From assembly GCF_003651225.1 (NCBI RefSeq), contig NZ_RCDB01000001.1, positions 496,001 through 560,000 on the forward strand: DNA of 64,000 bases, written 5' to 3'. The position numbers and the translations under genes are program-made. Source of the stretch: Microbacterium telephonicum (GTDB lineage Bacteria; Actinomycetota; Actinomycetes; Actinomycetales; Microbacteriaceae). The notes below the pieces were generated by a model that did not search any database, had not been told where the DNA came from, and saw only the letters and a program-made list of their open reading frames with translations. Below are positions 1 through 64,000 of this stretch, one piece after another. Within the stretch, counting starts at the first letter, position 1; the number at the start of each line of letters is the position of its first letter.

Positions 1-1
1 C

Positions 2-163
2 TATCAATCAGCCGAACTCGCCGACACCACCCGCGCGGCCCGCAACCTGAACCTCTACACCGCCGAACCCGGCACACCTCACGAAGACCGGATGAAGGTC
101 CTCACCAGTTGGGCCGCGACCGCAGCTTCGACGCCACAAGAAGGCGCCGCCACGCTCGACTGA
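2..163 (+). CDS. C-terminal end of MmyB-like HTH transcriptional regulator (partial, 5' end off window)
   Basis: The open frame enters from the left edge and ends at TGA 161-163, giving 53 residues. The segment reads LNLYTAEPGTPHEDRMKVL followed by TSWAA. This closely matches the C-terminus of the complete MmyB-type regulator at 38737-39633 (LLIYTAEPGT, then LLASWAA). MmyB-like regulators carry an N-terminal XRE helix-turn-helix and a C-terminal PAS-like domain thought to bind a small lipid or other ligand; only the last part of that domain is visible. The two genes are therefore paralogues. The stop is followed by a strong hairpin at 241-288. The family call rests on similarity to the second copy and recalled family motifs. 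Confidence 0.75.
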   Translation, partial: YQSAELADTTRAARNLNLYTAEPGTPHEDRMKVLTSWAATAASTPQEGAATLD

Positions 164-240
164 GATCTCCTACAGCGCGGTCTGGGGCCAACCTTCTGAC
201 GCGAAGAATGTCAGCGACGGAGAATGAGCCAAGCGGGCCA

Positions 241-288
241 GAAGCCTCCGGCCGACCGTCGCGTTTGGGACGGCAGGCCGGAGGCTTC
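241..288. terminator. Bidirectional hairpin terminator
   Basis: Two 13-nt arms, GAAGCCTCCGGCC (241-253) and GGCCGGAGGCTTC (276-288), are perfectly complementary. The 22-nt loop can pair further (CCGTC 256-260 with GACGG 269-273). It lies between the convergent MmyB-like gene (+) and DUF3500 gene (-). There is no clear T-tract, which is common for high-GC terminators. Confidence 0.8.
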
Positions 289-303
289 GGCGGATCGGGT
301 GCG

Positions 304-1575
304 CTATCCGTTCGACGGCGGGGTTCCGCCGTCACCCAGGGCGCCGCCCATACCGCCGGTGGCTGCTTGCTGGGTGACACTGCCCGCGTAGTCGTTGGTC
401 GGGTCGCGGTAGATGGTGTGCACGTGCCCCCAGCCGGATGTTGAGACGCCGTCGACGTCGGCCCCCGCGGAGCCCTGCTGGGCCTGGAAGGCGATGTAGA
501 CGTTCGGGCCGGAGATGGAGAAGTTGATGCCGTCGCCCGTGCTCATGTCGTACGTCGTCTCACCGGACCACGCGATCACGGTGGTGTCGAGCGTCGCTTC
601 GATCTCGGCGAGGGCGGCGGCGGTGGTCTCGCCGTCGGCCATGCCGACCCAGTTGGCCATCAGCTCGAGGAGAAGCTGCTTCTGCTCGTCGGTGAGGTCC
701 GCGCCCGTAAGCCCTGAGCCGGTGGAGAAGTCGCAGGTGTCGCCAGGGGCGCACATGCTGACGTCGCCGGACGTAAGGGTTGCCTGCTGCTCGGCAGTGA
801 GGCTGTCGAAGAACGCGAACGCGTCGGTGTAGATGCCGTCGAAGGGCTGCACCTCGTTGCCGCTCTCGTCGGTGTAAACGGCCGGCTGCACGCCCAGGTG
901 GGTGGGAGCGAAGGTGATCGCATCGGTGGATCCGTCCAGAGACGCGTTGATACCGAGGTGGTGGCCGCCGACCTGCACTTCCCAGGCGGTGGTGTCGGAG
1001 GGGTCGCCGAAGAACGCGATGTAGTACTGGCCGAGAGAGGTCTCGGTGCTGTTGCTGTTCTCGAGGAGGTACTGGTCGCCGTTCATGATGCCGACAACCG
1101 TGGCATACGCCTCGTCGCTGAGGAGCGCTTCGAGGACGGCCAGCGCGGCGGTCTTCTGCTCGTCCGTCAGATCTGCGAGATTGAGGCCGGCGCGCTCGAC
1201 GAAGGTGACGGGGAAGTTCGACCATGACGTGGTCTTCGTCTCGTCGTCGTACGCGTAGAGCACGGCTTCGCGCTGCTCATCGGACAGCGTCGCCAGGAAG
1301 GCCTCGGCAGCAGCGGTGGTGTCCGCGATGGTCTCGGCCGAGGTCGTCGCCGACGTGCTGGCCGCCGCGGTTGAGGTCGTCGTCGTTTCCTCCGACGTCG
1401 ATGACGTGCTGGTTGTGGTGGGAGTGACGGTCGTCGCGCCAGTAGCGCAGCCGGTGAGAGCGATCGACATGAGTACGATCCCGGCACCGATCGTCAGCGC
1501 CGGCTTCGCACGGCGAGGCGCCGCGGCGTCGGAGGATGTGCGGCGGAAGCGAGAGAAGGGGTTCGTCGTGTGCAT
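304..1575 (-). CDS. DUF3500 domain lipoprotein
   Basis: Predicted exported lipoprotein of 423 aa. I chose the ATG at 1575 because a GAAGG ribosome-binding site lies 8 nt upstream; an in-frame start at 1602 has none. The N-terminus has Arg residues, a hydrophobic run and a lipobox (ALTGC, Cys about residue 43), so it should be lipid-anchored outside the membrane. A Ser/Thr/Glu-rich linker (about residues 46-90) precedes the DUF3500 domain, which has two repeated stretches, LNLADLTDEQK and LTGADLTDEQK, and ends in a Gly-rich tail. Family members are secreted and have no established reaction. The nearest neighbour upstream on the same strand is the beta-helix operon, 302 bp away, with promoter-like motifs in between. 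It is probably a separate unit under the same control. Confidence 0.8.
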   Translation of the reverse strand: MHTTNPFSRFRRTSSDAAAPRRAKPALTIGAGIVLMSIALTGCATGATTVTPTTTSTSSTSEETTTTSTAAASTSATTSAETIADTTAAAEAFLATLSDEQREAVLYAYDDETKTTSWSNFPVTFVERAGLNLADLTDEQKTAALAVLEALLSDEAYATVVGIMNGDQYLLENSNSTETSLGQYYIAFFGDPSDTTAWEVQVGGHHLGINASLDGSTDAITFAPTHLGVQPAVYTDESGNEVQPFDGIYTDAFAFFDSLTAEQQATLTSGDVSMCAPGDTCDFSTGSGLTGADLTDEQKQLLLELMANWVGMADGETTAAALAEIEATLDTTVIAWSGETTYDMSTGDGINFSISGPNVYIAFQAQQGSAGADVDGVSTSGWGHVHTIYRDPTNDYAGSVTQQAATGGMGGALGDGGTPPSNG

Positions 1576-1603
1576 GCCCACAACCTTCGCCGCCCTCACC
1601 AAA

Positions 1604-1642
1604 TAGCTGCTTCATCAAACCTTGGACGCTTCTATGAAGCCG
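1604..1642 (-). promoter_or_regulatory. Candidate response-regulator site upstream of the DUF3500 gene
   Basis: On the minus strand this region reads GGCTTCATAGAAGCG (1641-1627), then a short spacer, then GATGAAGCAGCTA. On the plus strand TAGCTGCTTCAT (1604-1615) is identical over 12 nt to 7462-7473 in the two-component promoter. GCTTC-TAT-GAAGC at 1628-1640 is also a perfect palindrome. Binding by the adjacent OmpR-type regulator is inferred. Confidence 0.45.
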
Positions 1643-1740
1643 ACTGTTGGGCCCACTTTGGCGAAACGAGGCAGTCTGAGCTGATTGCGGAGTACGACGA
1701 CGCCACGAGACGCCGGCGCGGGGATCGCCGACGCCTCGCC

Positions 1741-1841
1741 GTGCGTCCGCATGGGACGCACGTGGGGTGAGAGCTTTCGGGCGCTACTCGCCCCAGGCGG
1801 TATTTACGCTTCCAGGCCGCGTGACGGGCGGTTTCCGTCAC
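1741..1841 (-). terminator. Tandem hairpins downstream of the beta-helix operon
   Basis: On transcripts leaving the minus-strand operon (stop at 1878) two stem-loops occur. The first is a 7-bp stem, GTGACGG/CCGTCAC (1821-1841), only 36 nt after the stop codon. The second is an 8-bp stem, GTGCGTCC/GGACGCAC (1741-1761), extended by one C-G pair. Neither has a T-tract. They probably terminate the five-gene operon before the DUF3500 promoter. Confidence 0.45.
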
Positions 1842-1877
1842 AGGCGTCCTGGAACGTGGATGTGTGGACTAAGACGC

Positions 1878-3620
1878 TCAGGGTCGCCGGCCGCCGCCAT
1901 TGCCGCCACCGCCTGGGCCGCCCATCCCGGAAGTCACGTTCGTGCCTTCGGTGACGGTGGTGGCCGTGACGCCGTTCACGGTTACGGTGTAGCTGCCGCC
2001 GTCCGTGATGCCGGGACCGCTGTAGAAGACGGCGGCGAAGGACTCCTCAGCCTCGAACGAGGCAATGGGCGCCCCCGAGGCATCCGTCACCTCGACGGTG
2101 TCGCCCGCCGAGCCGCTGACGGTCGCGGCGACCCATTGCTGCGCGCCGGTCGGTGCGACCAGGACGCTGCCGGCGATGAAGACCTCGCCGCCGTCCATGG
2201 CGATGTCGCCGTTGGCGTCGACTGCGCCCTCGCCGCCGGCCGAGCTCGGTCCGGCCACGGTGGTGGTGCCGCCGGTGAACGAGATGGAACCGTTGGAGTC
2301 AAGGCCGTCGCCACCGGCGACCACTCGCAGTGTCCCGCCCGAGACGGTGAGGGTCTCGCCGGTGGCCGCCTCGCCGCCACCGCCCATACCGCCCTGACTG
2401 GTCGTCGTGGTGCCGCTCGCGGCGTTCACGCCATCGTCGCTCGCGGTGACGTCCACGGTGCCACCCGAGACGGCGATGGCCGCGGCTTCGAGTCCCTCGA
2501 CGGACTCGGTGACGGTGACGTCGCCGTCACGGATCTCGAGCGTCTGCTCGGCGTGGATGCCGTCGTCGCCGGAGGTCACCGTCACGGTCCCACCGCCGAT
2601 TCCGATCGAGCCGTCGGAGTGCACGCCGTCGTCGGCCGCGTCGATCGTGACGTCTCCGCTCTCGATTACCGCGACCACGCCCGCGGACACGCCCTTGGGA
2701 GAGGCATCGGCGGCGGAGGCGTCCGACCCCGCTACCAGGTCGACGGTGCCGCCCGTAATGACGACATCGGTCGTCGCGGCGAAGCCGTCGTCGCCGCTCG
2801 TCGCGGTCACGTCGCCGCCCGAGACGACGATGAAGCCCTGCGTCGCGTCCTCATCCTGATCACTCTTGAGAGCGTCGCCGCCGGCGTCGAGTGCGAGCGT
2901 TCCGCCGGCGACGGTGAGCGAGTCCTTGCCGCGCAGCGCGTCATCCACGGCGTCGACGGTGATCTCGCCTGACAGGATGACGAGGTCGTCGGTGCTGGCG
3001 ATGCCGTCGTTGCCGTTGCCCGATACCTCGAGCGTGCCCGAGCCGGTGATGGTGAGGTCGGCGTCGCTGTAGATGGCTGCGTTCGCTTCCGCGTCGTCGG
3101 CGTAGGACGACGTGTCCGAGACGGTGTTGGTTGTCCCGTCGGCGAGGGCGATCACGACGTCGTCGGCAGTCGTCACGGTGATGGCGGGGGAGTCGGATGC
3201 GGAGATCTCGGCCTCGTCCAGGATCAGCACGACCTGTGCGTCATCGGGCGCCGCGACAACGATTTGGCCGTCGAGCGATCCGGAGAGGCGGAACACGCCG
3301 GCCTGGGTGATCGTGACGGTGGTTCCGTCCACGGTCACGGCGTCGGAGTCGGACGAGGCGGACGACCCGCTGAGGGTGATTTCGACGGCGTCGGATTCGG
3401 ACCACTCGTCATCGCCCACCACGGTGACGTCGGCGTTTGCGGCGAGCACGGCGTCGGCGGTCAGATCCGAGTCCACGACGGCCGTCGTTTCGACGGTGGT
3501 GGTGTCCTCGCTCGTGGTCGAGGTGGACGACGACGCGACGGTCTGCGTGGCGCAACCGGCGAGCACCAGCGCGGCGACGGAGAGGGGAATGGCGGTCAGT
3601 GTCAGGCGGCGTCGGAGCAT
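1878..3620 (-). CDS. Beta-helical carbohydrate-binding-domain lipoprotein (Cthe_2159-like)
   Basis: 580 aa from ATG 3620. Longer readings to 3851 would run inside the preceding VTC gene and give a basic, non-protein-like leader. The N-terminus has Arg residues, a hydrophobic segment and the lipobox LVLAGC (Cys about residue 22), followed by a Ser/Thr-rich linker. The body is a series of about nine short repeats ending in motifs such as GNDGI, GDALK, DDGFA, DDGVH, DDGIH, DDGVN and GDGLD. This is the pattern of Cthe_2159-type right-handed beta-helices, whose founding member binds calcium and acidic polysaccharide. The protein ends in a Gly-rich tail. It is the last gene of the VTC/DUF4956 operon and overlaps VTC by 19 bp. 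I infer a surface-anchored binder of an anionic glycan or polymer; there is no catalytic evidence. Confidence 0.85.
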   Translation of the reverse strand: MLRRRLTLTAIPLSVAALVLAGCATQTVASSSTSTTSEDTTTVETTAVVDSDLTADAVLAANADVTVVGDDEWSESDAVEITLSGSSASSDSDAVTVDGTTVTITQAGVFRLSGSLDGQIVVAAPDDAQVVLILDEAEISASDSPAITVTTADDVVIALADGTTNTVSDTSSYADDAEANAAIYSDADLTITGSGTLEVSGNGNDGIASTDDLVILSGEITVDAVDDALRGKDSLTVAGGTLALDAGGDALKSDQDEDATQGFIVVSGGDVTATSGDDGFAATTDVVITGGTVDLVAGSDASAADASPKGVSAGVVAVIESGDVTIDAADDGVHSDGSIGIGGGTVTVTSGDDGIHAEQTLEIRDGDVTVTESVEGLEAAAIAVSGGTVDVTASDDGVNAASGTTTTSQGGMGGGGEAATGETLTVSGGTLRVVAGGDGLDSNGSISFTGGTTTVAGPSSAGGEGAVDANGDIAMDGGEVFIAGSVLVAPTGAQQWVAATVSGSAGDTVEVTDASGAPIASFEAEESFAAVFYSGPGITDGGSYTVTVNGVTATTVTEGTNVTSGMGGPGGGGNGGGRRP

Positions 3621-4483
3621 GCTGCGTCCTCGATTCGGGTCGGGATGGGAAGAGTTCGTGCCGCGGCCATCGGGCTGGTCGGTGCAGTGACCGTGGTCCG
3701 GCGGGCGTGGACGGGGCGATGTGCGTCTTGGAAGTCGGAGAAGGGCCCGCGCAGCAGGCGCGCCCAGCGGTTGCGGGGCAGTTCGGGGTGCAGTGCGGCG
3801 AGGCCGGTCGCGTACTTGCTGACCGTGGCGGGGCGGTGCCCGGAGCGCCACAGTAGCCGGTCAACGGCGGACGCGCTCGACCCGGATTTGGTCTCGACGA
3901 TCGCCAGGCGCGGGAGCGTGAAGCCGTGGCCGTCGGCCTCGATCCACTCGAGCTCGGTGTCGATGGTCGCACGTCCGGCACCGTCGGGGGCCAGGAGCGT
4001 CGCGCGGCGGTACCGGGTCATGAGCGTCGCGTCGAGCTCGTCTGCCCGCTCGGATGCCACTCCGATCGTGGCTAGTGCATCGGCGACGTCGTCGCGGGCG
4101 TCGGGTGTGAGTTCGCCGCGTCGCCGCGGATCGTACTCGTCGCGCTCCTTGACGGTCGTGCCCCGGGCCCCGCGCGTCTTGATCTCAAGGTACGAAGAGC
4201 CGGTGTCGAGGTAGCTGCGGGTGCGGAGCTTGAATCGGCGTCGCCGCTGCTGCGCGGCCATCCGGAAGCTCAGCAGGTCGGGGGTGTCGAAGTACACCGA
4301 TTCGTAAGCGAAGTCGCGTGCACCGTCGATCTCGAGCACGCGGGTGCCTTCGTCGAGTCCGGCGAGCACGGCCGCGAGATCCGCACGGGGGACAACGTAC
4401 TTGCGGTCCACGCGCGTAAGGAGGGATGCCTCCGCCACGATCTCCTCGAGGGACACCGCGTCGAAACGGTCGAGCGCGATCAT
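3602..4483 (-). CDS. VTC-domain protein (polyphosphate-polymerase-like)
   Basis: 293 aa. It shows the hallmarks of the VTC/triphosphate-tunnel fold: an early RVDRKYVV strand (about 24-31), a Tyr/Phe-Asp pair in SVYFDTP, a run of basic residues QQRRRRFKLRTR, then YLEIKTRG, TVKERDEY, MTRYRRATLL, DTELEW and AIVETKSG. In yeast Vtc4 such alternating acidic and basic strands line the tunnel that makes polyphosphate from ATP. Bacterial homologues are usually next to DUF4956 proteins, as here (ATGA overlap with 4480-5169). The last 50 residues are low-complexity and basic, unlike the domain core. It may polymerise or bind phosphate chains at the inner membrane; enzymatic activity is inferred. Confidence 0.88.
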   Translation of the reverse strand: MIALDRFDAVSLEEIVAEASLLTRVDRKYVVPRADLAAVLAGLDEGTRVLEIDGARDFAYESVYFDTPDLLSFRMAAQQRRRRFKLRTRSYLDTGSSYLEIKTRGARGTTVKERDEYDPRRRGELTPDARDDVADALATIGVASERADELDATLMTRYRRATLLAPDGAGRATIDTELEWIEADGHGFTLPRLAIVETKSGSSASAVDRLLWRSGHRPATVSKYATGLAALHPELPRNRWARLLRGPFSDFQDAHRPVHARRTTVTAPTSPMAAARTLPIPTRIEDAACSDAA

Positions 4484-5169
4484 CGCCGTGCCTCCGCGAG
4501 GTTCGAGTCTGAGACCACGGCCGCGCCGGACGCGGCGGTGGCAGGTTGGACGGCACGTGCGCGCGTGGCGGCCGCGTCCGTCGTCGTGGTCACGGTGCGC
4601 GACATCCGGCGCGTCCGGGCCAGGTCGATTCGGTAGCGGACGTCTACGAGGGTGGTGTCGTTGACCAGATCGAGTTCTTGCACGGTGACGGAGGTGACGG
4701 TGCCGCCGAGACGCTGCCCGAGTTCGGTGCGAAGCACCTGCTCATCGCTGACCGCACGGTCCAGTCGCACGATCTGGTGTCGGCTGCGGGCCAGCAGCGC
4801 GGGGTGGTCCGCGGCCCACAGCACGGCGAGCATGAGCGCGATGAGTCCGACCACGGGCCAGGGATCGGTCTGCGGTAGGCCGGACAGGAGTCCGATCGCG
4901 AGCGCTGCGAAGTAGTACGCGACTTCGCGCTGCGAGATCTCGGATGAGCGCAGTCGGATGATCGATAGCACCCCGAAAAGTCCCAGTCCGAGTCCCATCG
5001 CCACCTCCGCGGTGCCGAGCACGGCGGCGACGGCCATGACGCCCACGTTCACGCCCATGAACGCGACAACGAGATCGCGGCGGCGGTGCCGGCGGTAGTA
5101 GAGCCCGAGGCTGAGGATGATTGCGGCGGCCAGGTCGACAGCGAACAGGATCAGTGCGCTGGTGGTCAT
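4480..5169 (-). CDS. DUF4956 domain membrane protein
   Basis: 229 aa from ATG 5169, chosen because an AGGAGG site lies at the right distance and the start overlaps the upstream stop by 4 bp. Four hydrophobic segments fill residues 1-120: LILFAVDLAAAIILSLGLYY, a segment around VGVMAVAAVLG, the LGLFGVLSIIRLRSSEIS stretch, and AIGLLSGLP followed by VVGLIALMLAVLW. The phrase IIRLRSSEISQREVAYYF is the most conserved part of the family. The cytoplasmic C-terminal half resembles an ACT-like fold and ends in a Thr/Ala-rich tail. DUF4956 proteins almost always accompany VTC-domain proteins, and are presumed membrane partners of the polymer-forming enzyme. The precise function is unknown. Confidence 0.85.
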   Translation of the reverse strand: MTTSALILFAVDLAAAIILSLGLYYRRHRRRDLVVAFMGVNVGVMAVAAVLGTAEVAMGLGLGLFGVLSIIRLRSSEISQREVAYYFAALAIGLLSGLPQTDPWPVVGLIALMLAVLWAADHPALLARSRHQIVRLDRAVSDEQVLRTELGQRLGGTVTSVTVQELDLVNDTTLVDVRYRIDLARTRRMSRTVTTTTDAAATRARAVQPATAASGAAVVSDSNLAEARR

Positions 5170-6326
5170 GGGTTCCTCCTGATGGTGAAGCGTTCGGATT
5201 CCATCCCAGTTGCGGCACCTTGGTGGTTGCTTGGACGGGTATCTGGGGCGGGTCTGAATTGACGGCCGCCTGCATGCTCGCGGAACACGAAGCTGCGTTG
5301 TACGCCGTAGCTGGTGACGAACAGCACCGCTTCCGTCGCGATCTTTGCGACGATCAGGGGGATGCCGAATCCGGTCAACGCCTCCAGCCAGACGACGTTG
5401 GACGCCAGCAGCGCGACCGCCAATAACGCGTACCGCAGCGCCTGACCTGGCATCCGACCCCGCCCGGCTGGTGAAGTCATCGAGCCGCGGAAGACCATGT
5501 GCCGGTTGACGGCGAAATTGACCGACGCGCTCAACACGCGGGCAGCGACGATCGACGGGACGAGGAGGCCGGTGAGCGCGTTGAGGATGAGCAGAGCCAC
5601 CGTGTCGACCGCGAACGCTAGCAGCGACGAGCCGGCGAACAGCACGAGCGGCAGTGCGACGCGCGCGGAATCGACGAGGGGGCGGAAGTGACTGGACGCG
5701 TTGCCTTCGAGATACACCGTCTCGATCGGGATCTCCCGGGTCGTCACGCCGTCGCGGCGGCAGCGCAGCAGCACGTTCTGCTCGAACTCTAACCGTTCGC
5801 CCGGCTGACCACGCACCCACCCCAGAAGATCGGACGGGATGCCGCGCAACCCGGTCTGCGAGTCAGTCAGGCTCCACCCGGCCGCAAGCCGGAACACGGC
5901 GCGCGCGAGCGCGTTCCCCGCTCGACTGCGCACCGGGACGCGGCCAGTGAACGAGCGACAACCCAGCACCAGCGTCGGAGTGCCGACGGCGGCGTCCTCG
6001 CGCAGCGCGTCGGCGACGCGCAGGATGTCGTGCACGGTGTGCTGACCATCGGCGTCCGCCGTCACGACATCATTCCCGGGATGCGTCGCCATCACGTAGT
6101 CGAGGCCGGTCTTCAACGCGGCCCCCTTGCCCCGGTTTGCGTCGTGGCGCAGCACCCTCGCTCCGAGTGCCTCGACTCGGGTGAACGTCTCTGCGAAACC
6201 GGGTCCGCTGCCGTCATCGACCACGACTACCTCGAGATCTGAATCCGCGTCGAGAAGTCCCGCGACGACCGGCTCGAGTCGCGCGCCGGGCTCGTAGGCG
6301 GGGATCAGCACAATCATGGTCATCAC
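5166..6326 (-). CDS. GT2 glycosyltransferase fused to a GtrA-like membrane domain
   Basis: 386 aa. Residues 1-215 form a GT-A glycosyltransferase of the dolichol-phosphate-mannose-synthase type: IVLIPAYEPG, VVVVDDGSG, NRGKGAALKTGL and the metal-binding TADADGQH. Residues about 222-355 form a GtrA-like domain with four membrane helices, ending near SYGVQRSFVFRE. Such fusions make polyprenyl-phosphate sugars and help to flip them, feeding surface glycosylation. The gene overlaps both neighbours by 4 bp (GTGA start at 6326, stop over the DUF4956 ATG), so it belongs to the same transcript. It may supply lipid-linked sugar for decorating the Ser/Thr-rich proteins nearby or for a polymer made by this operon; that is inference. 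Confidence 0.88.
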   Translation of the reverse strand: MMTMIVLIPAYEPGARLEPVVAGLLDADSDLEVVVVDDGSGPGFAETFTRVEALGARVLRHDANRGKGAALKTGLDYVMATHPGNDVVTADADGQHTVHDILRVADALREDAAVGTPTLVLGCRSFTGRVPVRSRAGNALARAVFRLAAGWSLTDSQTGLRGIPSDLLGWVRGQPGERLEFEQNVLLRCRRDGVTTREIPIETVYLEGNASSHFRPLVDSARVALPLVLFAGSSLLAFAVDTVALLILNALTGLLVPSIVAARVLSASVNFAVNRHMVFRGSMTSPAGRGRMPGQALRYALLAVALLASNVVWLEALTGFGIPLIVAKIATEAVLFVTSYGVQRSFVFREHAGGRQFRPAPDTRPSNHQGAATGMESERFTIRRNP

Positions 6327-7291
6327 CCCGCGACGTAGAGGATGTCGCTGGTGCCGCGTTCGCCACCGTTGGAGGGCTGGTTCACGACCTCGCCGTTGAA
6401 GTACATGGTCGAGGAGCCGCCGCCGTCGAGGTTGTACGCCGTGGTCGCCCCGAGGCCGGTCATGATGTCCGCGAGCTCAGTCAGGGTGACCCCGGCGCTG
6501 TACCCTTCTTGGCGGCCATCGACGACAACGAACACGAGGTGGTTTTCGTCAATCACGCCGACCGCGGTCCGCGGCTGGTCCCCCTGGATCGAGTGGTTCC
6601 CGAAGTTGGTGTCGACCTCCTGCGTCTCGATGCCGTCCACGACGGCACCGTCCTCGACGATGGCCGGTCCGAAGCTCAGAGTGTTCCACGCACCGGCAGC
6701 GAGTAGCTCGTCGGCGCTCGTCGCGGTCTCGTCGTACACCTCGACCGTGCCGTCCGTGTAGAACACGAGCCCCGCGCGCGCCGGTTCGTCGCGGTACACG
6801 ACGCCGTTGCGGATCACGATGCCGGTGTCGCGGAAGCCGTAGTAGTCGCCGTTGACGGCGAAGATCGCCCCGTTGTCCGCAGCGATCTGACTGGTGAGTT
6901 CGGTGATGTTCTCACCGAACTGGTCCTTCGCGAAGGCGCTCCGCAGGGCCGTGGCATCCGACAGCACCACGTCGGCGACGTAGTACGTAACGGTATCGTC
7001 GCCCGACCCCTCGGTAACCGTGCTGACCGTGACCGACGTCTCGCCGTCGGTATAGGAGGTGTCGGTGACGGTGGCCTCCGCTGTCTCCTCCGTCGTCTCC
7101 GTCGCCTCGGTGGTGGCGCTCGACGTGTCATCCGACGTGGAGTTTTGCGCCTCGTACTCCGACACATCGGCAATCTCGACGTGCTCGACGAGGAAGCGGT
7201 CGGCAGCCCACGCGGCCGCGCCACCGCCCGTCAGGGCGACGACGAGACCGGACGCAATCAAGGTGTTCCGGGTTCGTCTCTTCATGTCCAT
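6323..7291 (-). CDS. Exported phosphodiester glycosidase (NAGPA/DUF2233) family protein
   Basis: 322 aa, first gene of the minus-strand operon. A hydrophobic segment at about residues 11-30 (ASGLVVALTGGGAAAWA) is a signal peptide or anchor. A Ser/Thr/Glu-rich linker (about 50-80) leads to a NAGPA domain (about 95-322) with the family signatures FAVNGDYYG, SFGPAIVEDG, QPRTAVGV and NLDGGGSSTM. The mammalian relative removes GlcNAc from GlcNAc-1-phospho-mannose; bacterial members are thought to cut sugar-phosphodiester bonds on extracytoplasmic polymers. Beside a VTC protein and a glycosyltransferase this suggests trimming or turnover of a phosphodiester-linked surface polymer. Start 7291 lacks a clear ribosome-binding site; ATG 7285 is possible. 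Confidence 0.88.
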   Translation of the reverse strand: MDMKRRTRNTLIASGLVVALTGGGAAAWAADRFLVEHVEIADVSEYEAQNSTSDDTSSATTEATETTEETAEATVTDTSYTDGETSVTVSTVTEGSGDDTVTYYVADVVLSDATALRSAFAKDQFGENITELTSQIAADNGAIFAVNGDYYGFRDTGIVIRNGVVYRDEPARAGLVFYTDGTVEVYDETATSADELLAAGAWNTLSFGPAIVEDGAVVDGIETQEVDTNFGNHSIQGDQPRTAVGVIDENHLVFVVVDGRQEGYSAGVTLTELADIMTGLGATTAYNLDGGGSSTMYFNGEVVNQPSNGGERGTSDILYVAG

Positions 7292-7610
7292 GCGTCATGA
7301 ATACGGGGCGGACCTAAATCGGCCATTGCCCAGTCCTATGAACCGGCATTGAGCCCGAGGCGACGGGCAGTTACATGAAGCGCAAAGGCGAATGGTCAGG
7401 TTAGGCACGTCTACAAGGAGCGCACGCGCACCTGAAGCCTCCTGACCTCGAACGCTGGCTTTAGCTGCTTCATAGGAACCGTGAAGGTTTCGGCCGCACG
7501 GTAGCGGGAGCAGGATCCGATCGCCACCGTCCCACACCGTCTTCGACGGACGGGCCAAGTGACCCGAGCGGACATTGGACCATCCGATTCGAAACCGGGA
7601 AGCTAGAACT
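7292..7610. promoter_or_regulatory. Divergent intergenic region with repeated GCTTCAT-type elements
   Basis: This 319-bp region separates the minus-strand operon from the plus-strand two-component system and holds no gene. Related elements occur on both strands. GCTTCATAGGAACCG (7467-7481, +) is followed by TGAAGG. On the minus strand GCGCTTCATGTAACTG lies at 7383-7368 and CCGGTTCATAGGACTGG at 7345-7329. They resemble the elements at 1604-1642 and 9829-9866. Arrangement as repeated half sites in front of an OmpR-family regulator suggests autoregulation. Promoter hexamers could not be fixed with confidence. Confidence 0.5.
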
Positions 7611-8345
7611 ATGACATTCCCAGCCCCCAGGCCAGCGCCGCTTACGAGGCCCGACGGGGCGCCGATTCGCGCGCTCGTCGTAGACGACGAGGCGAACCTC
7701 AGCGAACTGCTGCGCATGGCGCTGCGCAACGAGGGCTGGGATGCGCGAACTGCCGCGAACGGGCAGGAGGCGCTCAACGTCATCCGCGAGTTCTCCCCAG
7801 ATTTGCTCGTGCTCGATGTGATGATGCCCGGGCTCGACGGGTTGGAGCTGCTACGACGCGTCCGCGCGACCGGCAACGACATCCCCGTTCTCTTCCTGAC
7901 CGCGAAGGACGCTGTCGAGGACCGCATCGCGGGAATCTCCGCCGGCGGCGACGACTACGTGACCAAGCCGTTCAACCTCGAGGAGGTCATCCTCAGACTT
8001 CGCGGTATGGCGCGCCGGCACGTTGCTGCAGTCGCCGACGAGGATCCCCGACTTCACGTCGCCGACCTCACGCTCGACGAGGACACGTACGAGGTGGAAC
8101 GAGGCGGGACTCCGATCAAGCTGACCGCGAAGGAGTTCGACCTCTTGAGGTACCTCATGCAGAACCCCCGCCGAGTGCTCAGCAAGGCGCAGATCCTGGA
8201 TCAGGTCTGGAGCTACGATTTCGGCGGAAACTCAAGCGTCGTCGAGATCTATATCTCCTACCTGCGGAAGAAGATCGACACGCTCGGCGAGCCTCTGATC
8301 CATACCGTGCGAGGCGTCGGCTACACCATCAAGCCCAGCTCATGA
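7611..8345 (+). CDS. OmpR-family response regulator
   Basis: 244 aa from ATG 7611. The receiver domain (about 18-130) has the acidic pair VVDDE, the phospho-acceptor Asp in LLVLDVMMPG, Thr/Ala in LFLTAKD and the conserved Lys in DYVTKPFN. A winged-helix DNA-binding domain follows (about 148-243), with LTAKEFDLLRYLM, VLSKAQILDQVW and the ending TVRGVGYTI. It is the partner of the kinase at 8342, overlapping by 4 bp. Its likely targets are the flanking surface and redox operons, whose promoters carry related sequence elements. The signal is unknown. Confidence 0.95.
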   Translation: MTFPAPRPAPLTRPDGAPIRALVVDDEANLSELLRMALRNEGWDARTAANGQEALNVIREFSPDLLVLDVMMPGLDGLELLRRVRATGNDIPVLFLTAKDAVEDRIAGISAGGDDYVTKPFNLEEVILRLRGMARRHVAAVADEDPRLHVADLTLDEDTYEVERGGTPIKLTAKEFDLLRYLMQNPRRVLSKAQILDQVWSYDFGGNSSVVEIYISYLRKKIDTLGEPLIHTVRGVGYTIKPSS

Positions 8346-9799
8346 GCAGACGGCGGTGGACGCTACGGCGCAAGCTGGTGGTGGGCACCGGTACGCTCGT
8401 CGCGATCGGTTTGCTCGTCGCGGGCATCCTGACCACGGTGGCGCTGCGGTCGTTCGTTTACGAGCGACTGGACACGCAGGTGCAGGAGGAACTCCAGAGG
8501 GCTCTGGGGCCCGAGGGCCCCGGGGGCGAGGATGCGCCAGATCAGCCCGGGTCTTTCAGCGATGACGGCCCTGCCGAGCGGGTCGGTTCGCTACAGGTAT
8601 TTCTGGACGAAGACGGTTCCGTTCGCGAGTCGGCATACGTTGCTGACAACGGCGACGAGGTGACTCTCACCGACGAGCAGAAGGAGATTCTGCAGTCGAC
8701 GACTTTTACCGACGGTGTGCCCGCGACCGTCGACCTCGGGTCGGAGATCGGCGTGTTCCGCGTCGTGTCGGGGACTCAGGCGGGCACCACCGTCATCGCC
8801 GGGCGCTCGGTCGAGGACGTCACTGCGACTACCACCGCCTTGGCCGTCATCCTCCTCGGGGTGTCTGGTGTGACGCTGCTCGTCATTCTCGTCGGCCTGG
8901 CCGTGGTGGTAACCCGGAGTCTTCGCCCGCTGAGCCGGGTGGCGGCCGTCGCCGACCGCGTGGCCACCCGCGAATTGGCGGACGGCGAGGTCGACATTCC
9001 GGACCGAGTAGATGTGAGGGACACGGATTCCGACACCGAAGTGGGACGTGTCGGCCGATCACTGAACACCCTCCTCGGTCACGTCGAAGCGGCCCTCACG
9101 TCGCGACAGCACAGCGAAGAGCAACTTCGTCGCTTCATCGCCGACGCCAGCCACGAACTACGCACCCCCCTCGCATCCATCCGCGGCTACGCGCAGCTCT
9201 CGCAAGCCGAGGCGGCACCGATGACGCCCACCCAGGAGCGCTCGTTCGACCGGATCTCAGCGGAATCCGCCCGCATGGCGGACCTCGTCGATGACCTACT
9301 CCTCCTCGCAAGGCTTGATGCCGGCCAGTCGCTGCGGGAGGACAGCGTCGATCTCCCACTGCTCGTCATCGACGCTGTCAGCGACGCGCACGCCGCCGAT
9401 CCCTCGCGGGAATGGCGGCTGGGCGAGGTCGCTGAAGAGGCCATCGGCTTAGGGGACGAGAACCGCCTCCGGCAGGTGCTGTCCAATCTCCTCCGCAATG
9501 CTCGCACTCACACGCCGCCGGGAACCGTGGTTACCACCTCGCTCTCGGTCGATGACACCCAGGCGATCATCCGTGTGAACGACAACGGGACGGGCATCGA
9601 TCCCGGCGTGCGCGACCGGCTGTTCGAGCGCTTCGCCCGAGGGGATCACTCTCGAAACCGCGACTCCGGGAGCACCGGGCTGGGCCTGTCCATTGCACAC
9701 GCCATCGTCGCTGCTCACGGCGGCACCATCAAGGTCGACAGCGAACCGGGCAACACGACCTTCACGGTGCGGGTGCCGCTTCAACAGGCACGGTCGTAA
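8342..9799 (+). CDS. Membrane sensor histidine kinase
   Basis: 485 aa. A first membrane helix (about 12-35), an extracytoplasmic sensor region of about 125 residues rich in Asp/Glu and Gly, and a second helix (about 175-200) precede a HAMP domain (SLRPLSRVAAVADRV). The catalytic core has the H-box DASHELRTPL with the phosphorylated His, the N-box LSNLLRNARTH, the G1 box DNGTGI, an F-box FERFARGD and the G2 box STGLGLSI. It should phosphorylate the adjacent response regulator. The acidic sensor domain is compatible with sensing cations or phosphate-rich polymer, but no known ligand domain is recognised. Confidence 0.95.
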   Translation: MSRRRWTLRRKLVVGTGTLVAIGLLVAGILTTVALRSFVYERLDTQVQEELQRALGPEGPGGEDAPDQPGSFSDDGPAERVGSLQVFLDEDGSVRESAYVADNGDEVTLTDEQKEILQSTTFTDGVPATVDLGSEIGVFRVVSGTQAGTTVIAGRSVEDVTATTTALAVILLGVSGVTLLVILVGLAVVVTRSLRPLSRVAAVADRVATRELADGEVDIPDRVDVRDTDSDTEVGRVGRSLNTLLGHVEAALTSRQHSEEQLRRFIADASHELRTPLASIRGYAQLSQAEAAPMTPTQERSFDRISAESARMADLVDDLLLLARLDAGQSLREDSVDLPLLVIDAVSDAHAADPSREWRLGEVAEEAIGLGDENRLRQVLSNLLRNARTHTPPGTVVTTSLSVDDTQAIIRVNDNGTGIDPGVRDRLFERFARGDHSRNRDSGSTGLGLSIAHAIVAAHGGTIKVDSEPGNTTFTVRVPLQQARS

Positions 9800-9828
9800 C
9801 AGCTCCGACGCACGACCCACAGCGATCG

Positions 9829-9866
9829 CATAGGTTCTGTGAACCCCTAGCTTGCTTTCATCTTGG
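9829..9866 (+). promoter_or_regulatory. Candidate response-regulator site ahead of the redox operon
   Basis: CATAGGTTCTGTGAACC (9829-9845) contains the inverted pair GGTTC/GAACC. TAGCTTGCTTTCATC (9848-9862) is a near match to TAGCTGCTTCAT found at 1604-1615 and 7462-7473. The site lies 51-88 bp upstream of the start at 9917, where an activator would sit. The link to the two-component system is inferred. Confidence 0.4.
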
Positions 9867-9916
9867 CCTCCTCTTTGACGTGATCAGCACCCTGGTCTTA
9901 TCGGAAGGAGATCGGG

Positions 9917-10264
9917 ATGAACGGCATCCGCAAGGCATGGCTCCGCACACGACTGGCGACAGCAATGGTGGTCGCGATGAGTGTCGGTGCGACCGGTGTG
10001 GTGGTGTCCAGCATCGCCTCAGGCATGCAGGACACGACCGCATCGACCACGAGCACGGAATCCACAACCACCGACACGAGCACCACCCAGTCGACCACCG
10101 AGGCTGAGACGACTGAGTCCACCTCCTCTGACGACTCCACAGCGGAGGACTCGTCCGCGACGACGACCGAATCGGACACTGACGCGTCGAGCGAATCGGC
10201 GGAATCGGGCGCCGTCTCCGAGTCCACCTCCTCCGAGTCCGACGCGACATCGAGCGGGTCATGA
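9917..10264 (+). CDS. Small Ser/Thr-rich exported or membrane-anchored protein
   Basis: 115 aa, no recognised family. The start has a GGAGA-type ribosome-binding site (AAGGAGATCGGG). Residues 1-12 are basic, 13-36 hydrophobic (a signal peptide or anchor), and the rest is almost only Thr, Ser, Glu, Asp and Ala. The tail is disordered, acidic and a plausible O-glycosylation target. Composition matches the linkers of the DUF3500, beta-helix and NAGPA proteins in this region. It is the first gene of the ApbE/ferric-reductase block and overlaps ApbE by 4 bp, so it may be an extracytoplasmic partner of that redox system. It has no FMN-binding domain and no clear flavinylation motif. Confidence 0.75.
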   Translation: MNGIRKAWLRTRLATAMVVAMSVGATGVVVSSIASGMQDTTASTTSTESTTTDTSTTQSTTEAETTESTSSDDSTAEDSSATTTESDTDASSESAESGAVSESTSSESDATSSGS

Positions 10265-11199
10265 TGCGTGCGACAAGTGAATGGCAGCTGTGGTCCACGA
10301 CCGCACGCCTCGTCGTCGATCGCGAGGACGCGCTGGAGGATGCGCTGGAGATCGCGCACCGCGAACTTGCTCGCATCGATTACGTCGCTAGCCGTTTCCG
10401 CACCGACTCGGAGGTGAACCGGATCGCGGCGCGGCAGCCGTCGGGAGTCACTGTGAGCGGGCTGCTCGCGGTGCTCATCCGTCGGGGTCTGGAAGCGGCG
10501 CAGCTGACGGGCGGTTTGGTCGATCCGACGCTCGGGCGCAGCATGAACGGGATCGGCTACGACCGCGACATCCGCCTCATACTCGACGACGACCGCCCGG
10601 TACGCGCGGTGGTTTCCTCTCGGCCGGGCTGGCAGAACGTCCAACTGCGGGGAAGGCATCTCACCGTGCCCGGTCACCTGACACTCGACCTCGGCGCCAC
10701 CGCGAAGGCCGTCGCCGCCGACCTGGTGGCTAACGAGATCGCCCGCCGTTTGGGCTGCGGGGTGCTGCTGTCGCTCGGCGGCGACATCGCCACCGCCGGC
10801 GCCGAACCGGCCGACGGGTGGCATGTCACCGTGCAGGACGTCCCGGGTGAGCCCGCAGGTCGGGTGCATGTCCGGGCCGGAGCGGCGGTCGCCACCTCGA
10901 GCACCCTCCGCCGCCGGTGGTTGCGCGGGGGAGAGCAGATGCACCACATCCTCGACCCACGAACGGGCCGCCCCGCCGCACCGGTGTGGCGCACCGTATC
11001 GGTAGCGGCTTCGAGTTGCTTCCTCGCCAACTCGTTCGCCACCGCCGCCATCGTCCACGGCGCCACCGCACCCGAATGGCTGGCCCGGCGTGCGTCGGCA
11101 CGGCTCGTAGACCAGCACGGACGCGTCATGACCGTCGGAGGCTGGCCGGCCGAGGCAGCGGCAGACCACGACATGCCGATGGGGGTGCGCCATGGATGA
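10261..11199 (+). CDS. FAD:protein FMN transferase (ApbE family)
   Basis: 312 aa. Family features in order are VASRFRTDSEVNRI (about 40-53), LVDPTLGRSM, DLGATAKAVAADL, LLSLGGDIATAG and HHILDPRTGRPA. ApbE enzymes use Mg2+ and FAD to attach FMN to a Ser or Thr of a partner redox protein, usually outside the membrane. No lipobox or signal peptide is visible, so this form may act in the cytoplasm or be exported differently. No FMN-binding (DsxGAT-type) acceptor is found in the window, so its substrate is open. It overlaps both neighbours (4 bp upstream, 8 bp downstream), placing it in one transcript with the ferric-reductase-like protein. Confidence 0.92.
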   Translation: MMRATSEWQLWSTTARLVVDREDALEDALEIAHRELARIDYVASRFRTDSEVNRIAARQPSGVTVSGLLAVLIRRGLEAAQLTGGLVDPTLGRSMNGIGYDRDIRLILDDDRPVRAVVSSRPGWQNVQLRGRHLTVPGHLTLDLGATAKAVAADLVANEIARRLGCGVLLSLGGDIATAGAEPADGWHVTVQDVPGEPAGRVHVRAGAAVATSSTLRRRWLRGGEQMHHILDPRTGRPAAPVWRTVSVAASSCFLANSFATAAIVHGATAPEWLARRASARLVDQHGRVMTVGGWPAEAAADHDMPMGVRHG

Positions 11200-11791
11200 A
11201 GCCCTCTGGGCGCTCGGTCGCGGTACCGGCGTCATCGGTCTCGCGCTGTTCAGCCTTGCTCTCGTGCTTGGCATCACCGTGCGGTCGGGCCGATCCGCGG
11301 CCGGCCTGCCGAAATTCGGCGTTGCACGTCTGCACCGCGACGTCGCACTCCTTGCCATGGTCTTCATCGGCATCCATATCCTCAGCCTCTTCTTTGACAG
11401 CTACGCCCAGCTGCAGCTGGTCGACCTGGCCGTGCCGTTCCTCGCGGCATATCAGCCGTTCTGGCTGGGGCTCGGCACGCTCGCGGCTGACCTCACCTTG
11501 GCGGTGGTCGTCACGGCCCTGCTGCGCCACCGCATCGGTGCGCGCGCATTCCGCGCCGTGCACTGGGCGACTTACCTGCTCTGGCCACTGTCCGTGGCGC
11601 ACGGGATCGGCGCGGGCACGGACGCCGCCGAGCCGTGGTTTCTGATTGTCGTGGGCGTCTGCTGCGCCGCTGTCCTCGGCGCGGTGGCCTGGCGGGTGAC
11701 CGCCAGATTCCGTCGTCCCCAGCCCGTGACCCCTGCCCGCATCAAGACGGCGGCGACCCGCCGCCTCGCATCTTCGGAGGTTTCGTCATGA
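11192..11791 (+). CDS. Ferric-reductase-like heme membrane protein
   Basis: 199 aa with about five to six hydrophobic helices. Two His pairs are spaced as in the ferric reductase/YedZ/cytochrome b561-like family: HRDVALLAMVFIGIH (His about 49 and 63) and HWATYLLWPLSVAH (His about 127 and 140). These would bind two hemes that carry electrons across the membrane. There is no flavin or NAD domain attached, so electrons must come from separate proteins, most simply the NuoF-like protein and ferredoxin encoded next. The C-terminal 25 residues are basic and cytoplasmic. Confidence 0.85.
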   Translation: MDEALWALGRGTGVIGLALFSLALVLGITVRSGRSAAGLPKFGVARLHRDVALLAMVFIGIHILSLFFDSYAQLQLVDLAVPFLAAYQPFWLGLGTLAADLTLAVVVTALLRHRIGARAFRAVHWATYLLWPLSVAHGIGAGTDAAEPWFLIVVGVCCAAVLGAVAWRVTARFRRPQPVTPARIKTAATRRLASSEVSS

Positions 11792-12984
11792 TCAACACCC
11801 AGCCATCGGTGCCGCGCCTACTCGCCGCGCCCTCTCCGTCGCTGCACGACCACTCCCGCACGTTCGGGCCGCGTCCGTCCCCTTCGGCCGCGGAGCTGAT
11901 CGGCGAATTGGAGCGGGCCGCACTCGACGGACGCGGCGGAGCGGGTTTTCCTGCTCACCGCAAACTCCACGCCGTCGCCGCACAGCCGCGGAAGCGCGGA
12001 GCCCCGATCGTCATCGGCAACGGCAGCGAAGGGGAGCCTCTGAGCGCGAAGGACGCCGTCCTCCTCGCCTCCGCGCCCCACCTCGTGATCGACGGGCTCC
12101 TGATCTGCGCTGACGCCCTCGGCGCAGCTGAAGGCCGGCTTGTGGTGGGGCCCTCGACCGCAGGCGTCGTTCGCGCTGCACTCGCGGAACGCTCCGACGC
12201 TCACGCCATCCGCCTCCACGCCGAAAGCGGCGGATTCGTCGGCGGCGAGGCATCGGCCGTGGTCGCGGGCTTAGCCGGTCGACGTCCGGTTCCCGCCGAC
12301 CGGCCGGTGCGTCTCGCGGTCAGCGGACTGCATCGTCGGCCGACCCTTGTGCAGAACGTCGAGACACTCGCGCACATCGCCCTCATCGCCCGTTACGGCG
12401 CCGCATGGCATCGCTCGGTCGGCACCACGGACGCACCTGGAACGCGGCTCGTCAGCGTGAGCTGGGGAGACACCTCACCGCGTGTCTTTGAGGTATCTGG
12501 CGGTTCCCCCCTCCGCTCGCTACTCGACGCGGCCGGCGCACCCGACACATTTCCGGCTTTGGTCGGCGGTTTCCACGGCGCTTGGGTACCGGCGTCCGCC
12601 CTCGATTCGCCTCTCTCGGCCTCAGGTCTCGCACCGCATGGAGCCAGCCCCGGCGCCGGCATCCTGCATCCGCTCACCGAAGGCGAATGCGGCATCCAGG
12701 TGACTGCACGCACGCTCGCCACCCTCGCCGCGGCATCCGCGGGGCAGTGCGGGCCCTGCGCGAATGGCCTGCCCCGTATCGCGGAACTGATGCGCGAGCT
12801 GCTGGCCGGGACGGACACGACCGCAGAGCTCAGACGGATCGCCGGCCTCATCGACGGGCGGGGCGCCTGTCATCACCCCGACGGAACGGTACGGATGCTG
12901 CGGAGCGCCCTTGTCGTCTTCGCCGACGACATTGCCGCTCACGCACACGGACGTTGCCTGACCCGATCGGAGGTGAGAGCATGA
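11788..12984 (+). CDS. NuoF-like NADH-binding flavoprotein with altered Fe-S motif
   Basis: 398 aa from ATG 11788 (CGGAGG site 7 nt upstream). The FMN-binding loop DGRGGAGFPAHRK and the NADH-loop equivalent NGSEGEPLSAKD match complex I subunit F. VQNVETLAHIALI follows the family pattern. In the C-terminal iron-sulfur region the usual SCGxCxPC appears as SAGQCGPC, so the first Cys is replaced by Ala; the remote Cys is present in GACHHPDG. With three ligands the cluster may be absent, three-iron, or completed by another residue. It probably oxidises NADH and passes electrons to the ferredoxin (ATGA overlap) and on to the heme membrane protein. Confidence 0.85.
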   Translation: MINTQPSVPRLLAAPSPSLHDHSRTFGPRPSPSAAELIGELERAALDGRGGAGFPAHRKLHAVAAQPRKRGAPIVIGNGSEGEPLSAKDAVLLASAPHLVIDGLLICADALGAAEGRLVVGPSTAGVVRAALAERSDAHAIRLHAESGGFVGGEASAVVAGLAGRRPVPADRPVRLAVSGLHRRPTLVQNVETLAHIALIARYGAAWHRSVGTTDAPGTRLVSVSWGDTSPRVFEVSGGSPLRSLLDAAGAPDTFPALVGGFHGAWVPASALDSPLSASGLAPHGASPGAGILHPLTEGECGIQVTARTLATLAAASAGQCGPCANGLPRIAELMRELLAGTDTTAELRRIAGLIDGRGACHHPDGTVRMLRSALVVFADDIAAHAHGRCLTRSEVRA

Positions 12985-13196
12985 CCATCCTGCATATCGA
13001 CTGGACCGCCTGCCACGGCCGCGGAGCCTGCATCGAACTGCTGGACGGGGTGCTCCGGCCGGATGACTGGGGCTACCCGACAGGAACCGGCGGCTCCGAC
13101 GTACCTATCCCCGCAGACCGAGTCCGCGACGCCCGCGACGCCGTGTCACTCTGCCCACGGCTCGCGCTTTCCGTTAGGCCATCGTCACGACCATGA
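12981..13196 (+). CDS. Single-cluster ferredoxin
   Basis: 71 aa. The motif ACHGRGAC near the N-terminus and SLCPRLAL near the C-terminus give three Cys. The usual second Cys position (C-x2-C-x2-C) is occupied by Arg, so a [3Fe-4S] cluster is most likely. Actinobacterial ferredoxins of this type often partner cytochromes P450 or reductases. Here the 4-bp overlap with the NuoF-like gene argues that it accepts electrons from that protein. It is the last gene of the redox block. Confidence 0.85.
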   Translation: MTILHIDWTACHGRGACIELLDGVLRPDDWGYPTGTGGSDVPIPADRVRDARDAVSLCPRLALSVRPSSRP

Positions 13197-13575
13197 GGGG
13201 TCGGCTGTCTCGGAGGGGGATCCGCTTCGCGCGTGCCGCGAGGAGCCGAGGGGTGCTAGCGGGAGGATAGGAGGCTGCCCACGCAACCGCGGCCAGGGGT
13301 CGCAAGGCTACTGCGTGCGTCTCGTTTGCGTCCCGGCGAACGAAGGTGTCCTCACGTCAGCGACGAGCACGACGACTGCAAGTACAGGTGAACAGCGGGA
13401 ACTGAGGGTCTGTGCCGGCATGAGGCGCTCGAAGGGCCGGGTTCAAATCCCTCCGTCTCCGCCAATTTCCCCGACCTTCGACGCTATTCGCCCGCGTCGT
13501 CCGAGGCTATGTCGACCTCTGTTCTCGCCCGATGAGCCGTAGGCGTCGAACCTGAAACGATCCTCGGCGCGGGGT
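13197..13575. other. Non-coding stretch containing a tRNA-Ser-like 3' end
   Basis: No gene is seen in this 379-bp gap. Positions 13438-13464 contain a T-loop sequence (GGTTCAAATCC) followed by CGTCTCCGCCA. This is the 3' end of an actinobacterial tRNA-Ser, including the CCA. The two outer T-stem pairs are mismatched (C-T and C-C), and no matching 5' half, D-arm or anticodon arm is upstream, so it is not a working tRNA. Such 3' fragments are typical of attachment sites left by tRNA-integrating elements. No integrase is nearby. No terminator for the ferredoxin operon could be identified. Confidence 0.55.
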
Positions 13576-14451
13576 CTACCCGGCGTTCCTCTCATCGAGG
13601 TAGCGGGCGACGAGCATCTCGCCGTCGATCGGCCCGAACCGCGACAGCGCTTCGCGATGCAGGGTGGCGACCTCCCGTAGAACGCGGGGGTCGATGCCCG
13701 CGTCCCGCGTCAATGCCTCGGTGAGGTCGAGTTCTTCGACACACTCGCGCAGACCGAAGTCGGCAAGGAAGTCGCCCTCGACGAGCCGCGGAAGAGAGAC
13801 GTCGGTGAAAACGGACCGGGCCGCCGAGCTGTTCAGAAGCTCGGCGAAACGGTCCCGGTCGATGCCGTGGGCTTCCGCCGTGATCATCGCCTCCGAGACC
13901 GCCGCGACCTGCGTGAACCAGACGGTGTTGACCAGCAGCTTCATCACATAGCCGTGCCGGATGTCGGCACCGGCGACGCGGATGCTGTCCGGTGCGGCCA
14001 GGAGCGACAGTACGGCGGTGGCGCGCGCGACGGACTCGGGCGCGCCACCCGCATAGAAGGCGAGAGTTCCGTCACGTGCGTCAGACGGGCCGCCGCCCAT
14101 CGGGGCGCCGACGAAACCGACGTCGTCGGGCAGGCGCTCCGCCGCAGACGCCGCGACGCGGGGATCGTTGCTGGTCATGTCGATCCACAGCGCGCCGGGT
14201 CGCAGGAGGTCGACGAGCGGCTCGGCCACGACGCGGAAGGCCGCCACATCCGGCAAGACCGTCACCACGATGTCACACGGCGTGTCGTCCAGCCTCTCGC
14301 CGACGCTGAAGCCGTCCGCGTACGCCACCTCCCGCACCCGCGCATCGACGTCGACCAGGTGCACGTCGTAGCCCGCCCGCAGCAGACGCCGGGCGATCGG
14401 GCCGCCCATGCGGCCGCCGCCGATGACGGTGGCGCGTGCGAGAGGAGTCAT
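13576..14451 (-). CDS. NAD(P)-dependent beta-hydroxyacid dehydrogenase
   Basis: 291 aa, the usual length for the 3-hydroxyisobutyrate/tartronate-semialdehyde dehydrogenase family. An N-terminal Rossmann fold shows IGGGRMGGPIARRL (about 10-23) and HLVDVD. The substrate-binding region is APMGGGPSDARDG. The catalytic Lys lies in GYVMKLLVNTV (about residue 172). The usual DAPVSGG is changed to GAPMGGG. The substrate cannot be read from sequence. It stands alone, divergent from the CinA gene. Confidence 0.85.
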   Translation of the reverse strand: MTPLARATVIGGGRMGGPIARRLLRAGYDVHLVDVDARVREVAYADGFSVGERLDDTPCDIVVTVLPDVAAFRVVAEPLVDLLRPGALWIDMTSNDPRVAASAAERLPDDVGFVGAPMGGGPSDARDGTLAFYAGGAPESVARATAVLSLLAAPDSIRVAGADIRHGYVMKLLVNTVWFTQVAAVSEAMITAEAHGIDRDRFAELLNSSAARSVFTDVSLPRLVEGDFLADFGLRECVEELDLTEALTRDAGIDPRVLREVATLHREALSRFGPIDGEMLVARYLDERNAG

Positions 14452-14591
14452 CGCGTCGCGGCCGGGCGCGCGACGTCAACCCCGTCCTCTTCTTCTGCGG
14501 CCATGTCTCCTCCTCGTCGCGTCGCTCCATGTCTCCTACGACGATAAGGCCGCCCGGGATCGTCGGAGGTGGTCGAGCAGCCGGGACCGGA

Positions 14592-14604
14592 TAGAGTCCC
14601 GTCA
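14592..14604 (+). promoter_or_regulatory. -10 element for a probable leaderless CinA mRNA
   Basis: TAGAGT at 14592-14597 fits the actinobacterial TANNNT -10 consensus. Transcription would start about 7 nt downstream, at the A of the ATG (14604). There is no ribosome-binding site in front of this ATG, which supports leaderless translation. Confidence 0.5.
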
Positions 14605-15110
14605 TGACCGACATCGACGATCAGGACGACGGTGATCCGATGCGGCCAGTGGTCGACGAGATCGCGTCGGCGTGCAAGGACGCAGGCCTCACAGTCGCGG
14701 TGGTGGAGTCGCTGACGAGCGGTGCGACGTCCGCCGCCCTGGGACGTGGCGAGGACGCGTCGGACTGGTTCCGCGGCAGCGTGGTGGCCTACCAGATGCA
14801 CACGAAGCGTCGGCTTCTGGATGTCCCGCCCGGGCTCGACCCGGCAACTCCGGAGTGCGCACTCCACCTCGCCTCCCATGGGCTGACTCTGCTGGATGCC
14901 GATGTGTGCGTATCGATCACCGGTGTGGGCGGTCCGGACGCGGAAGGCAGCCATCCGCCGGGTGAGGTGCACGTCGGAACGGCGACGTCGACAGACAGCC
15001 GCGTGTCGAGTTTCCGATTCTCGGGTGACCCGCAGGATGTCGTCGACCAGAGCGTCCTGGCGGCGGTGACCGCCGTGCGCGACGCCGTTCGCGACGCGTC
15101 CCGACACTGA
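14604..15110 (+). CDS. CinA-type nicotinamide-nucleotide amidohydrolase (PncC family)
   Basis: 168 aa, corresponding to the stand-alone C-terminal CinA domain. Motifs are VAVVESLTSG (about 32-41, with the catalytic Ser), WFRGSVVAYQMHTKRRLL and SITGVGGPDAEGSHPPGEVHVG. These match PncC, which deamidates nicotinamide mononucleotide to nicotinate mononucleotide in NAD salvage. The N-terminal molybdopterin-like domain of full CinA is absent, as in PncC. The usual YS in the central motif is YQ here. It is monocistronic. Confidence 0.88.
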   Translation: MTDIDDQDDGDPMRPVVDEIASACKDAGLTVAVVESLTSGATSAALGRGEDASDWFRGSVVAYQMHTKRRLLDVPPGLDPATPECALHLASHGLTLLDADVCVSITGVGGPDAEGSHPPGEVHVGTATSTDSRVSSFRFSGDPQDVVDQSVLAAVTAVRDAVRDASRH

Positions 15111-15221
15111 TGAGGCATACACCGTAAGTCTTCCACTGGCAAGGGGGTCAGGCGTAGCTGAAAGCGAGGCGTAGGACTTTCGGCACGGGTCGAACCGATC
15201 GGCGCGTGGAAGGGACAGCTC

Positions 15222-15950
15222 ATGTCGGACAGCTATGAAAGCGTCGGCTCGCGCGACGTGGAGGGATCAGCATCCACCTCCGGAAAGGTCGATGCCGCGA
15301 AACACGAGGCGGCGGACGTGAAGGACACCGCGGCGGCGAAGGCGAAGAACGTGCTCGGCACGGCGAAGGATGAGGCGTCCTCCGTCGTCGGCGAAGCGAA
15401 GACGCAGGTCAAGGACCTCTACGCGCAGAGCACGCGCGAGGTGAAGGAGCAGGCCGGCGCGCAGCAGCAGCGACTCGCCGCTGGGCTGCGCTCGGTCGGC
15501 GACGAATTGGGGGCGATGGCCGCACGCTCGGAGGGCCACGGCATCGCCGGCGATCTCGTGCAGCAGGTATCGACTCGCCTGACCGGCGCCGCCACCTGGC
15601 TCGGCGACCGGGACCCCGCGGCCGTCCTCTCCGAGGTGAAGCGCTTCGCGCGCCGCAGGCCGGGCACGTTCATCCTCGGGGCGGCCATCGCCGGGATCGT
15701 CGTGGGCCGACTGACCCGCGCGCTCGCGTCGAACGCCTCGGACGACTCGAACGCCTCGGATCAACCGACGCAGGCCGGCGGGCGCGCGCTGCCCGCGACA
15801 CCCGCGCGCGAACCCGTCGCGGACGCATGGGAGATGAGCGCGACCGGAAATGCGGGCGTAGATGCCGAGGCACCGCTGTATGCGCAGACGACGGCCGGTC
15901 GTCCCGACATCCTCCCGGAGGACGGCGATGACCGATCCGACACCGTCTGA
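15222..15950 (+). CDS. Alanine-rich helical membrane-anchored protein, first gene of DUF3618/holin-X group
   Basis: 242 aa. Residues 20-80 are a long amphipathic Ala/Lys/Glu helix resembling LEA- or apolipoprotein-like stretches (AAKAKNVLGTAKDEASS). Residues about 145-165 form one membrane helix (RRPGTFILGAAIAGIVVG). The C-terminal 75 residues are low-complexity. It precedes and overlaps the holin-X gene and is clearly part of a small envelope operon seen in many actinobacteria. No enzymatic role is evident; a structural or stress role in the membrane is a guess. Confidence 0.8.
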   Translation: MSDSYESVGSRDVEGSASTSGKVDAAKHEAADVKDTAAAKAKNVLGTAKDEASSVVGEAKTQVKDLYAQSTREVKEQAGAQQQRLAAGLRSVGDELGAMAARSEGHGIAGDLVQQVSTRLTGAATWLGDRDPAAVLSEVKRFARRRPGTFILGAAIAGIVVGRLTRALASNASDDSNASDQPTQAGGRALPATPAREPVADAWEMSATGNAGVDAEAPLYAQTTAGRPDILPEDGDDRSDTV

Positions 15951-16341
15951 GGCCAAGGCCGCATCGACCTCGCTCGGGGATCTTCTCGGCGAGGTCTCTC
16001 GCGACATCTCGACGCTGATGCGTCAGGAGGTCGCTCTCGCCAAGGCCGAGTTGAAGGAGTCCGCGACGAAATCGGCGAAGGGCGCCGGATTGATGGGCGC
16101 TGCCGGCTATGGCGCCGTGATGGCCGTGTTCTTCCTGTCGTTCGCGCTGTGGTCGACCTTGGCGACCATCATGGGCGGCGGCTGGGCCGGCGTGGTGGTC
16201 GCGCTGATCTGGGCGGTGATCGCCCTGATCCTGTTCTTCGTCGGCCGCAATCAGTTCAAGGACGTCAACGGGGTGCCACAGACCGTGGAGACCCTCAAAG
16301 AAATACCGGAAACAGTGAAGAGGAATGAGGAGAACCGATGA
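15928..16341 (+). CDS. Holin-X/phage-holin-like family membrane protein
   Basis: 137 aa from ATG 15928, which overlaps the previous gene by 23 bp and has an upstream GGAGG. A soluble helix with RQEVALAKAELKE (about 32-44) is followed by two membrane helices (about 58-80 and 85-110) and a short tail. This is the actinobacterial holin-X (PF07332) pattern. Despite the name these are chromosomal membrane proteins of unknown function. No phage genes occur nearby. Confidence 0.85.
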   Translation: MTDPTPSEAKAASTSLGDLLGEVSRDISTLMRQEVALAKAELKESATKSAKGAGLMGAAGYGAVMAVFFLSFALWSTLATIMGGGWAGVVVALIWAVIALILFFVGRNQFKDVNGVPQTVETLKEIPETVKRNEENR

Positions 16342-16901
16342 GCGATTCACCCGATGAGATCCGTGCCGACATCGAACGGACCCGCAGAGAGCTGGGCGGA
16401 GACGTCGACGCACTGGCGGACAAGGTCAATCCGTCGAAGATCGTCGATCGTCAGGTCGACCGGGTACGCGGCGTCTTCGGGTCGGTCCGGGACCGCGTCA
16501 TGGGCGCCGCCGATGACGCCGAATCCTCGCTGTCCGGCGCGGCGTCGAGCGTGGGCGATGTCAAGGACCGCGTCGTGGCGAAGGCTGAGGGCAATCCGCT
16601 CGCGGTCGGCCTGATCGCGTTCGGTGTGGGTCTCGTCGTGGCCTCGCTGATCCCGGCGTCGTCGAAGGAGAAAGACCTGGCGGCAACCGTGAAGGATCAG
16701 GCCCAGCCTCTGGTCGACGAGGTGACGGACGTCGCCAAGGAGGTCGGAGAGCACCTCAAGGAACCGGCCCAGGATGCCGTGACCGCCGTGAAGGAGTCCG
16801 CACAGGACTCCGCCGACGTCGTCAGAGGTGAGGCCGAAGCGGCGGCGGACGAGGTCAAGGACCGGGCACAGCAGGCGCGAGAGAACATCTCCGGAAGCTG
16901 A
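16338..16901 (+). CDS. DUF3618 domain protein
   Basis: 187 aa. The family signature DEIRADIERTRRELGGDVDA (about 5-24) opens the protein. A single membrane helix (AVGLIAFGVGLVVASLIP) is followed by a long Ala/Val/Glu/Lys amphipathic helix (about 120-185). The start overlaps the holin-X stop by 4 bp. The trio 15222-16901 is a transcription unit closed by a strong hairpin. The function is unknown. Confidence 0.88.
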   Translation: MSDSPDEIRADIERTRRELGGDVDALADKVNPSKIVDRQVDRVRGVFGSVRDRVMGAADDAESSLSGAASSVGDVKDRVVAKAEGNPLAVGLIAFGVGLVVASLIPASSKEKDLAATVKDQAQPLVDEVTDVAKEVGEHLKEPAQDAVTAVKESAQDSADVVRGEAEAAADEVKDRAQQARENISGS

Positions 16902-16913
16902 TCCAGGACAACC

Positions 16914-16943
16914 GGGCGGGCCCGCGGCAACGCGGGCCTGCCC
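16914..16943 (+). terminator. GC-rich hairpin with GCAA tetraloop
   Basis: Arms GGGCGGGCCCGCG (16914-16926) and CGCGGGCCTGCCC (16931-16943) pair over 13 bp with a single G-T wobble, around a GCAA loop. The hairpin lies 13 bp after the DUF3618 stop and just before the BrkB ribosome-binding site. It may attenuate rather than fully stop transcription into BrkB. Confidence 0.7.
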
Positions 16944-16960
16944 CCATCCCAGGAGAACCG

Positions 16961-18031
16961 ATGGCCACCGCTGAGCCCGCATCCCGTCCGCCGACACCCG
17001 ACCCCGACGCGTCCCGCAAACCCGAATCGCCGACCGACCTGCATCCGCGGTCGTGGCGATACGTGCTGCGCAAGACGATCCGCGAGTTCTCGTCGGACCA
17101 GTGCACCGACATCGCCGCCGCATTGACCTACTACGCGGTGCTGTCGGTCTTCCCAGGCCTGATCGCGGTCTTCTCGCTGCTCGGCGTGTTCGGCCAGGGC
17201 CAGGCAGCGAGCGACGCCGTGCTCGACATCGTCGATCAGGTGGCCCCTGGTGACACCGCCGCAGCCATCCGCGGTCCCATCGAGCAGATCGCCGGTTCAC
17301 CTGCCGCCGGATTCGCACTCCTGACCGGCATCGTTCTGGCGATCTGGTCCGCATCCGGCTATGTCGGAGCGTTCAGTCGTGCCATGAACCGCATCTACGA
17401 GATCGAAGAAGGCCGCCCGTTCTGGAAGCTCAAGCCGACGCAGCTCGCCGTGACGGTCATCGCCATCGTGCTCCTCGTCATCGCGGCGTTCATCCTCATC
17501 GTCTCCGGTCCGGTCGCCGCAGCGCTGGGCGATGCATGGGGTCTCGGTGAGGCCGCGCAGACGGCATGGGCCATCGTCAAGTGGCCGGTACTCGCTCTGA
17601 TCGTCGTGCTGATCGTCGCCATCCTCTATTACGCGACCCCCAACGCCCGGCAACCCAAGTTCCGTTGGCTCAGCATCGGCGCTCTCCTCGCGATCATCGT
17701 GCTCGCGTTGGCCACGTCGGGATTCGGGTTCTATGTCGCGAACTTCTCCCATTACGACCGGACGTACGGGTCGCTTGCGGGGGTGATCGTCTTCCTTCTC
17801 TGGCTGTGGATCGCGAACCTCGCGCTGCTGTTCGGAGCCGAGTTCGATGCCGAACTCGAGCGTGGCCGGCAACTGCAGGCGGGGATCGCGGCGGAGGAGG
17901 ACATCCAACTGCCGCCGCGCGACACCCGAAAGAGCGAGAAGACGGCGCAGCAGGAGCGCGACGATGTCGATGCCGGGCGTGAAATCCGCACCCGCGCCAC
18001 CGCCGACAGCCCACGCGGCGTGCAGGAGTAG
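16961..18031 (+). CDS. YihY/BrkB family membrane protein
   Basis: 356 aa with an AGGAGAA ribosome-binding site. The family pattern is clear: DIAAALTYYAVLSVFPGLIA at about 49-68, a second pair of helices with SGYVGAFSRAMNRIYE, then YYATPNARQPKFRW and ending FLLWLWIANLALLFGAEFDAE. Six membrane helices are predicted. YihY/BrkB proteins are common inner-membrane proteins without a settled function; the old ribonuclease BN label is wrong. The C-terminal 60 residues are charged and cytoplasmic. Confidence 0.9.
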   Translation: MATAEPASRPPTPDPDASRKPESPTDLHPRSWRYVLRKTIREFSSDQCTDIAAALTYYAVLSVFPGLIAVFSLLGVFGQGQAASDAVLDIVDQVAPGDTAAAIRGPIEQIAGSPAAGFALLTGIVLAIWSASGYVGAFSRAMNRIYEIEEGRPFWKLKPTQLAVTVIAIVLLVIAAFILIVSGPVAAALGDAWGLGEAAQTAWAIVKWPVLALIVVLIVAILYYATPNARQPKFRWLSIGALLAIIVLALATSGFGFYVANFSHYDRTYGSLAGVIVFLLWLWIANLALLFGAEFDAELERGRQLQAGIAAEEDIQLPPRDTRKSEKTAQQERDDVDAGREIRTRATADSPRGVQE

Positions 18032-18037
18032 GCCACG

Positions 18038-18487
18038 CTACGGGGCGATGCCGCGGCCGATGCGGTCGAGGAGGTCCTCCAGCGACGCCTCGAACTCCGC
18101 GTCTCCGCGATCCTCACTCAGCAGCGGTCGCAGCCGGCGCACCTGCGGGGCGGCCTCCAGGCCGGCCGCGTCGGAATCGGAGTCGGCACCGTCGTCAGGG
18201 CCGTTGCGCGCCCCATCCTCGCGACCGGTCGACGCGCCCCGGACGGCGGACTCCAACAGAAGCAGCCCCAGCAGGAAGCTGGTGAACGACCGGTAGGCGT
18301 CGACGGCCTGCTCATCCGTGAATCCCTGCCGGATGAGCGTGTCGAGAAACGCGTCGACGACTTCGATGCTGCGCAGCGGCGGACGCAGCCACGGTGCGGC
18401 GGGATGGCGGGTGGCCACCAGCGGGAACGCCCGCGGATGCTCGATGGCGATGGAACGGATCTCGTGCGCCAGGTTCTGCAGAAATTC
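18038..18487 (-). pseudogene. Remnant of a TetR-family regulator (C-terminal ligand-binding domain only)
   Basis: The frame directly after the MarR stop reads EFLQNLAHEIRSIAIEHPRA and continues as TetR_C-type helices (VVDAFLDTLIRQGFTDEQA, FTSFLLGLLLLESAV). That is the C-terminal domain of a tetracycline-repressor-like protein. The DNA-binding N-terminus is missing: the frame is cut at the MarR TGA (18488-18490) and shares its reading frame. A GTG at 18418 could give a 126-aa product, but it lacks a ribosome-binding site and would begin in mid-domain. I read this as a TetR gene truncated by a rearrangement that joined it to MarR. Confidence 0.7.
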
Positions 18488-18928
18488 TCAGCCCCTTCTT
18501 TTCGCGAGAAGCTCGGCCAGGCGACGAAGCTCCGACGTGCGCAGACCGTCGAAACGGGGCGCCAGGCGGGCAACCTGGTCGTGCTCGAATGTCCCGACCT
18601 GGGCCCGGGCGTCGGCCGTGAGCGAGATCGCACGCACGCGCGCATCGTCACCCGGCGTAGAGATCTCGACGAGCCCGAGCTCGCGCAACCCGGCGACCAG
18701 CTGGGTGACCGCTCCCGGCGTGACAGTCAGGGCCCCCGCGAGGGCGCCGGCGGAGATCGGCTCGGGCGCGTGGGCGATCACGAACAGTACCTCGAGCTGG
18801 CTGCGCGAAAGGTGGTGCGATCCGAAGGGCCGCGACCGGCCCGCGGTGAGTTCGCGTCCGATCTGGGCCGCCTCCTCCAGCACCTTTGCGATCAACGTGA
18901 AGCGATCGAGCATCTCATCCACTGACAA
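18488..18928 (-). CDS. MarR-family transcriptional regulator
   Basis: 146 aa. The winged helix-turn-helix covers about residues 43-115: LSRSQLEVLFVIAHAPEPIS, ALTVTPGAVTQLV and the wing STPGDDARVRAISLT. N- and C-terminal helices would form the dimer interface. It diverges from the small gene at 19070. An AT-rich imperfect palindrome at 18990-19000 overlaps its probable -10 region. The inducer is unknown. The stop codon directly abuts the TetR remnant. Confidence 0.9.
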   Translation of the reverse strand: MSVDEMLDRFTLIAKVLEEAAQIGRELTAGRSRPFGSHHLSRSQLEVLFVIAHAPEPISAGALAGALTVTPGAVTQLVAGLRELGLVEISTPGDDARVRAISLTADARAQVGTFEHDQVARLAPRFDGLRTSELRRLAELLAKRRG

Positions 18929-18989
18929 ACGGCATCCGTCCGACGAACCGGTCGTGGTGAGGATGAGAGTGCGATCCTGGGCACGCAGA

Positions 18990-19000
18990 TAGTTTAGCTA
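18990..19000 (-). promoter_or_regulatory. Candidate MarR operator overlapping the -10 box
   Basis: TAGTTTAGCTA is an imperfect palindrome in otherwise GC-rich DNA. On the minus strand it contains TAAACT, a TANNNT-type -10 element, 62-67 bp upstream of the MarR start. This would fit autorepression. The evidence is positional only. Confidence 0.35.
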
Positions 19001-19069
19001 GTGAAGGAAGCGGCTCGTGTCGAGTGTCGGTATCCTGAATGCGCCCATCGAGCGTGTGAGAGGAATGAC

Positions 19070-19432
19070 ATGCCGTATCGCGACCGTGCGCACGTCGAGC
19101 GCTGGCTCTCGGACTTCTGGGAGACGCACATTGTGCTCAGCGAGAAGCTCTCCGTCGTCGACGATGGTTTCACCCCGTCGCAGGACAGCGGCCTCGTCGT
19201 CGCTGCGCTCAACCGCACCCCGGGTGTGTCGTTCCTGAGCGTGGCGCACGTCGACGGTCAGCCGCGGTGGCGCGTGACCTTCGAACCGCGCTCCGAGACG
19301 ATCCAATTGGATGCCGACGGCGTTCGCGAGCTCGCGCGGGAGATCGGCGGACTCGGGGAACTGTGCGCCTATCTGCAGCAGCGCACAGACGAGGCGCGCG
19401 ATCACGGTCGACCTTCACCGCCACGCGCGTGA
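19070..19432 (+). CDS. Conserved hypothetical small protein
   Basis: 120 aa from ATG 19070, preferred over the frame start at 19001 because GAGAGGA lies just upstream and TATCCT (19031-19036) could be its -10. It has no signal peptide or membrane segment and no motif I recognise. Its Trp-rich start (ERWLSDFWETH) and mixed alpha/beta pattern look like a folded cytoplasmic protein. It diverges from MarR and could be a target of it. Confidence 0.65.
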   Translation: MPYRDRAHVERWLSDFWETHIVLSEKLSVVDDGFTPSQDSGLVVAALNRTPGVSFLSVAHVDGQPRWRVTFEPRSETIQLDADGVRELAREIGGLGELCAYLQQRTDEARDHGRPSPPRA

Positions 19433-19455
19433 CGCGGTGCACCTCACAACCCGCC

Positions 19456-19488
19456 GTGACGGCGCAGAGCGACCGGAAGCGCCGTCAC
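19456..19488. terminator. Bidirectional hairpin terminator
   Basis: GTGACGGCGC (19456-19465) and GCGCCGTCAC (19479-19488) form a perfect 10-bp stem with a 13-nt loop. It lies between the convergent genes ending at 19432 (+) and 19499 (-). Confidence 0.75.
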
Positions 19489-19498
19489 ACGCCGCGTG

Positions 19499-21160
19499 TC
19501 AGGTGACCCGGCCGTCACCCGGACGGCTGACCCGCAGCCAGCGGTAGTCGTACGCCGAAACGTCCAGCTCGATGCGCCCGCGCTCATCGAGGGGCAGGCG
19601 CTCCGAGCCGAGCAGGTCGACCAGCATCGATCCCGCCGGCTCGTCGCCCAATGCGAACGCGATCCGGCTTGGCACGTCGGCGAAGTTGTGGACCGCGATC
19701 ATCCGCCCCACGTCCGCCCGCAGCGAATGCACCAGCACCGAGGTGACATCCTGGTCGATCGGCTCGAAACGGCCCCAGCCGAGCTCGGGTGAGATGCGGT
19801 ACCGCGCGATCAGGTCGCGCATGAAGTGCAGCAGGGACCCCCGGTCTTCCAGCTGCGCGGCCACGTTGACGAACGCCGGCGCATAGCCGTCTCCTGGTGG
19901 CGTCGCGACGAGCCGTGAGGGTGCAGCATCCGAGAACCCGCCGTTGCGGTCGCGGGACCACTGCATGGGTGTGCGCACCGACTCTCGACCGGCGATCTCG
20001 GTGTTCTCGCCCATCCCGATCTCCTCGCCGTAGAAGAGGACGGGGGTTCCCGGCAGGGTGAACAGCAGGCTGTAGGCCATCCGGATGCGGCGCGGGTCGC
20101 CGCCGAGCATCGGAGGCAGCCGCCGGGTGATTCCGCGACCGAACACGCGTTGACGCTCGTCGGGGGCGAAGGCGTCGAACACCTCCTGCCGCTCGGCGTC
20201 GCTCAGCTTGTCGAGCGTCAGCTCGTCGTGGTTGCGCAGGAAGTTCGCCCACTGGGCCTCGTCGGGAATCAGAGGTCGCGCGGTCAGCGCCGTCACCAGC
20301 GAAGCCGGGTCGGCGCGAACGAGGGAGAGGTAGATCGCCTGCATCCCCACGAAATCGAACTGCATCGACAGCTCGCCGGCGCCGTCGCCGAAGTAGGCGC
20401 GCTGCTCGTCGTACGGCAGGTTGACCTCGCCGAGCAGGATCGCCTCGCTCGACCGGCGCTGCAGGAAGGCGCGGATGTCGCGGAGGAGGTCATGCGGGTC
20501 GGCGATGTCAGCCCCCTCCGGCACCTCGAGCAGGAACGGGACGGCGTCGACGCGGAAACCGGAGACGCCCAGCTGCAGCCAGAACCCGATGGTCTTGGCG
20601 ATCTCGTCGCGCACCCTCGGATTGGCGATGTTCAGGTCGGGCTGGTGCTCGTAGAAGCTGTGCTGGTACCACTCGCCGGACTTCTCGTCGAGCTCCCAGA
20701 CGCCGTCGGCCTGACCCGGGAACACGGCGTTGACCTGACCCTCCGGCGGCGGGTCGGAGCGCCACACGTAGAAGTCGCGGAACGGGGAGTTCTTGCTGCG
20801 TTTGGCGGCGCGGAACCACGGATGCCGGTCGGAGGTGTGGTTCACCACGAGGTCGACGATCACGCGGATGCCCCGGTCCCGCGCCGTGCGGATCACCTCG
20901 ACCAGGTCGCCGTGGCTCCCGTAGCGCGGATCGACGCCGTAGAAGTCGGTGACGTCGTACCCGTCGTCCAGGTCGGGGGACGGATAGAACGGCATGAGCC
21001 ACAGGCACGTGATGCCCAGCTGCGCCAGGTAGTCGATCCGCCGCCCCAGCCCTTCGAAATCGCCGACCCCGTCGCCGTTGCCGTCCAAGTAGGTCTCGAC
21101 GTCGAGGCAGTACACGACGGCGCTCTTCCACCACAGGTCGCTGGTGTCGGTGATCTTCAT
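19499..21160 (-). CDS. GH13 alpha-glucosidase/trehalose-synthase-like enzyme
   Basis: 553 aa. GH13 motifs are in order: VVNHTSDRHPWF (region I, about 107), GFRVDAVPFL (nucleophile Asp about 203), LLGEVNLP (acid/base Glu about 246) and FLRNHDELTLD (region IV Asp about 317). The start DLWWKSAVVYCLDVETYLD and the QPDLN motif are close to trehalose synthase (maltose isomerising) rather than amylases. It begins inside the stop of the upstream flavin oxidoreductase (ATGA), so they are co-transcribed. It is cytoplasmic with no signal peptide. It probably acts on maltose/trehalose or glucosyl donors; the exact subfamily is unresolved. Confidence 0.85.
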   Translation of the reverse strand: MKITDTSDLWWKSAVVYCLDVETYLDGNGDGVGDFEGLGRRIDYLAQLGITCLWLMPFYPSPDLDDGYDVTDFYGVDPRYGSHGDLVEVIRTARDRGIRVIVDLVVNHTSDRHPWFRAAKRSKNSPFRDFYVWRSDPPPEGQVNAVFPGQADGVWELDEKSGEWYQHSFYEHQPDLNIANPRVRDEIAKTIGFWLQLGVSGFRVDAVPFLLEVPEGADIADPHDLLRDIRAFLQRRSSEAILLGEVNLPYDEQRAYFGDGAGELSMQFDFVGMQAIYLSLVRADPASLVTALTARPLIPDEAQWANFLRNHDELTLDKLSDAERQEVFDAFAPDERQRVFGRGITRRLPPMLGGDPRRIRMAYSLLFTLPGTPVLFYGEEIGMGENTEIAGRESVRTPMQWSRDRNGGFSDAAPSRLVATPPGDGYAPAFVNVAAQLEDRGSLLHFMRDLIARYRISPELGWGRFEPIDQDVTSVLVHSLRADVGRMIAVHNFADVPSRIAFALGDEPAGSMLVDLLGSERLPLDERGRIELDVSAYDYRWLRVSRPGDGRVT

Positions 21161-22140
21161 GCGGTGACCTCCTCGCGCAGCCGGGGGAGCAGAGTGGACG
21201 CGGCGACGTCGAGGAAGGCGTCTTGGTCCTCGCCGACGTGGTGCAGATAGACGCGGTCGAAGCCGATGCGCACGAGATCGGCCACCCGGTCGGCCAGCGA
21301 TACCGGGTCAGCGTCGATCAGCACCGCCTGGCGCAACCGCTGCTCGAACTCCCGCTCATCCAACTGGGCGGCGAGCGTGTCGAAATCGTCCGGCTGCTCG
21401 AGATCCCAGGTGAGCGGCGGAGTCACGACGCCGTTCGACCATTCGTGGCGGGCGAGAGCGTAGGCGGCGGCCTCCGTCTCGGCATAGCTGACGTGCACCT
21501 GCAGGATGCACGGTCCGCGACCGCCGTTCGAACGGTATGCGTCGACGACCTCGGCGAGCGCCTGCGGTGACTGCGCGACCGTCGCCAGACCCTCGGCCCA
21601 CGACGTCGCCCAGCCAGCGGTCTCCGGGCTGACCGCGGTGGCCAGCAGCGGAGGAGGGGCGGCGGGACGCGTCCACAGTCGGGCGTGGTGCACCTCGACG
21701 AGTCCACTGTGCGTCACCTCTTCGCCGTCGAAGAGCCGCCGGATGATCTCGACGCATTCGAACAGCCGGGCGTTGCGCACGTCCTTGTCGGGCCACCGGG
21801 CGCCGGTGATGTGCTCGTTCATGTTCTCTCCGCTGCCGAGCGCCGCCCAGAAGCGGTTCGGGAACATCTCGGCCAGTGTCGCGAACGCTTGAGCGACGAT
21901 CGCGGGGTGATACCGCTGTCCCGGCGCGTTCACCATCCCGATCGGGTAGTCGGTTCGTGCCAGGGCGGCGCCCAGCCAGCTGAGGGCGAACCCGGATTCG
22001 CCCTGCCGTGGGTTCCACGGCGCGAAGTGGTCGGAGCACATGGCGCCGTCGAAGCCGGCCCTTTCCGCCTGTTCGGCGGCTCGCAGCAGGAAGCTCGGAG
22101 GTCGCTGTTCATGTGAGCAGTGGAAGCCGACGAAGACCAT
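21157..22140 (-). CDS. TIGR03885-type LLM-class flavin oxidoreductase
   Basis: 327 aa, TIM-barrel luciferase-like family. Visible features are GFHCSHEQRPPS at the start, DGAMCSDHFAPW, ALGSGENMNEH and DRVYLHHVGEDQ near the end. The TIGR03885 group is described as a probable non-F420 flavin oxidoreductase. Its constant neighbour is the GH13 enzyme, with which it overlaps by 4 bp here, so the two may act on one glycoside-linked substrate or in the same stress response. The substrate is unknown. Confidence 0.85.
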   Translation of the reverse strand: MVFVGFHCSHEQRPPSFLLRAAEQAERAGFDGAMCSDHFAPWNPRQGESGFALSWLGAALARTDYPIGMVNAPGQRYHPAIVAQAFATLAEMFPNRFWAALGSGENMNEHITGARWPDKDVRNARLFECVEIIRRLFDGEEVTHSGLVEVHHARLWTRPAAPPPLLATAVSPETAGWATSWAEGLATVAQSPQALAEVVDAYRSNGGRGPCILQVHVSYAETEAAAYALARHEWSNGVVTPPLTWDLEQPDDFDTLAAQLDEREFEQRLRQAVLIDADPVSLADRVADLVRIGFDRVYLHHVGEDQDAFLDVAASTLLPRLREEVTA

Positions 22141-22365
22141 GACGCCAGCCTGCGGCCTGCATGCCGGCAGGGAAACGCCCTTGCGGGCGTTGGCGTCCGA
22201 CGCTACGACACCGACGCGTGACCCTTCGTCGCGACAGGCTCATGACGGCGGACGCGGCGAATCTTCGGCCGTGCGTCGTGCCGTGTCAAGGCGTCGACAA
22301 CGCCGGCCATGTGGATCATGCTCGACACGTCGCCGGACCCTCCGGCGCGCCACTCGGGAGAGACC

Positions 22366-22479
22366 ATGCGCGAAGCGAAAACAGGAGAAGCAGGGATGCG
22401 CGCGATGTTCGCCGTGTGGTCGGGGATCATCGCGGTCGGGCTCGCCGTGATGATAGCACTGCCGCTGGCGGGCCGTTGA
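22366..22479 (+). CDS. Single-helix membrane miniprotein
   Basis: 37 aa. ATG 22366 follows a GGGAGAG ribosome-binding site. The sequence is a short charged start, then one hydrophobic helix (AVWSGIIAVGLAVMIALPL). It ends 1 nt before the ATG of the DUF6766 gene, so it should be translationally coupled to it and may be a subunit or leader peptide for that membrane protein. An alternative start at ATG 22396 gives 27 aa. Confidence 0.6.
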   Translation: MREAKTGEAGMRAMFAVWSGIIAVGLAVMIALPLAGR

Positions 22480-22480
22480 G

Positions 22481-23155
22481 ATGCGGTTCCTGCGCGACAA
22501 CGGGCTCAGCCTCGCCTTCTTGGCCATCTTCCTGGCCGCGCTCGTCGGCCAATCTTTCGCCGGACTGGCGAACACGAACGAGGAGCTCGCGATGCACGGC
22601 CTGCCCGCGGTCGGGTATCTCGAGTTCGTCACCTCCTCCGACTTCCTCGTCGACGTCGCCGAGAACTGGCAGTCGGAGTTCCTGCAGTTCTTCCTGTTCA
22701 TCCTCGGCACGATCTGGCTGGTGCAACGCGGATCCCCCGAGTCGAAGAAGCCCGGCGACGAGGGCGTCGGCTCGGACGAGGAGCAGCTCGTCGGCGAGTA
22801 CGCCCGCGCGGACTCGCCGCGTTGGGCGCGTGCACGCGGCGTGCGCGGGTGGCTCTACGCGAACTCGCTGCTGATCGTGATGGGCGCGGTGTTCGTCCTC
22901 TCGTGGTTCGCGCAGTCGTTGGCGGGGCACATCGTGGCCAATGAGGAAAACGCGGAGCACGGGATGCCGCCGGAGACCTGGATCTCCTACGTGATGTCGG
23001 CGGAGTTCTGGAACCGTACGCTGCAGAACTGGCAGTCCGAGTTCCTCGCGGTGGGGGCCATGGTGGCCTTCGCGATCTACCTCCGCCAGCGCGGATCGAG
23101 CGAGTCGAAGCCCGTCGGCACGCCGCACGGCACCAGCAGTGTCGAAGCCGAGTAG
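22481..23155 (+). CDS. DUF6766 family membrane protein with internal duplication
   Basis: 224 aa. Two halves repeat the same design. NGLSLAFLAIFLAALVGQSFAG...ENWQSEFLQFFLFILGTIWL is followed later by ANSLLIVMGAVFVLSWFAQSLAG...QNWQSEFLAVGAMVAFAIYL. Each half has two membrane helices joined by a loop with a Glu-rich stretch and GLPAVGYLEFV or GMPPETWISYV. The WQSEFL motif is the strongest shared feature. A charged cytoplasmic linker (about 78-125) joins the halves. The role is unknown; it has no ribosome-binding site of its own and depends on coupling with the miniprotein. Confidence 0.85.
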   Translation: MRFLRDNGLSLAFLAIFLAALVGQSFAGLANTNEELAMHGLPAVGYLEFVTSSDFLVDVAENWQSEFLQFFLFILGTIWLVQRGSPESKKPGDEGVGSDEEQLVGEYARADSPRWARARGVRGWLYANSLLIVMGAVFVLSWFAQSLAGHIVANEENAEHGMPPETWISYVMSAEFWNRTLQNWQSEFLAVGAMVAFAIYLRQRGSSESKPVGTPHGTSSVEAE

Positions 23156-24065
23156 CCGGGACGGGGCCCGGGTCGACACGCCGGGCGTCCGGTGGCGGGA
23201 GCGCAGCCCCGTGGTGCGGGCCTGGCGCCTGTGGCGCACCCGGGGCCCGGTCACCTTCCGGGACAAGGTGCGGTACAAGATGCTCCGGGACCACCGTCCG
23301 CTGGTGGTGACCTTCGCCGACAAAGCCGCCGTGCGCGACTACGTCGCGGCCCGCGTGGGCGCGGAGTGTCTGCCTCGCCTCCACCTTCTCGCCGATGACG
23401 CGCGCTCTCTTATGAGCACCGACCTGCCCGAGGAATTCGTCCTCAAGCCCACGCACGGCAGCGGTGCCGCAATCGTGGTCTCGCGGTCGGCGGACCCGAA
23501 CGCCCGCCTGCCGCGCGACGGCAGCTGGGTCTACCGTCACGTGAGCCCCGAGCATGCCCCGCCCGCCGAGCTCGCCCGCATCGCCCAGGACTGGCTGGCG
23601 CAGCTCTACGGCCAGGGCCCGAATCGCGAGTGGGTCTACGGACGGGTGCCGCGCCGCATCCTCGTCGAGGAGTTCCTGGCGGGCGGCGGCGGTGCGATCC
23701 CGCGTGACGTCAAGCTGTTCGTCTTCCATGGGCGCTGCCATTTCATCCAGGTCGACGAGGGCCGGTTCGGTCGTCGTACGCAGGATTTCTTCCGCCCCGA
23801 CTGGACCCCGATGCCACTCAGCGGCGGGCCGCCCTGGGCCGACCCGCCCCCGGTGCGACCGACCCGTCTGGACGGGATGATCCGCCTCGCACAGACGCTC
23901 GCCGCGGAGACGGATTTCGTGCGCGTCGACCTCTATGACCTGCCAGAGCGCATCGTCTTCGGAGAGCTCACGAGCTTTCCGGCCGGGGGTGACAGCCCCT
24001 TCGAGCCCGAGTCGTTCAACGCCGAGTTCGGCCGTCCCTGGGTCGTCCCGCGGCGCTACCGGTGA
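23139..24065 (+). CDS. TupA-like ATP-grasp protein
   Basis: 308 aa, overlapping the DUF6766 gene by 17 bp. Features of the TupA-like ATPgrasp family are FRDKVRYKMLRDHRPL, FADKAAVRDYVA, EEFVLKPTHGSGA (ATP-binding Lys), RRILVEEFL, DVKLFVFHG and DFVRVDLYDLPERIVFGELT. Members ligate amino acids to sugars or teichuronic-type polymers in surface glycan synthesis. It lies next to the GT/GH65 locus and may decorate the glycan made there; that link is inference. Confidence 0.85.
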   Translation: MSKPSSRDGARVDTPGVRWRERSPVVRAWRLWRTRGPVTFRDKVRYKMLRDHRPLVVTFADKAAVRDYVAARVGAECLPRLHLLADDARSLMSTDLPEEFVLKPTHGSGAAIVVSRSADPNARLPRDGSWVYRHVSPEHAPPAELARIAQDWLAQLYGQGPNREWVYGRVPRRILVEEFLAGGGGAIPRDVKLFVFHGRCHFIQVDEGRFGRRTQDFFRPDWTPMPLSGGPPWADPPPVRPTRLDGMIRLAQTLAAETDFVRVDLYDLPERIVFGELTSFPAGGDSPFEPESFNAEFGRPWVVPRRYR

Positions 24066-24087
24066 CCCCCGAGGCCACCTCGCGACC

Positions 24088-26418
24088 TCATTCCGGCGCG
24101 CGGCCGCGAGGTTGCCGAGGCGGCGGACCCGGGTCGGGGGCCGGGGGGATCGCGAGGCGCCGACTGCGGTTCGGCGCGAGTCGCACCCGCTCGCCGTGGT
24201 GGCGCACCTCCATCGGCGCCTCGCCCGTGAGCGTGTAGGTCGCCGCGTCGGTGGCGATCTCGACGCGCAGATGCCCGCCGCCGACCTGCAGACCGTAGGA
24301 CAGAGCGGTGAGGGGCGGGGTGAGGCGCGGCGCGAAGTCGAACCCATCGGCACCTTCCCGCATGCCGCCGAACCCGCTGACGACGGCCGTCCACACGCCG
24401 GCGAGAGCCGCGATGTGCAGGCCGTCTGCGACGTCGCCCCGCACGTCGGCGAGGTCGATGGCCGCGGCTTCCCGGAGATAGGCCAAGGCGAGGGGGAGGT
24501 GCCCGGTGCGTGCGGCGACGACCGACTGCGGCGACGCCGACAGCGAGGAATCGCGGACGGTGAGCTCCTCGGCATAGGCGAACGCCCGTGCTGTCTGCTC
24601 CGCCGTGAAGGACTCGTGCGCGAATTGCAGCGCCAGCACGAGGTCGGCCTGCTTCACGACCTGCTTGCGATAGAGGTCGAAGTACGGGAAGTGGTCCTGC
24701 AGCGGGTACTGCTGCGGGGAGGTGCCGTCGAAGTCCCAGCGCTCGCGATCGGTGGAGCCGGCGTATTGCTGGTGCACCCGTCGCACGGGATCGAAGGGCA
24801 CCGCCATTCGCTCAGCGGCGAGCAGCCAGCCCGCGATCTCGTCGTCGGTCACCTGCAGCGCGCGCGCCGGCCCGTCGTGACGTCGGCAGAGGTCGGCGGC
24901 GCCGCGGAGGTTGCGCTGCGCGGCGAGGTTCGTGAAGGCGTTGTCGTCAACGAGCGCGGAGTATTCGTCGGGGCCTGTGACCCCGTCGATGTGGAAGGTC
25001 CCGCCCCCATCCCACCGTCCGAGCGAGGACCACAGGCGCGCCGTCTCCACCAGGATCTCCACTGCGACCTCGCGCTCGAACGGGAGGTCGCCGCTGACGC
25101 GGACGTAGTGCAGGATCGCTGAGGCGATGTCCGCGTTGATGTGGAAAGCGATGGTCCCGGCGGGCCAGTACCCGGAACACTCGCTCCCGCTGATCGTGCG
25201 CCAAGGGAAAGCGGCCCCGGCCAGGTGGAGCGTCGCGGCGCGCTCGCGCGCGAGCGGCAGTGTCGCATGTCGCCACCGAAGGGCATCGCGCGCCGCGGTC
25301 GGGAGGAGGTAGGTCAGCACCGGGACGACGAACGCATCGGCGTCCCAGAACGTGTGTCCCTCGTACCCCGCGCCGGTGAGGGCCTTGCCCGGGATCGAGC
25401 GCGTCTGCGCGCGTGCCGCCGCCTGCACCACCTGGAACAGGGCGAAGCGCACGGCCTGCTGCAGGTGGGGATCGCCCTCGATCGTGACGTCGGCCGCGAC
25501 CCAGAAGTCATCGAGGAACGAGCGCTGCTCGGCCGCGAGCCCCTCCCACCCCGTGCGCACGGCAGCGGCCACCGCGGCATCGACGCGGTCGCGCAGCGCC
25601 GCTTCCGAAAGGGCGTCGGACCATTCGTGGCCCACGACCTTGACGATCCTCACGCTCTCGCCCGCGTCGAGACGACTGACGATCGTCGTCCGCGCCACGT
25701 GGTCATCGGCCTCGGAGGCGACCTCGGCCGCTCCCGTCACGGTGTGCTCCATCGCGACGGCCACGCCGATGCCGCTCACCCTCGTCCGGTACAGGAGTGC
25801 GGCACCGGCCGCGGTCGCTGCCGCGCCGACGGGTGTCAGGGGCGAGACGAGCGGCGCCATGACGCGGTCGTCGGGATGCACCCGGGGGAGAGGCTCGTCG
25901 GCCACCACCTCGGACAGGACGGTGACCTCGACCGGACCGGTCAGGGCGATCACGCGATAGTCGACCGCGGCGATCGCGCGGCGGGCCAGCGAGGCGAGCC
26001 GGGTCGAGCGCACTTCGACGCAGTGTCCGGCGGGCGAGGTCCAGCGGGTGACGCGCTCGAGCGTGCCGGCGCGGAAGTCGAGGTGCTGCCGGTGGTGCTC
26101 GAGCGAGCCCTCGCGGATGTCGAACGGCTCATCCCCCACGATCAGCCGGATGACCTTCCCGTCCGGGGCGTTGATGACGCTCTCGCCGTGGGCGGGGTAG
26201 CCGTATCCGTCCTCGGCATACGGCATCGGATGCCGCTCGTGCAGGCCGTTGAGATAGGCGCCGGCCACGGCGCACGGATCGCCCTCGTCGAGGGTGCCCC
26301 GCCACCCGAGGTGACCGTTGGAGACCGCGAAGACCGATTCGCGCCGGGCCAGCAGCGAGGGGTCCCACCCGGTCGCCCCGATGCCCCAGTCCGCCACGTC
26401 GAATCCGCTGTCCCTCAT
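24088..26418 (-). CDS. GH65 disaccharide phosphorylase (maltose/trehalose/kojibiose type)
   Basis: 776 aa, the normal length for GH65. The N-terminal beta-sandwich begins at FAVSNGHLGWRGTLDEG (about 30-46). The (alpha/alpha)6 barrel contains GYEGHTFWDADAFVVPVL and the acid catalyst motif HIDGVTGPDEYSALVDDNAF, with Glu after GPD. The family cleaves alpha-glucosides with phosphate to give beta-glucose-1-phosphate. Specificity cannot be read. The last 20 residues are Pro-rich. It is the third gene of a minus-strand operon behind two glycosyltransferases, 13 bp after the GT2 stop, so it may feed or recycle sugar phosphates for that locus. Confidence 0.92.
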   Translation of the reverse strand: MRDSGFDVADWGIGATGWDPSLLARRESVFAVSNGHLGWRGTLDEGDPCAVAGAYLNGLHERHPMPYAEDGYGYPAHGESVINAPDGKVIRLIVGDEPFDIREGSLEHHRQHLDFRAGTLERVTRWTSPAGHCVEVRSTRLASLARRAIAAVDYRVIALTGPVEVTVLSEVVADEPLPRVHPDDRVMAPLVSPLTPVGAAATAAGAALLYRTRVSGIGVAVAMEHTVTGAAEVASEADDHVARTTIVSRLDAGESVRIVKVVGHEWSDALSEAALRDRVDAAVAAAVRTGWEGLAAEQRSFLDDFWVAADVTIEGDPHLQQAVRFALFQVVQAAARAQTRSIPGKALTGAGYEGHTFWDADAFVVPVLTYLLPTAARDALRWRHATLPLARERAATLHLAGAAFPWRTISGSECSGYWPAGTIAFHINADIASAILHYVRVSGDLPFEREVAVEILVETARLWSSLGRWDGGGTFHIDGVTGPDEYSALVDDNAFTNLAAQRNLRGAADLCRRHDGPARALQVTDDEIAGWLLAAERMAVPFDPVRRVHQQYAGSTDRERWDFDGTSPQQYPLQDHFPYFDLYRKQVVKQADLVLALQFAHESFTAEQTARAFAYAEELTVRDSSLSASPQSVVAARTGHLPLALAYLREAAAIDLADVRGDVADGLHIAALAGVWTAVVSGFGGMREGADGFDFAPRLTPPLTALSYGLQVGGGHLRVEIATDAATYTLTGEAPMEVRHHGERVRLAPNRSRRLAIPPAPDPGPPPRQPRGRAPE

Positions 26419-26431
26419 CGTCCGGGCCCGG

Positions 26432-27934
26432 TCAGTCCCCGTCGGCTTCGGGCAGGCCCGGGCCCGGGCCGGGGCGCATCGTGGCGTCGTCGGCGACGTC
26501 GAGCCGCGTGATGCCGTCTCGCTCCGAGACGATGATGTGCGATTCGGCCACCGGTGCCCCTTTGTCTTCGGGGCGAGTCAGCGGCGTCTCGCCGTCGATG
26601 TCGTCATGGTCGGCGGATGCGGACATGAGGTCTCCTTCGGGTCGGTCGGCCGTCACCGACGACGATAGCGATCCCGGCGGCGGCATCCAGCCGCCGAGGT
26701 AGGCCTCGAGGTCGACGTCCTCTGTCAGCGCCGTCACACCGTCGATGACGGCCGAGGCGCGGTCGAACAGATCGTCCCGCCCCCATCGTGCCTCGCGGAT
26801 GCGGGCGCGCTCGGAGACGAGGCGCAGCAGCTCGCCGCCGGTCGCGTCGACGGCGGTGAGCACGCCGAGATCCTCGCGAGCCACCCGGTCGGCTGCAGAC
26901 GCGAGCCCGTCGCCGCAGACGTGCACCGGACGCAGGAGCTCGACGCGCAGCCGCACCCGGTCGAACCGGCCGGTGCCGGCGTCGATCTCGGCGGCCGTCG
27001 CCTCCTCGCTGCCCGGAAGCGCGGCGAGCACCGAATCGAGGCTCACGAAGCGCTGTGCCTCCGTGCCGACGTCCGGACCGGCGACGGCGACGTCGACCTT
27101 GTCGGTGTGGATGCCGTGAGGCCGGGATCCGGGAACCGGGATGAGCTGCGCGAGCCGCAGCGCCTCCCGGTTCTTCGCCTCCCGGTCCCGGCGCTCGTGC
27201 GCACCGGCATCCGGCCCGTCGTGCCAGGCGACCGCGTCGGCGACGTGCGCGAAGACGGCGCCGCGCCGCCAGGCCCGGTACGCCCACTCCCAGTCCTCCC
27301 CGCCGTAGGAGTCGAAGGACTCGTCGAACCCTCCGGCGGCGTCGAACATGCCGCGCGCGCAGCACAGCACCGCACCGATCATGTGACGGTAGCTGCGATC
27401 GTCGGCGTCGAGCAGATCGCGCGCATCGCGGTAGGCGGAGGCGAGCCAGCGGGGTTCCTCGAGCTGCCGGCCGGCGACGGCGCCGCGGATGTCGGGGGAC
27501 GGGTCGACGTCCGTCAGATCCGCATGACGGCGCCGCCCCACGGTCACGACGTCGGGCGCGAGCGCCGGCATCCGGGTGAGGGCGGTGAGGAACCCCGGCT
27601 CCGGAACGGTGTCGGCGTCGAGGAACACGAGAACGTCTCCGGTCGCGTGCGCGGCGCCGAGGTTGCGCACGGCCGCCAGCCGGAAGCCCCGATCCGGCTG
27701 CGACACGACGCGCACGCCCGGTGGGACGACGGGAGGCTCGGGCGATCCGTCGTCGGCCACGATCACCTCGACGCGCGGGCGCGGGTGGGTCTGCCCGGCC
27801 AGGGCGGCGAGCGTTCGGGCGAGCTGGCCGGGCTGCCGGTAGTGCGAGACGATCACCGACACGCGGGGCAGCGGCTCGGGGACCGCGGCGTCCAGCAGGT
27901 CCCAGCGGTTGCCGGGCAGCGTCCGGCCGGTCAC
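26432..27934 (-). CDS. GT2-family glycosyltransferase with galactosyltransferase-like C-terminal region
   Basis: 500 aa from GTG 27934, which overlaps the upstream stop as GTGA; GTG 27946 is the alternative. Residues 25-260 carry the GT-A core: VSVIVSHYRQPGQLARTLAAL, VIVADDGSPEPP, AVRNLGAAHATGDVLVFLDADT (DXD) and GGFDESFDSYGGEDWEWAYR (the glyco_tranf_7C signature). The C-terminal 200 residues have no recognised family. They contain long polar helices and end in a 55-residue disordered acidic tail. The enzyme is cytoplasmic and presumably adds sugar to a lipid-linked glycan. Confidence 0.85.
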   Translation of the reverse strand: MTGRTLPGNRWDLLDAAVPEPLPRVSVIVSHYRQPGQLARTLAALAGQTHPRPRVEVIVADDGSPEPPVVPPGVRVVSQPDRGFRLAAVRNLGAAHATGDVLVFLDADTVPEPGFLTALTRMPALAPDVVTVGRRRHADLTDVDPSPDIRGAVAGRQLEEPRWLASAYRDARDLLDADDRSYRHMIGAVLCCARGMFDAAGGFDESFDSYGGEDWEWAYRAWRRGAVFAHVADAVAWHDGPDAGAHERRDREAKNREALRLAQLIPVPGSRPHGIHTDKVDVAVAGPDVGTEAQRFVSLDSVLAALPGSEEATAAEIDAGTGRFDRVRLRVELLRPVHVCGDGLASAADRVAREDLGVLTAVDATGGELLRLVSERARIREARWGRDDLFDRASAVIDGVTALTEDVDLEAYLGGWMPPPGSLSSSVTADRPEGDLMSASADHDDIDGETPLTRPEDKGAPVAESHIIVSERDGITRLDVADDATMRPGPGPGLPEADGD

Positions 27935-28983
27935 GCGAGGTCCCACCAGCGCCGGTATTCCCGGGCGACGTCGGCCACGCTGGGACGCAGGTCCGTGCCC
28001 GCGGCCAGACGCGTGCGCGCAGGCTCGCTCCAGGCCGCGGCGAGGTGCACGGCGAGGTCGTCGGGCTCGTAAAGGGCCAGCGTGCCCGGCCGCAGCCGGT
28101 CCATCTCCTGGGCGTAGCGGGATGAGACCACGAGCGGGCGTCGGCCGGCCTCGACCCAGTCGAGCATCGAGCGGGAGGCCGAGACGTGCTCGTGCGCGGC
28201 GAGCGGAATGCCGCCGCCGGCCAGTTCGGCGGCGAAGGCGCCGTCATCGAGGAACCCGGTGATCTGCAGGTCGACGCCCTGACCGCGCGCGTGCCGGCGC
28301 AGCTGCTCCGCCTCGTCCTCGTGTCCCCGCGAGGGTGCTCCGATCGCCCGTACGACGAGGCTGCCGACCCGCTCGCCCCGATCGCGCAGTGCGGCCGCCG
28401 CGTCGCGCACGGCATCGATCGCCGCGACGTGCCCCTTGCCGGGATAGACGTACCCGGCGACGATCACCGTGAGGTCGCCGTCCGCGGGTGTCGCCGCATC
28501 CGCCTCGAGCCCTTCGGTGCCCGTGGGGACGGCATCCCGCCGCGCGCCGAGGGGGATCGCATCGACGTCATCGTCGCCGACCCATTCGCGCCAGAGCGCC
28601 TGCTCGTGGGCGCTGTTGACCACGACCCGTTCGGCGGCGGCCGCGAATCTCGCGTACGCCGCCCGACGGCGGGCGAACATCCGGCCGTCCGAGGGCTGCG
28701 GCACATCGTGCACCGTGATGGTCAGGCGGGTCCGCGCCGCCAGCGCCCCCACGGCATCGGCCGCCTGCTCCGGCGAGTCGCCGAGCAGCCGGTCGGTCAC
28801 GTGCAGGTGCGCGCGTCGTCCGTGCACGCGATCGGTGAGCGCAGCGAGCGTCGGCGCCGCGAGCACCGCGACCTCGGGGTCGCCGGCCACGAGCGCGTCG
28901 GCGACGTCGGCGCCGTAGCGCGTCACGCCGTGTGCGGGCGGTCCGACGATCAGCAGCAGGGGTGCGGGGGTCACCCGGCCCAT
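27931..28983 (-). CDS. GT4-like glycosyltransferase
   Basis: 350 aa. The N-terminal half has LLIVGPPAHGVTRYGADVA and TVHDVPQPSDGR. The C-terminal half has VIVAGYVYPGKGHVAAIDAV and a nucleotide-binding region around ASRSMLDWVEAGRRPLVVSSR. This is a GT-B fold enzyme of GT4 type, though the usual E-x7-E motif is degenerate. It is the first gene of the minus-strand operon and diverges from the seven-gene operon; the starts are 81 bp apart. The short shared promoter region suggests joint control of both glycan operons. Confidence 0.8.
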   Translation of the reverse strand: MGRVTPAPLLLIVGPPAHGVTRYGADVADALVAGDPEVAVLAAPTLAALTDRVHGRRAHLHVTDRLLGDSPEQAADAVGALAARTRLTITVHDVPQPSDGRMFARRRAAYARFAAAAERVVVNSAHEQALWREWVGDDDVDAIPLGARRDAVPTGTEGLEADAATPADGDLTVIVAGYVYPGKGHVAAIDAVRDAAAALRDRGERVGSLVVRAIGAPSRGHEDEAEQLRRHARGQGVDLQITGFLDDGAFAAELAGGGIPLAAHEHVSASRSMLDWVEAGRRPLVVSSRYAQEMDRLRPGTLALYEPDDLAVHLAAAWSEPARTRLAAGTDLRPSVADVAREYRRWWDLA

Positions 28984-29064
28984 CGTTACCGGGCGGTCGG
29001 CGCCGGGTCAAGCCCCGGCTCGAAGTGGGCGCGTGGCCGTAGATTGCCCTGGGCGGAGGTCGGC

Positions 29065-30192
29065 ATGAAGACGGAGACGGACGACGCGCCACGGCAGCCG
29101 GAGCCGTGGTCGATGCGGCCGGTGACGGTGCTCTCCGTGCCCGCCGCCCATCCTTACTCCCAGCGTGTCGGCGCGCATCAGGATGTGCGGATGCTGGCCG
29201 ACCCCGAGGTGCCCGGCGCCGCGGAAGGCGTCTGGTGGCCGCCCGCGGCCCTGGACCCCGAGTGGATTCGCGCTCACGCCGACGAGGTCGACGTGCTGCA
29301 CGTGCACTTCGGCACGGAGTCGTTCGCGCCGGGACACGTGGCGGCGTGCATCGCGGCCGCGCACGCGGCCGGGTGGCGCGTCGTGTACACGGCGCACGAC
29401 CTGGACCACCCGCAGCTGGCCGACTCCGCGCCCTATCGTCGCCAGCTCCACGAGCTGATCTCCGGCGCGGACGAGGTGATCACCCTCACGCCGGGCGCGG
29501 CGGACGAGATCGCCGAGGGCTGGGGCCGCACAGCGCTCGTGCTTCCGCATCCCTCCATCGTCCCGGCCGACGCCGCCCTGCCGCCGGTGCCGGCCGACGC
29601 TCGGCTGCGCGTCGGCGTGCACCTGAAGGACCTGCGGCCCAACGTGGACGGGCCCGGCACGGTGCGCACCCTGCGGACCGCGATCGCGGTCCTGCGCGAA
29701 GAGGGCACGGCCGTGCAGGCGGAGGTGCGTCTGAACCGTCGGGTGCGCGACGCCGCCGCCGCGCGGCAGGTGCGGGAGCTGTGCGCCGACGCCGAGGACA
29801 TCACACTGATCGAGGAGGACCGGCTCGACGACGTCGCCCTCCACCTGGCGGTGTCGGCGCTCGATGCCTGCGTGCTGCCCTATCGCCACGGAACCCACTC
29901 CGGCTGGCTCGAGATGTGCTGGGACCTGGGAGTGCCCGTCGCCGCACCGCGCGTCGGGCAGTACGCCCAGCAGCATCCGGACGGCACGGTCGCCGCCTTC
30001 GAGCCCTCCGACGGCGCGGACCTCGCCCGCGCGCTGCGCGATCTGTGGGCTCGGCACGGCGCGCGTCCCGGATCGCTCGCCCGCGCCGAGGTCGTCGCCG
30101 AGCGCCGCCGCTCGCGAGCCGTGACCGACGCCGCCGTCGCGGCCGCGCACGCGCAGGTGTACCGCCGCCTGCGGGACGGGGCGACGAGGTGA
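29065..30192 (+). CDS. GT-B fold glycosyltransferase, first gene of seven-gene glycan operon
   Basis: 375 aa from ATG 29065 with GGCGGAGG upstream; TAGATT (29040-29045) may be the -10. Open sequence further upstream is a shadow of the opposite gene. It starts with a variable acidic leader, then VLSVPAAHPYSQRV, VDVLHVHFGTE, VVYTAHDLDHPQ, ADEVITLTPGAADEIA, VGVHLKDLRPN and CVLPYRHGTHSGWLEMCWDLGVPV. This is the GT4 pattern with a donor-binding Glu in WLEM. It overlaps the next gene by 4 bp (GTGA). Confidence 0.85.
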   Translation: MKTETDDAPRQPEPWSMRPVTVLSVPAAHPYSQRVGAHQDVRMLADPEVPGAAEGVWWPPAALDPEWIRAHADEVDVLHVHFGTESFAPGHVAACIAAAHAAGWRVVYTAHDLDHPQLADSAPYRRQLHELISGADEVITLTPGAADEIAEGWGRTALVLPHPSIVPADAALPPVPADARLRVGVHLKDLRPNVDGPGTVRTLRTAIAVLREEGTAVQAEVRLNRRVRDAAAARQVRELCADAEDITLIEEDRLDDVALHLAVSALDACVLPYRHGTHSGWLEMCWDLGVPVAAPRVGQYAQQHPDGTVAAFEPSDGADLARALRDLWARHGARPGSLARAEVVAERRRSRAVTDAAVAAAHAQVYRRLRDGATR

Positions 30193-31346
30193 GCGCGCCG
30201 ACCGCGCTGCGCGTCGTCGTCATCGCCCCCCTCCGCTTCCCGTTGCGCCCTCCGCACGCGGGCGGGCTCGAGTCGGCGGTGTGGGCGGAAGTCGACGCGC
30301 TCCGGCGTCGCGGTCACGAGGTGACCTTCATCGCCCCCGCCGGATCCGACTTCACCGACGCCGGCGGACCGTTCCGACTGCCCCCCGTCCGATGGCCGGA
30401 GGCCGCCGACCCGACGGACCTCACCTGGCCGTCGAGCTTCCACGACGACGTCGTCCCCGCGCTCGAGCGCGCCCTGACCGCGCTCTCCGGGTCGGGCGAC
30501 CGCTTCGACGTCATCTCCAATCACTGCCTGCATCCGCTCCCGCTGCTGCGCGCGCCGCACCTGCCGGTGCCGATGGTGACGACACTGCACACGCCGGTCG
30601 ATCCGGAGTTCGTCGCCGCCCACCACGCGGCGGGCGGATGCGGCAGCCGCTTCATCTCGGTCAGCGATCACACGCGGCGGGAATGGGCGCGCGCCGGCGT
30701 GCCGTCCCGCCTCCTGCCGAACGGGGTGGATCCCGAGCGGTGGCGCCGCGGCTCCGGCGGTGGCGGACTGGTGTGGTTCGGGCGGATCGTGCCCGAGAAG
30801 GGGCCGCACGTGGCGGCGCAGATCGCCCGTCGGCTCGGCGTTCCGCTCACGATCGCCGGACGCATCGGCGACCGGCGGTACGCCGACGAGATGCTGCGGC
30901 CGCTGCTCGGCGGCGACGTGCGTTATGCGGGCACGCTCGGTCCGCGCGAGCTGTCGGCGCTCGTGGGCGGCGCCGACACCGTGCTCGTCACGCCGGAATG
31001 GGAGGAGCCGTTCGGCCTCGTCGGCCCCGAATCGCTCATGTGCGGTACCCCCGTCGTCGCCTTCGGCGTGGGCGGCATCCCCGAGATCGCCGCGGCGACG
31101 ACCGGCATGCGCGTGGTGGCGCCCGGCGATGTCGAGGCGATGGGCCTGGCCGTCGCCGAGAATCTCGCCGCCCCGGCTGACGGCGCTCGCCGGGACCAGA
31201 TCCGCGCGGCGGCGGTGGCGCGCTTCTCGCTCACGGCGCGCACCGAGCGGCTCGAGGCGCTGCTGAGCGGCATGCGCGCGCCCTCGACATCGAGGGCGAC
31301 ACCGAGGGAGACGCCGGGAGTGGGGGCGTGGGAGGTGAGCGCGTGA
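30189..31346 (+). CDS. GT4-family glycosyltransferase
   Basis: 385 aa from GTG 30189. It has typical GT4 features: LRFPLRPPHAGGLESAVWAE with the donor-loop Gly-Gly, TTLHTPVDPEF, FISVSDHTRREWARAG, RLLPNGVDPERW, VWFGRIVPEKGPHVAA and the EX7E motif in EWEEPFGLVGPESLMCGTPV. The C-terminal 30 residues are low-complexity. It is probably a retaining transferase using a nucleotide-sugar in the cytoplasm, working on the same acceptor as its neighbours. Overlap with the following GTG is 4 bp. Confidence 0.9.
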   Translation: MSAPTALRVVVIAPLRFPLRPPHAGGLESAVWAEVDALRRRGHEVTFIAPAGSDFTDAGGPFRLPPVRWPEAADPTDLTWPSSFHDDVVPALERALTALSGSGDRFDVISNHCLHPLPLLRAPHLPVPMVTTLHTPVDPEFVAAHHAAGGCGSRFISVSDHTRREWARAGVPSRLLPNGVDPERWRRGSGGGGLVWFGRIVPEKGPHVAAQIARRLGVPLTIAGRIGDRRYADEMLRPLLGGDVRYAGTLGPRELSALVGGADTVLVTPEWEEPFGLVGPESLMCGTPVVAFGVGGIPEIAAATTGMRVVAPGDVEAMGLAVAENLAAPADGARRDQIRAAAVARFSLTARTERLEALLSGMRAPSTSRATPRETPGVGAWEVSA

Positions 31347-32344
31347 CCCGTCGCATCGGCTGGTACGTCCACCACCACGGTCGCGGGCACCTCACCCGGT
31401 TCCTCGCGATCGCCCCGCACCTGCCCGGCGACGTGCAGGTCGTCAGCACGCTGCCGCCGCCGTCGGATCTGCCCCGCGGATGCCGGTGGCTGCGCGTCCC
31501 GCGCGACGACGAGGCGGAGGACGGCGCCGACCCCCGGCGGTCCGACCCGACCGTCGGCGGGCTGCTGCACTGGGCGCCGCGCGGTCATGCCGGCCACCGC
31601 GAACGGCTGGCGGCGATCGCCCGCCTCATCGCCGAGCAGCGGCCCGACGTCTTCGTGGTCGACGTCTCCGTCGAGGTGACGCTGCTGGCGCGGATGCTGG
31701 GAGTGCCGACGGTCGCGTTCACCCAGCCGGGCGAGCGCGACGACGAGGCCCATCGCCTCGGCTTCCGCGCGGCCGACACCGTCATCGCGCCCTGGCCGGC
31801 GGGGGCGGTGCCGGTGCCGCACCTCGCCCAGATGGCCGAGAAGGTGGTGCACACCGGGGGGATCAGCCGCTTCGACGGCCGCGGCGCCTCCGGCGACCGC
31901 GGCGACGAGATCGTGCTCCTCACCGGTGCCGGCGGTGCCGACCATGGCGACGAGCACATCGCCGCGGCGGCCGCCGACCTGGGCCGACCCTGGCGGGTGC
32001 TCGGCGGCGACAGCTGGGTGGACGACCCGTGGCCTGCGCTGACCGAGGCAGCTGTCGTCGTCGCCTGGGCGGGACAGAACTCGGTCGCCGACCTGGCGGC
32101 CGCGCGCGCTCCCGCGATCGTCATCCCGCAGCGACGGCCGTTCGGCGAACAGCACGCCACGGCGGGAGCTCTGCGTCGGCTGCATCTGGCGGTGGTCCGC
32201 GAGCGCTGGCCGGCGGCATCCGACTGGCCGGCGCTGCTCGAACGTGCCGCGGTGGCGACACCGGACTGGGACCGCTGGCAGGTGGCCGGCGCGGCGCGCC
32301 GCGCCGCCGAAGCGATTCTGCGCACCGCGGGCGGGACCACGTGA
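31343..32344 (+). CDS. MurG/UGT-like (GT28-type) glycosyltransferase
   Basis: 333 aa from GTG 31343, in line with the GTGA overlaps of this operon; GTG 31328 is possible. The N-terminus IGWYVHHHGRGHLTRFLAIA has the Gly-rich HG-GH loop of GT28/GT1 enzymes. The C-terminal domain has VLLTGAGGADHG, VVVAWAGQNSVADLAAARAP and VIPQRRPFGEQHATA, the usual donor-binding G-Q-N-S and Q-x-x-P-F-x-E-Q segments. It is most like the family that includes glycosyltransferases acting on polyketides or lipid-linked sugars. No membrane helix is present. Confidence 0.82.
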   Translation: MTRRIGWYVHHHGRGHLTRFLAIAPHLPGDVQVVSTLPPPSDLPRGCRWLRVPRDDEAEDGADPRRSDPTVGGLLHWAPRGHAGHRERLAAIARLIAEQRPDVFVVDVSVEVTLLARMLGVPTVAFTQPGERDDEAHRLGFRAADTVIAPWPAGAVPVPHLAQMAEKVVHTGGISRFDGRGASGDRGDEIVLLTGAGGADHGDEHIAAAAADLGRPWRVLGGDSWVDDPWPALTEAAVVVAWAGQNSVADLAAARAPAIVIPQRRPFGEQHATAGALRRLHLAVVRERWPAASDWPALLERAAVATPDWDRWQVAGAARRAAEAILRTAGGTT

Positions 32345-33150
32345 GCGCGCCGGACCGGGTCGCCGTGATCTCGCTCTGCTCGACCGAGCGCGTCGAGCAT
32401 CTGCGCCGCCAGCTCGCAGCCACCGCTGCCGGGCCGGGCATCGAGCGGATCGTGGTGTGGATCGGCGCCGACGCCCCGCCCCCGCTGCCCGCCGAGACGG
32501 TGCTCACGGTGCCCCCGGCGCCGGAGGGGCTGCGGCTGGCCGCGGCACGCAACGCCGGCGCCGAGGCCGCGATCGCCGGCGGCGCCGAGCTGCTGATCTT
32601 CCTCGACGCCGACTGCATTCCGGGTCCGCGGCTCGTGGCGCGGTACCGGCGCGCCGCCGATTCCGCCCCCGACGCGGTGCTCTGCGGCCCGGTGACCTAC
32701 CTGCCGCCCGGAGCCGGCGTCTCCGCCGACGAGCTCACGGCCGCGACCGCGCCGCATCCGGCACGACCGGCGCCGGACGACGACGACCTGCGGCGCGCGA
32801 TCGTCCCCGAGTATCCGCTGTTCTGGTCGCTCTCGTTCGCTCTGACGCCGGCGACGTGGGAGCGCTCGGGCGGGTTCGACGAGGCGTACGTGGGATACGG
32901 CGGCGAAGACACCGACTTCGCATTCCGACTGCGGGAACGCCGGATCCCCCTGTGGTGGGTGGGCGGCGCGCACGCGTATCACCAGCACCACCCGACCTCG
33001 TCGCCGCCGTGGCAGCACCTCGACGACATCCTGCGCAACGGCGCGATCTTCGCCCGCACGTGGGGCGAATGGCCGATGACCGGGTGGCTCGAGTCGTTCG
33101 CCGATGCCGGCGCGGTGCGCCGAGAGGTTTCGGGGTGGGTGCGCGCGTGA
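32341..33150 (+). CDS. GT2-family glycosyltransferase
   Basis: 269 aa from GTG 32341. The GT-A fold shows VAVISLCSTERVEHLRRQL, RLAAARNAGAEAAIAGG, LLIFLDADCIPGP (DXD) and GGFDEAYVGYGGEDTDFAFR, the last being a galactosyltransferase 7C-type acceptor signature. The WW pair and the HQHHP motif (about 216-220) follow. It is the fourth gene of the operon with 4-bp overlaps on both sides. The donor sugar is not inferable. Confidence 0.88.
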   Translation: MSAPDRVAVISLCSTERVEHLRRQLAATAAGPGIERIVVWIGADAPPPLPAETVLTVPPAPEGLRLAAARNAGAEAAIAGGAELLIFLDADCIPGPRLVARYRRAADSAPDAVLCGPVTYLPPGAGVSADELTAATAPHPARPAPDDDDLRRAIVPEYPLFWSLSFALTPATWERSGGFDEAYVGYGGEDTDFAFRLRERRIPLWWVGGAHAYHQHHPTSSPPWQHLDDILRNGAIFARTWGEWPMTGWLESFADAGAVRREVSGWVRA

Positions 33151-33935
33151 CCCTCTCGTTCGAGCGGCCCGTCGTCTCCGTCGTCATCCCCGTCCGGGAC
33201 GACGCGGAGCTGCTCGAGCGCTGCCTGGCGGCACTGAGGGCGCAGACGCTGCTTCCCGACGAGATCGTCGTCGTCGACAACGCCTCGCGCGACGACTCCG
33301 CCGCGGTCGCGGCGCGGATGGGTGCCCGCGTGGCTCCCTGCACCCGGGTCGGCATCCCGGCCGCCGCGGCGCGCGGCTACGACTGCGCGGAAGGCGACCT
33401 GATCCTGCGGCTCGACGCCGACTGCGTCCCCACGCCGGGCTGGATCGCGGCGGTCGTGCAGGCCTTCGCCGACGAGCCGGACGCCGCTGCGCTGACCGGG
33501 ACGGCCACTTTCCACGACGGACCGCGACCGCTGCGGCGCGCCGTGGCCGCGGTCTACCTCGGTGCCTACCGGGTCGTGGGGTTCGTCACCCTCGGGCACG
33601 CTCCGCTGTTCGGCTCGAACATGGCGATGCGCCGTGCCGCGTGGGAGCAGGTCGCCGGTGAGGTGCACCGGGAAGACGCGCGGATGCACGACGACCTCGA
33701 CCTGTCGATCCACCTCGGAGCCCGCCATCGCATCGGGACCATCCCCGCCCGGATGATGCGCATCTCGATGCGCCCGTTCGCCGACCGGGGCGCCTTCGGC
33801 CGTCGCATTTCCCGCGGCGTGCACACCGTCGTCGCCCACTGGCCGCGCGAGTTCCCGCCGTTCCGCTGGCGTCGGCTGGCGGTCCGGCGCCTCCGGAGCT
33901 CGTCGGTCGCCTCGCCCACGGGGGTGCGCCGATGA
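33147..33935 (+). CDS. GT2-family glycosyltransferase
   Basis: 262 aa from GTG 33147. Core motifs are VVSVVIPVRDDAELLERCL, EIVVVDNASRDDS, GDLILRLDADCVPTPGW (DXD) and GSNMAMRRAAWEQVAG, then HDDLDLSIHLG in place of the usual EDxD/W catalytic loop. A weakly hydrophobic segment (about 145-160) may touch the membrane. It overlaps the downstream EEP gene by 4 bp (ATGA). Confidence 0.88.
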   Translation: MTLSFERPVVSVVIPVRDDAELLERCLAALRAQTLLPDEIVVVDNASRDDSAAVAARMGARVAPCTRVGIPAAAARGYDCAEGDLILRLDADCVPTPGWIAAVVQAFADEPDAAALTGTATFHDGPRPLRRAVAAVYLGAYRVVGFVTLGHAPLFGSNMAMRRAAWEQVAGEVHREDARMHDDLDLSIHLGARHRIGTIPARMMRISMRPFADRGAFGRRISRGVHTVVAHWPREFPPFRWRRLAVRRLRSSSVASPTGVRR

Positions 33936-34816
33936 TCCCGGGCGGCCGGCGGGCTGCCGCCGCACCGGAGCACATCGCGGAGGTCTCTGCGGCGACCTTC
34001 TCGAATGCAGCGGATGACGAGCACTGCATCCAGGTCATGACCCTCAACGTGCGTCGTCCGCTCGGCGTGTTCACCGTGCGCCGCGCTGACCGCTGGTCGG
34101 GTCGGCGCGTTCACCTCGCGCGGCTGCTCCGGCACGAGGCGCCCACCGTGCTCGGTGCGCAGGAGGTCACGCCCGGCGCCGCCAAGCTGATGCAAGCGGC
34201 GCTCGGCCCGACCTATCGTTTCGTCGGGCATGGGCGCGCGCCGGGTCCCCGCGGCGAGGCGTGTCCGATCTTCTACGACAGCGAACGCCTGGCGCTGGAA
34301 TCGTGGACGCAGCGCGCGCTTTCCGACACGCCGGAGCGCGCGGGGTCGCGCTCCTGGGGCAACCCGCTGCCGCGCGTCGTCGTCGACGCCGTGTTCACCG
34401 ACCTGCGCACCGGCGCGCAGCTCGCCGTCGTCAACACGCATCTCGACCCGTTCTCGGAGCGCTCCCGCATCCGATCGGCCCGCCTCATCCGCGAGGCCGC
34501 CGCGGCCCGCGCCGAGCCGGTGATCGTGACCGGCGACTTCAACAGCGCCCCCGATTCGGCGACAGCCCGCACCCTGCACCTCGGTGGGACGCTGCGCGAC
34601 GCCTGGACTGCGGCCGAGTCGCGGGCGAGCCCGGAATGGGGGACGCACACGTCTTACCGGCCCCCGCGTCCCGGGCCCCGGATCGACTGGATCGCCGTAG
34701 GGGACGGCATCCGTGTGCTGCGTGCCGCGATCGGGGGTCGACGCCGCCTCGAGGTGCGCGCGTCGGACCACCTGCCGGTGCGTGCGGGACTGCTGATCGA
34801 CGGATCCGGTCCGTGA
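33932..34816 (+). CDS. Endonuclease/exonuclease/phosphatase (EEP) fold protein
   Basis: 294 aa, no signal peptide. EEP motifs are QVMTLNVRRP (metal site Asn), VLGAQEVT (Glu), VVNTHLDPFSERSRIRSA, VIVTGDFNSAP (catalytic Asp/Asn), RIDWIAV and RASDHLPVRA (final Asp-His). The active site looks intact, so this is a working phosphodiesterase or phosphatase. Its placement between glycosyltransferases is unusual and suggests a sugar-phosphate, nucleotide-sugar or lipid-phosphate substrate rather than DNA repair. That is inference. Confidence 0.88.
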   Translation: MIPGGRRAAAAPEHIAEVSAATFSNAADDEHCIQVMTLNVRRPLGVFTVRRADRWSGRRVHLARLLRHEAPTVLGAQEVTPGAAKLMQAALGPTYRFVGHGRAPGPRGEACPIFYDSERLALESWTQRALSDTPERAGSRSWGNPLPRVVVDAVFTDLRTGAQLAVVNTHLDPFSERSRIRSARLIREAAAARAEPVIVTGDFNSAPDSATARTLHLGGTLRDAWTAAESRASPEWGTHTSYRPPRPGPRIDWIAVGDGIRVLRAAIGGRRRLEVRASDHLPVRAGLLIDGSGP

Positions 34817-36621
34817 TCGAGAACTTCCTTCGCCCGCCGCGCACGGTCGGCGAGGTACTGGCCGACGCCCTGCGTGTGCTCGGCGCGGTCGGCATCCTGC
34901 TCGCCGCGATCGCCTTCGAACCGACGGATGCCGGGGTGGTCGCCGCGGCGCTCCCGGTGCTGATGGTGCCCCGCTTCCTCGGGGTGACGACGTGGCTCGA
35001 CCTGACCGCGGGGGCGACGGTGCTGGTGGCGGCGTGGAGCAACGTCTTCGATCTGTACACAGAGGTGACAGGGTGGGACATCGTCGTCCACGTCGTCTGC
35101 ACGGGGGTGCTGACGCTGCTCGTGTACGTCGCGCTCGCCCGGGCGCGCGTCGTGCCGCATCGGACGGACAACTCGTTCCTCCCGCGGGTGCCGCTGCTGC
35201 TGTGCCCGGCGCTGGGGCTCGCGCTCTCAGCGCTGTGGGAGATGGTCGAGTGGTTCGGGCACACCGTCATCACCGACACCATCTCGGTCGGCTACACCGA
35301 CACGATCGGCGACCTCGCCGCCGGCGGAGTCGGCGCGGCGACGGCCGGCATGGTCGTGTGCCTGGTGCGGCTCGAACGTCCCGCGCCCGTGTTGCCCGCC
35401 GCGACAGGAGGTCTCGACGACGTCCGGATGCCGCGCCGCTGGCTCGTGGCGACCACGGAGTACGCCGGACTGACCGCCTACACCGGCGGCATCGGCCGGC
35501 ATTACGCGGCGCTGCTTCCCGCGCTCGTGTCGCGCGGCATCGCGGTCGACCTCGTCGTCTTCGCCGAGGGCGACGTCGTCGCCGATGCGCCACTGCACGG
35601 TGTGCGGCTCGTCTCCCTCGTGCGGTCGGACGCGCGGCGTCGTCGCCGCAACCTGGCCCGGCGCGCGCGGCACCTGCGGCGCATCCACCGAGCCGGCGAC
35701 TACGACTGCGTGTTCGCGCCGGAATGGATGGCGCTGGCTGCCCGGCTCCCGCGGCGCGCGCCGCTCGTGACGAACCTCGCGACCGGGTCGAAACTCGCCC
35801 ACGACGTGTCGGACCTGCGTATCGCCGACCTGCCCGCGGGATTGCGGGGGGCGGTCCGAGCCCAGCAGCACGCCGAAAAGCGCCAGATCCGTCGCTCGGC
35901 GGGGGTCGTGGCGATTTCGGCGGCCATGCATGAACGCACCCGGCAGCTCGTGGGGTCGCTGCCGCCCGTCGAGGTGGTGCGCAACTGCATCGACACGGCC
36001 GAGGTGCAGCGGCGCGCCGCATCCGCCGCCCCGCCGCCGCTCTGGCCCACCGCCGACGGACCGGTCGTGTTGTTCCTGGGCCGCGCAGAACGCCGGAAGG
36101 GCATCGTCGACGCAGTGACCGCGTACGGGCTGCTCCACGCACGGGAACCGACGGCGCGGCTGGTCATCGCCGGCGCGGGCGGCGATGCACGATACGAGCC
36201 GACGCGCGCGCAACTGCTCGACACGCTCACCGAGGGCGCGCGGACGCGCGTCACGTGGCTCGGACACACGCCCGGCGACGAACTGTACGCGGCCGTCCGC
36301 GAGGCCGACGTCGTGATGTGCCCCTCGCGCTGGGAGGGGTTCGGCCAGGTGGCGCTGGAGGTGAAAGCCATCGGCACCCCGCTCGTGGTGACGACCGGAA
36401 GCGGATTCGACGATTTCTGCACCGACGGGCTCGACTGCGCGATGGTGCCGCCCGCCGATCCCGTCGCTCTGGCCGATGCGCTCGGGATGCTGCTCGGCGA
36501 CCCCGCTCACGGGGCGGAGTTGGCCGCGGTGGGGAAGGCCCAGGCGCCGTGGTTCTCCGCGGAGGCGGTGGCGGCCGACCTCGCCGGCGCCGTCGGGAGG
36601 CTGCTCGGGTCGCGCCGCTGA
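34813..36621 (+). CDS. Fusion of YjdF/DUF2238-like membrane domain and GT4 glycosyltransferase
   Basis: 602 aa from GTG 34813 (GTGA overlap). Residues about 20-190 hold five to six membrane helices and resemble the YjdF/DUF2238 membrane family: SALWEMVEWFGHT, then ISVGYTDTIGDLAAGGVGAA. Residues about 210-600 are a complete GT4 enzyme: TTEYAGLTAYTGGIGRHYAA, VFAPEWMALAARL, VVRNCIDTAEV, VLFLGRAERRKGIVDAV and the EX7E region CPSRWEGFGQVALEVKAIGTPL. The reading frame is continuous across both domains. The fusion would tether the transferase to the membrane, fitting the final step of a lipid-linked glycan. Confidence 0.85.
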   Translation: MIENFLRPPRTVGEVLADALRVLGAVGILLAAIAFEPTDAGVVAAALPVLMVPRFLGVTTWLDLTAGATVLVAAWSNVFDLYTEVTGWDIVVHVVCTGVLTLLVYVALARARVVPHRTDNSFLPRVPLLLCPALGLALSALWEMVEWFGHTVITDTISVGYTDTIGDLAAGGVGAATAGMVVCLVRLERPAPVLPAATGGLDDVRMPRRWLVATTEYAGLTAYTGGIGRHYAALLPALVSRGIAVDLVVFAEGDVVADAPLHGVRLVSLVRSDARRRRRNLARRARHLRRIHRAGDYDCVFAPEWMALAARLPRRAPLVTNLATGSKLAHDVSDLRIADLPAGLRGAVRAQQHAEKRQIRRSAGVVAISAAMHERTRQLVGSLPPVEVVRNCIDTAEVQRRAASAAPPPLWPTADGPVVLFLGRAERRKGIVDAVTAYGLLHAREPTARLVIAGAGGDARYEPTRAQLLDTLTEGARTRVTWLGHTPGDELYAAVREADVVMCPSRWEGFGQVALEVKAIGTPLVVTTGSGFDDFCTDGLDCAMVPPADPVALADALGMLLGDPAHGAELAAVGKAQAPWFSAEAVAADLAGAVGRLLGSRR

Positions 36622-36722
36622 ACCGGCAGGACGGGTGGGCAGCACACCGCGGGAGGTCATGCAAGCCCCCGGCGTCGCCACGGTCCGGCACGTAGCGTGA
36701 CGGTGTGCTTCGGGAGGTGCGC

Positions 36723-37922
36723 ATGACGGAGGTCCGGGACCATCAGGTGGTCGTCATCGGAGGCGGGAACGGCGGGATCTCGGTCGCGGCGAGGCTGCGA
36801 CGCCGGGGCGTCGACGACATCGCGGTGATCGAGCCGCGTGACCGGCACGTCTACCAGCCGCTGCTCTCGCACGTGGCCGGCGGCGTCGCACGCCTGAGCG
36901 AGACGGTGCGTGACCAGGCGGATGTCATCCCTCCCGGCGTCACGTGGATCCACGATGCCGTGACCGCGATCGATCCCGAGTCGTCGACCGTTCAGCTCGG
37001 CGACGGCGGCCGCGTGAGGTACGGGCAGCTGATCGTAAGCCCCGGGATCCACCACGAGTGGGATGCGGTGCCCGGCGCACGCGAGGCGCGGGCTTCAGGG
37101 CGAGTCGCCTCCCACTACGATCCGGCCGGGGCCGCGGCCCTGTCGCCGATGCTGCGAGACCTGCGCAGCGGGACGGTGGTGTTCACGCAGCCGGATGAGC
37201 CGTCGTCGTGCCCGGGTGCGGCGCAGAAGCCGATGTACCTCGCGTGCGACTATTGGCGTGCCCACGGAGTGCGGGACGGCATCCGAGTGCTGTTCGTGAC
37301 GGCGAAGGACTCGCCCTCGGGGATGGCGCACATCGACGCCGAGCTGTCGCGGGTGATCGAGCGGTACGGGATCGAGGTGCGCTACGGCTCGCGCGTGCGC
37401 GCGGTCGACTCCACGGCGGGGACGCTTGAGATCGAAGGACCCCACGGATCCGAGACGGTCGCCTTCGACGTCGCCGACATCGTGCCGCCACAGTCCGCGC
37501 CGCCCTGGCTGCGGAACACGGGACTCGCCGCCCACGACGACCCGGGCGGGTTCGTCGAGGTGGATCCGCGGACGCTGCGCCACGCGCGGTACGCGAACGT
37601 GTGGTCGCTGGGGGACGCGGCCGGCACGCGCAACGCGAAGTCGGGCGGCGCGCTGCGCAAGCAGACCTACGTCGTCGCGGAGAACGTGGCTGCGGCCGTG
37701 CGCGGCGAGGCGCCCGCGCAGGAGTACGACGGCTATACGGTGTGCCCGTACACGGTGTCGCGACGCAGCGTCGTGTGGGCGGAATTCGACGAGGCCGGAC
37801 GACCCAAGCCCACGATCCCGTTCTGGCGCGGCATGTATCGCGAGAGCCGGCTGTCGTGGGTGTTCGACCGTCACATCCTGCCCTGGGTCTACTGGAACCT
37901 CATCCTCACCGGCCGCGTCTGA
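36723..37922 (+). CDS. Sulfide:quinone reductase-like FAD oxidoreductase
   Basis: 399 aa from ATG 36723 (GGGAGG upstream). TAGCGT at 36693-36698 would also fit a leaderless start at GTG 36705. FAD-binding VVIGGGNGGISVAARLRRRG opens the protein. RHVYQPLLSHVAGG, LIVSPGI and SSCPGAAQKPMYLACDYW follow; this last segment carries the Cys typical of SQR and flavocytochrome c sulfide dehydrogenase. VWSLGDAAGTRNAKSGGALRKQ is the C-terminal FAD motif. The amphipathic C-terminus (FDRHILPWVYWNLILTGR) would bind the membrane. It probably oxidises sulfide or a persulfide and reduces quinone. It stands alone. Confidence 0.88.
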   Translation: MTEVRDHQVVVIGGGNGGISVAARLRRRGVDDIAVIEPRDRHVYQPLLSHVAGGVARLSETVRDQADVIPPGVTWIHDAVTAIDPESSTVQLGDGGRVRYGQLIVSPGIHHEWDAVPGAREARASGRVASHYDPAGAAALSPMLRDLRSGTVVFTQPDEPSSCPGAAQKPMYLACDYWRAHGVRDGIRVLFVTAKDSPSGMAHIDAELSRVIERYGIEVRYGSRVRAVDSTAGTLEIEGPHGSETVAFDVADIVPPQSAPPWLRNTGLAAHDDPGGFVEVDPRTLRHARYANVWSLGDAAGTRNAKSGGALRKQTYVVAENVAAAVRGEAPAQEYDGYTVCPYTVSRRSVVWAEFDEAGRPKPTIPFWRGMYRESRLSWVFDRHILPWVYWNLILTGRV

Positions 37923-37939
37923 CCCGCGCACACGCGGGT
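37922..37939 (+). terminator. Short hairpin after the SQR-like gene
   Basis: ACCCGCG (37922-37928) and CGCGGGT (37933-37939) form a 7-bp GC stem with a CACA loop directly at the stop codon. It separates the SQR-like gene from the CPBP remnant. Confidence 0.5.
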
Positions 37940-38365
37940 GCTGAGCAGCCGGCGTATCGGACCCCCGGCCTCGCCGTGCTGCTTCCGGCGCTGATCTTCA
38001 CCCTCGTCCACGGGGTGCTGCTGAAACCGCTCGCGTTCACGAGCGTGTTCCCCTACGCCCACTTCGCCTCGTTCGTCGCGCTGCGGGTGGGTTCGTTGTG
38101 GCTCGTGATCGGCATCCACGCCGGCTGGAACTTCGCCATGGGCAACGTCTACGGAATCGCCGTCAGCGGACTGCCCGCAAAGTCCACGTCGTTCGTGTTC
38201 CTCGAGCCGGCGGCCGGGGCTCCGGACTGGCTCACAGGCGGAGAGTTCGGCACCGAAGGCAGCCTCGCCGCCGACATCACCCTCCTCGCCGCCGCCGTCA
38301 TCGCCTTCCTCGTCTTCCGTGCCTGGGACAAGCAGCGCAGCGTGGCTGCCCGCGCATCGGCCTAG
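37940..38365 (+). pseudogene. C-terminal remnant of a CPBP-family intramembrane metalloprotease
   Basis: The frame reads LAVLLPALIFTLVHGVLLKP, then LRVGSLWLVIGIHAGWNFAMGN, the second half of the CPBP/Abi protease core with its HxxxN site. The first core motif (EExxxR) and the N-terminal helices are absent. The preceding sequence is the end of the SQR gene and a hairpin. The only in-frame start, GTG 37976, would give 129 aa lacking half of the active site. No protease activity is expected. Confidence 0.7.
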
Positions 38366-38427
38366 CCCCCGGATGCCGTTCGCACAAGCCGTGGCCTGAG
38401 ACGACGCCCGTGGGGTTTCATCGGCCC

Positions 38428-38646
38428 ATGGATGACATCAGCGTGGGCGACCGAGTCAGCTGGAACACCTCGCAGGGCCGCACCCGCGGGGTGGTAAGGG
38501 AGAAGAGGGTGCGCGACTTCACGTTCGACGATCAGCGCTTCACGGCCAGCGACGCGGAGCCGGCGTTCATCGTCGAGTCCGAGAAGACGGGGCGATCGGC
38601 CGCGCACAAGGGCTCGGCGCTGCGGAAGCTGAAGAGCACGCGCTGA
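38428..38646 (+). CDS. DUF2945 (hypervirulence-associated TUDOR-like) small protein
   Basis: 72 aa. The start ISVGDRVSWNTSQGRTRGVV is the characteristic opening of DUF2945 proteins, a small beta-barrel. AHKGSALRKLK near the end is also typical. It is a basic, cytoplasmic protein of unknown role. The gene has no good ribosome-binding site. It is followed directly by a strong terminator. Confidence 0.85.
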   Translation: MDDISVGDRVSWNTSQGRTRGVVREKRVRDFTFDDQRFTASDAEPAFIVESEKTGRSAAHKGSALRKLKSTR

Positions 38647-38647
38647 T

Positions 38648-38684
38648 CCCTCGGCAGAGGCTGCCCGACGTGCTCTGCCGAGGG
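38648..38684 (+). terminator. Strong hairpin terminator
   Basis: CCCTCGGCAGAG (38648-38659) and CTCTGCCGAGGG (38673-38684) form a perfect 12-bp stem around a 13-nt loop, 2 bp after the DUF2945 stop. Confidence 0.8.
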
Positions 38685-38736
38685 GTGTACCGGTGGGGAC
38701 TCCCTGGCTCGCCGGCGCCGACCTAGCCTCGAAGAC

Positions 38737-39633
38737 ATGGACAACAAGGCGGAGGTGCGCGAGTTCCTCATGTCGCGCCGCGCCCGCGTGCGACCCGAGG
38801 ATGCCGGGCTGACGGCGGGACCGAACCGCCGGGTCGACGGCCTGCGCCGCAGCGAGGTCGCCGCGCTCGCCGGCGTCAGCGTGGAGTACTACGCGAAGCT
38901 CGAGCGCGGGGCGATCGCGGGAGCGTCCGCGAGTGTGCTCGACGCGGTCTCCGAGGCGCTGCGGCTGGACGACACCGAGCGCGCGCACCTGCTCGACCTC
39001 GCGCGCGCGGCCGACGGCATCCCCACCAGCGGCCGCTCCCGGCGGCGCACCCCCCGCGCATGGGCGCCCCGGCCGAGTCTGTCGTGGGCACTCGAATCGA
39101 TCTCGGATGCGGTGGCTTTCGTTCGCGACCCTCGTCAGAACCTGCTCGCCGTCAATGCCCTCGGACGGGCGTTCTATTCGCCGGTGATCGGAGACGGCGG
39201 CCGCGTCCCGAACCTCGCGCGCTTCCAGTTCCTCGACCCCGTCTCCCGCGACTTCTATCCCGACTGGGAGGTGTTTGCGGGGATGTGCGTGGGCATCATG
39301 CGCGCCGAGGCGGGTCGCGACCCGCACGACCGGGCACTCCAGGAGCTGGTGGGGGAGCTGTCGACGCGAAGCGAGACGTTCCGCAGCCTCTGGGCGGCGC
39401 ACGACGTGCGCACGCACGGCGCCGGGACGAAGCGGTTCCGGCATCCGGTGGTCGGCGAGCTGACTCTCGCGTACGAGGAGCTCGCTGTGACCGCCGAGCC
39501 CGGCAACGTCCTGTTGATCTACACCGCAGAACCCGGAACGGCGTCGGCGGAACGGCTGGGACTGCTCGCGTCGTGGGCCGCCGACCGGCCGGACGGCGCC
39601 GATGTCGTCGCACGAGAGAAGGAGACCTCATGA
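38737..39633 (+). CDS. MmyB-like XRE-family transcriptional regulator
   Basis: 298 aa. TAGCCT (38724-38729) ends 7 nt before the ATG, so the mRNA is probably leaderless. The XRE helix-turn-helix covers about residues 28-85, with RRVDGLRRSEVAALAGVSVEYYAKLERG. The MmyB ligand-binding domain (about 110-280) has DPRQNLLAVNALGRAFYSPV, NLARFQFLDP and the end LIYTAEPGTASAE. It resembles the fragment at the left edge. The cupin and alcohol dehydrogenase genes follow (4-bp overlap, then 61 bp) and are its likely targets. Confidence 0.9.
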   Translation: MDNKAEVREFLMSRRARVRPEDAGLTAGPNRRVDGLRRSEVAALAGVSVEYYAKLERGAIAGASASVLDAVSEALRLDDTERAHLLDLARAADGIPTSGRSRRRTPRAWAPRPSLSWALESISDAVAFVRDPRQNLLAVNALGRAFYSPVIGDGGRVPNLARFQFLDPVSRDFYPDWEVFAGMCVGIMRAEAGRDPHDRALQELVGELSTRSETFRSLWAAHDVRTHGAGTKRFRHPVVGELTLAYEELAVTAEPGNVLLIYTAEPGTASAERLGLLASWAADRPDGADVVAREKETS

Positions 39634-40040
39634 ACATCGAACCAGAACGACCGACCGCCAAGAACCCGCCCGAGCAGTTCGCCGGGGACGTGTGGGTCGA
39701 CGTGATCGCGGCACCCCGCACCGACGATCAGCGCATGAGCGTCGCGGTAGTGAAGTTCGCGCCGGGCGCGCGCACCGCCTGGCACTCCCACGCACGCGGT
39801 CAGTACCTGCGCGTCACCCGGGGCGTCGCGCGGTTCGGCACCCGCGACGGCGAGATCATCGACGTGCACCCCGGGCAGACGCTGTACACCCCGCCCGGCC
39901 AGGACCACTGGCATGCCGCAGCCGGAGACACGTTCATGGAGCACATCGCCATGCTCGAGAGCGGCGATGACCCGGCGACCACGACCGTGTGGAAAGAACA
40001 CATCACGGATGCGGAATACAACGGGACGGCCGCCCGATGA
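39630..40040 (+). CDS. Cupin-domain protein
   Basis: 136 aa. A single small-cupin barrel shows AWHSHARGQYLRVTRGVARF (metal His pair HSH), DVHPGQTLYTPPGQDHWHAA and TFMEHIAML. This sequence type is close to cupins annotated as hydroxynitrile lyase-like or 4-carboxymuconolactone-associated. The metal-binding site looks complete (two His, Gln/Glu and a distal His). It overlaps the MmyB gene by 4 bp and probably works with the downstream zinc dehydrogenase in detoxifying a small carbonyl compound; that is inference. Confidence 0.88.
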   Translation: MNIEPERPTAKNPPEQFAGDVWVDVIAAPRTDDQRMSVAVVKFAPGARTAWHSHARGQYLRVTRGVARFGTRDGEIIDVHPGQTLYTPPGQDHWHAAAGDTFMEHIAMLESGDDPATTTVWKEHITDAEYNGTAAR

Positions 40041-40101
40041 ACAGCCGCCCGACCGCCCTCAGCGTCGTCCAGCTCTGAGACCCCACCCGAGAGGAATCCC
40101 T

Positions 40102-41145
40102 ATGAAGGCCACCATCATGTACGGCGCGGGAGACGTCCGCGTCGAGAACGTCGCCGACCCCGTCATCCAGCATCCGACCGATGCGATCGTGCGCACCGTC
40201 CGCACGTGCGTATGCGGATCCGATCTGCACCCGTACCACTCCATGAAGCCGGGCCGGCACGGTCAGAGCATGGGTCACGAACTGCTCGGCGTCGTCGAGG
40301 AGACCGGCTCGGAGGTCAGCACCGTGAAGAAGGGCGATCTCGTCATCGCTCCGTTCGCCTGGTCGGACAACACCTGCCCGATCTGCCGGGACGGATTCCA
40401 GACGGCCTGTCCGCACGGCGGCTTCTACGCGAACCGGCAGACCGCGGGGCTGCAGGCCGAGCTGTCGCGCATCCCGCTCGCCGACGGCAGCCTCGTCGTC
40501 GTGCCCGGAGTGACCGAGCGCGACGAGGCGGTGCTCCCGTCCCTGCTGACCCTGTCGGACGTGTACCTCACCGGCTACCACGCCGCGCACATGGCGCGCA
40601 TCCGACCCGGTCAGACGGTCACCGTCGTCGGTGACGGCGCGGTGGGCCTGTCGGCGGTGCTCGCCGCGAAGCAGCTGGGCGCGGAGCGCATCATCCTCAT
40701 GGGTCGCCACACCGACCGCACGGACCTCGGCGTCGAGTGGGGCGCCACCGACGTGGTCGCAGAGCGCGGCGAGGAGGGCATCCAGAAGGTGCTCGACCTC
40801 ACCGAGGGATACGGTTCGCACGTCGTGCTCGAAGCCGTCGGCCTCATGCCGGCCTACGAGCAGTCCTACCGCGTCGCGCGCACCGGGGGCGTCATCTCAC
40901 GCGTCGGCGTCCCGCAGTACGAAGAAGCGGGCGTCGGGTTCGGCTCGCTCTTCGGCCGCAACCTCACCCTCACTGGAGGTCCCGCGCCGGTGCGCGCCTA
41001 CATCGAGGACGCGATCCCCCTCGTCCTCGACGGCACGATCGACCCGGGCCGGGTGTTCGACCGCACCTACACGCTCGACGAGACCGCGACGGCCTACGCC
41101 GACATGGATGCCCGCACCACCTTGAAGGCGTTCATCACCGTGTGA
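40102..41145 (+). CDS. Zinc-dependent alcohol dehydrogenase
   Basis: 347 aa from ATG 40102 (GAGAGGAA site). The catalytic zinc ligands are in VCGSDLHPYH (Cys) and GHELLGVVEETG (His-Glu). The region that normally carries four structural Cys has only CPICRDGFQTACPHGG (three Cys), so the second zinc may be weak or missing. The Rossmann motif is VVGDGAVGLSAVLAAKQLGA. The form resembles glutathione-independent formaldehyde-dehydrogenase-like and threonine-dehydrogenase-like medium-chain enzymes. It is co-oriented with the MmyB/cupin pair. Confidence 0.88.
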   Translation: MKATIMYGAGDVRVENVADPVIQHPTDAIVRTVRTCVCGSDLHPYHSMKPGRHGQSMGHELLGVVEETGSEVSTVKKGDLVIAPFAWSDNTCPICRDGFQTACPHGGFYANRQTAGLQAELSRIPLADGSLVVVPGVTERDEAVLPSLLTLSDVYLTGYHAAHMARIRPGQTVTVVGDGAVGLSAVLAAKQLGAERIILMGRHTDRTDLGVEWGATDVVAERGEEGIQKVLDLTEGYGSHVVLEAVGLMPAYEQSYRVARTGGVISRVGVPQYEEAGVGFGSLFGRNLTLTGGPAPVRAYIEDAIPLVLDGTIDPGRVFDRTYTLDETATAYADMDARTTLKAFITV

Positions 41146-41220
41146 CGGCCGCGGCGCGGTCGCGGACGGCGGGGCCCGCTCGTGCCGACACGCGACCTCG
41201 TCGTGACGAGGTGATGTTGC

Positions 41221-41661
41221 GTGGCGGAGATAGCCGAAGGTCTACGGATGTCAGCGGCGCCTCAGCCGATGGTCTTCACCTCCGGGGTTCGAGACGGCCG
41301 CGCCGTCGCGGACACGGCAGGCTCGAGGGTGACAACGCACACTGAGACCCTGTCGTCGCCCGTGATCGCGGACGTCCGCCGGAGCGTACGATTCCGCTTC
41401 GCCAGCGCAGCAGTTCTCGTCGCGCTGGGTGTCGGCTGCGTGCTCGGCGTCGGCTGCATCGGGCTGCTGAACGAGTGGGCCGGCGCGGCGCCTTATGCGC
41501 CGGCGGTGACGGAGGCGCGTCACGTGTACGCCCGCGTGATCGACGCGGGCATCTGTGCGCTCCTGCTGGTGGGCGCGACGATGGTGGCGGCGTGGCATGC
41601 GGCGAACTGGAAGAGGCTCGCCGGGGGTCCTCGGCGGCGTCGCGGCCACCCGGCGGTGTGA
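41221..41661 (+). CDS. Hypothetical two-helix membrane protein
   Basis: 146 aa from GTG 41221; ATG 41248 is an alternative, and neither has a clear ribosome-binding site. Two hydrophobic helices (about residues 63-83, VLVALGVGCVLGVGCIGLL; and about 108-128) are separated by a 25-residue loop and followed by an Arg-rich tail. I recognise no family. The coding call rests on the two clean helices and GC-rich third codon positions. Confidence 0.45.
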   Translation: MAEIAEGLRMSAAPQPMVFTSGVRDGRAVADTAGSRVTTHTETLSSPVIADVRRSVRFRFASAAVLVALGVGCVLGVGCIGLLNEWAGAAPYAPAVTEARHVYARVIDAGICALLLVGATMVAAWHAANWKRLAGGPRRRRGHPAV

Positions 41662-41721
41662 CGGTCGAGTGCCCGATCCGACAGTGCCCTCGCCTAGTCC
41701 CTCCAGGTGTACCGACCCGTC

Positions 41722-41740
41722 GCCGGCAGGACCTGCCGGC
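41722..41740. terminator. Palindromic hairpin downstream of hypothetical gene
   Basis: GCCGGCAGG and CCTGCCGGC are inverted around a single A. As RNA this folds with a 6-bp stem and a 7-nt loop. It lies 60 bp after the stop at 41661 and may terminate that gene. Confidence 0.35.
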
Positions 41741-41930
41741 TGACGTGACGGCGTCCAGCGTGCTCCGGTGATCACGACGACGACGCTCGGACGGTGCCGG
41801 CCGGCGCCGCAGGATTCCGGCGGGGTCGCTCTCGAATGGTGCGTTCAGCGCCGGAAGACGGCCGCGGGTTCTCCACAGTCTCCTCTCGGACTTTCGAATC
41901 AATGTCCGAGGCCAGTGGGAGAATCGGAGC

Positions 41931-43244
41931 ATGTCGAAGTTCACGAAGATCACGGCCCCGGAGGACGATCTCACCGTCTTGGGCGAGATCGTCGCGGGCT
42001 TCGAAATGAACACGGTCGAGCTGCGTCATGCTCAGATCGCGGAGGTGCGACTGTTGGCGCGTGCCGGTCAGCTCGCCGATGCGCAGACCGCCGGGTCGCC
42101 TCTGCGGGTGCGGGAACATGACATGGCGCTGCGGTCGATCGCGGCGGAGATCGGCGGTGTACTGCATGTGGCGGACCGCACCGTGCAGGCGCGGATCGGG
42201 GATGCCCGGGTTCTGGTGGAGATGTACCCGTTGACGCTTGCGGCGTGGGAGTCGGGAGAGATCACGAAGGGCCAGGTGCAGGTCATCACCGACGCCGGTG
42301 ACGTCGTACCCGCCGCCCGCCGCCCTGAGTTCGAGGCTGAAGCGATCGAGAAATGTGAGGGGCGTACCCCGAACCGGCTCCGTCCGATCCTGCAGCTGCT
42401 GGCCGAGCGGTTCACCGACCGGACGTTCACCGAACGCCACCAGGACGCGGCCGCGGGCCGGTGCGTGCGGGTGTTTCCGGGCCGGGACGGGATGTGCGAC
42501 GTCGTCGCGACCGTCCCGACGGTGATCGGCGACGCGATCCTCGACCGGCTGACCCAGCAGGCGCAGGCCGTCATCGACGCCCGCGACCCGGGCGACGGGG
42601 ACGAGCGCGGCATCGATGCGGTGCGGACGGATGTGCTCACAGACTTGCTCCTCGCCGGAACCCCCGCCCTGGACCCGACCGCGACCGGGGACCAGCCCGG
42701 AACCCTCGGGGCGATCCGCGCCCAGGTGCAGGTGATCGTGCCCGCGCTCACTCTGGTGGGTGCCGATGAGGGTCCGGCGGATCTGGTGGGTCGTTCCCCG
42801 ATCGACGCCGAGACCGCCCGGTGCCTGGCCGCGCAGGCCCCCTCACTCACGCGACTGCTCACCGACCCCGTCAAGGGAACGGTCGTCGCCGTCGACGGGT
42901 ACCGTCCCGCCTGGGCGCAGCGCCGGTTCCTGCGCGCGAGGGATCAGCATTGTCGGTTCCCGGGGTGCCGGAGGGCGGCGAGCCGTTGCGAGATTGACCA
43001 CACCATCGACCACCACCTCGGCGGTCCCACCACCCTCGGCAACCTCGCCCACTTGTGTCAACGGCATCACTCGATGAAGCAATTCACGAGGTGGCGGGTG
43101 CGACAACACCCGGGTGGTGTCCTGGAATGGACCTCACCCCTCGGCAGAACCTACAGAGAAGACGCACCCCAACCCCCGGTCGCCTTCACCCCTGCCACCC
43201 CACCCGACGCCGCCGCGGAATCGTTCGAGCCCGCACCCTTCTGA
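41931..43244 (+). CDS. DUF222/HNH endonuclease family protein (13E12-type)
   Basis: 437 aa. The N-terminal DUF222 region (about 20-290) has RSIAAEIGGVLHVADRTVQARIGDA. The C-terminal HNH domain (about 335-400) has RDQHCRFPGCRRAASRCEIDHTIDHHLGGPT, then NLAHLCQRHHSMKQ, which keeps the zinc-like Cys pairs and catalytic His-Asn. Proteins of this kind are amplified in Actinobacteria and were first described as the 13E12 repeat family in Mycobacterium tuberculosis. Their role is unknown; mobile or defence-related nicking has been suggested. An array of seven dispersed repeats begins 15 bp after its stop. Confidence 0.93.
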   Translation: MSKFTKITAPEDDLTVLGEIVAGFEMNTVELRHAQIAEVRLLARAGQLADAQTAGSPLRVREHDMALRSIAAEIGGVLHVADRTVQARIGDARVLVEMYPLTLAAWESGEITKGQVQVITDAGDVVPAARRPEFEAEAIEKCEGRTPNRLRPILQLLAERFTDRTFTERHQDAAAGRCVRVFPGRDGMCDVVATVPTVIGDAILDRLTQQAQAVIDARDPGDGDERGIDAVRTDVLTDLLLAGTPALDPTATGDQPGTLGAIRAQVQVIVPALTLVGADEGPADLVGRSPIDAETARCLAAQAPSLTRLLTDPVKGTVVAVDGYRPAWAQRRFLRARDQHCRFPGCRRAASRCEIDHTIDHHLGGPTTLGNLAHLCQRHHSMKQFTRWRVRQHPGGVLEWTSPLGRTYREDAPQPPVAFTPATPPDAAAESFEPAPF

Positions 43245-43258
43245 CGGCTTCTGGCCCC

Positions 43259-44084
43259 GGTGGTTGAGTAGCGCGCAAAGCGCGCGTATCGAAACCCGCG
43301 CACCCCCATCGATGCCGGGTTCGGGGCGTTTCGACTCGTCGCTGTGCTCCTCGCTCAACGACCGGGGGTCACCGTCCGGTGGTTGAGTAGCCGGTGCAGC
43401 TGGCGTATCGAAACCCGCGCACCCGCCATCGATGCCGGGTTCGGGGCGTTTCGACTCGTCGCTGTGCTCCTCGCTCAACGACCGGGAGTCACCATCCGGT
43501 GGTTGAGTAGCCGGCGCAGCCGGCGTATCGAAACCCGCGCACCCGCCAACACCGCCGAGCCCGACGCGTTTCGATTCGTCGCTGCGCTCCTCACTCAACG
43601 ACCGGCACTTCCCGGTGGTTGAGTAGCCGGCGCATCCGGCGTATCGAAACCCGCGCACACACCACCGTCGCGCTCAGCGCGTTTCGACTCGTCGCTGCGC
43701 TCCTCGCTCAACGACCGGGAACCACCGGTGGTTGAGTAGCCGGCACAGCCGGCGTATCGAAACCCCTGCACCCCCACCGATGCCAAGCTCGACGCGTTTC
43801 GACTCGTCGCTGCGCTCCTCGCTCAACGACCGGGAACGGACCCGCCGCACCCCTCCGGTGGTTGAGTAGCCGGCGCAGCCGGCGTATCGAAACCCGCGCA
43901 CCCACGATCGGCTGAGGAACTCGGGGCGTTTCGACTCGTCGCTCCGCTCCTCGCTCAACGTTCGGAAGCAGCACCCCCGGTGGTTGAGTAGCCGGCGCAG
44001 CCGGCGTATCGAAACCCGCGCGCCCACCATCACCGCCGGGTCCGGGGCGTTTCGACTCGTCGCTGCGCTCCTCGCTCAACGACC
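43259..44084. repeat. Array of seven ~105-bp inverted-repeat units
   Basis: Units start at 43259, 43378, 43498, 43614, 43727, 43857 and 43979, each 103-107 bp, separated by 10-25 bp of variable sequence. Each has a left arm beginning GGTGGTTGAGTAG and ending GTATCGAAAC, a variable 30-bp core, and a right arm beginning GTTTCGACTC and ending GCTCAACGACC. The two arms are imperfect inverted copies. The left arm also has an inner hairpin (GCCGGC-GCA-GCCGGC in the later units, GCGCGC-type in the first). Unit 6 ends in GTTCGG rather than GACCGG. Open frames read through the array (for example with SLSEERSDESKR) are artefacts of the repeat. Confidence 0.92.
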
Positions 44085-44142
44085 GGGAGGGGGGCAGTTC
44101 GTCGACGCGGGTGCCGACGCGGGCGAGGAGTCTGATACGGTA

Positions 44143-44162
44143 CAAACCGACTGTCCGGTATG
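44143..44162. promoter_or_regulatory. Operator palindrome 1 of 4 (upstream of SDR/TetR/QOR/SDR operon)
   Basis: CAAACCGACT-GTCCGGTATG matches the 20-bp consensus with halves CATACCGACC and GGTCGGTATG. It lies 17 bp before the SDR start and covers the probable -10 (TATGTG). The TetR gene encoded in this operon is the likely binder. Confidence 0.65.
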
Positions 44163-44179
44163 TGCGCGAGGGAGAGCAG

Positions 44180-44923
44180 ATGACGCAGGGACGTTTCGCC
44201 GGCACGGTGACGATCGTCACCGGGGCGAGCCGCGGCATCGGGTTCGCGGTGGCCGAGTGGCTCGTCGCCGAAGGCGGGTCGGTCGTGATCACGGCACGCA
44301 CCCGAGAGACCCTCGACGCCGCAGCCGCACGGCTCGGGCCTGCGGCATCCGTCGTCGCCGGGCGCGCCGACGATCCCGACCATCGCGCCGAAGTCTTCGG
44401 CCACGTCGCGCAGCGGCACGGCCGGCTCGACCACCTCGTGAACAACACCGGGATCAACCCGGTCTACGGCACGCTCGCCGAGCTCGACCTCGCCGCAGCG
44501 CGCAAAATCCTCGACGTGAACGTGCTCGCCACGCTCGCCTGGTCGCGCGACGCCGTCGCGGCCGGACTCTCGCGCTCGATCGTGAACATCGCTTCCGTCG
44601 CCGGTCAGGGGGCGAGCCCCGGCATCGCGCTGTACGGGGTGTCGAAGGCCGCCGTGATCAACCTGACGCAGCAGCTGGCCCTCGAATGGGCGCCGCGGGT
44701 GCGCGTCAACGCCGTCGCGCCCGCCGTCGTGAAGACCGACTTCGCGCGCGCACTGTTCGACGGGCGTGAAGCCGAGGTCGCGGCCGGATACCCGCTCGCG
44801 CGCCTGGGCGCACCCGACGACGTCGCCGGCCCCGTCGCGTTCCTCCTCTCCGCGGATGCCGCTTGGATCACCGGACAAACCCTCACGATCGACGGCGGCG
44901 CCGGCATCGTCGGACTGGCGTGA
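44180..44923 (+). CDS. Short-chain dehydrogenase/reductase (SDR)
   Basis: 247 aa from ATG 44180 (GGGAGAG site). The cofactor motif TGASRGIG (about 12-19), NNTGIN, the catalytic Ser-Tyr-Lys as NIASVAGQGASPGIALYGVSKAA, and the C-terminal GQTLTIDGGAGI are all present. TARTR after the second strand suggests NADP preference. It is a classical SDR, probably acting on a 3-hydroxyacyl-CoA or related hydroxy compound. It is first in an operon with TetR, a quinone-oxidoreductase-like protein and a second SDR, under operator 1. Confidence 0.9.
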   Translation: MTQGRFAGTVTIVTGASRGIGFAVAEWLVAEGGSVVITARTRETLDAAAARLGPAASVVAGRADDPDHRAEVFGHVAQRHGRLDHLVNNTGINPVYGTLAELDLAAARKILDVNVLATLAWSRDAVAAGLSRSIVNIASVAGQGASPGIALYGVSKAAVINLTQQLALEWAPRVRVNAVAPAVVKTDFARALFDGREAEVAAGYPLARLGAPDDVAGPVAFLLSADAAWITGQTLTIDGGAGIVGLA

Positions 44924-44957
44924 CGGTCAGGGCCGGCCACCGGGGGAAGATGAGGGC

Positions 44958-45542
44958 ATGAAGGATTCCCACGTCGCCGACGACGTCATGAGCGCTGCCG
45001 TCGAGCTGTTCGCCACCCAGGGCTACGCCAACACGAGCGTCCAGCAGATCGTCGCCGCCGCGGGGGTGACCAAGGGTGCGATGTACCACTACTTCGAGTC
45101 GAAAGACGACCTGCTGTTCGGCGTCTACGACTCCCTGCTCACCCTGCAGAAGGCCCGTCTCGACGACATCATCGCGCGAGGCGGCGACGTCGACGACGTG
45201 CTGCGGGCGGTCTGCGTCGACGTGCTCGAGACCTCAATCGACTACATCAGGGAAGGCGCCGTGTTCTTCCGGTCGATGCACATGCTCACCGAGCCGCGCC
45301 GCCAGGAGGTCATCCGCCGCCGCCGCGCCTACCACGACGAGTTCGCCGCGCTCATCGCACGCGGACAGCGCGACGGCATCTACCGCGACGACATCCCGCA
45401 GGCCATGCTCGTCGCGCACTTCTTCAGCGACGTGCACTACCTGTCGCACTGGTACTCGGCCGACGGGCCCGAGAGCAAGACCCTGGTCGCGTCGCAGCTG
45501 ACCGACCTGTTCCTGACGAGTTTGAGGAGACCGGATGCCTGA
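44958..45542 (+). CDS. TetR/AcrR-family regulator, probable controller of the four-site regulon
   Basis: 194 aa. The helix-turn-helix is at about 10-50: AVELFATQGYANTSVQQIVAAAGVTKGAMYHYFESKDDLL. The C-terminal ligand domain is all helical and contains FRSMHMLTEPRRQEV, as in regulators of fatty-acid or acyl-CoA catabolism. It overlaps the next gene by 8 bp. Because it lies in the operon directly behind operator 1, and the same palindrome precedes three other catabolic units here, it is the best candidate repressor, released by an acyl-CoA. Confidence 0.92.
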   Translation: MKDSHVADDVMSAAVELFATQGYANTSVQQIVAAAGVTKGAMYHYFESKDDLLFGVYDSLLTLQKARLDDIIARGGDVDDVLRAVCVDVLETSIDYIREGAVFFRSMHMLTEPRRQEVIRRRRAYHDEFAALIARGQRDGIYRDDIPQAMLVAHFFSDVHYLSHWYSADGPESKTLVASQLTDLFLTSLRRPDA

Positions 45543-46548
45543 CGACGGCGACATCGCACCCGACACCATGCGCGCCTGGCGCGTGACCCGCCTCGGCGAG
45601 CCGGCCGACGTGCTCTCGCTCGACGAGGTGCCGGTGCCAGCGCCGGCCGCCGGAGAGGTGCAGGTGCGGGTGCGCGCCGTCGCGGCGAACTTCCCCGACG
45701 TCCTGCTGTGCCGCGGCGAGTACCAGGTGAAGCCCGAGCTTCCGTTCGTCCCCGGCATCGAACTCGTCGGAGATGTGACCGCCGTCGGCGCCGGCGTCTC
45801 CGGGTTCGCGCCCGGCGACCGGGTGCTGGGGTCGAAGATCGGGGTGCTCTCGGAGTACGCGGTGCTCCCGGCATCCGACGTCTGGCTCGCCCCCGCGTCG
45901 CTCGACGACGTGTCCGCCGCCGGCCTGACCGTCGCCTACCAGACCGCCTGGTTCGCCCTGCACCGCCGCGCAGCGCTGCAGCCGGGGGAGTGGGTGCTCG
46001 TCCACGCCGCGGCCGGCGGCGTGGGCCTGGCCGCGGTGCAGCTCGCCGTCGCCGCCGGCGCCCAGGTGATCGGCGTCGTCGGCTCCGAGGTCAAAGCCGA
46101 GACGGCGCGCGCCGCCGGCGCCGAGGTCGTGCTCGTGCGTGGCGTCGACGACATCGCCGCGGGCGTGAAAGCCGCCACCGCGGGCCACGGCGCCGACGTC
46201 GTGGTCGACCCGGTCGGCGGCGACGCCTTCGTCGCCTCGACGAAGTGCATCGCGTTCGAGGGGCGCCTGGTCGTCATCGGGTTCGCCGGCGGCACCATCC
46301 CGACCGTGCCCGCCGGCCACGTCCTCGTGAAGAACTACACGGTGCTCGGCCTGCACTGGGGCATGTATCCCGGCATCCGCCCCGACCTCGTCGACGATGC
46401 GCGACGCGAACTCACCCGACTCGCGGATGCCGGTCGCATCGTCCCCGTCGTCGACCATGCCGTGGCGTTCGAGAGTGCGCCCGACGCGCTCACCGCGCTC
46501 GCCTGCGGCGACACGGTGGGACGGGTCGTCATCCGGATCGCACCGTGA
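45535..46548 (+). CDS. NADPH:quinone oxidoreductase-like medium-chain dehydrogenase
   Basis: 337 aa. It is zinc-free MDR type: ANFPDVLLCRGEYQVKPELPF, ELVGDVTAVGAGVSGFAPGD, then the cofactor motif HAAAGGVGLAAVQLAVAAGA and DPVGGDAF. In acyl-CoA clusters such proteins often act as enoyl-CoA reductases or quinone reductases. The substrate is not established here. It overlaps TetR (8 bp) and the next SDR (4 bp). Confidence 0.88.
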   Translation: MPDDGDIAPDTMRAWRVTRLGEPADVLSLDEVPVPAPAAGEVQVRVRAVAANFPDVLLCRGEYQVKPELPFVPGIELVGDVTAVGAGVSGFAPGDRVLGSKIGVLSEYAVLPASDVWLAPASLDDVSAAGLTVAYQTAWFALHRRAALQPGEWVLVHAAAGGVGLAAVQLAVAAGAQVIGVVGSEVKAETARAAGAEVVLVRGVDDIAAGVKAATAGHGADVVVDPVGGDAFVASTKCIAFEGRLVVIGFAGGTIPTVPAGHVLVKNYTVLGLHWGMYPGIRPDLVDDARRELTRLADAGRIVPVVDHAVAFESAPDALTALACGDTVGRVVIRIAP

Positions 46549-47288
46549 CCGATCTCGCCGGACGTGTGTGCCTCGTCACGGGAGGCGCCCGCGGCATCGG
46601 TGCCGCCTACGTGAGCGCGCTGCACGCCGCCGGTGCCCGCGTGGTCGTCGCCGACCTGCTCGACGCCGAGGGGTCGGCCCTCGCGCGCACGCTCGACCCG
46701 ACCGGCGCCACGGCGCACGCGACGGTGCTCGACGTCACCGACGAGCACCGCTGGGCGGACGTCGTCGCCGAGACCCTCCACCGATTCGGGACGCTCGACG
46801 TGCTCGTCAACAACGCCGGCATCGCGAACGCGGCGCCCATCGAGCACCTCACCACCGAGAAGTGGAACGCCGCGATCGCCGTCAACCTCACCGGCGTGTT
46901 CTTCGGATGCCGGGCCGTCGTCCCGGCGATGAAGGCGCAGGGCCGCGGCTCGATCATCAACATCTCCTCGGTCGAGGGGATGCGCGGCAGCCGCGGCGTG
47001 CACGCCTACACGGCGGCGAAGTTCGGCGTCCGCGGTCTCTCGCAGTCGCTCGCCGTCGAGCTCGGCCCAGCCGGCATCCGCGTGAATTCGGTGCACCCCG
47101 GTTTCATCCGCACGCAGATGACCTCCCGCATCGACCCCGCGCACCTCGACATCCCACTGGGGCGACCCGGCGAGCCCGAAGACCTCGCGGGGACGATCGT
47201 GTTCCTCGCCTCCGATGCCTCCGCCTTCACGAGCGGCGCGGAGTTCGTCGTCGACGGCGGCATGATCGCCGGCATCCCGCACCGCTGA
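46545..47288 (+). CDS. Short-chain dehydrogenase/reductase (SDR)
   Basis: 247 aa from GTG 46545. It has VTGGARGIGAAYVSAL (cofactor loop), VVADLLD (Asp for NAD), NNAGIAN, ISSVEGMRGSRGVHAYTAAKFG (Ser-Tyr-Lys) and GAEFVVDGGMIAG. This is the 3-alpha/20-beta-hydroxysteroid dehydrogenase-like branch, often active on 3-hydroxyacyl-CoA or steroid substrates. It is last in its operon; the Liv transporter operon follows after a new promoter with operator 2. Confidence 0.9.
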   Translation: MTDLAGRVCLVTGGARGIGAAYVSALHAAGARVVVADLLDAEGSALARTLDPTGATAHATVLDVTDEHRWADVVAETLHRFGTLDVLVNNAGIANAAPIEHLTTEKWNAAIAVNLTGVFFGCRAVVPAMKAQGRGSIINISSVEGMRGSRGVHAYTAAKFGVRGLSQSLAVELGPAGIRVNSVHPGFIRTQMTSRIDPAHLDIPLGRPGEPEDLAGTIVFLASDASAFTSGAEFVVDGGMIAGIPHR

Positions 47289-47330
47289 CCCCCGCCGTGC
47301 GAGACCGGGCGGAGATCGGTGCAACGAGAA

Positions 47331-47350
47331 CATACCGCCCGGTCGGTTTC
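47331..47350. promoter_or_regulatory. Operator palindrome 2 of 4 (upstream of Liv transporter operon)
   Basis: CATACCGCCC-GGTCGGTTTC fits the 20-bp consensus with two changes. The site is 38 bp before the LivG start; TATCCT just downstream (47356-47361) is a plausible -10 box. Confidence 0.65.
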
Positions 47351-47388
47351 TTTGTTATCCTGACGACAACCGACACGAAGAGGTGCCG

Positions 47389-48117
47389 ATGTCCCCGCTC
47401 TCCACCACCGTCACGCCACGGCTCGACGTGCGCGACCTGCGCGTCGCTTTCGGCGGTCTCGTCGCCGTCGGCGGCGTGTCGTTCCACGTCGACCCGGGCG
47501 AGATCGTCGCGCTCATCGGGCCGAACGGCGCCGGCAAGACGACGGTCTTCAACGCGATCTGCGCCCTCGTGCGCCGGCAGGGCGATGTCCGCATCGACGG
47601 CGCTCCCGCTCCGCGTCACTCGTGGGATCTGACCGGGCGTGGTGTGGCGCGCACGCTGCAGGGGCTGGGACTGTTCGACGGCCTCACGGTGCGCGAGAAC
47701 GTGGCGGCCCCCGTCGCCGGCCGGACGGATGCCGAGATCCGCGTCCTCGACGCCCTCGAGCGCCTGCGCCTCGGCGACCTGGCCGGCACGCCGGTCGCGG
47801 CCCTGTCCTACCCCGACCGCAAACGGGTCGCCCTCGCCCGCGCGCTCGTCACCGAGCCCGCGCTGCTGCTGCTCGACGAGCCGGCCGGCGGACTCGGCGC
47901 CGACGACATCGGCGAGCTGGGTGATGCCGTCCGCGCCGTCGCCGCCGCGGGGTGCGCCGTGCTGCTGGTCGAACACCACGTCGACTTCGTCATGGCGCTC
48001 GCCGACCGCATCGTCGTGCTCGACTTCGGCGAGGTCATCGCGACCGGCCACCCCGACGAGATCCGGGCGGATTCGCGCGTGGAAGAGGCCTACCTCGGAC
48101 GGCGGGTCGAGGCATGA
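47389..48117 (+). CDS. LivG-type ABC transporter ATP-binding protein
   Basis: 242 aa from ATG 47389 (GAAGAGG site). Walker A is IGPNGAGKTT (about 44-53), the signature region LSYPDRKRVALARAL deviates from the usual LSYGxQRRVEIARAL, Walker B is LLLLDEPAGGL and the switch His is in LLVEHHVDFV. It is one of two ATPases of a branched-chain-amino-acid/carboxylate-type importer. It is first in the five-gene operon and under operator 2. The substrate is not leucine by necessity; the catabolic context suggests an organic acid. Confidence 0.92.
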   Translation: MSPLSTTVTPRLDVRDLRVAFGGLVAVGGVSFHVDPGEIVALIGPNGAGKTTVFNAICALVRRQGDVRIDGAPAPRHSWDLTGRGVARTLQGLGLFDGLTVRENVAAPVAGRTDAEIRVLDALERLRLGDLAGTPVAALSYPDRKRVALARALVTEPALLLLDEPAGGLGADDIGELGDAVRAVAAAGCAVLLVEHHVDFVMALADRIVVLDFGEVIATGHPDEIRADSRVEEAYLGRRVEA

Positions 48118-48845
48118 CCGTCGCGACGGGCACCGGGGCGAGCCTCGAGATCACCGGCCTCACCGTCGGCTACGGCGGCGCGCCCGTGCTGGACGGACTC
48201 GATCTGCGCCTGGACGCCGGCGAGGTGGTGGCACTGCTCGGCGCCAACGGTGCCGGGAAGACGACCCTCCTGCGCGCGCTCGTCGGCCTCGTGCCCGCGG
48301 CCGGGTCGGTGCGCCTCGACGGCCACGAGCTCGCGGGCCTGCGCACCGAGCAGCGCGCCCGCCGTGCGCTCGCGCTCGTCCCCGACGGGCAGAGCGTCGT
48401 CGCCGAACTCACCGTCGACGAGAACCTGCGACTCGGCGCCCTGTGGCGCCACCGCGGCGCGGCACGGGAGGCCGCCGTTGCCGAGGTCTACGACCTGTTC
48501 GAGCCGCTCGCCCGCCGGCGCGTCAGCGCGGGCCATCAGCTCTCCGGCGGCGAACGCCAGATGCTCGCCCTCGGCCGCGCGCTCGTGGCCGAGCCCGCTC
48601 TGCTGGCGCTCGACGAGCCGTCGCTCGGGCTGGCACCCCTCGTGGTCGCCCACCTGATGGAGGTGCTCCGCGACGCCGCGCGGCAGCGCGGGATGACGGT
48701 GCTGCTCGCCGAGCAGAACGTGACGGGGGCGCTGTCTGTCGCAGGACGCGGCGTCGTGCTCGATCTCGGCCGGATCGTGGCGGACGCTCCCGCCGCCACC
48801 CTCGCCGCTGACAGCGCCCTGCGCCGCGCCTACCTGGGCTTCTGA
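48114..48845 (+). CDS. LivF-type ABC transporter ATP-binding protein
   Basis: 243 aa, ATGA overlap with LivG. Walker A is LGANGAGKTTLLRALVGL, the Q-loop region is ALALVPDGQSVVAELTVDENL, the signature is HQLSGGERQMLALGRAL, Walker B is LLALDEPSLGLAPL and the switch is LLAEQNV. It is the second ATPase of the importer. All catalytic residues are present. Confidence 0.93.
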   Translation: MTVATGTGASLEITGLTVGYGGAPVLDGLDLRLDAGEVVALLGANGAGKTTLLRALVGLVPAAGSVRLDGHELAGLRTEQRARRALALVPDGQSVVAELTVDENLRLGALWRHRGAAREAAVAEVYDLFEPLARRRVSAGHQLSGGERQMLALGRALVAEPALLALDEPSLGLAPLVVAHLMEVLRDAARQRGMTVLLAEQNVTGALSVAGRGVVLDLGRIVADAPAATLAADSALRRAYLGF

Positions 48846-48871
48846 GCTCCGCATCCGACACGAAAGCTCTC

Positions 48872-49750
48872 ATGGACCGACTCCTCTTCCTCTTCGCGAC
48901 CGGCCTCGCCCGTGGCGCCGTGTTCGCCCTGTTCGCCCTGTCGCTCGTGCTCATCTGGCGCGCCGCGCGCATCGTCAACTTCGCGCAGGGAGCGATGGCC
49001 CTCGTCGCGTCGTACATCGCCTTCGCCGCGACGGCCCTCAGCGGCTCGTACTGGGCCGGGCTCGCCTGCGGGATCGTCGCCGGCGCCGCCATCGGCTTCG
49101 TCGTCGAGCGCGGTGTGATGCGCTTCGCTCCGGCAGGTCGCCCCCTCACGGGCGTCATCGCCGCGATCGGGCTCGTGATGGTGCTGCAGTCGGCGCTCGG
49201 CATCGCGTTCGGTCCGCAGTACCGCCCCGTGCGCGCGCCGATCGACGACAGCCCGATCCTCGTCGGCGGCGTCCCGCTGCTCTCGCCCTACGACCTGTTC
49301 GTGCTGGTCGTCGCGCTCGGGGTCATGGCCGTGCTCGCCGTCCTGTTCGCGCGGACCACCCTCGGGCTGCAGATGCGGGCCTCCGCGTTCGCGCCCGAGG
49401 TCTCGCGCGTGCTGGGCGTGCGGGTAGGACGCATGGTCACGATGGGGTGGATGCTGTCGGCCGCCGTCGCCTCGCTGGCCGCGATGCTGCTGATGCCCAC
49501 CGAACTGGGACTCAACCCGCATGCCACCGACGTGCTGTTCGTGTACGCATTCACGGTGGCGGTCGTGGGCGGTCTCGACTCGCCCGCCGGCGCGCTGTTC
49601 GGTGGCCTCGTCGTCGGCGTCGCGATGACCCTCGTCACGGGCTACCTCGGCGCGAGCGTCGCCCCGATCGGAGTGCTCGCGCTGCTGGTCGCGGTGCTGC
49701 TGGTCAGGCCCGCCGGGGTCTTCTCGCTGCGGGAGGCGAGGAGCGCATGA
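48872..49750 (+). CDS. LivH-type ABC transporter permease
   Basis: 292 aa, eight or so membrane helices. Family marks are RGAVFALFALSLVLIWRAAR, IVNFAQGAMALVASYIAF, LQMRASAFAPEVSRVLGVRV and AVVGGLDSPAGALFGGLVVG. It forms one half of the membrane channel with the LivM-like protein, whose start it overlaps by 4 bp. Confidence 0.93.
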   Translation: MDRLLFLFATGLARGAVFALFALSLVLIWRAARIVNFAQGAMALVASYIAFAATALSGSYWAGLACGIVAGAAIGFVVERGVMRFAPAGRPLTGVIAAIGLVMVLQSALGIAFGPQYRPVRAPIDDSPILVGGVPLLSPYDLFVLVVALGVMAVLAVLFARTTLGLQMRASAFAPEVSRVLGVRVGRMVTMGWMLSAAVASLAAMLLMPTELGLNPHATDVLFVYAFTVAVVGGLDSPAGALFGGLVVGVAMTLVTGYLGASVAPIGVLALLVAVLLVRPAGVFSLREARSA

Positions 49751-50952
49751 ACGGCATCCGCACCGCCCTCATCCGCAACACCGCCGCACGCCGCGTCGGA
49801 ATCCGCGGAGTTCTCGTTCGCGGCGCTGTGCTCACGGCGCTCGCCCTCGCGGCGACGTTCGCGCTCGATCCCTACCGCAACTTCCAGCTCGCGACCATCG
49901 CGGCGACCTTCTGCGCGACGGCCGGCCTCACCGTGCTCGTCGGCTGGACCGGACAACTGTCGCTCGGCCACGCCGCGCTCATGGCGGCCGGCGGCTACGG
50001 CTACGCCCTGACCGCGCGCGCGCTCACCGAGGTCGGTGTCGGCGGGGCGCCGCGCTTCCTCCTCTCCCTCCTCGCCGCGGTCCTGCTCGCCGCAGCCGTC
50101 GGCTGGCTGCTCGGACTCGCGGCGGCCCGCCTGCGCGGACCGTACCTCGCCGGGGTCACCCTCGCCGTCGTCATCGCGCTGCCCGCCGTCGCGACGGTGT
50201 TCTCGCCGGTGCTGCGCGGCGATCAGGGTCTGCAGATCCGCCCCGATCCGGTGCCGAGCGCACTGGCGTCGATCATGGTGCTCGAGCAGTGGCAGGCGTG
50301 GGTGGCGATCCTCGTGACCGGGATCGTCGTCACGTCGCTCGTGGCGGTGTGCCGCGGACGCTGGGGACTGTGGATGCGGGCCGTGCGCGACGACGAGACC
50401 GCCGCACGCATCAGCGGCATCCGCAGCGGTCGCGTCAAAGTCGGCGCCTTCGCGCTCAGCGCGGTGACAGCGGGCGTCGGCGGAGCGCTGCTGTGCTTCG
50501 TGACGCAGTCGGTCAGCCCCGGTGCCTATACGCTCGCGTTCTCGCTGCTGCTCGTCGTCGCGGTGGTCGTCGGCGGCCTCGGCAGCGTCGGCGGCGCCGC
50601 GATCGGCGCCGCCCTCATCGTGCTCGTGCCGTGGGTGCTCGGCACGCTCACCGCGTCCCTCCCCGCGGAGGCCGCGCAGCGCCTCAGCGGCAATCTGCCG
50701 GTGCTCGTCTTCGGCGCCCTGCTGACGGTGATGATCCTCGTGCGCCCCGGCGGTCTCGCGAGTCTGCGCCCCCGGCGTCGCCGTGCCCCCGGCTCCGCCG
50801 CTCCCGCGTCCGACATCCCCGCCGCCACCGTCGCCGAGCGCTCCGCCTCGGCATCCGTCGCTCCGGCACCGGCCGCGTCCGCCCACCGCGCCGCCGACGA
50901 GGCCGCCGTCCCCGCATCCCTTCCCACCCGCACACCAGACAGAAAGAGGTGA
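49747..50952 (+). CDS. LivM-type ABC transporter permease with extended Ala/Pro-rich tail
   Basis: 401 aa. TLVGWTGQLSLGHAAL-type motif (residues about 58-73), LGLAAARLRGPYLAGVTLA and VVVGGLGSVGGAAIGAALI are typical of LivM. The last 70 residues (after RPGGLASLRP) are a Ser/Ala/Pro-rich extension, not part of the family core, possibly disordered. It works with LivH. The substrate-binding protein follows in the same operon. Confidence 0.92.
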   Translation: MNGIRTALIRNTAARRVGIRGVLVRGAVLTALALAATFALDPYRNFQLATIAATFCATAGLTVLVGWTGQLSLGHAALMAAGGYGYALTARALTEVGVGGAPRFLLSLLAAVLLAAAVGWLLGLAAARLRGPYLAGVTLAVVIALPAVATVFSPVLRGDQGLQIRPDPVPSALASIMVLEQWQAWVAILVTGIVVTSLVAVCRGRWGLWMRAVRDDETAARISGIRSGRVKVGAFALSAVTAGVGGALLCFVTQSVSPGAYTLAFSLLLVVAVVVGGLGSVGGAAIGAALIVLVPWVLGTLTASLPAEAAQRLSGNLPVLVFGALLTVMILVRPGGLASLRPRRRRAPGSAAPASDIPAATVAERSASASVAPAPAASAHRAADEAAVPASLPTRTPDRKR

Positions 50953-50954
50953 CC

Positions 50955-52238
50955 ATGTCACAGCACCACACCATCCGTGCCGCGGCGATCGCCGGCGTCT
51001 TCGCCGTCGTCGCCCTGGCCGGATGCAGCTCGCCCGCCGCCGTGTCGTCCGCCGAATCGGAGGACGTGCCCGGTGTCACCGACGACACCGTCACGATCGG
51101 CACGCACACGCCGCTCACGGGACCGGCCGCGGCCGGATACTCGTCGATCTCGGCCGCCGCGTCGGCCTACTTCGCCTACCTCAACGCCCACGGCGGCGTG
51201 CACGGGCGCACGATCGACTACATCGTCAAGGACGACGGCTACAACCCCGCCAACACCCAGACGGTGGTGCGCGAACTCGTGCAGCAGGACGAGATCTTCG
51301 CCCTCGTGAACGGACTGGGCACCCCGACGCACACCGCCGTGCTCGACTACCTCAACCAGAACTCGGTGCCGGACCTGTTCGTCGCCTCCGGTTCCACGAC
51401 CTGGAACGACCCGGAGACCTACCCGTATACCTTCGGGTTCAACGCCGACTACGTCGTCGAGGGGGCGGCCCTCGCCTCGTACGCCGCCGACGAGTTCGCC
51501 GGTCAGAAGGTGTGTCTGCTGGGGCAGGACGACGACTTCGGCGACGAGATGCTCGAGGGTGCCGAGCTCGCCCTCGGCGAGGGCGGGCTCGCGCACGTCG
51601 AGCGCTACGCCGTCTCGAATCAGGACGTCACGGCGCAGATCGGCGCCCTCAAAGCGGCCGGCTGCGAGATCAACATCCTCGGGACGATCAACGGGTTCAC
51701 GGCGCTCGCGGTCGGCACCGCTGCGCACCTCGGCTGGTTCCCGAAGTGGTTCTCGTCGTCGTCGGGTGCCGACTACCCGACCCTCGTCGGCTACCTCGGC
51801 GAGGACCTCGGGCCGAAGCTGCTGCAGGGACTCACCGGCACCAACTATCTGCCCGCCGCGGGCGGCGACTCGGAGTGGGTCGCGCTGTTCCGCCAGATCA
51901 ACGACGAGTACAACGGCGGTGCCGCGTTCGACGGCAACACCGTCTACGGCATGAGCGTCGCCTACCTGTTCGCCGAGGCGCTCGCCGCCGCCGGCGAGAA
52001 CCCCACGCGCGCGTCGCTGATCGAGGCGATCGAGTCGGGCGGGCTCGCCGGCGACGGGATGCTGCCGCTCGCCTTCTCGGCAGACGACCATGCCGCCTAC
52101 CGTGGTGTCGGCATCACCGTGGTCGACCAGGGCGTGCAGGACTACGTCGGCGCGAGCTACGAGGTCGACGGCGACGAGGTGCGCACCGCGGAGACGGCCC
52201 CGGTCGCCTTCGTGACCGACGGCATCCCCGGCGACTGA
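50955..52238 (+). CDS. Liv-type substrate-binding lipoprotein
   Basis: 427 aa from ATG 50955 (AAAGAGGTGA site). The lipobox is VVALAGCS (Cys about 24). The periplasmic-binding type I fold shows TVTIGTHTPLTGPAAAGYSSI, YLNAHGGVHGRTIDYIVKDD, FALVNGLGTPTHTAVLDYL and VCLLGQDDDFGDEM. It resembles ABC binding proteins for carboxylic or aromatic acids more than those for leucine; the ligand is unknown. It is last in the operon and followed by a perfect terminator. It would capture the substrate at the cell surface and hand it to LivHM. Confidence 0.92.
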   Translation: MSQHHTIRAAAIAGVFAVVALAGCSSPAAVSSAESEDVPGVTDDTVTIGTHTPLTGPAAAGYSSISAAASAYFAYLNAHGGVHGRTIDYIVKDDGYNPANTQTVVRELVQQDEIFALVNGLGTPTHTAVLDYLNQNSVPDLFVASGSTTWNDPETYPYTFGFNADYVVEGAALASYAADEFAGQKVCLLGQDDDFGDEMLEGAELALGEGGLAHVERYAVSNQDVTAQIGALKAAGCEINILGTINGFTALAVGTAAHLGWFPKWFSSSSGADYPTLVGYLGEDLGPKLLQGLTGTNYLPAAGGDSEWVALFRQINDEYNGGAAFDGNTVYGMSVAYLFAEALAAAGENPTRASLIEAIESGGLAGDGMLPLAFSADDHAAYRGVGITVVDQGVQDYVGASYEVDGDEVRTAETAPVAFVTDGIPGD

Positions 52239-52247
52239 CGCCGCATC

Positions 52248-52284
52248 ACGAAGGCCCGGCACCCTCACGGTGCCGGGCCTTCGT
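52248..52284. terminator. Bidirectional hairpin terminator
   Basis: AAGGCCCGGCACC (52251-52263) and GGTGCCGGGCCTT (52269-52281) pair perfectly around a CTCAC loop, extended by ACG/CGT on both sides (16 bp). It lies between the convergent transporter and acyl-CoA ligase operons. Confidence 0.92.
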
Positions 52285-52311
52285 CGTGGGCGTGCGGTCG
52301 TGGCGCCTCGG

Positions 52312-53910
52312 TCAGTCGGCCGCGGCCGGCTGCGGGGCGAGGGTGCGGACGAGCTCCCGCTTGAGCACCTTGCCGCTCCCACCGAGGGGGAGCGCGTCGA
52401 CGATGTGGACGACGCGGGGGTACTTGTAGGCGGCGAGCCGGTCCCGCACGAATGCCACGACCTCGTCGGCGTCGAGGTCGTGGCCCTCCAGTGCCACGAC
52501 GGCCGCGTGCACCTCCTGGCCGCGCACGTCGTCGGGCACGCCGAAAACCGCCGCGAGACCGATGCCGGGATGGCGCGCGAGCACCGCCTCGACCTCGCTC
52601 GGGTACACGTTGTAGCCGGAGCGCACGATCATGTCCTTCTTGCGATCGACGATCGTCAGCACGCCGTCGACGTAGGTGCCGAGGTCGCCGGTGCGGAACC
52701 ACCCGTCTACGACGGCCTCGGCGGTGGCTTCGGGCCGTCCGAGGTAGCCCTTGAAGAGGTTGTGGCCGCGCACGACGATCTCGCCGAGCTCGCCCGCCCC
52801 GTCGAGCAGCACGACGCGGTCGTCGATCCCGGAGTCGGCGACCGCGACGTCGACTCCCCACAGGGCGCGCCCGACCGTGCCGGGCCGGATCGGCTCGGTC
52901 AGCGCATTGGTCGAGACGATCGGGGCGGTCTCGGTCAGGCCGTACCCCTCGTGGACGTCGGCCCCGAACTCGGCGCGGAATGCCTCGAGCACGGCGACCG
53001 GCAATGCGGCGCCGCCCGAGACGGCGTACCGCAGCGGGGGACGGACGGCGGTGCGCCGCCCACTCTCGATGAGGCCGACGTACATCGTGGGGACAGCCGT
53101 GAACACCGTCGCGTCGTGCGCGATCATGAGGGCGAGCGCCTCGTCGGCGTCGAAGCGCGGCAGCAGGATGATCGAGGCGCCGGCGCGGAAGGCGATGTTC
53201 ATGACCGCCGTCTGACCGAACGTGTGGAACAGCGGCAGCCCGCCGAAGACGACGTCGTCCGCGTTCAGGTCGAACGAGTCGATGAGTGTGCAGTGCACCT
53301 GCTCGACGATCGACAGGTGCGAGCCGACCGCGCCCTTCGGGATGCCGGTCGTGCCGCTCGTGTAGAGGATCGTCGCGGGGTCGCTCGGCGACGTGGCCGC
53401 ATGCCGCACGAGCGGCGCCGCGGCCGCCGCCTCGGTCTCCAGCCGCGGCAGGTCGCGCACCGGATCGGGCGCATCGGCGGGCAGCAGCACCGTCACGACC
53501 GGCGTCGAGGTCGCCGCCGCGGCCGGCAGCGCCTCGCCCAGCAGGGGCGCCGCGACGACGAGCAGGTCGGCGTCGGCGTCGCGCAGCACGTGCGCGATCT
53601 CCTCCGTCTTGAAGAGCAGGTGCACCGGCACGACCACCGCGCCGAGGGCGAGGACCGCGTAGTAGACGCGCGGAAAGTCGGGGACGTTCGGGATCTGCAT
53701 CGCGACGCGGCTGCCGGGGCCGATGCCCCGCGCCCGCAGCGCCCCGGCGTAGGCGCGCGTCTGCGCCCACAGGCCGGCGTATGTGATCGTGGTGCCCGCG
53801 AAATGCAGGGCGGGGCGGTCGCCGTGGCGGCGCGCCGATTCGGCCAGGATGCCGGCGACCGAGAGGGTCGCGTGGCCGGGGCCGTCGATGGCGGGGTCGG
53901 ACAGGTGCAC
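52312..53910 (-). CDS. Acyl-CoA ligase (AMP-binding, ANL superfamily)
   Basis: 532 aa. ATP-loop ILYTSGTTGIPKGAV (about 180-194), PLFHTFGQ, the A5 motif EGYGLTETAP, the A7 motif WFRTGDLGTYVDGVLTIVDRKKDMI and the C-terminal catalytic Lys in GGSGKVLKRELV are all present. It activates a carboxylic acid to an acyl-CoA with ATP. It is last in the operon under operator 3 and is the likely entry step for the substrate imported by the Liv system. Chain length cannot be read. Confidence 0.93.
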   Translation of the reverse strand: MHLSDPAIDGPGHATLSVAGILAESARRHGDRPALHFAGTTITYAGLWAQTRAYAGALRARGIGPGSRVAMQIPNVPDFPRVYYAVLALGAVVVPVHLLFKTEEIAHVLRDADADLLVVAAPLLGEALPAAAATSTPVVTVLLPADAPDPVRDLPRLETEAAAAAPLVRHAATSPSDPATILYTSGTTGIPKGAVGSHLSIVEQVHCTLIDSFDLNADDVVFGGLPLFHTFGQTAVMNIAFRAGASIILLPRFDADEALALMIAHDATVFTAVPTMYVGLIESGRRTAVRPPLRYAVSGGAALPVAVLEAFRAEFGADVHEGYGLTETAPIVSTNALTEPIRPGTVGRALWGVDVAVADSGIDDRVVLLDGAGELGEIVVRGHNLFKGYLGRPEATAEAVVDGWFRTGDLGTYVDGVLTIVDRKKDMIVRSGYNVYPSEVEAVLARHPGIGLAAVFGVPDDVRGQEVHAAVVALEGHDLDADEVVAFVRDRLAAYKYPRVVHIVDALPLGGSGKVLKRELVRTLAPQPAAAD

Positions 53911-53943
53911 GGGTGGGGTCCTTTCGTCGTTGAGAGGGGAGCG

Positions 53944-55158
53944 TCAGGGGGTCGCGCCCGCGCGCAGCTGGCTGCGACCGAGGCTCGACAGATGCACTTC
54001 GTCGGGGCCGTCCGCGATGCGCAGGGAGCGCACACCGGCATAGAGTTCGGCCAGCGGGGTGTCGCCCGACACTCCCGCGCCGCCATGGAGCTGGATGGCG
54101 CGGTCGACGATCTGCAGGACGGCGCGAGGGACGGCGACCTTGATCGCCTGGATCTCGGTCATCGCGCGACGGTTGCCGACGGTGTCCATGAGCCAGGCCG
54201 TCTTCAGCACGAGCAGCCGCAGCGCCTCCAGCTGCACCCGCGCCTCGGCGGCCCATTCGCGCACGACGCCCTGGTCGGCGAGCGGCCCGCCGAAGGCGGT
54301 GCGGGTGCGGGCCCGCTCGGTCATGAGCGCAAGGGCGCGCTCGCCGGTGCCGAGCGCGCGCATGCAGTGGTGGATGCGGCCCGGGCCCAGGCGCGCCTGC
54401 GCGATCGCGAAGCCGTCGCCTTCGCCGGCGATGAGGTTCGCGGCCGGGACCCGCACATCGTCGAAGGCGATCTCGGCGTGCCCGCCGTGGTCGCGATCGT
54501 CGTATCCGAAGACCGTGAGCGGGCGCACGACCCGCACTCCCGGGGTGTCGCGCGGCACGAGGATCATCGACTGCCGGCGGTGCCTCGCGGCGTCGGGATC
54601 GGTCTTGCCCATGACGATGAAGATCGCCGCATCCGGGTTCATCGCGCCCGTCGACCACCACTTGCGACCGGTGATCACGTAGTGGTCGCCATCGCGGCGG
54701 ATGCGGGTGCCGATGTTGGTGGCGTCGGAGGAGGCGACGTCGGGCTCGGTCATGCAGAACGCGGAGCGGATGTCGGCGCGCAGCAGGGGCGCGAGCCACC
54801 GCTCCTGCTGGGCGGGAGTGCCGAACTCGGCGAGCACCTCCATGTTGCCGGTGTCGGGGGCGGCGCAGTTGAAGGCCGCCGGGGCCAGCCGCGGACTCCA
54901 GCCGGTCGCCTCGGCGATCGGAGCGTACGACACGTTCGAGAGTCCCGCGCCCGCCTCTCCCGGCAGGAACAGGTTCCACAGTCCTTCGGCGCGGGCCTGA
55001 TGCTGCAGGCGACGCACGACGGGCCGCACGTCCCACCGGTCCGGCGTCGCCGCCAGCTCGGCGTCGAGCTGCGGTTCAGCCGGCAGTACCCGGTCGTCGA
55101 CGAAGGCCCGGGCCTGGGCGAGCAGCTCCTGCGTGGCGGGGTCGAATGAGAAATCCAT
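53944..55158 (-). CDS. Acyl-CoA dehydrogenase (ACAD10/11-like)
   Basis: 404 aa from ATG 55158, which overlaps the upstream stop. Motifs are FCMTEPDVASSDATNI (FAD binding), YVITGRKWWSTGAMNPD, GRIHHCMRALGTGERALALM and the C-terminal IQLHGGAGVSGDTPLAELYAGVRSLRIADGPDEVH. This is the subgroup that occurs together with an APH-type phosphotransferase, as in mammalian ACAD10/11, which handle 4-hydroxyacyl-CoAs via phosphorylation. The neighbour here is exactly such an APH protein. Confidence 0.92.
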   Translation of the reverse strand: MDFSFDPATQELLAQARAFVDDRVLPAEPQLDAELAATPDRWDVRPVVRRLQHQARAEGLWNLFLPGEAGAGLSNVSYAPIAEATGWSPRLAPAAFNCAAPDTGNMEVLAEFGTPAQQERWLAPLLRADIRSAFCMTEPDVASSDATNIGTRIRRDGDHYVITGRKWWSTGAMNPDAAIFIVMGKTDPDAARHRRQSMILVPRDTPGVRVVRPLTVFGYDDRDHGGHAEIAFDDVRVPAANLIAGEGDGFAIAQARLGPGRIHHCMRALGTGERALALMTERARTRTAFGGPLADQGVVREWAAEARVQLEALRLLVLKTAWLMDTVGNRRAMTEIQAIKVAVPRAVLQIVDRAIQLHGGAGVSGDTPLAELYAGVRSLRIADGPDEVHLSSLGRSQLRAGATP

Positions 55159-56192
55159 CAGCGCACCTCCTGTCCGCGGCGGGCGAGGGGTTCGACGAGG
55201 GCGCCCATCCGGTCGAAGCCCGCGCCGACGGTCTCGCCGGCGCGGAAGCGGTAATGGATGCCCTCGAGGATCACCGCGAGCTTGTACGCCGCGAAGGCGC
55301 GGTACCAGCGCAGGTCGGGCACGCGGATGCCGGCGTGCGCGGCGTACGCGTCGACGACTCCGGTGAAGTCGGGGTAGCCCGCGGCGACGTCGACCGCGCT
55401 CGGCACGGCGCCGCCGAAGCCGTCGAGGTCGGCGATCGTCCAGTACAGGCCGAGCATCCCGAGGTCGACGAGCGGATCGCCGAGTGTCGCCATCTCCCAG
55501 TCGAGGATCGCGGAGATGCGCGGGTCGTCGCCCGAGCCAACAACGAGCGCGTTGTCGAGCCGGTAGTCGCCGTGGACGATGCCGGTGCGCGCGGATGCCG
55601 GAAGGTCGGCGGCGAGGCTCTCCTGCAGGGCGTCGAGGGCGGGTGTCTCGCGGGAGCGCGACGCGTCGAGCTGGCGGCGCCACGTCGACAGCTGTCGACG
55701 CAGGTAGCCGTCGGGCCGGCCGAAGTCGCCGAGGCCCACGGCCTCCGGGTCGACCGCGTGCAGGTCGGCGAGGTGCTGCGCGAGGCGGATGCCGAGCCTG
55801 CCGAGCCCGGACGCGGTGTACGCGGCGTTCTGCGCGCGCGAGGCGAGCACGATGCCGGGGGCCCGCTCCATGACGAAGAACACCGTCGCGGTCACCTCTC
55901 CCGCTGCGGTGTCGTCGACGACCTCCACGACGCGGGGGACGGGCACGCGGGTCGTCGACAGTGCGGAGATCACGCGGTGCTCCCGGCGCATGTCGTGGGC
56001 GCTGGAGAGCACGTGACCGAGCGGGGGGCGCCGCACGATGAGCGGTCGCCGGGCTCCGATCACGGCGTAGGTCAGGTTGCTGCGTCCGCCGGGGATCACC
56101 TCGGCGGTCAGCGCGCCGTCGGCGAGGTCGGGGTGGCACCGCGCGAGCCAGGCTTCGAGGCCTCGCACGTCGAGTCCGGGAGTGTCGGTCAT
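55158..56192 (-). CDS. APH-family phosphotransferase (ACAD11 kinase-domain-like)
   Basis: 344 aa from ATG 56192. Signatures are IPGGRSNLTYAVIG, RRPPLGHVLSSAHDM, VMERAPGIVL, GIVHGDYRLDNALVV (catalytic HGD-x4-N) and ISAILDWEMATLGDPLVDLG (metal-binding Asp). In ACAD10/11 systems such a domain phosphorylates 4-hydroxyacyl-CoA before elimination by the dehydrogenase. The 4-bp overlap with the ACAD gene supports a functional pair. It is first in the operon, 41 bp behind operator 3. Confidence 0.92.
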   Translation of the reverse strand: MTDTPGLDVRGLEAWLARCHPDLADGALTAEVIPGGRSNLTYAVIGARRPLIVRRPPLGHVLSSAHDMRREHRVISALSTTRVPVPRVVEVVDDTAAGEVTATVFFVMERAPGIVLASRAQNAAYTASGLGRLGIRLAQHLADLHAVDPEAVGLGDFGRPDGYLRRQLSTWRRQLDASRSRETPALDALQESLAADLPASARTGIVHGDYRLDNALVVGSGDDPRISAILDWEMATLGDPLVDLGMLGLYWTIADLDGFGGAVPSAVDVAAGYPDFTGVVDAYAAHAGIRVPDLRWYRAFAAYKLAVILEGIHYRFRAGETVGAGFDRMGALVEPLARRGQEVR

Positions 56193-56233
56193 CGTCGCGC
56201 CTTTCCGCCACCGTCGCTGGTGTGCGTCGCCAG

Positions 56234-56253
56234 CATACCGGATGGTCGGTATG
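56234..56253. promoter_or_regulatory. Operator palindrome 3 of 4 (upstream of APH-ACAD-ligase operon)
   Basis: CATACCGGAT-GGTCGGTATG has perfect 7-nt outer arms (CATACCG/CGGTATG). On the minus strand TATGCT overlaps its right end as a possible -10 box. It lies 41 bp upstream of the APH start. Confidence 0.72.
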
Positions 56254-56299
56254 TGTGCGATCGGCGGCGAATCAACGCGGGACACTTCGCCGTTCCTGG

Positions 56300-56728
56300 T
56301 CAGCGGGCCGCGGCGGCGACGGCCAGATCGCGCGCCACCGCCGTCCGCAGTGACGCCGGGAGGGGCGTCGGGCGCCGGGTGCCGGCATCAACGAAGACGT
56401 GCGTGAAGCGGCCGGTCGCGATCGGCCCTTCGTCGCCGGCGACCAGGATGCCGAGGTCCCACGTGATGCTCGTCGTCCCGAGCCGCTCCACGGCGATCCC
56501 GACCTCGAGCGCCGCGGGGAAACCCGTCGAGGCGTGGAACTCGCAGGCCGAAGCGGCGCACAGGCCGATCGGGCCGCCGCCGTGCGGGTCGAGACCGCCC
56601 GCCCGGATCATCCAGGCGTTCACCGCGGTGTCCATCGCCTCGTAGTAGACGGTGTTGTTGAGATGGCCGTACTGGTCGTTGTCGTTCCAGCGGGTGCCGA
56701 ACGGCACGCGCACGCGGTAGTCGGTCAT
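56300..56728 (-). CDS. Acyl-CoA thioesterase (hotdog fold, 4HBT type)
   Basis: 142 aa. VPFGTRWNDNDQYGHLNNTVYYEAMD is the 4-hydroxybenzoyl-CoA thioesterase motif with the catalytic Asp. ASACEFHASTGFPAALEVGI and ATGRFTHVFVD follow. It hydrolyses acyl-CoA, probably to relieve CoA trapping during catabolism. It is 45 bp downstream of the QsdR-type regulator on the same strand and likely in its transcript; operator 3 lies after it. Confidence 0.9.
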   Translation of the reverse strand: MTDYRVRVPFGTRWNDNDQYGHLNNTVYYEAMDTAVNAWMIRAGGLDPHGGGPIGLCAASACEFHASTGFPAALEVGIAVERLGTTSITWDLGILVAGDEGPIATGRFTHVFVDAGTRRPTPLPASLRTAVARDLAVAAAAR

Positions 56729-56773
56729 GGACTCCTCCTCGAGTCGGGCCGGACGCGCCGGCGGGCGGCGGGG

Positions 56774-57439
56774 TCAGTCGGCGTGCAGCAGCAACCGGAA
56801 CGCCTGGTGGGCGCGCTGCGCGCTGGGCTGGTCTCCCGAGATGAGGTCGGCGTACGTGAACGTCTCCGACACCCGCACGAGCAGATAGGCGAGGGAGCGC
56901 GCGTCGATCGCCCCGCCGAGCACCGCGTCGCGGTCGCCGCCGGCCAGGTCGCGCGCCAGCAGCCACTCGACACTTGCGACGTAGCGCCGCTGGATCGGGC
57001 TCTCCTTCGTCGTGAGCAGGCGCAGTGCGCGCGCCGGCTCGCGGCGGAGGAAGTCGCGGAAGTAGTCGGCGGTGTTGAGGTCGTCGACGAACCGGGTGAG
57101 CAGGTCGGCGATGCGTCCGGCGCCGGCGGGCCGGTCGGCGGTGGCCGCATCGGCGTGCACGAGCGTCGGCACGGCGAGCGACCACAGCACTTCGCTCAGC
57201 AGGGCGTCGCGGTTGCCGACCCAGCGGAACAGCGAGGTCCGGTCGACGCCGAGTCCCGCGGCGAGGGTGCCCATGTCGATACGCCGACCCGAGATGAACA
57301 CGTCGCGCGCGCCCTCGAACGCGCGGACGGCGTCGGGATGCTCGCCACCGCGCAGGCGTGAGGACAGCCAGGAGGGAGCGGCGTCGAGCCCGATCCGGCC
57401 GATCTCGTCGGTGGGAGCGGCGGTCTGCGCGGTGGTCAC
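56774..57439 (-). CDS. QsdR-like TetR-family transcriptional regulator
   Basis: 221 aa. The helix-turn-helix is atypical: ISGRRIDMGTLAAGLGVDRTSLFRWVGNRDALLSEV (about 49-84). The C-terminal region resembles the QsdR regulatory domain (LLTTKESPIQRRYVASVEWL, RVSETFTYADLISG). Such regulators sit beside acyl-CoA dehydrogenases in Actinobacteria. It diverges from the ACAD at 57575, and repeat elements in the shared region are its probable operator. It differs from the first TetR in both domains, so the island has two controllers. Confidence 0.9.
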   Translation of the reverse strand: MTTAQTAAPTDEIGRIGLDAAPSWLSSRLRGGEHPDAVRAFEGARDVFISGRRIDMGTLAAGLGVDRTSLFRWVGNRDALLSEVLWSLAVPTLVHADAATADRPAGAGRIADLLTRFVDDLNTADYFRDFLRREPARALRLLTTKESPIQRRYVASVEWLLARDLAGGDRDAVLGGAIDARSLAYLLVRVSETFTYADLISGDQPSAQRAHQAFRLLLHAD

Positions 57440-57470
57440 GCTCGCACTCTACTCTCGACGCCGCCCAGCG

Positions 57471-57521
57471 GTGCAACGTTTTCGGATTCGTTGTGCAACA
57501 TTCTCCAAGATGATGCATACT
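57471..57521. promoter_or_regulatory. Candidate operator/promoter between QsdR-like regulator and ACAD
   Basis: GTGCAAC occurs at 57471-57477 and again at 57493-57499 (22 bp apart). The second is part of the palindrome GTTG-TG-CAAC (57490-57499), and TGCAACG/CGTTGTGCA also form an inverted pair. CATACT (57516-57521) resembles a -10 box for the ACAD operon. The sites differ from the 20-bp consensus, fitting the second regulator. Confidence 0.45.
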
Positions 57522-57574
57522 CGGGTCAGGCGCACCCGCGCCGCAACACGATCGACGACGACGTGGAGGACACG

Positions 57575-58837
57575 ATGACGTTCACCCTGGAGGGCATGCA
57601 CGCCGAGACGGCCGCATCCGACGCCCTCGCGCCCGTGCTGGAGGCGGACTTCTACCGCTTCCAGCAGACCCTCACCGATACCGAGCAGCGCGCGCTCGGT
57701 CGCATCCGCGCATTCCTCGATGCCGAGGTGCGCCCCTTCGCCGACGACCACTGGGAGCAGGCGCGCAGCCCCCGGCATCTCGTCCCGCGCATCGCCGAAC
57801 TGGGGCTGTACGCGAACGCGTTCGAACGCACCCGCCACTTCGACAACAGCGCGCTGTTCCGCGGCTGGGTGGCGATGGAGATCTCGCGCGCCGATCCGTC
57901 GACCGCGACCTTCATCGGTGTGCACTCCGGACTCGCGATGACGGCGATAGCCGTCGGCGGCTCGGAGGAGCAGCGGGCCGAGTGGATGCCGAAGCTCGCC
58001 GCGGGCGAGCTGATCGCGGCGTTCGGGCTCACCGAACCCGGGCACGGGTCGGACACCGCGAAAGGGCTCGAGACGACCGCCGAGCGCCGCGGTGACCACT
58101 GGGTGCTCAACGGCGCCAAGCGGTGGATCGGCAACGGCGCCTTCGCCGACCTCGTCGTGATCTGGGCGCGCGATGTCGCCGACGACCAGGTGAAGGGTTT
58201 CCTCGTGCGCACTCCGACGCCCGGGTTCTCGGCGACGACCATCGCGCGCAAGCAGTCGCTGCGCGCCGTCGAGAACGCCGACATCCTGCTCGAGGACGTC
58301 ATCGTCGCCGAGAACGACCGGCTGCAGCGCATCGGCGGGTTCCGAGACGTCGCCGTGGTGCTGCGACTCACCCGCGCCGACGTCGCCTGGCAGGCGCTGG
58401 GGGTTGCCGTCGGCGCCTACGAGTGCGCCGTCGCGTACGCGGCGCACCGCGTGCAGTTCGGCAAGCCGATCGCGTCCTACCAGCTCGTGCAGCAGAAGCT
58501 CGCCGACGCCCTCGCGGCGATCACCGCATCCACGGCCCTGTGCGTGCGTGTGTCCCAGCTGCAGGACGAGGGGGAGCAGACCGACCAGCAGGCGGCGATG
58601 GCGAAGGCGTTCGTCACGGCGCGGATGCGGGAGGTCGTCGCCCTCGCGCGCGAGATCTGCGGCGGCAACGGCATCCAGCTCGGCGGGCACGAGCAGCTCG
58701 GCGCCGACATCCCGCCCGGCTACAGCGTGGCCCGCTACTTCGCCGACGCGGAGGCCGTGTACACGTTCGAGGGCACGTACGACATGAACTCCCTCATCGT
58801 GGGGCGCGCGATCACCGGCATCGCGGCGTTCGTGTGA
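57575..58837 (+). CDS. Acyl-CoA dehydrogenase
   Basis: 420 aa from ATG 57575 (GTGGAGGA site). Motifs are AAFGLTEPGHGSDTAKGLETTA, HWVLNGAKRWIGNGAFADL, DVAWQALGVAVGAYECAVAYA and the end ICGGNGIQLGGHEQLG..ARYFADAEAVYTFEGTYDMNSLIVGRAITG, with the catalytic base Glu in FEGTYD. This resembles the glutaryl-CoA or short/branched-chain dehydrogenase group. It is followed by a thiolase and catalyses the first oxidation of the acyl-CoA. It is transcribed divergently from the QsdR-like regulator. Confidence 0.93.
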   Translation: MTFTLEGMHAETAASDALAPVLEADFYRFQQTLTDTEQRALGRIRAFLDAEVRPFADDHWEQARSPRHLVPRIAELGLYANAFERTRHFDNSALFRGWVAMEISRADPSTATFIGVHSGLAMTAIAVGGSEEQRAEWMPKLAAGELIAAFGLTEPGHGSDTAKGLETTAERRGDHWVLNGAKRWIGNGAFADLVVIWARDVADDQVKGFLVRTPTPGFSATTIARKQSLRAVENADILLEDVIVAENDRLQRIGGFRDVAVVLRLTRADVAWQALGVAVGAYECAVAYAAHRVQFGKPIASYQLVQQKLADALAAITASTALCVRVSQLQDEGEQTDQQAAMAKAFVTARMREVVALAREICGGNGIQLGGHEQLGADIPPGYSVARYFADAEAVYTFEGTYDMNSLIVGRAITGIAAFV

Positions 58838-58845
58838 GGCCCGCG

Positions 58846-60060
58846 ATGACCGAGGCCTACATCGCCGCCGTCGCCCGCTCGCCGATCGGCCGCGCCCGCA
58901 AGGGCTCCCTGGTGGGGATGCGTCCCGACGACCTCGCCGCACAGATGGTCGCGGCCGCCCTGACGCAGCTGCCGGGTCTGGACCCCGACCGCATCGACGA
59001 TCTGCTGCTCGGCACCGGCCAGCCCGCCGGCGAGCAGGGGTTCAATCTGGCGCGCATCGTCGCGGTGCTGCTCGGCTGGGACACGGTGCCTGGCACGACG
59101 GTCAACCGCTACTGCTCGTCGTCGCTGCAGACCACCCGGATGGCGTTCCACGCCATCCGGGCCGGGGAGGGCGACGTGTTCGTCTCCGCCGGCGTCGAAT
59201 CGGTCTCCCGTTACGCAGCCGGCGCATCCGACCTGCCCACGGCCGTCAACCCGCGCTTCGCATCGGCGCTGGCCGCCTCCGCGGAGCGCGCCGCGGCCGG
59301 GACGCCGGTGTGGCGCGATCCCCGCGACACGGGGCTCCTCCCCGACCCCTACATCGCGATGGGGCAGACCGCCGAGAACGTGGCGCAGCTGCGCGGCGTC
59401 ACCCGCGACGACCAGGACGCGTTCGCCGCCCGCTCGCAGCAGCGCGCCGAAGCGGCGATCGCGTCGGGGTTCTGGGCGCGGGAGATCACGCCGGTGACGC
59501 TCCCCGACGGCACGATCGTCTCCGCCGACGACGGGCCCCGGCCCGGCGTGACCGTCGAGGCGCTCGCCGCCCTCGAACCCGTCTTCCGCCCCGACGGCAC
59601 CGTGACGGCGGGCAACTGCTGCCCGCTCAACGACGGCGCCGCCGCGCTCGTGGTCGTCTCGGAGCGCATCGTGGACGAGCTCGGCATCCGCCCGCTCGCC
59701 CGCATCGTGGCGACCGGGGTGTCGGGCCTCTCACCCGAGATCATGGGCCTCGGTCCCGTCGCGGCCTCGCGTCGCGCCCTCGATCGCGCCGGACTGACGA
59801 TCGACGACATGGACCTCGTCGAGATCAACGAGGCCTTCGCCGCGCAGGTGCTGCCGTCGGCGCGCGAGCTGGGCGTCGATCCCCAGCGGCTGAACGTGCA
59901 CGGCGGCGCCATCGCGGTCGGGCACCCGTTCGGAATGACGGGCGCCCGCATCACCGCGACACTCCTCAACGGACTCGACGCCGTCGGCGGCCGCTACGGC
60001 CTCGAGACGATGTGCGTCGGCGGCGGTCAGGGCATGGCGATGGTGATCGAGCGGGTCTGA
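58846..60060 (+). CDS. Acetyl-CoA acyltransferase (thiolase)
   Basis: 404 aa from ATG 58846, 8 bp after the ACAD stop. The acyl-accepting Cys is in TVNRYCSSSLQTTRMAF (about residue 90). NCCPLNDGAAALVV, VEINEAFAAQ, NVHGGAIAVGHPFGMTGARI (catalytic His) and the final Cys in TMCVGGGQGMAMV complete the active site. It performs the thiolytic release of acetyl-CoA (or propionyl-CoA) in beta-oxidation. It is last in the operon before a strong hairpin. Confidence 0.95.
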   Translation: MTEAYIAAVARSPIGRARKGSLVGMRPDDLAAQMVAAALTQLPGLDPDRIDDLLLGTGQPAGEQGFNLARIVAVLLGWDTVPGTTVNRYCSSSLQTTRMAFHAIRAGEGDVFVSAGVESVSRYAAGASDLPTAVNPRFASALAASAERAAAGTPVWRDPRDTGLLPDPYIAMGQTAENVAQLRGVTRDDQDAFAARSQQRAEAAIASGFWAREITPVTLPDGTIVSADDGPRPGVTVEALAALEPVFRPDGTVTAGNCCPLNDGAAALVVVSERIVDELGIRPLARIVATGVSGLSPEIMGLGPVAASRRALDRAGLTIDDMDLVEINEAFAAQVLPSARELGVDPQRLNVHGGAIAVGHPFGMTGARITATLLNGLDAVGGRYGLETMCVGGGQGMAMVIERV

Positions 60061-60083
60061 CCCCGGCAGCGAGGGCACCGGAG

Positions 60084-60125
60084 GAGGGGCGGATGCCGTG
60101 TCGTGAGGCGCGGCATCCGCCCCTC
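60084..60125. terminator. Bidirectional hairpin terminator
   Basis: Two 15-nt arms (60084-60098 and 60111-60125, core GGGGCGGATGCCG/CGGCATCCGCCCC) pair around a 12-nt loop, between the convergent thiolase (+) and MaoC (-) genes. Confidence 0.88.
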
Positions 60126-60136
60126 GTCCGCGCCGC

Positions 60137-60592
60137 TCAGGCGGGTACGAGCAGGGCGATGGTCTCGGCGACGAGGGCCGGCTTGTCGGTCCCCTCGATT
60201 TCCACCGTCGTGCGGGCGCTCACCCGGAACCCCTGCGGGGCGGGCGCGACGGCGACGATCTCGGTGCGGGCGCGCACGCGCGCACCGGCGCGCACCGGCT
60301 GCAGGAACCGCACGGTGTCAAGCCCGTAGTTCACCGCCATCGCGAGGCCGGCGACGTCGAGCAGACCCGCCGTCAGATGCGGCAGCAGCGACAGGGTGAG
60401 ATACCCGTGCGCGATCGTTTCGCCGAACGGCCCGGATGCGGCGCGGTCCGCGTCGAGGTGGATCCACTGCCGGTCCTCGGTCGCCTCGGCGAAGGCGGCG
60501 ATGCGCTCCTGGTCGATGCGGTACCAGTCGCCGACCGCGGTGCGGCCGACCGCGGCGGGCAGCTCCGACGGGTGCGGCACGTGGATGCTCAT
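60137..60592 (-). CDS. MaoC-family enoyl-CoA hydratase
   Basis: 151 aa, one hotdog domain. The catalytic signature AFAEATEDRQWIHLDADRAAS..GPFGETIAHGYLTLSLLP contains the Asp-His pair of hydratase 2 enzymes. It hydrates trans-2-enoyl-CoA to (R)-3-hydroxyacyl-CoA, fitting the SDR encoded upstream in the same operon (4-bp overlap). The active-site Asp is in the form TEDRQWIHLD, as in the actinobacterial stand-alone MaoC group. Confidence 0.92.
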   Translation of the reverse strand: MSIHVPHPSELPAAVGRTAVGDWYRIDQERIAAFAEATEDRQWIHLDADRAASGPFGETIAHGYLTLSLLPHLTAGLLDVAGLAMAVNYGLDTVRFLQPVRAGARVRARTEIVAVAPAPQGFRVSARTTVEIEGTDKPALVAETIALLVPA

Positions 60593-61338
60593 GCGCGCGG
60601 CCCGCCCGCGACGTACAGCACCTGGCCCGACACGAACCCGGCCTCCTCACGGCAGAAGAACGAGGCGGCCGCGGCGATGTCATCGGGGGTGCCGGCCCGT
60701 CCCACCGGGATCTCGCGCGTGGCCGCTGCGACGAAGTCGTCGAAGGGCACGCCGATCCGCTCCGCTGTCGCGCGCGTCATGTCGGTCTGGATGAAGCCCG
60801 GCGCGATCGCGTTGGCCGTGACGCCGTACCGGCCGAGTTCGAGCGCGAGGGTCTTCGTGAACCCCTGCATCCCCGCCTTGGCCGCCGCGTAGTTGGCCTG
60901 GCCGCGGTTGCCGAGGGCCGACGTCGACGACAGGGTGACGATGCGGCCCCAGCCGGCATCCACCATGTGCGCCTGCACCGCCCGGGTGACCAGGAACGCC
61001 CCGCGCAGATGCACCGACAGCACGGCATCCCAATCCTCGACGCTCATCTTGAACAGCAGGTTGTCGCGGATGATCCCGGCGTTGTTGACGAGCACGGTCG
61101 GCGCACCGAGCTCGGCCACGACCTGTGCCACGGCGCGGTCGACGGCGTCGGCATCGGCGACGTCGGCACCGACCGCGATCGCCCGCCCGCCGGCGTCCGT
61201 GATCTGCGCGACGGTGTCGGCGCAGGAGCCGGCATCGAGGTCGAGCACGGCGACGGCGTGACCGTCGGAGGCGAGGCGGCGGGCGATGGCGGCGCCGATG
61301 CCGCGGGCGGCGCCGGTCACCAGGGCGGTGCGGGTCAT
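60589..61338 (-). CDS. FabG-like SDR (3-oxoacyl-CoA/ACP reductase type)
   Basis: 249 aa. TGAARGIGAAIARRLASDG (cofactor), VLVNNAGIIRDNLLFKM, TLSSTSALGNRGQANYAAAKAG (Ser-Tyr-Lys) and GQVLYVAGG are the FabG pattern. It pairs with MaoC for interconversion of (R)-3-hydroxyacyl and 3-oxoacyl thioesters. VLDLD after the second strand suggests NAD(H), fitting oxidation in catabolism. It lies 39 bp behind the zinc dehydrogenase on the same strand. Confidence 0.93.
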   Translation of the reverse strand: MTRTALVTGAARGIGAAIARRLASDGHAVAVLDLDAGSCADTVAQITDAGGRAIAVGADVADADAVDRAVAQVVAELGAPTVLVNNAGIIRDNLLFKMSVEDWDAVLSVHLRGAFLVTRAVQAHMVDAGWGRIVTLSSTSALGNRGQANYAAAKAGMQGFTKTLALELGRYGVTANAIAPGFIQTDMTRATAERIGVPFDDFVAAATREIPVGRAGTPDDIAAAASFFCREEAGFVSGQVLYVAGGPRA

Positions 61339-61377
61339 GAGGGTTCCTCTCGGGAGCGGGGCGGTGGGAAGGAGGGA

Positions 61378-62460
61378 TCAGAAGACGACGAGCTGGCGCA
61401 GCGTCGTGCCGGCCGCGAGCCGCGCGAACGCGTCGGGGAGGTCGGCGAGGGCGATGCGGTCGGAGATGAGGCTCTCCAGCGGCAGCAGTCCGTCGCGCCA
61501 CAGCTGCACGTACCGCGGGATGTCGCGCGCCGGCACCGCCGAGCCGAGGTAGCTGCCGACGACGGTGCGCGCCTCGGCGGTGAGCGTGAGCGGCGACACC
61601 TGGGCGAGGGCGTCGAGGGCCGGCAGTCCGACCGTGACGGTCGTGCCGCCCGGAGCAGTCAGGACGAAGGCCGTCTCGAACGCGCGGGCCGATCCCGCCG
61701 CCTCGACGACGACGGGGGCGCGGACGCCGCGCTCCACCGCGGCCTGCGGCTCCCACGCGTCGGCGGCGCCGAGCGCGCGGGCTTGCTCGAGCTTGGCGGG
61801 CACGGCGTCGACGCCGACGACGTCGTGGCCGAGGGCGCGCGCGACGAGCAGCGCCGCCATCCCGACCCCGCCGAGGCCGACGACGATGACCGGTTCGCCG
61901 GAGGCGGGTCGGCCCGCGTTGAGCACGGCGCCGCCGCCGGTGAGCACCGCGCATCCCAGCAGCGCCGCGACCTCGGCGGGCACGTCGGCGTCGACGGGCA
62001 CGACGGAGGTGCGATCGACGACCGCGTGCGTGGCGAACGCGCTGACACCGAGGTGGTGGTGCACCGGTTCACCCGTCGCGCGGCGCAGGCGACGGCCGCC
62101 GCCCACGAGCTCGCCCGCGGCGTTGGCGGCGCTGCCGGCGATGCAGGGCAGGCGTCCCTCGGTGTGGCAGCCGGCGCAGCGGCCGCATCGCGGCAGGAAC
62201 GTCATGACGACCCGGTTGCCGACGGCGACGTCGGCGACGTCGGGCCCGGTCGCTTCGACGATGCCGGCGGCCTCGTGTCCCAGCAGCATGGGCAGCGGCC
62301 GCGGGCGTGTGCCGTCGACCACGCTGAGGTCGGAGTGGCAGACCCCCGCGGCCTCGATGCGCACGAGCAGCTCGCCCGGCCCGGGTCCGTCCAGTTCGAC
62401 CGCCTCGAGGGCGAGCATCCGCCCGTCGGTCTCGTCGAGCACCGCACCGGTGATCCACAT
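61378..62460 (-). CDS. Zinc-dependent alcohol dehydrogenase (class III/MDR type)
   Basis: 360 aa from ATG 62460 with AGGAGG upstream. Catalytic zinc ligands are in AAGVCHSDLSVVDG and MLLGHEAAGIVEATG; the four structural Cys are complete in PRCGRCAGCHTEGRLPC. The cofactor motif is VVGLGGVGMAALLVARALG, then GVDAVPAKL (Asp for NAD). It resembles the mycothiol- or NDMA-dependent alcohol dehydrogenase group of Actinobacteria. It is first in the operon, 24 bp behind operator 4. Confidence 0.92.
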   Translation of the reverse strand: MWITGAVLDETDGRMLALEAVELDGPGPGELLVRIEAAGVCHSDLSVVDGTRPRPLPMLLGHEAAGIVEATGPDVADVAVGNRVVMTFLPRCGRCAGCHTEGRLPCIAGSAANAAGELVGGGRRLRRATGEPVHHHLGVSAFATHAVVDRTSVVPVDADVPAEVAALLGCAVLTGGGAVLNAGRPASGEPVIVVGLGGVGMAALLVARALGHDVVGVDAVPAKLEQARALGAADAWEPQAAVERGVRAPVVVEAAGSARAFETAFVLTAPGGTTVTVGLPALDALAQVSPLTLTAEARTVVGSYLGSAVPARDIPRYVQLWRDGLLPLESLISDRIALADLPDAFARLAAGTTLRQLVVF

Positions 62461-62484
62461 CGCAACCTCCTCGTCGCCAGCCAG

Positions 62485-62504
62485 CATACCGACCAGGCGG
62501 TATG
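62485..62504. promoter_or_regulatory. Operator palindrome 4 of 4 (upstream of ADH-SDR-MaoC operon)
   Basis: CATACCGACC-AGGCGGTATG has perfect 7-nt outer arms. The minus-strand TATGCT at its right end is a plausible -10 box, identical in position to operator 3. Confidence 0.75.
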
Positions 62505-62527
62505 TTTGCGACCGTGCCGCACCCTCC

Positions 62528-62820
62528 GGTGGTTGAGTAGCGCGCGCAGCGCGCGTATCGAAACCCGCGCACCCTCCATCACTGCCGGGTTCGGGGCGTT
62601 TCGACTCGTCGCTGTGCTCCTCGCTCAACGACCGGGCGGGGCCGCACCCTCCGGTGGTTGAGTAGCGCGCGCAGCGCGCGTATCGAAACCCGTGCACCCA
62701 TCAATGACGCCGGGTTCGGGGCGTTTCGACTCGTCGCTGCGCTCCTCGCTCAACGACCGGGAAGTCGACGCCGACGGCCACCGCGTTTCGACTCGTCGCT
62801 GTGCTCCTCGCTCAACGACC
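62528..62820. repeat. Second inverted-repeat cluster: two full units and one right half
   Basis: Two complete units (62528-62633 and 62653-62757) have the same arms as the array at 43259-44084. Their left arms carry an inner GCGCGC-type hairpin like the first unit there. A third, right-arm-only copy (62783-62820) follows. The cluster separates the ADH promoter from the molybdoenzyme stop (62837). No gene is seen in it. Confidence 0.92.
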
Positions 62821-62836
62821 GGGTGGGGCGCGAGGG

Positions 62837-64000
62837 TCAGGTGACGGAGACGAGGGTGCGCTGCCAGCCGCTGGAGCCGTTCGGGGCGATCGGCGCGGCC
62901 TCCTCGATCTGCAGGTTCCCGGCCTTGTCGACGGCGCGCACCGTCAGATAGTGGGTGCCGGGCTCGGCGTCCCACGGCAGCATCCACTGCACCCACGTGT
63001 CGGCGTTGATCGGCGACGAGAGCGTCGCCTGCTGCCAGTCGCCGTCGTCGATGCGTACCTCGACGCGCTCGATGCCGACGGTCTGCGCCCACGCGACGCC
63101 CGCGATCGGGATGCGCCCGGCCGACACCGGCTTGCCGATCTTCGGGGTGTCGACCCGTGAGGAGAATTTGATGGGCGCCTCGGCACTGTACCCGCGCGGC
63201 GTCCAGTACGCCTCGTCGGCCTCGAACGTCGTGACCGTCAGCCGGGTGAGCCACTTGGTGGCCGAGACGTACCCGTAGAGCCCGGGAACGACCATCCGCA
63301 CCGGGAATCCGTGCTCGAGCGGCAGCGGCTCACCGTTCATCGCGACGGCGAGGATCGCGTCGATCCCGTCGTCGTTGACCGAGGCGAGGGGCGTGCTGGC
63401 GGTGAACCCGTCGATGCTGCGCGAGAGCACCATGTCGGCATCCGCCGCGGGCCGCGCCTCGCGCAGCAGATCGCGCACCGGCACCCCCAGCCAGCGGGCG
63501 TTGCCGACGAGCCCGCCGCCCACCTCGTTCGACACGCACGTCAGGGTGATCGCGTACTCGTCGAGGCCGCGGGCGAGCAGATCGTCGAAGGTCAGCTCCA
63601 TCGGCTGCTCGACCATCCCGTCGATCACCAGCCGCCACTCGGCGGGGTCGATCTCGGGCACGGTGAGCGCGGTGTCGACGCGGTAGAAGTCGTCGTTCGG
63701 GGTGAACAGCGGAGTGATGCCGGGCACGTCGAGCTCGGCGCCCGCGGGGATCTCGACCGTGCTGCGCGGCGCGGGCAGACGCAGCGCGTCGCGCACGGCG
63801 CGCACCGACGTCGTCACCCCGGCCACGACCCGCGATCCGACCCCCACGATCACCGCGGCGGATGCCGCCACGGCGGCGATGAGGAAGAACCCGCGCCGAT
63901 CGACGCCCGACGGGGTCGTGTGGGATGCGGCGGGCCGCGCACGAGTCGAACCGGACGCGCGCGGACGCAGGCGCCGCACGAGCAGCAGCAGGACGACGAT
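62837..64000 (-). CDS. Sulfite-oxidase-fold molybdopterin-dependent oxidoreductase (partial, N-terminus off window)
   Basis: At least 387 aa; the frame is open to the right edge, where IVVLLLLV continues upstream of an apparent GTG at 63979. The real N-terminus probably contains several membrane helices. Within view, a further helix (FFLIAAVAASAAVIVGVG) is followed by the molybdenum domain: TPNDDFYRVDT, EWRLVIDGMVEQPMELTFDDL, the molybdenum-ligand Cys in ITLTCVSNEVGG, GFPVRMVVPGLYGYVSATKWL and a C-terminal Ig-like dimerisation domain (GVAWAQTVGIERVEVRIDDGDW). It is a membrane-anchored extracytoplasmic oxidoreductase with an unknown substrate. Confidence 0.92.
   Translation of the reverse strand: MVVLLLLVRRLRPRASGSTRARPAASHTTPSGVDRRGFFLIAAVAASAAVIVGVGSRVVAGVTTSVRAVRDALRLPAPRSTVEIPAGAELDVPGITPLFTPNDDFYRVDTALTVPEIDPAEWRLVIDGMVEQPMELTFDDLLARGLDEYAITLTCVSNEVGGGLVGNARWLGVPVRDLLREARPAADADMVLSRSIDGFTASTPLASVNDDGIDAILAVAMNGEPLPLEHGFPVRMVVPGLYGYVSATKWLTRLTVTTFEADEAYWTPRGYSAEAPIKFSSRVDTPKIGKPVSAGRIPIAGVAWAQTVGIERVEVRIDDGDWQQATLSSPINADTWVQWMLPWDAEPGTHYLTVRAVDKAGNLQIEEAAPIAPNGSSGWQRTLVSVT

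Follow-up and report, generated by a model that had tools for sequence, protein, structure and literature searches.

A VTC-DUF4956 operon with an NAGPA/GT2-GtrA pair in Microbacterium telephonicum: a candidate surface phosphate-polymer system

Closest described systems and layout of the operon

The yeast VTC complex (Vtc1/Vtc3/Vtc4) couples a polyphosphate polymerase to membrane transit, and R264 and R266 of Vtc4 are two of the three residues altered in the inactivated complex (PMC9911596). In streptococci, clostridia and bifidobacteria, accessory genes for CotH, a polyP polymerase and DUF4956 adjoin pel (pelDEADAFG) clusters, so that VTC-DUF4956 sets near exopolysaccharide genes are already known (PMC7112168).

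In the window, the whole 64,000-nucleotide stretch of M. telephonicum DNA analyzed here, a VTC-type gene likewise adjoins DUF4956, with a predicted link to a surface polymer. In contrast to the pel accessory set, the operon contains neither CotH (absent within 6 kb of VTC) nor pel genes, carries a beta-helix gene in the place of CotH, and has additional genes for an NAGPA protein and a GT2-GtrA fusion. The five ORFs form a minus-strand run from position 7291 down to 1878 and all exceed the curated Pfam cut-offs (Table 1). No NCBIfam model names the VTC, DUF4956, NAGPA or beta-helix protein.

Table 1. Coordinates of the operon genes and of the divergent two-component pair.
Feature	Position	Strand	Remarks
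Cthe_2159 (PF14262) beta-helix lipoprotein	1878..3620	-	580 aa; Pfam 292.6 bits
VTC-domain protein	3602..4483	-	293 aa; Pfam VTC 91.7 bits
DUF4956 membrane protein	4480..5169	-	229 aa; Pfam 214 bits
GT2 + GtrA fusion	5166..6326	-	386 aa; Glycos_transf_2 55.5 bits, GtrA_DPMS_TM 43.4 bits
NAGPA (PF09992) phosphodiester-glycosidase-like protein	6323..7291	-	322 aa; Pfam 140.5 bits
OmpR-type response regulator	7575-8345	+	divergent from operon
Histidine kinase	8342-9799	+	divergent from operon

An earlier note on this DNA had described five packed genes in one direction with three 4-bp overlaps and one of 19 bp, and the ORFs, Pfam domains and junctions confirm this layout. Neighboring genes overlap by 4 bp at NAGPA/GT2 (6323-6326), GT2/DUF4956 (5166-5169) and DUF4956/VTC (4480-4483) and by 19 bp at VTC/beta-helix (3602-3620). 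The first of these values applies to the GTG start of GT2 at 6326; with the ATG at 6317, an equally conceivable start, NAGPA and GT2 would instead be separated by a 5-bp gap. A lipobox-like LVLAGC lies downstream of ATG 3620, for which reason we set the start of the beta-helix gene there and not at the GTG of a longer ORF (to 3851).

A scan for consensus promoters and terminators over positions 1500-7700 found none (shuffle means 0.4 and 1.7). In the divergent intergenic region, a single direct repeat of 13 nt, with imperfect copies at 7372 and 7412, is too short for interpretation. Of 145 loci, 26 have both a regulator and a kinase gene from these broad clusters. Since 21 of these co-occurrences fall among the 86 VTC loci, the two-component pair is a candidate regulator of the operon. 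A neighboring ABC ATPase cluster (25 loci) was excluded as a linked gene, as it belongs to a generic family.

The VTC-domain protein and its membrane partner

The VTC match lies well above the Pfam cut-off of 23 bits and covers positions 2-235 of the 235-position profile. While a PDB search with the single sequence returned nothing useful, a profile search succeeded, and profile and structure comparison identified yeast Vtc4 as the nearest relative of the tunnel fold. Seven charged residues align with identical residues of Vtc4 and are invariant in 24 alignment rows. Among them, R87 and R89 correspond to R264 and R266 of Vtc4, and R80, R83 and K85 have no basic counterpart in Vtc4. The alignment ends before Vtc4 E426, whose equivalent is probably E197. 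A set of 20 identical positions was chosen from invariant columns and is not an independent test. The earlier note had named lost tunnel residues, together with an unchanged surface polymer in a deletion strain, as refuting its proposal; the residues are kept wherever the protein can be aligned with Vtc4.

Beyond the tunnel, the operon shares with the yeast complex a constant membrane partner of the polymerase domain. It differs in that Pfam found the VTC domain alone, with no SPX domain, in the 293 aa protein, and in that there is no fused transmembrane region, as no TM-like segment was found in this protein. Instead, a separate family, DUF4956, provides the membrane part, and sugar genes and a beta-helix protein are added. 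The VTC-domain protein is predicted to be a cytosolic polyphosphate polymerase. A role as substitute for PPK1 was rejected: PPK1 is present in 58 of 59 genomes of the genus, including all 16 with VTC, and the single miss (G039) is a genome of 44% completeness.

The structure model of DUF4956 comprises five helices followed by a beta-alpha-beta-beta domain (pLDDT 79, pTM 0.54). R72 and R74 are invariant down to 13-20% identity, and a weak MgtC match was seen in two of 14 members. DUF4956 is predicted to be the constant membrane partner of VTC with a role in export.

Two modules and an exchangeable beta-helix protein

Gene order, whose lack of conservation would have refuted the earlier note by its own terms, is conserved: the same-strand five-gene arrangement recurs in 10 of the 15 VTC-bearing genomes besides the window genome in the genus sample (59 genomes, 16 with VTC). 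The set is therefore more than a chance assembly. However, the five genes do not form a single unit, because a PF09992 gene is wholly absent from four of the 16 VTC-bearing genus genomes (G013, G025, G033 and G043), the NAGPA and GT2-GtrA pair is located away from VTC in another (G008), and, among 29 VTC loci from beyond the genus, 26 have neither gene next to VTC. The operon instead comprises two modules, A (VTC-DUF4956), the presumed base, and B (NAGPA plus GT2-GtrA), presumably an optional decoration.

The module B proteins resemble described families in part. The operon NAGPA has the PF09992 domain of DUF2233/NAGPA glycosidases (PDB 3ohg, human 6pkg) and shares the blocks NGDYY, PRT, DGR and NLDGGGS with 3ohg. 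Unlike these, it is single-domain, paired with GT2-GtrA and, given one hydrophobic N-terminal segment (residues 10-30; pI 4.05), predicted to be extracytoplasmic and membrane-anchored. GT2-GtrA combines a GT2 domain with a DADGQH motif and a GtrA_DPMS_TM domain in one protein, as do polyprenyl-phosphate sugar synthases with a GtrA/DPMS TM domain, and is a predicted polyprenyl-phosphate sugar synthase/flippase. Its nearest NCBIfam models include PpgS, AglJ and a dolichyl-phosphate hexose transferase. An assignment as PpgS (polyprenyl-phospho-GalNAc synthase) was rejected, with 70.2 bits far under the equivalog cut-off of 370. Unlike the described synthases, it has an NAGPA partner at 74 of 80 loci, which are the best 80 of 541 and include close relatives. 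Generic GT2 matches (56-61 bits) at L048, L052 and L053 were excluded from module B.

The pair tracks VTC genomes even where it is unlinked. Within the same best 80 of 541, a VTC gene occurs in the same genome at 57 of 60 checked loci of the pair; of the 38 genomes in which the pair occurs without VTC close by, 35 carry VTC elsewhere (18 of the 58 GT2-GtrA loci lacking a neighboring VTC were left out of this check), compared with base rates of 11-13%. Three genomes (L102, L121 and L131) have the pair without VTC. Among 396 Actinomycetota genomes, VTC was found in 42 and full-length operon-type NAGPA (>300 bits) in at least three, all VTC-positive, with at most five NAGPA candidates scored per genome. 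The number of changes on the tree may be inflated, as rows with no VTC nearby stem partly from short contigs. The coupling of VTC-DUF4956 to sugar genes claimed in the earlier note is hence upheld as genomic co-occurrence and revised in that two modules replace one unit.

The beta-helix lipoprotein (pI 4.05) matches PDB 4peu with an E-value of 6.5e-32. PDB 4peu and 4phb are structures of Cthe_2159 of Clostridium thermocellum, an acidic-glycan-binding protein. Cthe_2159 and the operon protein share the PF14262 beta-helix; in contrast to Cthe_2159, the operon protein is a lipoprotein within a VTC operon, and its ligand binding is putative. At VTC loci, beta-helix lipoprotein and CotH replace each other.

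A predicted surface-polymer pathway and its alternatives

We tentatively favor the idea, possible rather than probable, that the operon is a surface phosphate-polymer system. VTC would use ATP, by analogy with yeast Vtc4, to make polyphosphate in the cytosol, and DUF4956 would pass it outward, taking the part that the transmembrane channel plays in yeast. GT2-GtrA would form a polyprenyl-phosphate sugar and flip it outward, and NAGPA, whose family breaks sugar-1-phosphodiesters, may act on the lipid-linked sugar or on sugar-capped polyphosphate, so that both proteins would add or remove sugars. The acidic beta-helix lipoprotein, or alternatively CotH, would retain the polymer at the membrane, perhaps via calcium. 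We infer export, trimming and binding as well as the polymer itself, which may be polyphosphate or a phosphate-bearing glycan. In a more specific version, which we regard as unlikely, GT2-GtrA and NAGPA are a self-contained outer-face glycosylation module without GT-C. Here, the flipped polyprenyl-phosphate sugar would be the donor from which NAGPA caps or decorates the polyphosphate threaded out by VTC and DUF4956, and the beta-helix lipoprotein would hold the glycosylated polymer at the surface.

Several observations count against a surface polymer: the absent SPX domain, the many VTC-positive genomes that seem to be without module B, and the comparison of the DUF4956 profile and model with the PDB, which gave no credible match and no known channel. 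Our literature search found no activity or product for any bacterial VTC, which also weighs against it. Moreover, human NAGPA acts on alpha-GlcNAc-1-phosphodiesters, whereas the lipids formed by DPMS-like GT2 enzymes are usually beta-linked. A search of open-licence PMC literature, limited to the query wording, found no paper joining NAGPA or GtrA to VTC or DUF4956, nor did the available portions of PMC12419801, PMC4000134, PMC11188070 and PMC10657179.

The exchange of CotH and beta-helix protein would also fit a somewhat unlikely alternative, in which VTC-DUF4956 belongs to an exopolysaccharide pathway and exported (poly)phosphate is an extracellular phosphoryl donor for CotH or a beta-helix-bound glycan instead of stored or displayed polyphosphate. 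The pel-associated sets (PMC7112168) agree with it, as does C. perfringens NELoc-2, where CotH and a chitin-synthase-like GT accompany VTC genes (PMC2879425). However, Pfam detects neither a kinase nor a polysaccharide synthase in the operon, and no evidence was found for polyphosphate use by CotH. Fold-search matches of the same tunnel fold include class IV cyclases and triphosphatases for inorganic or thiamine triphosphate. They speak for another, rather unlikely explanation, in which the VTC-domain protein would make no polymer but, as a phosphatase of the triphosphate-tunnel type or an enzyme handling nucleotides, would regulate some membrane process via DUF4956.

Module B often lies far from VTC, and many other proteins contain PF09992 domains, as expected if the pair had an independent housekeeping role in teichoic-acid or lipid-sugar metabolism and met VTC only in shared cell-envelope islands. 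The excess of VTC in pair genomes over the base rates and the several arrangements in which both modules adjoin each other make this quite improbable. Chance packing of five unrelated genes is hardly credible; it is already contradicted by the order kept in the genus and by the differently arranged linkage seen in other families.

If the surface-polymer reading is true, bacteria with PPK1 can own a second, outward-aimed polyphosphate machine that resembles a split yeast VTC complex and on which the sugar module depends. Bacterial VTC, DUF4956 and the pair of NAGPA and GT2-GtrA would then gain a joint, testable function, and in actinobacteria and clostridia surface phosphate polymers would become accessible to genetic study.

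Organization of the operon and its conservation in Microbacterium

The window operon is real and conserved. Its five genes are as tightly packed as the earlier note had claimed, with overlaps of 4, 4, 4 and 19 bp, the first of which depends on a GTG start. The host genome comprises 3.1 Mb, and the VTC protein, a relative of the yeast polyphosphate polymerase Vtc4, shares 94% identity with a Microbacterium yannicii protein.

Operon and neighbouring features in the window
Feature	Position	Strand	Basis
Operon: NAGPA, GT2-GtrA, DUF4956, VTC, Cthe_2159 beta-helix lipoprotein	7291-1878	minus	ORF calls and Pfam
OmpR-type two-component system (regulator and kinase), divergent from the operon	7575 (start)-9799	plus	
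DUF3500 protein, immediately downstream of the operon, same strand	304-1602	minus	PF12006, 250 bits
Consecutive genes: Ser/Thr-rich small protein, ApbE flavin transferase, ferric-reductase-like membrane protein, NuoF-like flavin/Fe-S protein	9917-12984	plus	PF02424; PF01794; PF01512, PF10589

A regulator and kinase resembling the divergent pair are also found near VTC at L022, L048, L052 and L053, loci without the NAGPA and GT2-GtrA pair, which suggests that the VTC module is under their control. The gene row beyond them is likely a flavin-based extracytoplasmic electron-transfer unit. No relative of the DUF3500 protein turned up at the 44 loci L017-L060.

Among 59 Microbacterium genomes (the window's own included), VTC is present in 16 and DUF4956 in the same 16, while Cthe_2159 occurs in 15 of these and in G037. 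PF09992, the NAGPA family, was matched in 13 of the 59, 12 of them VTC-positive; the thirteenth (G050, without VTC) has two matches in frames of more than 1200 aa. Beyond the window, these genomes have 15 VTC loci, and the complete same-strand order recurs at 10 of them, including L031, where a contig end truncates the NAGPA gene. Four loci (L018, L024, L026, L029) carry DUF4956, VTC and the beta-helix without the pair, and L022 has DUF4956 and VTC beside a two-component system. In the genome of L026 (G008), NAGPA and GT2-GtrA adjoin each other at a separate locus (L061); the VTC-positive genomes G013, G025, G033 and G043 gave no PF09992 match anywhere. PPK1 is present in 58 of the 59 genomes, the window's own among them, and the VTC unit is therefore an additional, optional system beside this housekeeping enzyme.

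The VTC-DUF4956 core and its candidate surface partner

The constant pairing of VTC with DUF4956 and the exchange of beta-helix and CotH at VTC loci are among the strongest results of the analysis. In the Microbacteriaceae, VTC was detected in 32 of 249 genomes and 20 of 85 genera. All 29 VTC loci outside Microbacterium were read: each has DUF4956 within 0.7 kb of VTC and 22 have the beta-helix. The NAGPA and GT2-GtrA pair is present at two, L044 (divergent) and L056 (same order), with NAGPA alone at L058, close to a contig end; at least one further genome holds the pair away from VTC, as the contigs of L046 and L095 agree in length and in VTC position. Across 396 Actinomycetota genomes, DUF4956 was counted in 44 (the match in G527 falls under the cut-off), covering all 42 with VTC. 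Both families occurred in the same three of 14 control genomes (Bacteroides ihuae, Corynebacterium glutamicum and Methanosarcina acetivorans). Of 86 VTC loci, 84 have a detected DUF4956 gene; the exceptions are a contig end (L132) and an extra VTC copy (L064). That extra copy is one of three VTC genes in G507 (L063, L064, L065). Of the other two, one is accompanied by CotH and a divergent DUF4956 and the second by DUF4956 and a beta-helix; no DUF4956 was found alongside L064.

Within 6 kb of VTC, the same 86 loci showed a beta-helix at 63, CotH at 11 (one match, L080, weak at 58 bits), both at none and neither at 12, some of these at contig ends; removal of identical VTC rows left 81 loci (58, 11, 0 and 12, respectively). 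CotH was verified by Pfam at L062 and L087, the other calls coming from a profile built in this analysis. On a quick VTC tree, in which several long branches meet, the label changes at least four times. Microbacterium lacus (L087), within a beta-helix clade, combines NAGPA, GT2-GtrA, DUF4956 and VTC with CotH and lacks the beta-helix.

In the predicted DUF4956 structure (pLDDT 79, pTM 0.54), five helices are followed by a C-terminal beta-alpha-beta-beta domain. Only G66, R72, R74, F87 and G93 are invariant across 14 members (one row partial, identity down to 13%). Because the loops after helices 1 and 3 are arginine-rich, the positive-inside rule suggests that they face the cytosol. As basic residues line the yeast VTC channel (PMC9911596), R72 and R74 stand out as candidate residues for a polyphosphate entry site. 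Two of the 14 members weakly match MgtC (best E 6e-6), and the match of L063 (L063:10487-11164) falls under the Pfam cut-off; together with the membrane-plus-beta-alpha-beta-beta layout of the model, these scores may point to a distant kinship of DUF4956 with MgtC.

The NAGPA and GT2-GtrA pair and its tie to VTC

An alignment scan with GT2-GtrA yielded 541 loci, of which the best 80 (Actinomycetota, Bacillota and one spirochaete) were read. Among these 80, a same-strand NAGPA gene lies within 3 kb at 74, within 60 nt at 59 of the 74 (the matched stretches are a median of 9 nt apart), and precedes GT2-GtrA in 54 pairs and follows it in 20. None was found in this range at L091, L113, L114, L152, L157 and L158, at four of which the sequence flanking the gene on one side is shorter than 500 bases; at L131 the NAGPA matches are all atypical (190 and 114 bits). 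The distant loci L105, L128 and L141 were checked with Pfam, which verified the presence of both families. A small membrane protein with weak HlyIII similarity in Pfam (L133:5000-5425 and nine similar) recurs at 10 GT2-GtrA loci, none with VTC nearby.

VTC lies near GT2-GtrA at 22 of the best 80 loci (same strand after the pair at 12, before it at 5, divergent at 5), and all five families meet at 19. In a quick tree built from 90 GT2-GtrA rows, nearby VTC changes state at least ten times, four of them forced by starred branches, a count that is possibly too high as some rows lie on short contigs. Among the 58 loci with no VTC close by, the 40 that have long flanks on both sides were taken further; VTC was sought elsewhere in their genomes and found for 36: 20/22 in Actinomycetota, 15/17 in Bacillota and 1/1 in the spirochaete, with groups taken from record titles and some rows near kin (such as L130/L135 and L126/L159). 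The base rates are 42/396 in Actinomycetota and, for the phylum that includes G720, 25/199 with that genome counted; the Paenibacillus rows possibly fall outside this phylum. Excluding L114 and L158, which lack NAGPA, leaves 35/38, and with the 22 linked loci the pair resides in a VTC-positive genome in 57 of 60 cases. Full-length operon-type NAGPA (>300 bits) occurs in only three of the 396 Actinomycetota genomes, all VTC-positive, and the weaker matches in 94 further genomes do not exceed about 97 bits, with at most five candidates scored per genome. The pair thus mostly implies VTC, while VTC does not imply the pair, and this near-restriction to VTC genomes also ranks among the strongest results.

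Proposed chemistry and relation to known systems

NAGPA enzymes break sugar-1-phosphodiesters, and a polyprenyl-phosphate sugar is itself such a bond, which would explain why GT2-GtrA and NAGPA are kept together across phyla. The NCBIfam matches of GT2-GtrA, all far under the cut-offs, comprise synthases of polyprenyl- or dolichyl-phosphate sugars along with other GT2 enzymes. For the chemistry of the window operon, we infer that NAGPA would act on the lipid-linked sugar of GT2-GtrA or on polyphosphate capped with sugar, by hydrolysis or transfer. No GT-C transferase gene stood out among the inspected neighbour clusters, and we assume that the pair works without one.

Searches of open-licence papers yielded neither a link of NAGPA or GtrA to VTC or DUF4956 nor a report of the beta-helix/CotH exchange. 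Gram-positive Pel clusters are reported to have CotH, polyphosphate polymerase and DUF4956 genes alongside (PMC7112168), and NELoc-2 of C. perfringens has VTC genes together with CotH (PMC2879425). The window operon adds a new form to this known VTC-DUF4956 surface set.
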